Positions 1-36,425 of a stretch of DNA of 36,425 bases are shown piece by piece. Made by a program: the position numbers and the translations under genes. Numbering within the stretch: position 1 is the stretch's first letter; the number at the start of each line of letters is the position of its first letter. The notes under the pieces are model-generated. The model made no database searches. It had not been told where the DNA came from and worked only from the letters and a program-made list of their open reading frames with translations. The stretch lies in the NCBI RefSeq assembly GCF_012912135.1, contig NZ_QMEB01000022.1, forward strand, positions 4,481 to 40,905. Direction: 5' to 3'. This DNA comes from Brasilonema bromeliae SPC951. Its GTDB lineage: Bacteria; Cyanobacteriota; Cyanobacteriia; Cyanobacteriales; Nostocaceae.

Positions 1-66
1 CCTTTGTTTCCTTGTTCCCTTCTCCTCCTCTTTCTCCTCTGCGTTCTCTGCGCCTCTGCGGTTCGT
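1..66. repeat. Dispersed repeat inside the mutS reading frame
   Basis: On the reverse strand this reads AACCGCAGAGGCGCAGAG at 46-63, followed by purine-rich AGAACGCAGAGGAGAAAG-like sequence. The same 18 bases occur at 2206-2223 in a miniature element. The repeat is open in the MutS frame and encodes a Glu/Lys/Arg-rich peptide. Its outer end is off the window. Confidence 0.75.
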
Positions 67-2010
67 TTCTCTTCCCAGCTGCGTCGAATTCGGTACAAAA
101 AACCCCGCAGGTAAAGACTGTTCCACCACCGGATGACGTCCATCCACAATCATAATTTCTCGTCCTTCCACCATTTGGGGACGACAATACCCTTGATAAA
201 CCGCCAACTCAGCCAAACCACACAACACATCCGCCGCCGCTACCGCACGAGAGATATTGCGAATAATTTCTGCTTGTGCGCCCACTTCTTCGCGCAACGC
301 CACAAAAATCTCATATTCCAACTGATTCAAATCATCTCGCGCCGTGAGAATCCGCGCTTCCCGTTCCTTCAACTCTGGCGTGATGTAACGCTCCTCATTC
401 ACCAGCGTTTGCTTGCGTATATAATTAGACGGCACTTGGTCAGCTTTTGCACGAGAAATGCTGATGTAATAACCAAAAGTTTTGTTAAATCCCACTTTCA
501 GCGTCGGAATTCCCGTCTTTGCTCTCTCGTCAACTTCCAAATTGGCAATCCATTTTTGGTCATCTTCCACAGTCGCACGTCTCTCGTCCAATTGAGCATT
601 CACCCCAGGGCGAATCAACCCGCCTTCTTTGATATGTATAGGTGGTGACTCCACCAGATGAGCGCGAATTTTCTGTGCCAATTCTTCTAAAACAGGTGGT
701 ACCTTCTGCAATGCTTTCAGAAATGGAGAATGAGCACTACCCACCAAGCGAGATAATTCCGGTAAACGAGAGAGTGAGTCTGCCAAAGCAACTAAATCCC
801 TTGCATGAGCAGTACCAGAACCAGCGCGTCCCGTCAACCGTTCTAAGTCATAAATTTGACGTAACAACTGCCGTAGTTCTTGACGGAGAGTTGTATTTTC
901 TACCAATTCTTGGATAGTGTCTTGCCGAGAACGAATACCCTTAACATCAAGTAACGGTTGCAATAACCACCGTCGTAACGCACGACTGCCCATCGCTGTA
1001 CTAGTTCTATCCAAAGCCCACAGCAAGGAGCCGACAAAACTACCATCGCGGACTGTTTGCGTAATTTCTAGGTTACGTCGAGTTTGATAATCAACAATTA
1101 AAAAGTCAGTGAGAGTATAGGTGCGTAACAACTGTAGGGGAATCGCGTTTTCTTTTTGTGTATCTTCTAAATATTCCAGCAACCCACCTGCAGCGCGGAC
1201 GGCTAGGGGGAGTTGGTCACAGCCAAGTCCTTCTAGGGAGCGTACCTTAAATTTTTGTAGCAATCTTGCTCTGGCTTCTGCTTGAGAGAAGGGAATTTGC
1301 GATCGCAAACAATAACAAAAAGACGGTGGCAAACATTCAGGTAAATGTTCCGATTTTTCTCCTGCACGCAGCAGTAAACTTCTCAAGTCTGGTGCGTTCG
1401 TCGGAACAAGCACTTCCGCAGGTTGCAACCGCATCAGTTCCTGTGTCAAATGTTCTAAATTGCTACCTTGCGTAGTGAGGAATTCACCAGTAGAAATATC
1501 TGCATAAGCCAAACCCCAATGCTCAAGAGCCATGACCACAGCCGCAAGGTAATTATTGCGACTGGATTTGAGCATTCCTTCCTCTAGCAAAGTTCCAGGG
1601 GTGAGGATACGGGTAACCTCCCGGCGCACCAATCGACCAGCCGCTTCAGCAGCATCTTCCACTTGGTCGCAAATCACAACCGCATACCCTTTTTCCACCA
1701 ACTGCGTCGCGTGGCGTTCCCAAGCGTGATGCGGTACACCACTCATCGCCACTCGTCCTACGTCGCCTACAAGCTTGCTGGTGAGGGAGAGTTCTAATTC
1801 CTGCGCCAAAGTCACAGCATCTTCAAAATAACATTCAAAGAAATCTCCCACTCGATACAGTAGCATCGCGTGAGGATACTTATCCTTGATATCCACATAA
1901 TGCTGGAACATTTGAGTCAGCTTACTGCGATCCACTAGCCGATGATCGGCGTGAGGCGCAGTTGGGTTACTGGGTTGGGTTGTTTGGGATGCAGAGTAAG
2001 AAGCGCTCAT
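1..2010 (-). CDS. mutS: DNA mismatch repair protein MutS, N-terminal part (cut by window edge)
   Basis: MutS binds mismatches and recruits MutL in the cytoplasm. The reverse strand is open from ATG at 2010 to base 1, about 670 codons of a family that is usually 850-900 residues. An in-frame stop lies just upstream of this ATG (2017-2019), which fixes the start. Seen: the mismatch-recognition block [11 protein letters not shown] near the N-terminus with its Phe-x-Glu, the connector and lever regions, the clamp, and [19 protein letters not shown] leading towards the ATPase domain. Walker A and the rest of the ATPase lie outside the window. At the edge the frame runs from FFVPN into a charged stretch ([16 protein letters not shown]) that matches a dispersed repeat rather than MutS. 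Identity is certain; whether the ATPase resumes in frame cannot be seen. Confidence 0.95.
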
Positions 2011-2160
2011 CGATGTCTACCAATACACATGACAACCTGCCAATATCCGATGATACCTTGATATCGAGGATACTCTCAAATTGTTCAAGGTTTTTAACTC
2101 TTCGACGACTTTGCCTAGGAATCTGGATAGAAACTGTTAATTCTTAACACTCCCCACGGC

Positions 2161-2390
2161 TATAGCAATCCTAGATGATTTGTAAAAAAAGAATTTGATG
2201 AAATTAACCGCAGAGGCGCAGAGGAGCCAGCGCCGTGCGGGGGTTCCCCAACGCCAGACGCCATAGGAGGGTTTCCCTCCTATGGCACAAAGTGCCACGC
2301 TGCGCGAACAGCGCTGGCTCCCGTTGAGGCGTCTGGCGTGGCGCAGAGAAAGAGAAGAGAGAATTTTATGAATGATTTAGGATTGCTATA
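2161..2390. mobile_element. Miniature inverted-repeat element (MITE-like), itself interrupted
   Basis: The ends are perfect 13-bp inverted repeats, TATAGCAATCCTA (2161-2173) and TAGGATTGCTATA (2378-2390). Similarity continues inwards imperfectly (GATGATTTGTAAAA against AAATCATTCATAAAA once reversed). The interior carries the AACCGCAGAGGCGCAGAG repeat also found in mutS. There is no coding capacity. A palindromic block sits at 2224-2339 between two copies of GGCGCAGAG. Confidence 0.75.
2224..2339. repeat. 116-bp palindromic module flanked by a 9-bp direct repeat
   Basis: GGCGCAGAG occurs at 2215-2223 and again at 2340-2348, exactly bordering this block, as expected for a target duplication. 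Inside are paired arms GAGCCAGCGC (2224-2233) and GCGCTGGCTC (2311-2320), ACGCCAGACGCC (2251-2262) and GGCGTCTGGCGT (2328-2339), and a central 11-bp perfect hairpin with a TTT loop (2261-2285). Related cores occur at 21095 and 36390. Confidence 0.75.
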
Positions 2391-2502
2391 TCAAAACAAG
2401 GCGTTAGCTCGTTTTGACTTAAAGCTGGGGGATTCTTGGCGGGGGCGTCGGAACTTGCGAGGGACTGGCTTGCGGCTATTATAGCGATACTCAATTTCCT
2501 TC

Positions 2503-3138
2503 CTACAACTGACAAATTGCTTTCAGAACTTGTAACAATAAGATTGAACGCTGTCTTTCCATCAAATTTAATTCTGGCATCAAGTGATAAGTTGGAAGAT
2601 GTCCCTGTTGGATATTGACAAACTGATAACTTCTTCCATTGGTTGTCAAACCCCAAACTGATTCTTGATGCTCTAAACTTTTATAAGCGTATGTCAGCAG
2701 TTGAGGCAATCCTGTTGATATATCAATCTGACTATTTTTAGATTCAATTAATAATACCCAAAAAAATGCATTAACTTTTGTACGTTTCGCTTTGGTAATA
2801 GCTAAGATATCGAACCTACCTTTAATTTTTGTATCTTCATCTTCAATTTCTATATCAGCTATATCCTCTTCCAGAAGAATCTCTATAGGATAGCGGTAAA
2901 AACCAGCCAACCTCATCAAAGGAGCAAGTACAAGAAACTTTACCTGTCCTTCGGAAACTTTGCCAGTGGTGAGATATCTATCAAAGTCATTCCGAATTTG
3001 CTCAAGTTCCTGTTGTTCGTCTTGTGTTATGGGTTCTAGCGATAACAGTGGAGTGAATGAGTCAGTGTACTGTTTTTGGAAGCCTAAAAGGCGCTGAACA
3101 TCTTCCAATGATAAATTGCTAGCTTTGAGGATTGTCAT
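2503..3138 (-). CDS. Small PD-(D/E)XK nuclease-like protein (HSDR_N type)
   Basis: A 211-residue protein resembling the cyanobacterial stand-alone proteins related to the N-terminal nuclease domain of type I restriction R subunits. The visible nuclease-fold pattern is GRFDILAI (Asp110), then LLIESKN (Glu132, Lys134) after a beta strand, then GLPQLLTYAY (Gln146), the usual D...ExK...Q order. There is no helicase motor and no neighbouring hsdM or hsdS, so this is not a restriction system by itself. The C-terminus (WGLTTNGRSYQFVNI) looks like the end of the fold. The ATG at 3138 has no clear ribosome site. Family placement is from recalled motifs; the target, or whether it cuts DNA at all, is unknown. 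Confidence 0.75.
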   Translation of the reverse strand: MTILKASNLSLEDVQRLLGFQKQYTDSFTPLLSLEPITQDEQQELEQIRNDFDRYLTTGKVSEGQVKFLVLAPLMRLAGFYRYPIEILLEEDIADIEIEDEDTKIKGRFDILAITKAKRTKVNAFFWVLLIESKNSQIDISTGLPQLLTYAYKSLEHQESVWGLTTNGRSYQFVNIQQGHLPTYHLMPELNLMERQRSILLLQVLKAICQL

Positions 3139-3844
3139 AGTTATGTTGTGCGTGTTGTGAAGACTTATTTTCCTCTCAATTTTATAGCAACCAGACTTTT
3201 AATAGTTATCAAGCAAGCGCAGTATCAGTTCCATCCCTTGGTGAATGATCGGTTCACTACTCGAAACATTCACGCATTATAAACTTAAAAGAAAAATATT
3301 TTTTTAACAAAAGAACTCAGGAATCAGTCGCCAGAAATCAGAATGGATTTCTGTGCGACTGGCGGTGATTCGGGGGTTTAAATACCAATACATTTGATTC
3401 TGTCTCCTGAATTCTGTTAGCGTAGCGGGACGCAGTCCATTCTGACTTCTTTTTTAAGCTTAGATCCAAAGCGCTTTGCTGAGAACGCGATCGCACGCAG
3501 TGCCCGCCCCTTTGGGGCGATGCTCCAGCAGGGGGCCTTACCATTGGTGATCGCGATTATGTAAGCGCAAAGCCCAGCAATCAGGCGTGATTCGCGCGTG
3601 TCTAGTGGAGGAGATACGCGCTTCGCCATGTGGGCATACTTTGAATTAAGCGCAGCGAATGGCAAGTTGAAATCTTCCAACGCGAAAGATTTCTGTCCGC
3701 AGCACGCTTCTGTAGGACTGGTTTCACCGGCTGTCTGGTAACTGTTCACTGATTTTAGAGAAATTTCTAAATTTCAGATTTTTCTTTGCGGAATGCACTA
3801 ATCAAGCAGTGATTCTAAGGATACAAACACATTGAGGAATGACA
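3139..3844. other. Intergenic region with hairpins and palindromic repeat debris
   Basis: No gene supported. It holds a strong hairpin at 3325-3361 and a GC-rich patch of palindromic fragments at about 3418-3735 (for example GCGTAGCGGGACGC and CGCCCCTTTGGGGCG). 3139-3320 is AT-rich and probably holds the promoter of the nuclease-like gene. Confidence 0.55.
3325..3361. repeat. Stable hairpin
   Basis: CAGTCGCCAGAAATC (3325-3339) pairs with GATTTCTGTGCGACTG (3346-3361) with a one-base bulge and a six-base loop. There is no T-run after it, so it is not an obvious intrinsic terminator. Confidence 0.6.
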
Positions 3845-4360
3845 ATGACCTTTACAAATGAAGCTGCTTCTGCCCAACTTAACAAGCCTGTTCTCAAAGA
3901 AGGTTCCAAGGGTGACGCTGTTAAAGAATTACAAAAACTGTTATTAAAATGGGGTGCTTTTGTATCTCTCGATAACAACGGTGCTTGTGTATTTCCTGGT
4001 GAAGAAGTTATTGACGGTGTATTTGGTCCCAAGACAAAAAATGCGGTTATATTCTTCCAAGGTAAGGTGTTTCTTGTACAAGATGGAATTGTTGCAGATA
4101 AAACTTGGCGAGCACTTTTTAAAAATGCACCAGTTGATATGCCTATCCTCAAGAAAGATAGCAAGGGAGAACTTGTAAAGAAGGTTCAAGAAAGACTGGA
4201 GATCGGCGACTACTACAACGGTAAAATTGACGGCGATTTTGGTAACAGTACAGAAAAAGCAGTCAAAGCTTTGCAAAAGCACACAGGGTTACCTGTGGAT
4301 GGAGTTATTGGCGATCGCACCTGGTTTGAGGTAAGCCAGATTAATACAATTTTCTGTTAA
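3845..4360 (+). CDS. Tandem peptidoglycan-binding-domain protein
   Basis: About 171 residues with two PG_binding_1 repeats: LKEGSKGDAVKELQKLL with DGVFGPKTKNAV and DGIVADKTWRAL, then LKKDSKGELVKKVQERL with DGDFGNSTEKAVKALQ and DGVIGDRTW. In this family the fold binds cell-wall glycopeptide and usually targets a hydrolase. Here there is no catalytic domain and no signal peptide, so location and role are open. I chose ATG 3845 rather than ATG 3839 because GAGG at 3834-3837 then has a normal spacing of about seven bases; from 3839 it would have one. A strong terminator follows directly. The first repeat carries a longer loop than usual (WGAFVSLDNNGACVFPGEEV). Confidence 0.8.
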   Translation: MTFTNEAASAQLNKPVLKEGSKGDAVKELQKLLLKWGAFVSLDNNGACVFPGEEVIDGVFGPKTKNAVIFFQGKVFLVQDGIVADKTWRALFKNAPVDMPILKKDSKGELVKKVQERLEIGDYYNGKIDGDFGNSTEKAVKALQKHTGLPVDGVIGDRTWFEVSQINTIFC

Positions 4361-4373
4361 TTCATTCGCGCTC

Positions 4374-4408
4374 AAAGACCCTGTTTCTTTGATAAACAGG
4401 GTCTTTTT
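4374..4408 (+). terminator. Intrinsic terminator, probably bidirectional
   Basis: A 13-bp perfect stem, AAAGACCCTGTTT (4374-4386) with AAACAGGGTCTTT (4394-4406), has a seven-base loop and ends in TTTTT. The left arm starts with AAA, so the reverse strand also ends in a short T-run. It lies between convergent genes and can serve both. Confidence 0.9.
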
Positions 4409-4428
4409 GATTGTTTAACTTCTAGGAA

Positions 4429-5721
4429 CTAACACCAAGTTTGTACAACCCGACCTGTCAATTGCTGTCCCAGCCAAAATGTATTACTAGAAAGTGTATG
4501 TAAATTTTGCTTTTCGACTTTCCAGTTTTGCTGCGGATCAAATAAAGTGAGTTCCGCTTTTTGATCTGGCGCAATCACACTTATTTTCTGTTGTAAACAC
4601 TCCGTCGGACGAGTACTAAGAGCTTTCCACAATTCTAATGCTGTAAATTCTCCTGTCTCTACTAGATGCTGCCATAAAAGGGGTAATGCTAACTCATAAC
4701 CAATTGCCCCTGGTGGTGCTTCGGCAAAGGCAACGGTTTTTTCTTCGTAGGTGTACGGTCTGTGGTCTATGGCTATTGCATCTATAACACCCGTCCGTAC
4801 TGCCTGCCGTAACGCTGCTACGTCATTAGCAGTCCCCAAAGGTGGTTCTAAACGGAGGCTTGTATTATAGCTTTTCAGTGCTTGCATGTCAAGTAAAAGA
4901 TGCATCCAAGTGGTACTGACGGTAATCGGTAGACCTCTCGCTTTGGCTGATGCAATCAGTTCGACACTGCGAGCAGTGGAAACACGCATGATATGTACTG
5001 GCGTACTTGTGGCGGTGACTAATTCCAACAAAGCGGCGATCGCGGAGGTTTCCGCGCTAGAAGGTATAAAAGGCAGCCCAAAACGGATAGCATCTGGACC
5101 TTCCCGGATGACGCCATTTCCCATCAGTTGGCGATCGCAACACCAAAATGCGACTGGTTTCCTCAAAGGTTGGATATATTCCAACACCCGACGCACCAAC
5201 CCAAAATTTTCCCAAGGCTGACTATCAGTAAAGCCAACCACTCCAACTGCTGCTAAGTCTACCAATTCAGTCATCTGCTTACCAGCAATATCCAAACTGA
5301 TTGCACCCCAAACATTGAGCAGGGGAGCTGTTGAGCTCTTGAGCAGGGGAGAAGAATGAAAACTCGCTTGTGCCCCTGTGTTTTTTTGCAACTGTACCGC
5401 CACAGCGGGATGATCAATGACTGGGGATGTATCGGGTAAGATACTAATTCGTGTAAAGCCGCCAGCAGCAGCAGCTTGCAAGAGAGACGAGAGGGTTTCA
5501 CGTTCTTCAAACCCAGGTTCTCCAGAGTGACTATACAAATCTACCAACCCTGGTCCTAAAACCAATCCATGACAATCCCGGACATCAGTGTCATTTGGCA
5601 TATCAGAAATGTGATTCATCACAGACCTGATATAACCATCCTCAATGAGCACATCAGCAATTTGGTCAGTTCCAGAAACAGGGTCAATAACCCTTACTTG
5701 TTGTAGCAGTTCACTTGTCAT
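4429..5721 (-). CDS. pyrC: Dihydroorotase-like protein with degenerate metal site
   Basis: The 430-residue amidohydrolase-fold protein aligns throughout with bacterial dihydroorotases (step 3 of pyrimidine synthesis). The hallmark metal and substrate residues are mostly lost: the usual HxHxR after GLVD is YSHSG (Tyr63, His65, Gly67); the HisxxHis strand reads VHIMRVSTARS; the PHH position reads TWMHLLL; the DHAPH motif reads DHRPY. It is therefore likely a non-catalytic or altered paralogue, like the inactive PyrC' partners of aspartate transcarbamoylase (inference). Residues 120-137 (HSSPLLKSSTAPLLN) are encoded by a dispersed repeat. ATG 5721 is preferred over an in-frame TTG at 5733; neither has a clear ribosome site. 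The pyrC name follows annotation habit, not proven activity. Confidence 0.8.
   Translation of the reverse strand: MTSELLQQVRVIDPVSGTDQIADVLIEDGYIRSVMNHISDMPNDTDVRDCHGLVLGPGLVDLYSHSGEPGFEERETLSSLLQAAAAGGFTRISILPDTSPVIDHPAVAVQLQKNTGAQASFHSSPLLKSSTAPLLNVWGAISLDIAGKQMTELVDLAAVGVVGFTDSQPWENFGLVRRVLEYIQPLRKPVAFWCCDRQLMGNGVIREGPDAIRFGLPFIPSSAETSAIAALLELVTATSTPVHIMRVSTARSVELIASAKARGLPITVSTTWMHLLLDMQALKSYNTSLRLEPPLGTANDVAALRQAVRTGVIDAIAIDHRPYTYEEKTVAFAEAPPGAIGYELALPLLWQHLVETGEFTALELWKALSTRPTECLQQKISVIAPDQKAELTLFDPQQNWKVEKQNLHTLSSNTFWLGQQLTGRVVQTWC
5315..5351. repeat. Two copies of a 13-mer repeat inside the pyrC-like gene
   Basis: TTGAGCAGGGGAG occurs at 5315-5327 and 5339-5351. A third exact copy lies in intergenic DNA at 14442-14454. 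On the coding strand the copies read SPLLK and APLLN. Confidence 0.8.
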
Positions 5722-5847
5722 TTTCGCTATCAACCATCAGCTATTAGCTATCAGCTTTTTAACTTTTATATATTGTTAAGTGGGAGTTTGTGTTACCTAA
5801 CCCTAGAATCAACTAGCGACTAAAGGCTGACAGCTAATCAAAAGACG

Positions 5848-7200
5848 CTACAATGCCCCAGCCGCTGTTTTATCGAGCACACCACCACCCAAGTGAGTCG
5901 TAATATTCATAGCTTGCAGTACTGGTAAACCACCCGCTTCCAAGGGATAGTCGATAACGCTGACTGCACCATTACCCTGGCGGAAATTCCAAAACTGTTC
6001 TGATGATAAACCTAGAACGTGACAAAGCAAAGTTTTATTAGTCGCATCATGAGCAACGACTAAGCCAGTTTTGAGTTGCTTTGCCAATGCAGTTTGGACA
6101 ATGGACTCCCACGCTGCGACACTACGTTCCCACACTTGCTGCAAATTTTCTCCTTCTGGCATTTGGACTTGTCCTGGGACTGTTCGCCAGCGATGCAACT
6201 CTCCTGGGAATTCCTGTTCTATTTCTTTTTCTAATTTTCCTTCCCAAAGTCCGTGACTAATTTCCCTTAAACCATCCTGCAATTCCAAATTTACATCAGT
6301 ATGGTACTGCAAAATAATTTCTGCAGTTTCTTTTGGACGCACCATTGTGCTACTGACTGCAAAATCAATTGCTATATCTTTGAGAAATTGAGCAGCTTTT
6401 TGTGCTTGCTGTCTACCATTGTCGTTGAGAGGGACATCAATTTGTCCCTGAAATCTGGTTTGGCGGTTCCACTCGGTTTCTCCGTGACGCACCAGTAACA
6501 ACCTTACACCATTGTGATTTGGACGTAAGGAGGGGAGAATTTCGCCTAGATGTTGTGTCTGATTCAGAGATTCTAGTTGAACTGGTTCTCCCAATCCTCC
6601 AGAAAAATTAAGTACACTGATGCAACAGTTAGATTGTTGTATGGAATGGTAGCGTTCTGGAGAGATTCCTAGCGCAGTGCCTAAAAGAGCACGATTAATG
6701 CCATTGTGCCCCACGATAAGTATTGTTTCGCCTCGATGGCGCAGTAAAACTTCTTGCCAAAATTGGCGCGCCTGTTCATACAAAGCCAGAACAGGAAAAT
6801 GTTCTCTTGTTTGCTCACCATCTTTTACAGACATCCGCAGTAGATGAGGACTCACCTGCCAAATGCGGTAGTCTTCGCGAAACTTCTCCTTAACTTCAGC
6901 AGAGAGCATTCCTTGCCATAAAGGGAGATCAATTTCCAGCAACTGTTCAGAAGTTTGGGGAACAGCAGACTGCTGAGCATGAATTGTTAGTTCATGATGG
7001 ATAATCTCTGCTGTGTCTTTTGCACGTTGCAAAGGACTGCTGTATATTGCGTTAAATAGTATATTACTGAGGGTTTTACCTACAAGACTTGAATCACTAC
7101 GACCTTTTTCAGTTAACTTGGAAGCATCCGAGCGACCTTGTATGCGCTTTTCGGTATTATAAGTACTTTGACCGTGGCGCACAATAATTACACGAGTCAC
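5848..7200 (-). CDS. Histidine phosphatase with two tandem phosphoglycerate-mutase domains
   Basis: The 450-residue protein has two complete histidine-phosphatase domains. Domain 1 (about 1-200) has RHG with His9, Arg59 in SSPLQRA, acidic Glu89 in LLEIDLPLWQG and His165 in VGHNG. Domain 2 (about 230-430) has RHGE with His239, Arg288, Glu313 in LREISHGLWEG and His384 in VAHDAT. Both catalytic sets look intact. The family phosphorylates its own His and includes phosphoglycerate mutases and sugar-phosphate phosphatases; double-headed versions are common in cyanobacteria, and some relatives are annotated as carboxyarabinitol-1-phosphate phosphatases. The substrate cannot be read from the sequence. 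The start is GTG 7200, with AGGAGG eight bases upstream, one of the best ribosome sites in the window. Confidence 0.9.
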   Translation of the reverse strand: MTRVIIVRHGQSTYNTEKRIQGRSDASKLTEKGRSDSSLVGKTLSNILFNAIYSSPLQRAKDTAEIIHHELTIHAQQSAVPQTSEQLLEIDLPLWQGMLSAEVKEKFREDYRIWQVSPHLLRMSVKDGEQTREHFPVLALYEQARQFWQEVLLRHRGETILIVGHNGINRALLGTALGISPERYHSIQQSNCCISVLNFSGGLGEPVQLESLNQTQHLGEILPSLRPNHNGVRLLLVRHGETEWNRQTRFQGQIDVPLNDNGRQQAQKAAQFLKDIAIDFAVSSTMVRPKETAEIILQYHTDVNLELQDGLREISHGLWEGKLEKEIEQEFPGELHRWRTVPGQVQMPEGENLQQVWERSVAAWESIVQTALAKQLKTGLVVAHDATNKTLLCHVLGLSSEQFWNFRQGNGAVSVIDYPLEAGGLPVLQAMNITTHLGGGVLDKTAAGAL

Positions 7201-7296
7201 GTTTTACCCTCCTGTATCTCAAGGACTCATTCTACTGCAAAGTGTTAGCAGATTGACCCTTGCGACTACCCCAATACCTCAGTTCTAAAACGAACA

Positions 7297-7339
7297 ACCC
7301 TCCAGAGAGCTAGGCATTTTCGCCCAAAATCTGGAGGGT
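7297..7339 (-). terminator. Hairpin downstream of the small secreted-protein gene
   Basis: ACCCTCCAGA (7297-7306) pairs perfectly with TCTGGAGGGT (7330-7339). On the reverse strand it is followed by TGTTCGTTTT, a weak T-run. It probably ends transcription of the 7401-7802 gene before the phosphatase gene. Confidence 0.55.
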
Positions 7340-7400
7340 ATTTGAGTTTTTGGCATTTTTTTGGTTTTTGGAGATTTGCGCGAATCTAGCAAAAATTAGC

Positions 7401-7802
7401 TTATCGTTTCTGCCTGTTGCTATCTCTATTCAAGTCAAATTGGACTTGCACTCCATCATTGCTGTAGAACGACTCATCTCCTTGGGGAAAAATCACATTA
7501 TTTGGAGTTGTGATTGGTTCTCTGCGGCGTAATTCGATTTGATCACCAAGTTCCAAAACTTCAACCTCAGATGTGCTTTCTTGATAATTTCTTCGTGGAA
7601 CATTATTTTGAGAATTTCGTTCTGCAAAAAACCTTGCGAAATCGTCCTTGGCTGTTCTACCTATGCCAGTTAAAGAATCCCCTTGAATTGTGTAATTTCC
7701 AGTTTTTGAGTTTGGTGCAACTGATGACTGTGCGTGAACTTTGCTTTGTAATCCAGCAATGGCTGCTACTATAGCCAAGGCGGCAAATATCTTAGAGTTC
7801 AT
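7401..7802 (-). CDS. Small exported protein of unknown function
   Basis: This 133-residue protein is not recognised. The N-terminus is a clear signal peptide: MNSK, a hydrophobic stretch FAALAIVAAIAGL, and a likely cleavage after VHAQ. The mature part is polar, with GNYTIQGDSLTGIGRTAKDDFARFFAERN followed by VEVLELGDQIELRRREP and an acidic tail. The LGDQIELRR and VQVQFDLNRD pieces suggest beta strands. GGGGA about eight bases before ATG 7802 supports the start. It is probably monocistronic, with its own downstream hairpin. Function unknown. Confidence 0.75.
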   Translation of the reverse strand: MNSKIFAALAIVAAIAGLQSKVHAQSSVAPNSKTGNYTIQGDSLTGIGRTAKDDFARFFAERNSQNNVPRRNYQESTSEVEVLELGDQIELRRREPITTPNNVIFPQGDESFYSNDGVQVQFDLNRDSNRQKR

Positions 7803-8365
7803 TGTTTTTCCCCAAATTTTATATTATTTTTAGGACAAGATTGTATAACAAAGCTTTTTTACTCTGATTATAGAGTAAACTTGACAAACAAAAGGTACTG
7901 AAAGATACACTTGTTAAAGTTGATCAAATGCAGTTATGACCAGAAAGCTGAACGAAAGTACGACATTTTTCATGGTTTCTGGTTGAGAACGCATTACGGT
8001 TCTTGACAGTTTTCTCTTAAAGTTTCCTGCTCAATTGAGTTAGATCGCTAGTTTTCATCATTGCTGTTATCTCCAATGACAAATCAATAACTACTTTTAT
8101 AGGTTATTAAATATTTGTAAATTTTTCATCTCATTTGAGAGATATGTCTACAAGCATAGTTGAGATTTGCTGGGATTTACTGGTTTCCAAAGCGAATCAA
8201 TAACGCCAACACTATAGCGGTTCTCGTTTGAGTCACATACACCATGCTATGTAGAGACCGTACAGTAAGGTCTCTACTGTTTTGGTTGACGTAAAAATGA
8301 GTCGATACAAGCATTCTCGCCTTAATTTTGCGCTTGAATGATATAGTACGAAAAAAAAACCAGTA
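7803..8365. other. Intergenic region between divergent genes
   Basis: No gene supported. AT-rich; it should hold promoters for both flanking genes, but I cannot assign clear boxes. It contains the hairpin at 8251-8277. Reading frames here are short and have no ribosome site. Confidence 0.5.
8251..8277. repeat. 9-bp perfect hairpin
   Basis: GTAGAGACC (8251-8259) and GGTCTCTAC (8269-8277) pair around a nine-base loop. There is no T-run. It may be part of a dispersed repeat. Confidence 0.6.
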
Positions 8366-9061
8366 ATGCCTTTTAATACCCAACTGCTACCCCGCATCAA
8401 TGCTAAATCAATGCGGGAAAATGGTAAACAATATTACGTGGATACTCAGGGAAATCGCTTCCCTAGTGTGACGACAATACTTAACGCCACCAAACCGCAA
8501 GAAGACCGTGAGCGGCTGTTAAATTGGAAAGCACGTGTTGGAAGTGAAGAAGCTACCCGAATTACAACAGGAGCTAGTCGTCGAGGAACGCAAACACACA
8601 AACAAATTGAACGTTATCTACTCGGAGAAAATCCTGCTTGTTCTGAAGCCAGTCGTCCTTATTGGGAAAGTATCAAACCTGTTTTAGAAGAAATTGATAC
8701 AGTCAAACTTGTAGAAGGCTCAGTCTTTCACTACAACATGAGCTATTCCGGCAAAGTAGATTGTGTCGCAAGTTACAAAGGTATACCCTGCATTTGCGAG
8801 TGGAAAACAGCAGACAAACCTAAAGGTTCAGTTGAGCGTTTATATGAACATCCCTTGCAATTAACAGCTTATTTAGGAGCAGTTAACCAGTGTTATCAAG
8901 AATATGATATTGAAGTGAATCACGCCCTGTTGGTTGTAGCAATACCAGACACAGAAGCTGAGGTATTTTGGTTTGAGCCAGAAGTCATGAAAGATTACTG
9001 GATGCAGTGGGAACAACGAGTTGCTGAGTTTTGGAAACGTAGAAACACTTGGGGTTGGTAA
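8366..9061 (+). CDS. MGME1/RecB-like PD-(D/E)XK exonuclease-family protein
   Basis: 231 residues with the RecB-type nuclease order: RGTQTHKQIE (His78), YSGKVDCVASY (Asp132), CICEWKTADK (Glu145, Lys147) and PLQLTAYLGAVN (Gln165). The N-terminal RFPSVTTILNATKP matches the start of the MGME1 family, whose mitochondrial member processes single-stranded DNA ends; bacterial and phage homologues are common. All catalytic positions are present, so single-strand exonuclease activity is plausible. It stands alone, with no helicase, cas or phage genes adjacent, and lacks the four-cysteine iron-sulfur pattern of Cas4. ATG 8366 follows an A-run without a ribosome site. The biological role is unknown. Confidence 0.8.
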   Translation: MPFNTQLLPRINAKSMRENGKQYYVDTQGNRFPSVTTILNATKPQEDRERLLNWKARVGSEEATRITTGASRRGTQTHKQIERYLLGENPACSEASRPYWESIKPVLEEIDTVKLVEGSVFHYNMSYSGKVDCVASYKGIPCICEWKTADKPKGSVERLYEHPLQLTAYLGAVNQCYQEYDIEVNHALLVVAIPDTEAEVFWFEPEVMKDYWMQWEQRVAEFWKRRNTWGW

Positions 9062-9150
9062 TGGGGCGAAAACCTGAAACGCGAAAATTGGACAATAATT
9101 ACGAAGCAATCCAGACATTGTCCAATTTTATCTAAGTGTTGTAGAGCAGT

Positions 9151-10149
9151 TTATGCATTAACTACACAACGAAACCCAATATGAGACGTTGAAGTATCTA
9201 CTGTTTCTGGATGACGCGCGGCTGGTCGATAACGCTGACAGTAGTTAGGTGCACACAGAAAGGAACCACCTTTGAGTACCTTTCTAGGTATTTGGGATGG
9301 TGTATTTGGATCAAGGCTCTCTTGTTGGGTTCCGCCTCTGGGGTTGACTGGAATACAGCAAGATTTTGTCTTGTTTTCCGGGTGAGAATCTCGATACCAG
9401 TCAGTTGTCCACTCCCAAACGTTGCCTATCATATCGTACAAACCATAACCATTTGCAGGATACGAGCCGACAGATTCTGCCCCAGGAGAGCGCGACTTTA
9501 GATTTTGCCAAGGAAACTCACCTTCCCAAGTGTTAGCCATCCGCCTACCTTTGGGAGCAAATTCATTTCCCCAAGAGTAGACAGCACCCTCCAGCCCACC
9601 GCGAGCCGCAAATTCCCACTGTGCTTCCGTTGGCAACAATTTGCCTGCCCAAGCTGCGTAAGCTTCAGCATCTTCATAGGCAATATGTACCACAGGATAA
9701 TTTTCTCGCCCTTTGATAGAACTTCCAGGTCCTGTTGGATGTCGCCAGTTTGCACCCGGTACATAAACCCACCAGCTACAAGTTTGTAAATGAACTGGAT
9801 GTTTCGGCTGCTGAAATACAGCTGAGCCTGGTACTAAGAGTTCCGGTATAGCTCCAGGATAATCTTCTGGCTTTGGTGGACGTTCTGCCACTGTCACGTA
9901 ACCAGTTGCTTTGACAAAACGTTGAAACTGTTTGTTAGTAACAGCATAGCGATCCATCCAAAACCCATCTACACGGACAAGATGGGCTGGACTTTCCTCT
10001 GGGTAATGGTGGTCGGACCCGATCACAAAAGCACCACCAGGTATCCAGACCATGTCTTTATCGGGTGCTTTACCAGGACGCTTGATCGCGATTTGCCTGT
10101 CAGATTTACCAGATGAAACCTCTTGATGTACTGTTGTACGTTCCTGCAT
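9151..10149 (-). CDS. Formylglycine-generating enzyme (sulfatase-modifying factor)
   Basis: The 332-residue FGE-sulfatase domain protein converts the active-site Cys of a sulfatase to formylglycine. Family marks: DMVWIPGGAFVIGSD, PAHLVRVDGFWMDRYAVTN, LPTEAQWEFAARGG, NGYGLYDMIGNVWEW, and GGSFLCAPNYCQRYR with the two catalytic cysteines Cys299 and Cys304, ending in HIGFRC. Having both cysteines separates true FGEs from other members of the fold. Its gene starts 13 bases after the sulfatase stop, so the two are almost certainly co-transcribed. I chose ATG 10149, with AAGGA about ten bases upstream. The frame stays open to 10452, but that extension would lie inside the sulfatase gene and has no family similarity. 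Confidence 0.93.
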   Translation of the reverse strand: MQERTTVHQEVSSGKSDRQIAIKRPGKAPDKDMVWIPGGAFVIGSDHHYPEESPAHLVRVDGFWMDRYAVTNKQFQRFVKATGYVTVAERPPKPEDYPGAIPELLVPGSAVFQQPKHPVHLQTCSWWVYVPGANWRHPTGPGSSIKGRENYPVVHIAYEDAEAYAAWAGKLLPTEAQWEFAARGGLEGAVYSWGNEFAPKGRRMANTWEGEFPWQNLKSRSPGAESVGSYPANGYGLYDMIGNVWEWTTDWYRDSHPENKTKSCCIPVNPRGGTQQESLDPNTPSQIPRKVLKGGSFLCAPNYCQRYRPAARHPETVDTSTSHIGFRCVVNA

Positions 10150-10162
10150 GAATGACTTTTCC

Positions 10163-11533
10163 TTATGCTGGGTAAGGTAAGACTTGCCCGTTCCATTCCT
10201 CAAAGCGATCGCGCAACCGCTGCAATACTTTAGGATTGTTATCCTTGAGGTCAGTTTGTTCGCCTTCGTCATTGGCAAGATCAAACAGATATTCCTTCTC
10301 TCCCTGACGCAAGTACTTCCAATCCCCACTTCGGACTGCTGCTTGAAGTTGCCCTGAATTCCCACCAACATTAGATTTATAGCGCCAGAACAGCGTTCGA
10401 GGAGAAACGGGTTTTCTGCCCAGAAGAACTGGAAGCAAATTCTGACCATCAAGTGGATAGTTTGGGTCGGGTGAAGTACCTGTTGCTGCCAGAATTGTTG
10501 CTGTCAAGTCGAAAGTAATGATGACTTGGCTGTTCACTTGGTTTGGTTGAATCACTCCGGGCCAGCGAATAAAAGTGGGGACTCGCAAACCACCTTCATA
10601 CAAACTGCCCTTTTTCCCTTGAAAAGGTCCAATATCAGAGTACCTCTCACCCCCGTTATCACTGACAAAAATGACTATGGTGTTATCAGCCTGCCCAGAA
10701 TCTTTTAAAGCTTGCAAGACTCTACCAACTCCGTCGTCCAAACTTTTTAGGATCGCAGCGTAAGTTTCTGGTGAACCTCCGGCTGTGAAAGCATTTGAAT
10801 TGTAGAAAGTTCGACTCAACTCTTCATCTTCTGGTCCTTCCCAGGGCCAATGGGGCGCATTGTAATGAAGACTCAGGTAAAACGGTTGATTGCGGGGTCT
10901 AGTGAGGAATTCAACAGCACGTTCAGTGTACAAGTCTGTAGCGTAGCCTGGTTTATCTACACGCACCTCACCTTCATAGAAGTCAAGTTCTCCATCTAGA
11001 CCTTTGTGGGTAAAGTAGTCGATCGCCCCACTATAATTTCCAAAAAACTCATCAAAACCACTCTTAAGTGGACTGTAATCTGGAAGAAAACCAGCGTGCC
11101 ATTTACCAACCAATGCTGTTTGATAACCATTAGCTTTCAAAAGGGAAGCGATTGTTGGCTGTTGAGGCGGTAATCCTACAGTGTCACTTTCAACTAGGGG
11201 TTCTTGAAGACCAACTGGCAATCGCGCTGGATAACGACCTGTAAAAAAGCCAATCCGTGTTGGTGTGCAAACAGTTTGTGCCGCATAGGCATTGGTGAAG
11301 CGTGTACCTTCCTTTGCCAACTGGTCTAAATTTGGCGTTTGATAGGTTTTTCCATAAATACTAAGGTCGCCCCAGCCCAAGTCATCCGTCAAAATGAACA
11401 GTATGTTTGGACGCTTTCGTTTGGCGGCGACTGCTTCAAAAACGCTTGAGCCTCCTAATGTCAAAATTGTGCTAGCAAGTGCAGTCCCCACAAACTGACG
11501 ACGACTAATTGCTGGTAGTTTGCGTTTATTCAT
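10163..11533 (-). CDS. Tat-exported Cys-type sulfatase (arylsulfatase family)
   Basis: A 456-residue type I sulfatase that hydrolyses sulfate esters. The N-terminus is a Tat signal: SRRQFVG followed by a hydrophobic stretch and an Ala-rich cleavage region near residue 37. Metal ligands Asp50 and Asp51 lie in LFILTDDLGWGD. The modification motif is Cys89-T-P-T-Arg93 followed by GRYP, so the nucleophile is a cysteine that must become formylglycine. FVSDNGGE is the downstream metal motif. Export by Tat fits modification in the cytoplasm by the FGE encoded just downstream. AGGAG six bases before ATG 11533 supports the start. The substrate is unknown; sulfated polysaccharides or scavenged sulfate esters are plausible. 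Confidence 0.93.
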   Translation of the reverse strand: MNKRKLPAISRRQFVGTALASTILTLGGSSVFEAVAAKRKRPNILFILTDDLGWGDLSIYGKTYQTPNLDQLAKEGTRFTNAYAAQTVCTPTRIGFFTGRYPARLPVGLQEPLVESDTVGLPPQQPTIASLLKANGYQTALVGKWHAGFLPDYSPLKSGFDEFFGNYSGAIDYFTHKGLDGELDFYEGEVRVDKPGYATDLYTERAVEFLTRPRNQPFYLSLHYNAPHWPWEGPEDEELSRTFYNSNAFTAGGSPETYAAILKSLDDGVGRVLQALKDSGQADNTIVIFVSDNGGERYSDIGPFQGKKGSLYEGGLRVPTFIRWPGVIQPNQVNSQVIITFDLTATILAATGTSPDPNYPLDGQNLLPVLLGRKPVSPRTLFWRYKSNVGGNSGQLQAAVRSGDWKYLRQGEKEYLFDLANDEGEQTDLKDNNPKVLQRLRDRFEEWNGQVLPYPA

Positions 11534-11983
11534 TGATTTCTCCTGATGACTTTTTGATTACCTACGTTAAGCATGGTGATTCGAGCCTGAGTGATGAAAC
11601 TTCAGACTTGTTGGACACACATTTGTGACAAGCGGCTGAAAATTGGTTGGTGCTATATCCCGGACTATACTACGGTAAACTTATCTTGTAACAGTATCTT
11701 TACTACAGACATAATTGCACATATAGGATACGTGAAGCAAGTATTTTTCTAACAAATTGTGTGGGAAATGGCAGAAAAATAAATAAGTAGCCCTCGCTCC
11801 TGCTTTCAAGTTAGGCTGGAGTGGATTCTGTTTTAGGAATAATTGCCTTTCAAGCCCTTGCCGCAATTTTTCTCTGAAGGGAGAGATATATCCATTGACA
11901 GAAAACAGAAATAATAGGAATATAAGCGCCGATCAAATCAATAGTAAGCTGCTTGGTCATCAAAGGTCAGAGGTTAAAGACGA
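11534..11983. other. Intergenic region between divergent genes
   Basis: 450 bases with no supported gene. It should hold the sulfatase-operon promoter on the reverse strand and the promoter of the coiled-coil transporter gene on the forward strand (a candidate is at 11895-11923). Confidence 0.5.
11895..11923 (+). promoter_or_regulatory. Candidate promoter of the coiled-coil transporter gene
   Basis: TTGACA (11895-11900), then 17 bases, then GAATAT (11918-11923); TATAAG at 11921 is an alternative -10. The start codon is about 60 bases downstream. The -35 is a perfect consensus and the -10 is weak. Confidence 0.4.
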
Positions 11984-13933
11984 ATGGGGCGATACGAAAG
12001 GCGACCAGATAACCCACGAGAAAAAGGCGATCCATATGGGACAGCAGAAAATGCCTTACGGGCTGTCACTGAGGAACTGCAAATTCTCCAACGGAATTTG
12101 CTTAAGTCGTTACAGGAAGATACCAAGCGGTTGCAAGCAGAAAAAGACCGCTTAACTGAAGACATTAGACAGCTGCAAGAGGAAAAGGAACATCTTCAAC
12201 AGGCGTATCAAATTAATGAGCAGCAAACGTTGATTCGTCAGTTGTCACAAGTATTAGCTAATCATATATCTTTGCAGCTGCAATCTTCTTTGGAAACTTT
12301 AGCTACCCAAGCTATGGAACGTGTTTCCCAACCAGTGGGAAGTTCTGAACCAAGAGAAGCCACAAGTCACTCAACCAGTGAAGTAAATGAGTATGCGGAA
12401 AAACTCCTCGGTTCTTTGGATGACACCCTCACCATTACCTTTAACTCACTGCAACAGGAGTTGAAAAACTATCAAAGCGGTCTTTCTCAACAGTTATCCC
12501 GAATGATAGTCCAACAAAGGGAAGGCGAAGCAATTTTAATAGAGTTAGTGAATTGTCTCCGTAGAGAACTCAAAGAAACAACACAAAATTCACCATCTGC
12601 AATTGTACCAGTTCCCTCTGGTGAGATTGAACAAATTCTACAACAGCAACAGCTGACTTCTGAGGAAGTACCAACAAAGTTGCAAACAGATATTCCTCCA
12701 GAAACTACAGTTTTACCTAGGAAATTACCCCAGGAAGAAACCCCTGCTTGGAATTCTCTTTCCCAAAGTATAGCCTCGCCAAGCGAAACAACTCAGTCTC
12801 CTCCTGTGTTAGAAGAACCAACTCCCATCGCATCTCCAAGACGCGCCGTTTTAGAGCCAGAAACATCTCCTCCACCAGAGCCACAACTCACACCAAGGCA
12901 GAGGGGAATTTCTTCTTTACAAATCACAGGAATTATGCTGCTTGCATTCTCAACAGTCGCGTCAGCGCTGTACAACGTAGCTATTAAGGTGATTTTCCTC
13001 CCTGGCTCCCAAATTTTCGGTGTGTTTGATGCACAGCCCTTGATCTCACCTAATTTGGGTAATTCACTTTTCATTTTGACTCTCAGGATGTTGGTGGTTC
13101 TTCCGCTAATGTTGCTTTTGGCTCCCATGCTACATTCACGAGTATGGCAAGATCTGCAATACCTGGGTGACTCAGTTCGAGGGAACTCCAGTAATCCGAC
13201 TACAAAACGAGTGTTGATACTGTCAATTGTTAGTGGATGCTTTTTGTTTCTCTCTCAGGTACTCATCTACCTTGCCATCGGTCAAATTCCGACTGGGATG
13301 GCGATCGCACTTTTCTTTGTCTATCCAATTATCAACGGACTGCTGTCATGGTTTTTGTTCCGCGATCGCCTAACTTTATTCAGTTCTTTTGCTATAGCTG
13401 TTATTGGCATGGGTGAATTGTTCGTTTTAGGAAGTTCTAACAGTAGTGTCATTGGCAATATTCGTATCGGCAGCATTGCAGCAATTGCTTCAGGAGGTGC
13501 TTTTGCTTTGTACCTCCTAGTCTCCCGCATGTGTGCAGCCAAACTGCATCCAGTGTCTCTTACCTTAATCAACTTCGCTACGATGTTGCTGTTGTCTGTC
13601 TTCGGTTTGATACTGCCTTTACCCACAAGCTGGAACTTGCAACTAAACCGTGCTTACTTGCTCGAACTTGTTTTATGTGCTTTCCTACTGGGTGTACTGA
13701 CGCTTTTCAGCTATTTGTTCAATAATTTTGGAATTCGTAAAATTGGTGCCTCACGCTCAGCAATTATCGGTGCCACTATCCCCGCTCTAACGGTCATTTT
13801 TGCTGGGTTGATTCTTCAGGAAACCTTGCAACTTGAGCAAGTTTTGGGAGTTCTGCTGGTTAGCTTTGGAGCTGGAGCTCTCTGTTTTGAAAAAATCCGC
13901 AGGACTAAACCTTTTGATCAGTCTTCGCAGTGA
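11984..13933 (+). CDS. Coiled-coil domain fused to a DMT/EamA-type membrane transporter
   Basis: 649 residues. Residues 1-80 are charged and heptad-like (LQEDTKRLQAEKDRLTEDIR). 80-200 are further helical and Gln/Glu-rich. 200-308 are a Pro/Ser/Thr-rich linker. From about 312 the protein is hydrophobic, with roughly ten membrane segments in the two-fold arrangement of EamA transporters (IGQIPTGMAIALFFVYPIINGLLSWFLF in the first half, SAIIGATIPALTVIFAGLILQE in the second). Typical family members are about 300 residues with no such extension. There is no signal peptide, so the coiled coil should be cytoplasmic. The start at ATG 11984 has only a weak ribosome site, and the exact N-terminus is uncertain. 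The substrate is unknown. Confidence 0.85.
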   Translation: MGRYERRPDNPREKGDPYGTAENALRAVTEELQILQRNLLKSLQEDTKRLQAEKDRLTEDIRQLQEEKEHLQQAYQINEQQTLIRQLSQVLANHISLQLQSSLETLATQAMERVSQPVGSSEPREATSHSTSEVNEYAEKLLGSLDDTLTITFNSLQQELKNYQSGLSQQLSRMIVQQREGEAILIELVNCLRRELKETTQNSPSAIVPVPSGEIEQILQQQQLTSEEVPTKLQTDIPPETTVLPRKLPQEETPAWNSLSQSIASPSETTQSPPVLEEPTPIASPRRAVLEPETSPPPEPQLTPRQRGISSLQITGIMLLAFSTVASALYNVAIKVIFLPGSQIFGVFDAQPLISPNLGNSLFILTLRMLVVLPLMLLLAPMLHSRVWQDLQYLGDSVRGNSSNPTTKRVLILSIVSGCFLFLSQVLIYLAIGQIPTGMAIALFFVYPIINGLLSWFLFRDRLTLFSSFAIAVIGMGELFVLGSSNSSVIGNIRIGSIAAIASGGAFALYLLVSRMCAAKLHPVSLTLINFATMLLLSVFGLILPLPTSWNLQLNRAYLLELVLCAFLLGVLTLFSYLFNNFGIRKIGASRSAIIGATIPALTVIFAGLILQETLQLEQVLGVLLVSFGAGALCFEKIRRTKPFDQSSQ

Positions 13934-14350
13934 ACTAACCGCTTCTCGCCCCCGCCCCTAATCCCCAACGCCCTTCGGGTATGTCCTGAGCCCTATGGCT
14001 AACGCCACGGCTCCGTGCCGTTCGCGAAGCGTCTCCGAAGGAGATACGGACACGCTACGCGTTCGCCTCTGGCGTGCGCTTGCGCGAACGCAGTCGCCTA
14101 CGGAGGGAGACCCTCCCGCAGCCGGTTGTCGTCACCGTCATTCGCGCTGTCTCACCAGTCGCCACAACGGGGGCGTGCGCTTTGCGCTTACGCTCCTTGG
14201 CGGTACGAAGGAAACCCTCAAAGCAACGCCCTTATTCACCGCACGGGGCTAGCTCCTCCGTAGGGCGTGCTGCAGGCATAGGACTTCTCGTGCTTAGTGG
14301 AGCTTGCGCGCTTCCGAGGAAACCGGAGCAACAGACAACTTCTGGCACAT
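13934..14350. repeat. Cluster of GC-rich palindromic repeats
   Basis: Dense short palindromes, including TTCGCGAA, GTCTCCGAAGGAGATAC, GCTTGCGCGAACGC and GGAGGGAGACCCTCC (14103-14117). Base composition differs sharply from the AT-rich DNA that follows. Short frames are open in several phases at once, as expected of repeat DNA rather than genes. It is related to the modules at 2224, 21081 and 36380. Confidence 0.7.
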
Positions 14351-16678
<2,328 letters not shown>

Positions 16679-16685
16679 AAGCTTG

Positions 16686-16764
16686 TTAACAGTTAACAGT
16701 TAGCAGTATTAAAGTTGATTGATAGCTGATAACTGACTGATCACTGATAACTGATAACTGTTAG
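16686..16764. repeat. Imperfect inverted repeat between convergent genes
   Basis: TTAACAGTTAACAGTTA (16686-16702) and TAACTGATAACTGTTAG (16748-16764) are complementary at 15 of 17 positions. The spacer is made of similar GATAACTGA words. It may act as a weak terminator for hetR and the convergent gene, without a T-run. Confidence 0.45.
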
Positions 16765-16770
16765 TAGAGC

Positions 16771-17469
16771 TTATTTGCGACTGGGATTTGCCGGGGTTTG
16801 AGATGGTTGAGATGGGATTGGATTAGACTCAAAAGTTGGTCTAAAATCCGTAGGTTGCCGATTTGACGGGATAAAAGAAGGCAAAAAGCCGCTAACTTTG
16901 TCGCTGGCGTCGATACAAGCCTCCATTGCTTGAGTCGGGGCAAAATCGATTTCAGCACGCAAACCCACTACACATTGAGCAAAGCGTACAGGTAACAAGC
17001 TACGACCACAATAATTTAAAACTTCTGGACCAACAGCTTCACGACTGTACCGACTGATACCAACAACACAACTCCCTAGCTGTTCAGGACGCCGTGCTTG
17101 GCGACAACTTGCTAGCGCCTCAGAAGCTGCAATTTGTGTTTGTCGTCCAATTCCGGTCACACAGGCAGACAAGTCCCCAGGACGTAGTGCTTCAGCACAA
17201 GCAATTGACGCTGCTTGTGCAGCTACACCCACACTCAAAAGTCGTCCAGCACATACACGAAAATCATTTCCGTATGTGGGGGTGACAGCCATCCCTGATG
17301 AAGTCATTGCAAACCATCCAGTCACAGCAAAGACTGGTGTGGCGAGTACCGCAGTGGCTCTAAAAATAACTGCTTTTAAGGCGTCTGCGCTTCTTTCAAG
17401 ACGCTGTGCAGTGTGTCCAGCTATTTGCCCAAGCGTGTGGGTATTTTTGCTTTTTCTCTTGCCTAACAT
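16771..17469 (-). CDS. Membrane-anchored protein with regularly spaced cysteine pairs
   Basis: 232 residues, not assigned to a named family. A cationic N-terminus and one hydrophobic segment (about 32-56) suggest a membrane anchor or uncleaved signal. Residues 73-185 carry eight cysteines at 73, 91, 103, 122, 134, 154, 166 and 185, with spacings 18, 12, 19, 12, 20, 12, 19. This is a repeat of about 31 residues containing ALRPGDLSACVTGIGRQT-like sequence. The C-terminal 45 residues are Pro/Ser-rich. The arrangement suggests four helical-hairpin repeats joined by disulfides or binding a ligand (inference). I chose ATG 17469, with GGAG and CGGAAAAT upstream, over an in-frame start at 17523. It is convergent with hetR. 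Confidence 0.7.
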   Translation of the reverse strand: MLGKRKSKNTHTLGQIAGHTAQRLERSADALKAVIFRATAVLATPVFAVTGWFAMTSSGMAVTPTYGNDFRVCAGRLLSVGVAAQAASIACAEALRPGDLSACVTGIGRQTQIAASEALASCRQARRPEQLGSCVVGISRYSREAVGPEVLNYCGRSLLPVRFAQCVVGLRAEIDFAPTQAMEACIDASDKVSGFLPSFIPSNRQPTDFRPTFESNPIPSQPSQTPANPSRK

Positions 17470-17564
17470 TATTTTCCGTTCTCCAAACACCCAAAGGTAT
17501 GCTACCTCATGATAGAAGCCCACTTTGATGCTTGCAATACAGAGCAGCGAAGATGAGGAAGTGA

Positions 17565-17609
17565 GGGAGTGAGAAAGTGGGGAGTGAGAAAGTGGGGAGT
17601 GAGGAAGTC
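17565..17609. repeat. Three tandem copies of a 15-mer
   Basis: GGGAGTGAGAAAGTG at 17565-17579 and 17580-17594, then a third copy with two changes at 17595-17609. It lies between the divergent cysteine-pair gene and rpsD. Confidence 0.85.
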
Positions 17610-17662
17610 AAAGACAATTTCTGACCTTTCCTCCTTGGGTCCTCATCATTCAATGCCTTGAT

Positions 17663-17692
17663 TTCACAACTTAAATAGGACTGCGATATAAT
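17663..17692 (+). promoter_or_regulatory. Promoter of rpsD
   Basis: TTCACA (17663-17668), 18 bases, then a perfect TATAAT (17687-17692) preceded by TGCGA. The rpsD start codon is 45 bases downstream. This is the best sigma-70-type promoter I see in the window. Confidence 0.7.
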
Positions 17693-17736
17693 TATTTGTC
17701 TGGGTAAAGTTAAGCAAGATTAAATTTAGGAAACTC

Positions 17737-18345
17737 ATGTCCCGATACAGAGGACCACGTCTTAGGGTTATACGTCGCTTAGGCGATTTACCAGGATTAA
17801 CTCGTAAAAGCGCTAGACGCGCCTATCCGCCAGGTCAGCATGGTCAGAACCGCAAAAAACGTTCTGAATATGCCATCCGGTTGGAAGAAAAGCAAAAACT
17901 CCGCTTTAACTACGGTGTGACAGAAACGCAATTGCTGCGCTACGTACGCAAAGCAAGACGCGTTACCGGTTCTACCGGACAAGTGCTGCTGCAATTGCTA
18001 GAAATGCGCTTGGATAATACTGTTTTCCGCATGGGTATGGCTCCCACTATTCCGGCGGCTCGCCAACTGGTGAATCACGGTCATGTTACAGTTAACGGTC
18101 GCGTTGTCAATATTGCCAGTTACCAATGCCGTCCCGGAGAAGAAATTGCCGTTAGAAACCGGGAAGCATCACGGAAGTTGGTGGAAGCTAACTTACAATA
18201 CCCTGGTTTGGCAAACTTACCTAACCATCTGGAGTTTGACAAAAACAAGTTGCTTGGCAAAGTCAACAGCGTTATTGAACGCGAGTGGGTGGCGCTACAA
18301 ATTAACGAACTGCTTGTGGTGGAATACTACTCACGTCAAGCTTAA
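17737..18345 (+). CDS. rpsD: 30S ribosomal protein S4
   Basis: 202 residues, normal length. S4 binds 16S rRNA early in assembly of the 30S body. Seen: [22 protein letters not shown] at the N-terminus in the form typical of cyanobacteria and plastids, and the S4 RNA-binding domain [39 protein letters not shown] a few bases before ATG 17737 supports the start, and a strong promoter lies just upstream. It is a single gene here, not in a ribosomal operon, as is usual for rpsD in cyanobacteria. It is convergent with moaA. Confidence 0.98.
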
Positions 18346-18354
18346 GTCAACACT

Positions 18355-18382
18355 CAACAGTCCAAAGTCAACAGTCCAAAGT
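18355..18382. repeat. Tandem 14-mer between rpsD and moaA
   Basis: CAACAGTCCAAAGT occurs twice in direct tandem (18355-18368 and 18369-18382). A six-base hairpin AGAGTT-AA-AACTCT follows at 18385-18398. There is no clear terminator T-run. Confidence 0.8.
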
Positions 18383-18424
18383 CAAGAGTTAAAACTCTAT
18401 GAGTTTGGACTCGCGACTGGTGGA

Positions 18425-19414
18425 CTAACCACCAATTTGTGACATGGTGCGAGTATAAACACCAGTCTCTGTACCTGAATAACGTTGCTTAAAGTTAATA
18501 TCTGGCTTAATTGCCAACAAGTCCCTAACCTGCTCCCGCAATTTGGCAGTGCTGATACCTGTACGCAGAGCAGTTTTTAAGTCAATTTGATTAGTTTCAT
18601 TTAATAAACAGGGACGTAACCAACCATCGGCAGAAAGGCGCATCCGGTTGCAGCGATCGCAAAAACACTCCGACATCTGACTGATAAATCCCAGTGTCCC
18701 TTTCGCTCCCGGAATCTGAAACACATCAGCGGGTCCATTACCACGAACTTGGGATTCTGTCAATCCCCAACGCTGGCGGATACGTTGGCGTAACTCTTCT
18801 GAAGGTATCCAACTGCGATCGCCAAACAACTGCGAATTACCAATTGGCATAAACTCAATAAATCGCACGTGCCATTGTTTATCAATCGTCAACGCCGCGA
18901 GATCCAGAACTTCGTCGTCGTTGACATCGGGAATGACGACCACATTTAACTTCAGCGGGTCAAATCCTACGCGATAAGCCGCGTGAATCCCCTGCCAAAC
19001 TTGTTCCCAGCGTGGACGACCGCGATTATTAATAATTTGGTCAAAGGTGTCGGGATCAAGGGAATCTAGGCTAATATTGACTCGTCGCAAACCAGCATCG
19101 TACAGGTTTTGCGCCATTGGAGCGAGTAAAAAGCCGTTTGTTGTCATCGAGAGGTCTTGGGTTTGGGGGAGAGATGCTATTGCTTTCACCAACTCCACCA
19201 CACGGGGACGCAGTAAAGGTTCTCCCCCAGTCAAACGAAATCGGGTAAATCCAACGGGGATAAAGACTTCTTCTATGAGGGTTAGCAGTTCCTTATCAGT
19301 CAACAACTGCTGCTTGAGGATATAGTCAAGTTCCGCTCCCTCTGGCATACAGTATTGACAACGGAAGTTACAGCGGTCTATTAAACTTATGCGGAGGTAA
19401 TCTACCTGGTTCAT
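18425..19414 (-). CDS. moaA: GTP 3',8-cyclase MoaA (molybdenum cofactor synthesis)
   Basis: 329 residues. This radical-SAM enzyme makes 3',8-cyclo-GTP, the first step of molybdopterin synthesis. The first 4Fe-4S cluster motif is CNFRCQYC (Cys15, Cys19, Cys22). The SAM-binding GGEPLLRP and the C-terminal second cluster ([23 protein letters not shown]) are present. The protein ends in Gly-Gly, the double-glycine tail needed for activity in this family. The N-terminus is shorter than in E. coli but starts just before the radical-SAM strand as in other cyanobacteria. No other moa gene is adjacent, and there is no evident ribosome site before ATG 19414. Confidence 0.96.
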
Positions 19415-19526
19415 GGTTTTATAGAATTATCTGAACGGCTATATACACAGAATAATATCTTTGTCAAGCAACACAAGCTTGCTTTACGAATTTTATTTAT
19501 CTTATGGGGGTTCGGGGGCTATAAGA

Positions 19527-19557
19527 CCGCGCGCGTAATCTTTGATTACGCGCGCGG
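19527..19557. repeat. Perfect 14-bp hairpin resembling a TnpB-element right-end hairpin
   Basis: CCGCGCGCGTAATC (19527-19540), loop TTT, GATTACGCGCGCGG (19544-19557). The apical TAATCTTTGATT (19536-19547) is identical to 21064-21075 in the right end of the TnpB element, while the supporting stems are entirely different. It may be the remnant right end of a second element. Confidence 0.6.
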
Positions 19558-19601
19558 ATACATGGACCTCCGCGCTTGTCGATTCCCGGAGCCTGATCCT
19601 G

Positions 19602-19701
19602 AAAAAATGGGCAGGCTTAATAAGAATGAGTATTCGACTACGACGACAGATCAACAGACGTTCGCGTAGCGTCTCCTCCGGAGACAGCCTGCCCATTTTT
19701 T
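19602..19701. repeat. Inverted-repeat module upstream of tnpB
   Basis: Perfect 16-bp arms AAAAAATGGGCAGGCT (19602-19617) and AGCCTGCCCATTTTTT (19686-19701) enclose 68 bases. That interior holds a smaller palindromic repeat (TTCGCGTAGCGTCTCC, then TCCGGAGA). The right arm ends in seven Ts, so the forward transcript could terminate here. It could be a terminator, a miniature element or part of the left end. Confidence 0.6.
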
Positions 19702-19772
19702 TGCGGCAAATTCGACCCCTCGATGGGGATGAGGCAAGCATTTACTGGGTGCGATTCTTTTAGTAAAAGCGC

Positions 19773-19778
19773 TATAAT
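19773..19778 (+). promoter_or_regulatory. -10 box just upstream of tnpB
   Basis: TATAAT ends seven bases before the first ATG of tnpB (19785). If used, transcription would start at or inside the first codons, giving a leaderless message or a start at the ATG at 19794. No good -35 is visible. Confidence 0.35.
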
Positions 19779-19784
19779 CATTGT

Positions 19785-21044
19785 ATGTTAATCATGAACT
19801 ATCGTTATCGAATTTATCCCGACGCCACTCAACAAACCGTTTTGTTTGAGTGGATGGAGATTTCTCGTAATGCTTATAACTATGCGTTACGAGAAATCAA
19901 GGATTGGTGCAATAGCCGGAAATGCATGATTGACCGATGCTCTTTAGAACAAGAATATATCTTACCAGCAGACTTGAAATTCCCAAGTGAAGTGCAACAG
20001 TTGAATGCGTTGCCACGTGCAAAGAAAGAATTCCCAAGGCTGGGCGAGGTACCTTCTCAGGTTTTACAGCAAGCTATCAAACAACTACACCGCGCTTGGG
20101 AATGTTTTACCGAGCGCGGTTTTGGCTTTCCGCGATTTAAAAAATATGGGCAGCTTAAATCTTTGCTGTTTCCGCAATTTAAAGAAAATCCTGTTACTGG
20201 AAAGCATTTAAAATTACCGAAAATCGGTTTGATTTTTATTAACCTGCACCGTCCGATTCCTGATGGATTTGATGTAAAGCAGGTCCGTATTTTTAAAAAG
20301 GCCGATAGGTGGTATGCATCTGTCTGCATTCAATGTAATGTTAGTGTTCCTGACTCAAAACCACATGGTCACCCTGTTGGTGTAGACGTAGGGTTAGAAA
20401 AGTTTTTAGCAACTAGCGATGGTGATCTCGTAAAGCCGCCTAGATTTTTTCAAACAATGCAAAGCAAGCTGAAATTGCTGCAACGCAGATTATCTAGAAA
20501 ACAAAAGCGGTCGAAAAACTACGAGAAACAACGTCTAAAAGTTGCAAGAATGCATCACACAATAGACAATACTCGAAAAGATTTCCATTTCAAACAAGCT
20601 CATGCTCTTTGCGACACCGGAGATATGATCTTCATGGAAGATCTAGATTACTCTAAGATGGCAAAAGGAATGCTGGGCAAGCATATGCTTGATGCAGGAT
20701 TTGGTCAATTCCGAACTATTACCAAGTATATATGTTGGAAACGAGGAAAATTTTTTGCACAGGTTGATTCTAGGGGAACTTCTCAAGAGTGTCCAGAGTG
20801 TGGTGCAGTTACAAAAAAAGACTTGAAAACTAGAGTACATCACTGTTTGGTTTGTGGATATACCACAGACAGGGATGTCGCTAGTGGTCAAGTCATCAGA
20901 AATCGAGGCATAGCCTCAATTAGTACGCCAGGGCTTGGCGGAACGAAAACTGCCTGCGCAGTCGATCTACCGGGGACGAAGATATCTTCGTCTAGGCAAG
21001 TGACGAAATCTCGCAAGAGAAAAACCAGGAATGCTAAGTTGTGA
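19785..21044 (+). CDS. tnpB: TnpB RNA-guided nuclease of a solo IS200/IS605-type element
   Basis: 419 residues, a full-length TnpB. These proteins use a right-end RNA (omega RNA) to cut DNA next to a short motif and help maintain their element. The RuvC triad is complete: Asp201 (GVDVGLEKF), Glu285 (MEDLDYSKM), Asp364 (TDRDVASGQ). The zinc-finger cysteines Cys336, Cys339, Cys354 and Cys357 are present. The C-terminus is rich in Lys and Arg. No tnpA lies nearby, so this is an IS1341-like solo element that cannot move without help. The frame is intact, but the right-end hairpin just downstream is interrupted. Start either at ATG 19785 or ATG 19794. Confidence 0.95.
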   Translation: MLIMNYRYRIYPDATQQTVLFEWMEISRNAYNYALREIKDWCNSRKCMIDRCSLEQEYILPADLKFPSEVQQLNALPRAKKEFPRLGEVPSQVLQQAIKQLHRAWECFTERGFGFPRFKKYGQLKSLLFPQFKENPVTGKHLKLPKIGLIFINLHRPIPDGFDVKQVRIFKKADRWYASVCIQCNVSVPDSKPHGHPVGVDVGLEKFLATSDGDLVKPPRFFQTMQSKLKLLQRRLSRKQKRSKNYEKQRLKVARMHHTIDNTRKDFHFKQAHALCDTGDMIFMEDLDYSKMAKGMLGKHMLDAGFGQFRTITKYICWKRGKFFAQVDSRGTSQECPECGAVTKKDLKTRVHHCLVCGYTTDRDVASGQVIRNRGIASISTPGLGGTKTACAVDLPGTKISSSRQVTKSRKRKTRNAKL

Positions 21045-21175
21045 GACTTAGAAGCCCCCACCATAATCTTTGATTTGGTGAACCCAGTACTGAAGGAGGG
21101 TTTCCCTCACGCTTGTTCTGGTGTTAGCCGTCAGGCGTGCCGTAGGCATACCCGAAGGGTGGGGGAGGATGTCAC
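21045..21175 (+). mobile_element. Right end / omega-RNA 3' region of the TnpB element, split by an insertion
   Basis: CCCCCACCA (21055-21063), loop TAATCTTTGATT (21064-21075), TGGTG (21076-21080), then 81 foreign bases, then GGGG and GAGGATGTCAC ending at about 21175. Removing 21081-21161 restores a perfect 9-bp stem CCCCCACCA/TGGTGGGGG, the kind of terminal hairpin expected at a TnpB right end. The exact element boundary after GTCAC is an inference. Confidence 0.65.
21081..21161. repeat. 81-bp palindromic repeat inserted in the TnpB right end
   Basis: It contains the core GGAGGGTTTCCCTC (21095-21108), shared exactly with 2266-2279 and 36390-36403, and GTCAGGCGTGCCGTAGGC-type sequence as in other modules here. 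GGTG occurs at both borders (21077-21080 and 21158-21161), a possible short target duplication. Confidence 0.65.
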
Positions 21176-21416
21176 ATTCTTTTAAGGTAACGTGTACCAA
21201 ATATATTTGCGAAATAGCAATCCTAATAACCTGAGCAGCATCTTCACTGGTGCGCCAGGGCGAGTCCGCCGCAATATGTCCTTTGGCAATTCCTGTCATG
21301 GTGATTGGGCGGCTGGCGGTGGATCGAACTGGCAAGGGTGAGTGCCGACACCGCCAGCAATGTTGCAGGAAGTATTAGCGTTGCCTAAAGGTTTCAAGTC
21401 ATGACACTATCTTTAG
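21176..21416 (-). pseudogene. Possible gene remnant next to the TnpB element
   Basis: On the reverse strand a signal-peptide-like stretch (LILPATLLAVSALTLASS, about 21383-21330) and, in another frame just downstream, RPITMTGIAKGHIAADSPWR and SEDAAQVIRIAISQIYLVHV (about 21312-21180) look protein-like. They would need a frame change to join. The second frame then runs into the TnpB right end. I do not recognise a family. It may be a decayed exported protein or chance. Confidence 0.3.
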
Positions 21417-22682
21417 CTACCCCCGATCGCGTTCCCAATCACCAATGACTTTTTGCAAATACCAATCCTCCGACATTCCAGGATAGTCATACTTCGCTTG
21501 ATCAATCAATCTTTGGGCCATTTCCCAATATCCCCCAACTAGTCTCAACAAGCGTTGTCGTAGCAAGTTATACTTTGCTTTTTCGGAGTGAGAACTAGGG
21601 GAGTGAATTTTCTTTAGACTATCTAAGACTTGTTGGTAATTTCCCCAGTCTTCTTTTTCACAAAATATACTTGCTGCACGCTGATAATCTTCAACAGCAC
21701 GTTCCATTTCTTCTAAGCAAGTGTAGGCAATGCCACGATTGTAGTAAGCTGTTGCATCATCAGGATTTATTTGCAGTGCTTGGGTATAGTCGTTAATTGC
21801 GCCAAGGTAATTCCCCATGACTCGATAGGCATTACCTCTAGCAATATACAGCATTGCATCTTGGGGTTGCATTTGGAGTGCAGAGTTGAAATCGGCGATC
21901 GCCCCTTGATGATCTCCTAAATAAGAACGCGCTTTTCCTCGGTTGCGGTAAACAATTGCATCATCAAAATTCAGTCGCAGCGCTTGGTTAAAGTCTGAGA
22001 TAGCCTCCCGATAGTTACCCAACTTGCAACGCACCACCCCTCGACAGCAGTAGGCTTGTGCATCCTGTGGATCAACCCGCAAAGCCCAGTTTAAATCCTC
22101 CATTGCTTCGCGGGTGTCTCCTTTTTCTGCCTTTTCTAGTAACTGCGTGAAATATTCTTTTTCGGATTTGAGTGGTGCAATTATGGGACTTGGTTGTACA
22201 AAAGCAGGTTTTTCCTTTGGTTGAAGCTGTTTAATCTTTTCTAGACACAGGCGACAATTCTCTGCGTCCTTTTGTTGCAAATATAATTCTGCTGCTTTTT
22301 TAAAGTTGGCGATCGCATCTTGAATATACCCTTGTTTACGGTGCACGGTTCCCCGTAAATTATAAGCAGCCGCATAATTTACATTTAAACGAATAGCTTG
22401 ATCTACATCCGCAAGCGCCCCTGGCAGATTTTTTAGCGCCATTCGTCCCAAGGCGCGACAGTAATAAGCCTCTACACTTTGGGGATTTAATTTCAGCGCT
22501 TCTGTGAAGTCAGAAACAGCATTCAACATTTCTCCTAAATCATAGTATGCTAGACCCCGTTGATAGTAAGCTTCAGCAAAGTAAGGTGTTAGCTGCAAAG
22601 CACGGGTAAATTCTTGAATGGCTTCAGCATAGTCTTTTTGCTTGGCTCTTTCCAATCCTTTATTGTAAAATTCGTCATTCAT
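21417..22682 (-). CDS. Tetratricopeptide-repeat protein
   Basis: 421 residues made of TPR units: at least three N-terminal repeats (EAIQEFTRALQLTPYFAEAYYQRGLAYYDLGE and so on), a spacer at about 130-180, then at least five more up to about 340, ending in a non-TPR helical tail. TPRs form superhelical protein-binding surfaces. There is no signal peptide, membrane segment or enzyme domain, so it is probably a cytoplasmic scaffold or co-chaperone. ATG 22682 starts MNDEFYNKGLERAKQ directly at the first repeat; the ribosome site is weak. It is divergent from sfsA with about 118 bases between them. Partner unknown. Confidence 0.92.
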   Translation of the reverse strand: MNDEFYNKGLERAKQKDYAEAIQEFTRALQLTPYFAEAYYQRGLAYYDLGEMLNAVSDFTEALKLNPQSVEAYYCRALGRMALKNLPGALADVDQAIRLNVNYAAAYNLRGTVHRKQGYIQDAIANFKKAAELYLQQKDAENCRLCLEKIKQLQPKEKPAFVQPSPIIAPLKSEKEYFTQLLEKAEKGDTREAMEDLNWALRVDPQDAQAYCCRGVVRCKLGNYREAISDFNQALRLNFDDAIVYRNRGKARSYLGDHQGAIADFNSALQMQPQDAMLYIARGNAYRVMGNYLGAINDYTQALQINPDDATAYYNRGIAYTCLEEMERAVEDYQRAASIFCEKEDWGNYQQVLDSLKKIHSPSSHSEKAKYNLLRQRLLRLVGGYWEMAQRLIDQAKYDYPGMSEDWYLQKVIGDWERDRG

Positions 22683-22800
22683 GGCGTTTCTTTGAACAAT
22701 GAAGTCAGGATACAGGTTGAAAAGTGAAATACTTTAATCTTTACACTTCATACTTAAATCTTCCGTTGACTCATTTCAAATTGTTAATGAAAATCACAAA

Positions 22801-23589
22801 ATGACTAACGACTACCTTTACCGCTACCCACCGTTGTATCCTGGTATCTTGCTGAAACGCTACAAGCGATTTTTTGCCGATGTTGAACTTGCTTCTGGGG
22901 AAATAGTAACAGCCCACTGCCCCAATACAGGACCAATGACAGGAGTTTCTACTCCTGGTAGTGCAGTGCAGCTGTCTTACAGTGATAACCCTAGCCGCAA
23001 ACTTCCCTATACCTGGGAAATGATCCAAGTACATGACAATGAACCAACTTGGGTAGGTATAAATACGAATCTTCCCAATAGGATTATCAAATTAGCTTTA
23101 GAAACATACCTTTTTCCAGAATTGGGAAACTATAGCCAAATTCGTCCTGAAGTTTCTTATGGAGAAAATAAATCAAGTCGGGTAGATTTCTTGTTATCTC
23201 CACATACAAACCTCAACGTTCCATCTGGCGATTTGTTTTTAAAAAGTGATCATTTACTTTTAACCAAAAATGCTTGTCCTATATATCTTGAAATCAAAAA
23301 TACAACTTTGGCGCAGGGGAAATTAGCACTTTTTCCAGACACAGAAACAACACGAGGACAAAAGCATTTGCGAGAACTGACAGCACTCTTACCTCAAAAT
23401 CGTGCCGTCATGCTTTACTTTATAAATCGAAGTGATTGCACTGAATTTGCTCCTGGCGATAGTACTGACCCTGTGTATGGTAAATTATTCAGGCTTGGAA
23501 TCGAGCTTGGTTTAGAAATTTTGCCTTGCCGTTTTGAAGTTAACCCAGAAGGTGTGCGTTATTTAGGTTTAGCAGAATGTCAGTTTTGA
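22801..23589 (+). CDS. sfsA: SfsA-family nucleic-acid-binding/nuclease protein
   Basis: 262 residues, slightly longer than E. coli SfsA. The family was named for sugar-fermentation stimulation and is now viewed as a nucleic-acid-binding protein with a nuclease-like fold. Seen: the N-terminal OB-like part RYKRFFADVELASGE and the conserved AHCPNTGPMTG, then the PD-(D/E)XK core with Asp in SSRVDFLL and Glu/Lys in IYLEIKNTTL, followed by FPDTETTRGQKHLREL, typical of the family. A stretch around residues 145-155 (LFLKSDHLLLTKN) is longer than in E. coli. The start has no ribosome site. Confidence 0.95.
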   Translation: MTNDYLYRYPPLYPGILLKRYKRFFADVELASGEIVTAHCPNTGPMTGVSTPGSAVQLSYSDNPSRKLPYTWEMIQVHDNEPTWVGINTNLPNRIIKLALETYLFPELGNYSQIRPEVSYGENKSSRVDFLLSPHTNLNVPSGDLFLKSDHLLLTKNACPIYLEIKNTTLAQGKLALFPDTETTRGQKHLRELTALLPQNRAVMLYFINRSDCTEFAPGDSTDPVYGKLFRLGIELGLEILPCRFEVNPEGVRYLGLAECQF

Positions 23590-23639
23590 GCCTTCAGCAG
23601 CAGGGGAAGCTTGGCAACTAAATGATGCTGCTGCTTATT

Positions 23640-25886
23640 CTACTTCTGGTGAAGAACCTGCTGTAAAGCCTGCAATAATTCCTTAACTGTGTAAGGCTTC
23701 GGTAAAAATGATTTGACACCATTGCCCACTGTTGCTAGTTTAGTGGTGAACATCAGTCCGCTAGTTGCAAGAATTTTGACTTGTGGATTGATTTTTTGCA
23801 AAGTACGCATGACAGTGAAACCATCTAAAGCGGGTAGCATCATATCAATCAACACAGCACTAATTTCGTTCTTACGTTGAGCATATAGGGCGATCGCCTC
23901 AATACCATCGCTCGCAGTCAGAATTTTATAGTTGTATGCTTCTAACGAAGCTTTGGTAATTTCTTGAATCGACGGTTCATCATCCACAATCAGAATAACT
24001 TCTCCATGTCCTGCAAAAACTTCCACCATCACCAGTGGCGGTGTTTCTATTCCCTGCACTGCTGGTAAGTAAACCTTAAAAGACGTGCCAGATCCCACTT
24101 CACTGTACACATTCACAAATCCACCGTGACTTTTGACAATGCCAATAACAGTAGAAAGACCTAGTCCCGTACCTTTACCTTGTTCTTTGGTTGTGAAAAA
24201 TGGCTCAAAAATTCTATCGATGATTTCATGATCAATGCCAACTCCAGTATCGGAAACAGTTATCAAGATATAGGGGCCAGTTTTGGCTTCCAAATGCATT
24301 TGAGCATAGCTTTCATCAATAAAAAAATTTTCAGCACAGATACTCAAAGTACCGCCATCAGGCATAGCATCACGGGCGTTGACGCAAAGGTTCATCAGCA
24401 CCTGATGAAGTTGTGTCCCATCTCCAGAAACTAGCCACAGATCTTGCGGTACATCCGCATAAGCTTCGATAAATTTTGGGAACGTTTCTCTAATAATTTT
24501 TGTGACTTCCCTGATGAGGTGTTTGGGTTGTAAAGTTATGCGCTTCCCTTCTACACCTCGCGCGAATGACAAAACCTGCTTAACGAGTTCAGCTCCTCGT
24601 TTGGCACTGTTTTCTAGTATTTCTAGCAGGTGATTATCTTGCTCGTAGACATGGGGGAATTTTAGAGGTAATAATTGAGCCACTGCCAAAATTGGCGTCA
24701 GGATGTTGTTTAAGTCGTGGGCGATACCACTAGCCAAAGTACCAATACTTTCCAAGCGTTGGGCGCGGAACAATTGCGCTTCCAAAAGTTTTTTCTCAGT
24801 AATATTTGTGTCAACAGTCAGAATAGACTTGGGCTTTCCATTTTGATCACATACTAATGTCCACCGGGTTCCAATGAGAATTTCCTTGCCACTTTTGGTA
24901 ACTTTAGTGACCTCGCCTTGCCACTGACCTTTACTAATAACAATTGAAAAAGCAGCTTCGACTTCTGAGGACTGTTCCTTGTACAGAACCTGACTGGCAT
25001 TTTTACCAAATACCTCTTGAGCCTGCCATCCGTAAAGATTTTCTGCACCTTGATTCCAGAATATAATGCAGTTATCTAAATCTCGCACAAAAATCGCATC
25101 AGTAGTCACATCAAGCAAAGCCGCTTGTTGACGAATTTGCTCTTCAGCAAGTTTACGCTCACTAATGTCGATGCTAGCGCAGGTGATGCCTACAACTTCT
25201 TGCGACTCATTATGTAATGGTTCTACAGTTAAGTCATAATACTTCGTTCCTTGGGCGGTTGTGATAGATACTTCCTCTTTGGTTCCTATACCCGTGGTGA
25301 GTACACCACGTTTAATAATCGTCATATGTTCAGCATCTTCAGCACGGAGCAAATCTGAATCTTGTTTGCCTAACATCTCCTCAGGTGTGGAGGCAAAATT
25401 GGGGTTGTAAACCCAGGTGTAGCGTAAATCCTGATCCTGGTTAAAAACAACAATTGGCGAATTTTTTAAAGCTACCCGAAATCGCTCCTCACTGCGTCGC
25501 CGTGCTTCCTCCGTTCGCTGACGCTCAATAGCATACCGCATTGAGCGCACCAGTAAGTCACCATTAACTTGCCCCTTGACCAGATAATCTTGTGCTCCCT
25601 CTTGCATAGCTTTAATTGCCAAAGTTTCATCATCAAAACCTGTCAGCACAATAATGGGAATGGCTGGAACTTGATGATGGATTTTAATAAATGTTTCTAA
25701 TCCTTGACTATCCGGAAGTAAAAGGTCTAGCAAAATAACATCAAAGCTTTCTTGCTCCAAAAAGCGCAGCGCTTCGTCCAATTGCTCCGCTTGCTTCAGG
25801 TGGAACTTTACAGAAGAGACATCTTGTAAAAACTCTTCTAAAAGAACGACATCACCAGGATTGTCTTCTACTAATAAAATTTTCAT
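23640..25886 (-). CDS. Hybrid sensor histidine kinase (REC-PAS-PAS-HisKA-HATPase-REC)
   Basis: 748 residues, cytoplasmic, with no membrane segment. Domains in order: receiver 1-120 with phospho-acceptor Asp54; a PAS-like domain at about 135-245 ([20 protein letters not shown]); a second PAS at about 252-365 ([18 protein letters not shown]); HisKA with His390 in [11 protein letters not shown]; an ATPase with N-box [16 protein letters not shown] and G-boxes DTGVGID and [11 protein letters not shown]; a C-terminal receiver with Asp681. All phosphotransfer residues are intact. A receiver at each end suggests input from another kinase and relay output to a further partner. The neighbouring regulator and GAF/PAS kinase are upstream in the same direction, 241 bases away. 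Signal unknown. Confidence 0.95.
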
Positions 25887-26071
25887 TTTTTTTAGTTATT
25901 AGTCATTTGTTATTAGTTATAACCTGACACTTTTCTCTCGTTCCTATGCTCAGCATGAGAACAAGAGAGCCTGAAGGTCAAGTCTCGACTTAAGTTGAAC
26001 TGATGCACCCGTTGCATTCATGACTTACACCCTCCGGAGGGAGCCAGCGCTATCAAAAAAAGAATTCTTAA

Positions 26072-26099
26072 TTTTGAATTTTGAATTTTGAATTTTGAA
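26072..26099. repeat. Heptanucleotide tandem repeat, four copies
   Basis: TTTTGAA occurs four times without a break. Seven-base tandem repeats (STRRs) are typical of heterocyst-forming cyanobacteria. It sits between the response regulator and hybrid kinase genes. Confidence 0.9.
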
Positions 26100-26127
26100 T
26101 TTGAGCGAAGCGAGTGGGGTGAGGTCA

Positions 26128-26571
26128 TCACTCCGGAGGTAGCTTGACAACAGTGAACCAAAAACTTTCTATTGAATGTACTATTTTGACAAACTGGTCG
26201 AAGTCAACAGGTTTTTTGATGTAGCAGTTAGCACAGAGATTATAGGCTCTTAAAACATCTTCTTCAGCCCCAGATGTCGTTAAAACAACTACAGGAATAC
26301 GTTTAAGGATTTGATCTGCTTTGATTTCTGCCAGCACCTCCCTTCCATCTTTTCTAGGCAAGTTTAAATCAAGCAGGATGAGATCAGGAGTGGGTACCTG
26401 AGTATAGTTTTCCTGTTTGCGTAAGAATGCTATGGCTTCTACGCCATCCGCCGCAACACTCAAGTTCACGGAGATTTTGCTGTCTTCGAGAGCAATCTGG
26501 GTTAATTGCACATCGCCGGGGTTGTCTTCCACTAGCAAAATCTCAATAGGCATGATTGATTCAAAGCTCAC
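26128..26571 (-). CDS. Rcp1-like single-domain response regulator
   Basis: 147 residues, a receiver domain only. Phospho-acceptor Asp68 ([13 protein letters not shown]), acidic pocket Glu and Asp in LLVEDNPGD, Thr98/Thr99 and the conserved Lys in CYIKKPVDF are all present. [13 protein letters not shown] is typical of Rcp1, the partner of cyanobacterial phytochrome kinases. The start is GTG 26571, overlapping the TGA of the upstream kinase as GTGA, with AGGA nine bases upstream; an ATG at 26553 is less well supported. The overlap implies translational coupling and a dedicated kinase-regulator pair. There is no DNA-binding domain, so output is by protein interaction or further phosphotransfer. 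Confidence 0.95.
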
Positions 26572-29093
26572 AATTTGTTTCCTGCTGTATCAGGAATTGT
26601 AAAGAAGAAAGTTGTACCATGTTGCGGTTGTGACTCAACCCAGATATTTCCACCGTGGCGTTCTACAATTTTCTTACATATCGCTAGCCCAATGCCTGTA
26701 CCAGGATACTTATTTCTAGTGTGTAAACGCTGAAAAATCACAAAAATGCGTTCAGTATATTGAGGTTCTATGCCAATTCCATTATCACGCACCGCAAACT
26801 GCCACTTTTGGTCTATGCGTTCAACCCCAATATGGATTTGAGGTGGCTGTTGGCTGCGGAACTTAATTGCATTGCTAATTAAGTTTTGAAACAACTGCGA
26901 CAGTTGCGTAGCGTCCGCCATGACTTCGGGTAAAGTATCGTAGGTGAGGACTGCGTTACTTTCTTCAAGAGCAACTTTCAGATTTGCGAGAACGCAATTC
27001 ACAACAAAACGACAATCAACTGGCTCAAAAGGCTGACTACGTGTGCTCACACGGGAATAACTCAACAAGTCATTGATCAGTGTCTGCATCCGAAGCGCAC
27101 CGTCTACAGCGTAACCAATGAACTCATTCGCCCTAGCATCAAGATTATCTTTGTATCGTCGCTCTAAAAGTTGCAAGTAACTTGCTACCATTCGCAACGG
27201 TTCTTGCAAATCATGAGAAGCAACGTAGGCAAATTGTTCTAATTCAGCGTTGGAACGAGCCAGTTCCTGACGTTGGTGGGTTTCTTGTTCCAAAAGTTGT
27301 GCTTGAGAGAGTGCAATGCCTATTTGGTCTGCTAGCTGTTGCAACAACTCTATTTCCACATTATTCCATTCTCGGGGACACTCACATTGATGAGCAATCA
27401 GTAAACCCCAGAGGTTTTCCCTTTGAAGAATTGGGACAACGAGATTAGCTTTGACACCAAACTGCGAGAGAAATTCTTTGTAGCAAAGTTGGATGTTTGC
27501 TGTTTCAATGTCGGCTATCGCACTCACTCTCCCCTGACGAAACAATTCTTGAGAGTCTTGTTCAAAGCAGTGCTCAAGGATATTTTTTCCCAGCAAAACG
27601 GGAAAACCAGGCAGCACAGCCTCTTGCATCACAGTTGCTGAACCATCTCCCCACAACCGCAAGATCATAACTCTGTCTGTGTGTAGCAGTTTTTGAACTT
27701 CAATGACCGTGGTTTGTAGAATTGCCTCAATTTGTAAAGATTGACGAATTTTGAGGGTGATTTCGGCAAATAGTTGAGAACGCTTGGTTTGACGTTTCAA
27801 TTCCTCTTCTGCTTGTCTGCGAGCAGTGATGTCAAGTGTGACACCAATCATGCGAGTGGGGCTACCATCAGCATCATAAATTCCAGCACCTCGTGCTAGT
27901 ACCCAATGGATGCTATTATCAGACCAAATATTGCGGTACTCTGCCTCATAATCTTTGCGTTCCTCTAAAGCTTGTCTCACAGCCTCCTGCCTATGGGCGC
28001 GGTCTTCAGGATGAACGCGTTCGTGTAGCGTATCATAGGAAAGCTCAATTTCAGGCGGCAAACCAAAATTTGCCTTGCATTGTTTGGAGCAAGATAAGTC
28101 GCCCGTTTTCAAATCTAGCTCCCAAGAACCGAGTTTAGCAGTCTGCAATGCCAGCTTCAGATGTTGTTCGCGATCGCGTAAGGAAGCCTCAGTTCGCTTA
28201 CGTTCAGTGATGTCCCGTGTCACTGCTAACAAGGCAATTATGTTTTTATCAGAATTACGCAGGGGAACAGCGTGGCTTTCCAGCCAGCGACGAGTACCTT
28301 TGAGTCCAATAATTTCAAACTCCTGTATCCCTGATTCGCCTTGAAAAACCTGTTCTGTCAGTGTTACAAACGCTTGACGATACTCAGGGGCAATCAGGGG
28401 ATAAATGCAGCTTCCCTGCACTTGATTTATACAATCAGCTTCAATCATCGCCAATCCAGCCGGATTCATTTCCAATAACGTGCCATCTTTGGCTAACAAT
28501 TTGACACACTCTGGTTCTGACTCAATGATTGTACGGAGAAGATTTTCACTATGCGCGAGTTTTTCCTTCGTGCGTTTAAGTTCCTCAGCAAAATGGGATA
28601 CCTCAGCTAAATTACGCCTTAACTCCAATTCGCTAATCACCTGGCGACCTAGTGCCACAAGTGCTTCTACTTGTTTGTGACTGATTTCCCGTGGTACTTG
28701 GTCAATCAAGCAAAGAGTCCCCACCATATCTCCCTTTGGGGTTATTAAGGGGACACCAGCATAAAACCGCACGTAAGGATAAGATGTGACGACTGAATTT
28801 CTTGCTAACTTTTCATCCGTCCAAGTATCATAAACGACCACCACATCTCGTCGCTCTTGGCAAAGGTAAGATAATCCGACACTACGAGGCATTTCTGGCA
28901 CATCCAAACCGATTTTTGCCTTAAACCATTGGCGGTTTTCATCAATAAAATTGACCAGGACTATAGGGGTGTCACAAATAAAGGCAGCTAACTGGGCAAT
29001 ATTGTCGTAGGTTTCTTCAGGTTCAGTGTCAAGAATTTGATATTGGCGGAGGGCTTCAAGTCTTGCTGCTTCGTTATGAGTCATCATAACCAT
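26568..29093 (-). CDS. GAF-PAS-PAS-GAF sensor histidine kinase (phytochrome-like kinase core)
   Basis: 841 residues, no membrane segments. Domains: GAF 20-160; PAS about 180-298; PAS about 308-425 (PAS_3 type); phytochrome-related GAF about 435-600; HisKA with His627 in [11 protein letters not shown]; ATPase with N-box [20 protein letters not shown] and GTGIGLAI. The SHDLQEPLR form is the Cph1-type core that pairs with Rcp1-like regulators, and such a gene follows with a 4-base overlap. The second GAF has Cys537 at the position where cyanobacteriochromes attach bilin, but followed by Tyr instead of His. The N-terminus has Met codons at 29093, 29087 and 29084 and no clear ribosome site. Confidence 0.94.
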
Positions 29094-29422
29094 AAATATG
29101 TATTAATTTTTTGAAACACTTAATACTTTGAGTTTTCTATCACTCAAAAAAGTTGCTTATTTCGATAAGTGTGTTGTTCTTTCTTCTATTTTATACTACT
29201 TTTGATAGATGTTATGTGTCAAATACACGGGTTATATTGAAAAATTGCAGCAATTACTAGTAGGTTGATCTCGTCTGTATCTCCTCCACCAAACGCTCGT
29301 ACCCCGCTTCGGGGGCGCTTTGCCCATACAGTGTAGCCGTGCCGCAGGCTCAGGAGGATCGCTTTGATTTGTGCATGGGATTACCTCCGCTTTCTCAAGT
29401 GCAAATCTTGAAATTAATAGTA
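29094..29422. other. Intergenic region with a palindromic repeat
   Basis: No gene. 29094-29270 is AT-rich and likely holds the kinase promoter. 29280-29360 is a GC-rich palindromic patch (CCCCGCTTCGGGG, then GTGCCGCAGGCTCAGGAGG) of the same type as other repeats in the window. Confidence 0.55.
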
Positions 29423-29932
29423 TTATATGCTACTAGTTTTGTTCGGACTTAAAATTTCCTTAGTTGTTGCTATTGCATTTTCCGCATCATTCACAAAATA
29501 AACATTTTTTGACGCTAGTTTCTGGAAGAAGTTTTTACTTTCTTCATCTACACTCAACAAAATCACTTTCTTATTGCCTTTTAAAGCTAGAGAAATTTCT
29601 GAAGCAGTACCCGCACCCATTCCACAAGCAATTACCACATCACTAGAAAGAACATTGATATTGTTGCGAGCATTTCCCATGTCAGTAAAAATGGCAATAT
29701 CAATTGCTTCAGAAACGCCTTGGCTATCATGACAAGGAAGAATACCAATAGTTAAACCATCCACAGATTTTGCTCCCCGACTTGCTGCATCCATGACTCC
29801 AACATTTCTACCGCCAGTCAGCAAAACCCATCCTTCTGTTGCAATGAGTTTTCCAAGTTCATAGGCGTTTTGCATATCAACTGCTGTAGCTTTTTCTCCA
29901 GGTCCCATCACTCCAATAATAATTTTTCTCAT
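29423..29932 (-). CDS. LOG-like/TIGR00725-type Rossmann-fold protein
   Basis: 169 residues. The fold is that of the lysine-decarboxylase-like/LOG group: VMGPGE, LLTGGRNVGVMDAASRGAK, AIDIAIFTDMGNARN, VIACGMGAGTASEISLALK. The phosphate-binding loop reads GMGAGTASE instead of the PGGxGTxxE of cytokinin-activating LOG enzymes, which fits the TIGR00725 branch, related to molybdenum-cofactor carrier proteins. Nucleotide or cofactor binding is likely, but the substrate is unproven. I start at ATG 29932 (MRKIIIGVMGPGE); the frame is open further upstream to 29989, but that part (FCVLCSCQST) does not fit the family. Confidence 0.85.
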   Translation of the reverse strand: MRKIIIGVMGPGEKATAVDMQNAYELGKLIATEGWVLLTGGRNVGVMDAASRGAKSVDGLTIGILPCHDSQGVSEAIDIAIFTDMGNARNNINVLSSDVVIACGMGAGTASEISLALKGNKKVILLSVDEESKNFFQKLASKNVYFVNDAENAIATTKEILSPNKTSSI

Positions 29933-30025
29933 CGTTGTTGATTGACAAGAACACAGTACGCAAAAATCAGAATAAAATTTCCATGTCAACTCGGCTTCTT
30001 CTAGAAACCGAGTTAATGAAGAATA

Positions 30026-30907
30026 CTACAAACTGCCAACAATCATCCCAGCAAGTACGATAAAACCAATCCACACGTTTTGCCGGAACATTTCACCATA
30101 AGCAGAGTTAGGTAAGTCTTGCTGTCCCAGACGTGTGTACTGCCAAACCCAACCTACAGTAGCAATAGCAAGACTGATCCAAAAAGTAGGGCGCAGATAC
30201 ATAACTAAACCTAGCCAACTCAGTAGAAAGACAGTGCTAGCAAAGAAAATGCCAATTGCAATAGGCGCGAAATCACCAAAAAACAAAGCGCTAGAATTCA
30301 CACCAATTCGACGGTCATCTTCCCTATCGCTCATAGCGTAAACAGTATCAAATCCTAATGTCCACATAACAGTAGCACCCCAGAGAAGCCAAGTGGAAAG
30401 TGAAAGGTTATGCGTCACCGCACTCCAGCTAATCAAAACACCAAAACCCCAAGCGATAGAAAGAACCAGTTGCGGAACAGGAAACACCCGCTTTGCGCCG
30501 GGATAAAGCAAAATGACTGGAACTGCTGCTACACACAACCAAAATGAGAGTACGTTAAGATAGAAGGCGAGAACTGCCGCACATGCCATCGCGACTATGG
30601 CAACTATGACGCCAACTTTCACAGTCAGCGCACGGGAAGCAAGGGGGCGATCGCGAGTTCTTTCCACTTGTGGATCTATATCTCTATCCCATAAATCATT
30701 GACGACACATCCAGCAGCACTTGTGGCGAGAGTACCCAGGATGATAACTCCAACAAGTGGTAAAGGTGGTTTTCCAGCAGCTGCCAAAAAGACAGCCCAT
30801 AAAGCGGGAATCATTAAAATTAAGCGTCCTTCTGGTTTGTGCCATCGCAAAAGCCGGATAATCACAAGCCATATGGGTTCGCTGTTCTGTTCTGGCGTAG
30901 TTAGCAT
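30026..30907 (-). CDS. ubiA: UbiA-type 4-hydroxybenzoate polyprenyltransferase (plastoquinone synthesis)
   Basis: 293 residues, an integral membrane prenyltransferase that joins a polyprenyl chain to 4-hydroxybenzoate; in cyanobacteria this feeds plastoquinone. The two Asp-rich motifs are intact: NDLWDRDID (70-78) and DREDD (194-198), with ERTRDRPLASRAL after the first. About eight to nine hydrophobic segments follow. It closely resembles Synechocystis Slr0926 as I recall it (RWHKPEGRLILMIPALWAV, YPGAKRVFPVPQLVLSIAWGF). I prefer ATG 30907 because it gives the usual short N-terminus; an in-frame GTG at 30943 would add 12 residues. Neither has a clear ribosome site. Confidence 0.95.
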   Translation of the reverse strand: MLTTPEQNSEPIWLVIIRLLRWHKPEGRLILMIPALWAVFLAAAGKPPLPLVGVIILGTLATSAAGCVVNDLWDRDIDPQVERTRDRPLASRALTVKVGVIVAIVAMACAAVLAFYLNVLSFWLCVAAVPVILLYPGAKRVFPVPQLVLSIAWGFGVLISWSAVTHNLSLSTWLLWGATVMWTLGFDTVYAMSDREDDRRIGVNSSALFFGDFAPIAIGIFFASTVFLLSWLGLVMYLRPTFWISLAIATVGWVWQYTRLGQQDLPNSAYGEMFRQNVWIGFIVLAGMIVGSL

Positions 30908-31181
30908 AGGTAGTAAAAGATGACTAAAGATAGATTGGTTCACACATATTTACATCTATAGAATATCTTTATCTGATATTTATAAAATCACAACCACAAG
31001 TGGCAACTTTGGATACAATCAATAAGTCACTTCAGTGGTGAGTAACAGGGTACATTTCCTGATTCAAGCAGGGTCACAAAATGTTATACCTGAAAGCAAT
31101 TTTGTTTGACAAAATACATCGTCTCGCCGATACGTCGAGATTGCCAGCTTTTACCATCCTTAATATAGAGAGAAACGATAG

Positions 31182-32831
31182 ATGGTGAATTTAGTTTCAG
31201 CTAACTGGGAGAGTGTTCCGACTCAAACAGATCAGCAAGATCGAATTATTGCTGCTATTGACTTAGGGACCAATTCACTACACATGGTAGTTGTGCAAAT
31301 TGAACCTACACTGCCCTCTTTTAGCATTATCGCGAGAGAAAAAGAAACTGTCAGACTGGGCGATCGCGATCTTGAGACGGGGAATTTGAAACCAGAAGTC
31401 ATTCAAAGGGCGATCGCCACCTTGGGACGCTTCCAAAAGATAGCAAAAACTCTCAACGTCGAAACAATCATTGCTGTAGCAACCAGCGCCGTACGAGAAG
31501 CACCCAATGGCAAAGATTTTTTGCAAAGAATCGAAGACGAGTTGGGTTTAAGCGTTGACCTAATTTCCGGTCAAGAAGAAGCGCGACGGATCTACTTAGG
31601 TGTGCTGTCAGGGATGGAATTTAACAACCACCCCCACATCATCATAGATATCGGCGGCGGTTCCACAGAATTAATTTTAGGCGACTCTCACGAAGCACGA
31701 ACCCTCACCAGTACAAAAGTCGGCGCAGTTAGACTCACAACTGAGTTAATCACCACTGACCCCATTAGCAACATTGAATTAAAGTACTTACACGCTTATG
31801 CGCGCGGGATGTTAGAACGTGCTGTAGAAGAAGTGCAGGCGAATCTAAAGGATGAAGAATCCCCCCGTTTAGTAGGAACTTCTGGCACAATTGAAACTCT
31901 GGTGATTATTCATGCACGGGAAAAGGTAGACTCTGTTCCTTCTACGCTCAATGGTTACGAAATGAGCTTAAAAGATTTGCAGGAGTGGGTCAATCGCCTA
32001 CGAAAAATGAGTAACTCAGAACGAGCTGCGATTCCTGGTATGCCAGAAAAACGGTCTGAAGTTATACTTGCAGGCGCAGTCATTTTACAGGAAGCAATGA
32101 ACCTTTTCGGGCTAGAGTCACTCACAGTATGCGAACGTTCTCTCAGGGAGGGTGTCATTGTAGACTGGATGCTTACTCACGGTTATATTGAAGACCGCCT
32201 ACGCTACCAAACTTCAGTACGCCAGCGGAGTGTGCTCACAATTGCTAACAAGTTCCACGTTAATTTAGAACATAGTGATAGAGTTGCAGTCTTTGCCTTG
32301 AGCATATTTGACCAAACAAAAGGAACACTCCACTACTGGGGAGCAGAAGAACGCCAACTTCTTTGGGCTGCGGCGATTTTGCATAATTGCGGTCATTATA
32401 TCAGCCATTCTTCTCACCACAAGCACTCTTACTATCTCATTCGCAATAGTGAATTACTAGGCTATAACGAAACAGAGATAGAAATCATTGCTAATTTAGC
32501 GCGTTATCATCGCAAATCTTCTCCTAAGAAAAAGCACGAAAGCTACCGCAATATTGCAAGCAAAAATCATCGACAAATTGTCAATAAATTGAGTGCTATT
32601 TTAAGATTGGCAGTTGCTTTGGATAGGCGGCAAATTGGAGCAATTGTGAAAGTGCAATGTGAATATCTAACTGAACAACAAGAATTCCATCTCAAAATTT
32701 ATCCGTCCCGTGCTGATGATGACTGTGCTTTAGAACTATGGAGTTTGGATTATAACAAGGGTGTATTTGAATCGGAGTTTGAAGTGAAATTAGTAGCAAA
32801 TTTAGAGCTTAATATCGCTGCATTTAGTTAG
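31182..32831 (+). CDS. ppx: Ppx/GppA exopolyphosphatase/guanosine-pentaphosphatase
   Basis: 549 residues. The N-terminal actin-like fold (about 20-320) has the phosphate loops AIDLGTNSLHMVV (Asp27) and IIDIGGGSTELI, plus EEARRIYLGV. This enzyme class removes terminal phosphate from polyphosphate or pppGpp. The C-terminal half (about 335-545) is the HD-like domain usual in long Ppx proteins: LLWAAAILHNCGHYISHSSHHKHSYYLI. Its HD doublet reads His-Asn, so metal-dependent activity of that domain is unlikely. ATG 31182 follows AGAGAG, a weak ribosome site. A hairpin follows the gene. Polyphosphate against pppGpp preference cannot be told from sequence. Confidence 0.92.
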   Translation: MVNLVSANWESVPTQTDQQDRIIAAIDLGTNSLHMVVVQIEPTLPSFSIIAREKETVRLGDRDLETGNLKPEVIQRAIATLGRFQKIAKTLNVETIIAVATSAVREAPNGKDFLQRIEDELGLSVDLISGQEEARRIYLGVLSGMEFNNHPHIIIDIGGGSTELILGDSHEARTLTSTKVGAVRLTTELITTDPISNIELKYLHAYARGMLERAVEEVQANLKDEESPRLVGTSGTIETLVIIHAREKVDSVPSTLNGYEMSLKDLQEWVNRLRKMSNSERAAIPGMPEKRSEVILAGAVILQEAMNLFGLESLTVCERSLREGVIVDWMLTHGYIEDRLRYQTSVRQRSVLTIANKFHVNLEHSDRVAVFALSIFDQTKGTLHYWGAEERQLLWAAAILHNCGHYISHSSHHKHSYYLIRNSELLGYNETEIEIIANLARYHRKSSPKKKHESYRNIASKNHRQIVNKLSAILRLAVALDRRQIGAIVKVQCEYLTEQQEFHLKIYPSRADDDCALELWSLDYNKGVFESEFEVKLVANLELNIAAFS

Positions 32832-32855
32832 ATAAAGAAAGTGTTGGATAAATTA

Positions 32856-32881
32856 GGTGCATTACATTAGTGTAACGCACC
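32856..32881. terminator. Hairpin between convergent genes
   Basis: GGTGCATTACA (32856-32866) and TGTAACGCACC (32871-32881) pair with one mismatch and a four-base loop. On the reverse strand the mismatch becomes a G-T wobble. No long T-run; a weak shared terminator is possible. Confidence 0.45.
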
Positions 32882-32941
32882 TTCAAATAGGTTTGATTTA
32901 CTACTCAAAAATTTTCGGTTTGTCGCTTGTGTCCTTAAGTT

Positions 32942-34285
32942 CTATTTACGAACTGCAAGAGCGTGGAAGTCAGCAATATTCTTACCACCGACAATGTTAT
33001 CGAATCTATACAGATGAGCAGGTTTAGCACTCTTACCTCCGTTTTCAACTTCCACGACACCTAGCCCTGGGAAAATACCCACACTGTTGAAAAATACTGG
33101 GTCGTTTGCTGAGATCGGATTAGGTCCACGCTGTGTGAAAAAGGCAACTTGTTCGGAGGCTGATGTTTCTATTAAGTCTGGTGTAGGATCAGGACCTAAG
33201 GCATCACTTACTAGATCGACAAGATTAACTGCGCGAGCTTTGTTTGAACCTTCAACGTTTGGATCAAAGGGTTTAGGATTGATCTCGTGTATTGTGATGG
33301 AATTGGATGCACGATTAACTTGCCAAAGGTATTTTCCACCAACTAGTGTCACACCATGAACATCATTGCCGGATTGAGGAACTTTGAAGAAATCTGGACG
33401 CTTCGAGGGATTTTCTAGGAGAGACTTGTTGTTATACAGATAGAGAAAGTCAGCTATTTGGGGATCAGCATTGCCTGCGTTGGTCACAAAGTTGTCGCCA
33501 ATCTCATAGGCAATCAATCCATTGAAGGTGGCTTCATCTTTACTGTAAATGTGTGCGATTGTCAGTGTTTCTGCATTTACGATCGCCACGCCACCATCAG
33601 CAAAAGTCACATAAACAAACTTACCTGTATCATCAACGACAGCTACAACTGGTCGGGCAGTGGCACCACTGGTAGGTACTCCTAAGGCTGTCTTTGTCTG
33701 TGGAGTATTGAAGTCCAATGTTTGAACATCACCAAAAATTTTACCTCCGGGTGCCTCATAATTTGTGGCAATCTTATGAATCCGCTGACCTGGAGTATCG
33801 GCAACATATACAAATTTGTTGTCTTTTGAGAGGTAAACAGCGTGAGAGTTGGAGTTTGGTAATCCTGGTGGAAGAATTGAATCCACAACTTCACGCTTGT
33901 TGGCGTCAATTGCGTAGACGTGAGCCGTAGTCGCATGTCCTACAATCGCGTGTGTACCGCCTTGGTTGAAAGTAATCCAGTGGGGTTTTTGACCTGGCGC
34001 AAGATTGTTCTTCTTAGCGCTGGCTGCCAAGTTAAATTGCTCAACCTTTGCATTACCTCTTAAAAAGTCTCGGTCGTTACCTGAAAAAACAAAGAGATTT
34101 CCTCCCAAAACAGTACCATCAAGGGAATCTGCTTGGTCAATAGCCCAAACCTCATAACCTGGATTTCTTGGTCGTGTTGCTGAAGCTACAGTGGACGATT
34201 CCCCGTGTATTGGGAGGGAAACTTGGGTGAATATGGTCCAAGCAATTCCAATGAAAAACAAGCATGGAATGAAGAATTTTTTCAC
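32942..34285 (-). CDS. Exported beta-propeller (YVTN/lactonase-like) protein
   Basis: 447 residues. A cleavable signal peptide is clear: MKKFFIPCLFFIGIAWTIF, then cleavage near HGESS. The rest consists of repeated strands of the HWITFNQGGTHAIVGHATTAHVYAID and SHAVYLSKDNKFVYVADTPGQRIHKI type, as in YVTN and lactonase-like propellers. No catalytic or metal motif is obvious. It is probably a periplasmic or extracellular binding or scaffold protein. The start is GTG 34285, with AAGGAAGG about six bases upstream. Related proteins of unknown function occur in bacteria; I cannot name a substrate. It is convergent with ppx. Confidence 0.8.
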   Translation of the reverse strand: MKKFFIPCLFFIGIAWTIFTQVSLPIHGESSTVASATRPRNPGYEVWAIDQADSLDGTVLGGNLFVFSGNDRDFLRGNAKVEQFNLAASAKKNNLAPGQKPHWITFNQGGTHAIVGHATTAHVYAIDANKREVVDSILPPGLPNSNSHAVYLSKDNKFVYVADTPGQRIHKIATNYEAPGGKIFGDVQTLDFNTPQTKTALGVPTSGATARPVVAVVDDTGKFVYVTFADGGVAIVNAETLTIAHIYSKDEATFNGLIAYEIGDNFVTNAGNADPQIADFLYLYNNKSLLENPSKRPDFFKVPQSGNDVHGVTLVGGKYLWQVNRASNSITIHEINPKPFDPNVEGSNKARAVNLVDLVSDALGPDPTPDLIETSASEQVAFFTQRGPNPISANDPVFFNSVGIFPGLGVVEVENGGKSAKPAHLYRFDNIVGGKNIADFHALAVRK

Positions 34286-34612
34286 TTTTAACCTTCCTTA
34301 TTTGAGTACATGAAAGAGTCTCGTGTAACTCCTGATCACTGATTTGATGTGGTTAGATAGGATTGGGTAACAAGCGATCGCTTGTCTTTTGTTACGTTAA
34401 AAACCCTCAGTTTTGGGAGTGATAACAAAGATTTGACTAGAACAACACTGCCAGATCATTAATCACAAACCGTATAGAAAATCTCTTTGTCTGGTGAATA
34501 AAAGAACGTTGATTAAGATTGAACACAATCAGTAAAGCTATGTTCTATATGCTACGCGTTTTACGTCATAACACATATGGTCAACATTCCGTTATTGATA
34601 ACATCACGCAAT

Positions 34613-34652
34613 CTTTTGTATTAAGAATGACTTAATATTATGAATACAAAAG
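34613..34652. promoter_or_regulatory. Inverted repeat upstream of a candidate small ORF
   Basis: CTTTTGTATT (34613-34622) and AATACAAAAG (34643-34652) are perfect 10-bp arms around 20 bases that include the -10-like TAATATTAT. It could be an operator or an RNA hairpin. Confidence 0.35.
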
Positions 34653-34667
34653 TTACTCCATTGAGAA

Positions 34668-34766
34668 ATGGAGGTAGAGATTTGTATCAAAAGCGCAACA
34701 TCAACCGCCAATACGGACTTGGTTAACACCCTTTCAAAACCAAGAAGCAAGCTGGGGTCTTCTTAA
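34668..34766 (+). CDS. Candidate small ORF, 32 codons
   Basis: ATG at 34668 to TAA at 34764-34766, reading MEVEICIKSATSTANTDLVN at the start and ending SKLGSS. The start codon sits inside a small hairpin, CTCCATT (34657-34663) with AATGGAG, and a second 7-bp hairpin CTTGGTT/AACCAAG (34718-34744) falls within the frame. TTGAGAA is a poor ribosome site. The peptide is polar, with no membrane segment. It could equally be a structured noncoding RNA. No family recognised. Confidence 0.25.
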   Translation: MEVEICIKSATSTANTDLVNTLSKPRSKLGSS

Positions 34767-34998
34767 CGAAAACCCTTATAACTGTATAAAAGTTGCAATT
34801 ATGACAGACTGTCAAAGTCTACAATAAATACGGTTAAATAATCAAGTAATAGTATTATAAAGATTGCATTAATTTTACATGTATTTCGCTACGTAAACTT
34901 AAAAACTAAAGCTAACAAATCTTGACCACCTAGTAACGCAAATAAATTAACCTGCATCTGTTAGTCAGGAGTCAGGAGAAGAAACAGGACTAGTTTTC

Positions 34999-35087
34999 AG
35001 GACTTACGCAAAAATAACGTAGTTGCACCCGTTGCGACGTAAGTCGTAACTACAGTCAAGTTCATTCGTAACTCGTGCGTAAGTCCT
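34999..35087. mobile_element. 89-bp mini-element with 12-bp terminal inverted repeats
   Basis: AGGACTTACGCA (34999-35010) and TGCGTAAGTCCT (35076-35087) are perfect inverted ends. AGTTTT lies on both outer sides (34992-34997 and 35088-35093), a possible target duplication. The interior word TGCACCCGTTGC recurs in another spacer near 26003. There is no coding capacity. Confidence 0.7.
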
Positions 35088-35284
35088 AGTTTTATTCAGA
35101 ATTCTTCAGGGTTGGTGAATGCGCCGCTACATTATGGTTTCCCCTAACCCTGCATGGCAAGCACCACTCAGCCTGCTGTGAATTCAGCTACAACTAAGTA
35201 TTTGTTCCTTCACAAATCGAAAGAATTCGGTAAAATTAGTTAAAGTGATTTTTGCATTTGTAAAACCAAGGCATCAGCAATCTC

Positions 35285-36367
35285 ATGCAATTGAAAATCA
35301 GTGCATCCCGACTACCCATCCCACCACTACTGTTGTTGATCGCCCCCTTTTTCTTATGGGGTACAGCAATGGTGGCGATGAAAGGAGTGATACCCCACAC
35401 AACACCGTTATTTATGGCGGGAGTGCGTTTGATACCGGCTGGGGTACTTATTCTGATAGCAGCAGCATTGATGGGTAGACCTTTGCCCAAGGGTTGGGTA
35501 GCGTGGTTGTGGATTGCTTTATTTGCCTTGGTGGATGGAACGCTGTTTCAAGGCTTTTTAGCAGAGGGATTGCTCAGAACAAGTGCTGGATTGGGATCTG
35601 TGATGATTGACTCTCAGCCCTTGGCTGTGGCATTGCTATCTTTGTGGTTATTCCAAGAACATATCGGTTTTTGGGGATGGTTGGGACTAGGAATAGGAGT
35701 CACAGGCATTAGTTTAATTGGCTTGCCGGATCAGTGGATTCTCCATTTTCTCAACTCAGGCACGATTGTAGAGACATTGTCTACAGCATCAATACAACAA
35801 TTGTTTGCCAGTGGCGAGTGGTTGATGCTTCTAGCAGCGCTGAGTATGGCAGTGGGAACAGTATTGATCCGGTTCGTTTGTCGCCATGCTGATCCTGTGA
35901 TGGCTACAGGATGGCATATGATTTTGGGTGGCTTGCCATTGTGGGGAATTTCATCAACTGTAGAATCTGGGCAGTTGCAGAACATTGTCCCGTCTGACTG
36001 GTTTGCACTCTTGTACGCGACGGTGTTTGGTAGTGCGATCGCCTACGCATTATTTTTCTACTTTGCCTCTAGCGGCAATCTCACCAGTCTCAGTTCCCTC
36101 ACCTTCCTCACACCCATATTCGCATTGTTATTTGGTAATTTGTTACTTCAAGAAGTTCTCAGTCCGTTGCAGTGGGTAGGAGTCAGCCTGACTTTAGTTA
36201 GCATCTATCTCATCAACCAGCGCGAAACTCTATCAGGGTTAAGCAAGAAAGTTGCTACAAGTGAAAAAACTATGACACAGCAACAACAAGTTTTAGAAGC
36301 GTCTGCAAAGACGATAAACAAAGTTACCTTACCTGTGAGAAAATCTGAATCAGAGATGTTGCCTTAA
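35285..36367 (+). CDS. DMT-superfamily EamA transporter
   Basis: 360 residues with about ten membrane segments in two EamA repeats: LLLLIAPFFLWGTAMVAMKG and FMAGVRLIPAGVLILIAAALMG in the first, SMAVGTVLIRFVCRH and LTFLTPIFALLFGNLLLQE in the second. A hydrophilic tail follows from about 315 (TSEKTMTQQQQVLEASAK). Family members export amino acids and other metabolites; the substrate cannot be read here. A spacer of about 30 residues between the repeats (FLNSGTIVETLSTASIQQLF) is longer than usual. ATG 35285 has no clear ribosome site. It is a different DMT branch from the coiled-coil protein at 11984. Confidence 0.92.
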   Translation: MQLKISASRLPIPPLLLLIAPFFLWGTAMVAMKGVIPHTTPLFMAGVRLIPAGVLILIAAALMGRPLPKGWVAWLWIALFALVDGTLFQGFLAEGLLRTSAGLGSVMIDSQPLAVALLSLWLFQEHIGFWGWLGLGIGVTGISLIGLPDQWILHFLNSGTIVETLSTASIQQLFASGEWLMLLAALSMAVGTVLIRFVCRHADPVMATGWHMILGGLPLWGISSTVESGQLQNIVPSDWFALLYATVFGSAIAYALFFYFASSGNLTSLSSLTFLTPIFALLFGNLLLQEVLSPLQWVGVSLTLVSIYLINQRETLSGLSKKVATSEKTMTQQQQVLEASAKTINKVTLPVRKSESEMLP

Positions 36368-36379
36368 ATAAGGTGAGAC

Positions 36380-36425
36380 CAGCGCTGCGGGAGGGTTTCC
36401 CTCCGCAGGCGACTGGCGAACCCGG
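36380..36425. repeat. Palindromic repeat at the window end
   Basis: CTGCGGGAGGG, loop TTT, CCCTCCGCAG form a hairpin with a one-base bulge. The core GGAGGGTTTCCCTC (36390-36403) is identical to 2266-2279 and 21095-21108. The repeat may continue past the window. Confidence 0.7.

Follow-up and report, generated by a model that had tools for sequence, protein, structure and literature searches.

The window, a 36,425-nucleotide stretch of which contig C362 of a 6.26-Mb cyanobacterial draft genome (G000, completeness about 90%) is the source, contains a TnpB-only element whose terminal right-end hairpin holds an 81-bp palindromic repeat (Table 1). The source genome is congeneric with Scytonema tolypothrichoides VB-61278 (G001), and flank comparison with the six other genomes of the genus set the ends of the element, as all six carry the empty site: it reads TTTTATTTAT^ATTCTTTTAAG in five of them and has diverged to TTGTATTTAT^GTTCTTTTACG in G006. 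Target duplication is absent in comparison with all six empty sites and the element sits directly 3' of its pentanucleotide, as expected of IS200/IS605 elements. A subterminal hairpin is present at both ends, recognised on the left by reading the sequence and on the right by stem covariation. The tip TAATCTTTGATT is common to the left-end (19527-19557) and right-end (21055-21080) hairpins, on different stems. No tnpA was found inside the element (19501-21175), while eight Y1_Tnp matches lie elsewhere in G000, one of them with stops; Rfam gave no match at E<=1 in 19400-21300. Membership in the IS200/IS605 TnpB-only group is thus supported. The presumed guide immediately downstream is identical to the empty site of G001.

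The TnpB protein itself is intact, as the original prediction had stated: the reading frame is complete, the OrfB_IS605 and zinc-finger/TNB domains and the RuvC residues are all present, and the product matches the solved TnpB chains 8h1j and 8bf8. In a single alignment, against the designed nuclease 9yyg, the catalytic motifs gvDvg, mEdl and tDrd and the cysteines of CPECG..CLVCG were retained. A viral contig (L245) encodes a 75% relative, and a strict hairpin-reading script read no hairpin there.

Table 1. Features of the TnpB-only element and its surroundings, in window coordinates.
Feature	Coordinates	Strand	Basis and remarks
TTTAT, pentanucleotide 5' of the element, putative TAM / target	19496..19500	+	Empty-site comparison
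TnpB-only IS200/IS605-type element	19501..21175	+	1675 bp including the 81-bp module; empty site in 6/6 congeners
Left-end hairpin CCGCGCGCGTAATC-TTT-GATTACGCGCGCGG	19527..19557	+	Uninterrupted, read from the sequence; tip similar to right end
tnpB, 419 aa	19785..21044	+	Pfam OrfB_IS605, Cas12f1-like_TNB, HTH_OrfB_IS605
GTGAC, candidate 5' pseudoknot half	21000..21004	+	Pairs with GUCAC in the MFE fold; putative role by comparison with ISDra2 (PMC10097598)
Hairpin CTAAGT-TGTGAG-ACTTAG, directly upstream of the terminal hairpin	21034..21051	+	RNA folds
Terminal hairpin, 5' arm CCCCCACCA	21055..21063	+	Sequence reading, covariation
First TGGTG copy, 3' arm of the apical hairpin	21076..21080	+	Its last three bases (21078-21080) open the module
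81-bp dispersed palindromic module GTGAACCCAG...CCCGAAGG	21078..21158	+	Family copies, nested copies
Second copy GGTGGGGG, 3' arm of the rebuilt basal stem	21158..21165	+	RNA folds; its first G also ends the module
GTCAC, 3' terminus of the element, candidate 3' pseudoknot half	21171..21175	+	Empty site, RNA fold
Presumed guide ATTCTTTTAAGGTAAC	21176..21191	+	16 nt by ISDra2 analogy; putative guide role

At the right end, CCCCCACCA, TAATCTTTGATT and TGGTG are followed by the insert and then by GGGGGAGGATGTCAC, which ends at 21175. Deleting 81 nt, at 21081-21161 or equivalently at 21078-21158, gives a 9-bp stem CCCCCACCA/TGGTGGGGG. Both the interruption of the hairpin by a palindromic repeat and the restoration of the stem by its removal had been proposed in the original prediction, and both are confirmed, the former by uninterrupted relatives as well as by reading the sequence; the coordinates then given (21081-21161) describe the same insert, shifted, and are best written 21078-21158. 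The 81 bases are not a fixed part of this kind of right end: relatives are usually uninterrupted, and the window's exact stem occurs insert-free in three loci, L133 (Scytonema NIES-4073), L165 and L202. The 13-pair hairpin is 93.0% paired in 22 distinct uninterrupted homologues, with two-sided changes at 10 of its 13 pairs; the covariation score was reached by none of 500 shuffles, and slid versions were only 32-48% paired. This alignment comprised 22 of 25 distinct 44-nt hairpins, and leaving out L160, which is almost the same as L148, along with L147 and L167, whose tips are irregular and of other kinds, slightly favours the stem. Because of the exact uninterrupted matches and the covariation in homologues, the hairpin is not a product of chance.

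To read right ends more widely, a right-end motif was located in 70 of 80 loci; among the ten others, six contigs end within 18 nt and the motif is absent from four. The distance from the GAAGC-like motif to the end was at most 60 nt in 68 of the 70 loci (loose script, rows partly inspected), and the two longer spans were 152 nt in L062, which by its matching coordinates is the G001 locus, and 65 nt in L113, a longer hairpin. A stricter script that demanded six unbroken pairs accepted 37 of 81 loci; L113, L136 and L139 were judged misplaced, and setting misplacements aside left 33 uninterrupted hairpins and one expanded (L062), in a count that overlooks evident hairpins containing a mismatch (L067, for one). 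When the hairpin with its module (21046-21175) was searched, no phage match was obtained and two plasmid records matched part of it.

The insert is a dispersed repeat, as had been suspected. The pattern GTGARNCCAG...TACCCGAAGGG found 35 copies in the seven genomes of the genus, and a reversed control pattern had 0 matches in the same genomes. Full-length copies are mostly 80-89 bp and number 19 in G000 versus 1-6 in each of the six congeners, which suggests a recent burst of modules in G000. The core palindrome was found in 13 of 59 relatives, all seven genomes of the genus included, in a looser count in which the control pattern also matches. Two further partial copies lie in the window itself (14091-14122 and 36363-36415). 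In L015, L226 and L235, three separate places, the module lies within the palindrome GTAGAGACGTTGCAT^GCAACGTCTCTAC, which defines its ends cleanly, and in L227, L229 and L232 it lies within GTGAACA-type heptamer-like repeats. From these nested copies the unit can be written as GTGARNCC...CCCGAAGG, inserted 5' of a G without target duplication. Dispersed, multicopy, nested and group-confined (features typical of SDR repeats, discussed below), the module appears to be a small non-coding mobile repeat enriched in the genus.

What is new beyond the single locus is that sister copies carry different modules at the same nucleotide and in the same orientation. Two more copies of the subfamily were found in G000, on C69 (83% protein identity) and C151 (74%), and the draft may hold more. 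The C69 copy lies 3' of GTTAT and the C151 copy, like the window's, 3' of TTTAT. Their modules are 108 and 57 bp long and occupy the same nucleotide, orientation and hairpin as the 81 bp of the window; they vary in both length and core, and the dispersed variants that they look like are not the same. With 41 GGT sites available over both strands of the window's element, three modules at one of them are unlikely without a preference. The site of the C151 copy is also empty in six of six congeners (the right junction aligns in all six; the left flank has diverged). The module-bearing C69 copy is common to a second species, S. tolypothrichoides VB-61278, with an identical 158-nt right-end segment. 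In the C151 copy (L003) the left-end hairpin looks split too, by a AATTCAAAATTC-type repeat between CCCACGCC and GCGTGGG.

Among 29 GGAGGATGTCAC sites in the seven genomes of the genus, nine read as right ends of the subfamily by their upstream sequence: C362, C69, C151 and the G001 ortholog of C69 are expanded, and L172, L174, L176, L185 and L195 are not. L184, a member of another subfamily in G000, has an uninterrupted right-end hairpin. On a protein tree built from the 71 candidate rows (of 92) that had 330 or more aligned residues, the six expanded copies (C362, C69, C151, the G001 ortholog, L079 and L083) amount to five gains or losses, five being forced by well-supported branches; in this count unreadable right ends were taken as not expanded, for example L104, the sister of L079. 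C362 and C69 are separated only by L061, which lacks the module, and for these two alone a gain plus a loss could suffice. The Nostoc copies and C151 occupy other parts of the tree, and the nearest readable relatives of C151 (L073/G006_C122 and L202) lack the module. The Nostoc copies, L079 and L083 of Nostoc sp. CCCryo 231-06, have the loop of the terminal hairpin enlarged by about 26 nt by a different palindromic repeat; the core of this loop insert has 14 copies in its own Nostoc genome (control 0). Pattern searches for expanded hairpins matched 15 of 388 genomes of the order and 3 of 217 of the family. Most matches were two successive GAAGCC motifs, or unrelated, and since the gap limits blinded both patterns to C362 and C69, the matches give no rate; by the strings printed in the order-genome search, G000:C151, G262:C234, G153:C7 and G205:C96 look truly expanded. 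The finding is more general than the window locus suggested: cyanobacterial mini-elements have repeatedly enlarged TnpB right ends, with sequence precision. A search of the open-licence literature found no paper describing a repeat inserted into a TnpB guide RNA.

How the hairpin could survive such an insertion is suggested by its predicted fold. The mobile repeat has entered the 3' arm of the terminal right-end hairpin, at TTTG^GTGGGGG. The module starts with GTG and its target is G^GTG, so that the target's GGTG equals the module start and one GGTG stands on each side of the insert; this duplication allows 8 bp at the base of the hairpin, CCCCCACC/GGTGGGGG, to be rebuilt beneath the insert. 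Folded as RNA, the right end indeed pairs CCCCCACC with GGTGGGGG through the distal GGTG copy, with the module hairpins above, so that the module would form extra hairpins in the former apical part. The mean probability of the basal stem was 0.94-0.98 in eight of nine window lengths for C362 (0.08 at 270 nt) and 0.69-0.99 in seven of eight for C69 (0.06 at 300 nt). For C151 it was 0.49-0.97 in six windows up to 210 nt and 0.00-0.33 in four longer ones, at 230-300 nt; among the shorter windows the stem was weak at 110 nt. The folding proposed in the original prediction gave a divided answer, with the basal stem re-forming in most windows and lost or weak in some. Shuffled inserts also permit the lower stem: its lower five pairs averaged 0.63 (0.97 with the real insert), and its probability exceeded 0.9 for 50 of 100 shuffled inserts. 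The fold is therefore no evidence of selection, and closure is largely a property of the site.

Other parts of the right end are left as they were. The insert alters neither the hairpin upstream nor the candidate pseudoknot, and the spacing from hairpin to guide stays at 10 nt. The pseudoknot, GTGAC at 21000-21004 with the terminal GTCAC, is a candidate by analogy with ISDra2, in which, according to PMC10097598, positions -5 to -3 pair with -103 to -105; the CAAGTGnCGAAATC motif is present in C69 and C151 too. When folded as ssDNA, the element's right end keeps the apical hairpin by way of the proximal copy, which may be relevant for TnpA. The insertion would lengthen the guide RNA by about 81 nt and give it a bulky apical extension; the RNA is presumably made, processed, active and still able to load TnpB.

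The module family has other addresses as well. A different TnpB subfamily carries modules with these same ends at GGAG^GTATCG, about 120-175 nt before the right end: in L181 and L191 (G006) they measure 54 bp and add 18 codons, in frame, to the open frame close to its C-terminal end, and in L188 (G001) 58 bp, not a multiple of three; the module is missing from L177 and L200. The C-terminal domain of ISDra2 TnpB is disordered and dispensable for cleavage, as stated in PMC10097598. On plasmid pNOS3756_1 of Nostoc NIES-3756 (L246:2005-2090), a solo right-end-like tip CACAATCTCTGATTTG^GTGG carries a 57-bp module at the same site, and no annotated TnpB gene is present in the 4-kb stretch. A general preference of the module for hairpins was considered and rejected: in the module-site set (33 rows from 35 copies, with three copies absent and one copy entered as two overlapping rows), cross-site pairing rose above that of shuffled flanks, at p<=0.05, in only three of 33 sites.

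Why the same nucleotide is hit again and again can be explained in two further ways. The module may simply recognise a string like TTTGATTTG^GTG that TnpB right ends merely happen to carry, an explanation to which we give not quite an even chance. The string with its module occurs away from annotated TnpB in pNOS3756_1 and in L241, and the scarcity of sites that exceed shuffled-flank pairing also fits a target of sequence rather than structure; however, modules with the same ends occupy a different string in L181, L191 and L188, and many copies lie within unrelated repeats. A sequence target would in any case bear only on the recurrence of the site, and it can hold together with the tolerated expansion that we favour below. 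Alternatively, instead of repeated insertion, all expanded copies could descend from one ancestral insertion that other module copies then diversified or gene-converted. The identical nucleotide and orientation, and the proximity of C362 and C69 across a lone module-free copy, would fit such a history, which is nevertheless improbable given the position of C151 among module-free relatives, the likeness of the three inserts to different dispersed variants and the changes forced on the tree. On the favoured reading, modules landed at this site more than once.

The original prediction had left open whether the TnpB is frozen by the repeat or the scaffold expansion is tolerated. On balance, we think it somewhat probable that the right end has undergone a recurrent, tolerated scaffold expansion by a genus-enriched mini-element rather than a freezing of TnpB, its guide-RNA function being putative. 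Tolerance is favoured because the modules of three subfamily copies share one nucleotide position yet differ in length, because the duplicated GGTG lets the 8-bp stem re-form, so that the stem is not necessarily split, and because the C69 module copy is shared by two species with no change across the right-end segment; the intact catalytic motifs, the uninterrupted homologous hairpins and the strong stem covariation also speak for it. The expectation that the insertion must inactivate the guide RNA gains no support. In two engineering studies, deletion of the flexible guide-RNA stem 3b of ISDra2 (replaced by a GAAA linker) raised editing (PMC10097598), and GAAA in place of part of the terminal stem-loop bettered activity (PMC10821889), so that tips can be lost with equal or better activity and scaffold tips can vary in length; against tolerance, the basal stem is lost or weak in some folding windows, one right-end hairpin of G000 (L184, of another subfamily) is not expanded, and the cited engineering shortened tips rather than lengthening them. 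Upper stem 4 of ISDra2 contacts the WED domain, according to PMC10097598, and if the present hairpin is the counterpart of stem 4, the insert could hinder binding.

Alternatively, the module may break the hairpin and abolish guide-RNA function and/or recognition by TnpA, the intact tnpB being merely young. The C362 and C151 insertions are indeed young, their sites being empty in all six congeners each, so an intact reading frame need not mean selection; the module may also postdate transposition, in keeping with the excess of full-length modules in G000. Between C69 and its VB-61278 ortholog, the tnpB genes show five differences, all nonsynonymous (dS 0), and this single, uninformative pair gives no sign of purifying selection on a module-bearing TnpB. 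By segment, the two differ at 5/1260 positions in tnpB, 0/158 in the right end, 2/116 in the left-end part, 6/293 upstream (flank and left end mixed) and 28/1244 in the downstream flank. We nevertheless regard a frozen element as unlikely: the basal stem can be regenerated in predicted folds, each of the three subfamily copies found has its module in the identical position, and one of them persists, module included, in two species.

Should the enlarged RNAs be active, they would mark a point of the scaffold near the guide that tolerates 57-108 extra nucleotides, with a bearing on scaffold design and on the growth of guide RNAs on the way to Cas12, and one mobile element would sit inside another's RNA and leave it unbroken. 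If they are inactive, the insertions would instead represent a repeated natural way to silence TnpB. A broader generalisation, that TnpB right-end hairpins are recurrent landing sites for mini-elements whose ends rebuild the stem, yielding active scaffold extensions of about 26-108 nt with the mini-elements perhaps as passengers of a moving TnpB element, is for now doubtful.

The window's element, which we take to be akin to IS1341-like TnpB-only elements, resembles the IS200/IS605 TnpB-only elements and ISDra2 in its TnpB domains, its pentanucleotide-adjacent insertion without target duplication, its hairpins near both ends and a right end that closes the scaffold before the guide. Unlike them, it has a terminal hairpin enlarged by an unrelated mobile repeat. 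The module in turn recalls the SDR families, small dispersed repeats of filamentous cyanobacteria that reportedly measure 21-27 nt: both are small, palindromic, dispersed, self-nested, found in heptamer repeats and largely confined to one cyanobacterial group, whereas the module is mostly 80-89 bp long and forms several hairpins. STRR-type repeats lengthen the RNase P RNA of heterocystous cyanobacteria, as tandem heptamers in rnpB. There, as here, a genomic repeat extends a peripheral hairpin of an RNA, which is functional in the case of rnpB; the window's repeat differs in being an inserted palindrome in a transposon guide RNA rather than a run of tandem heptamers.
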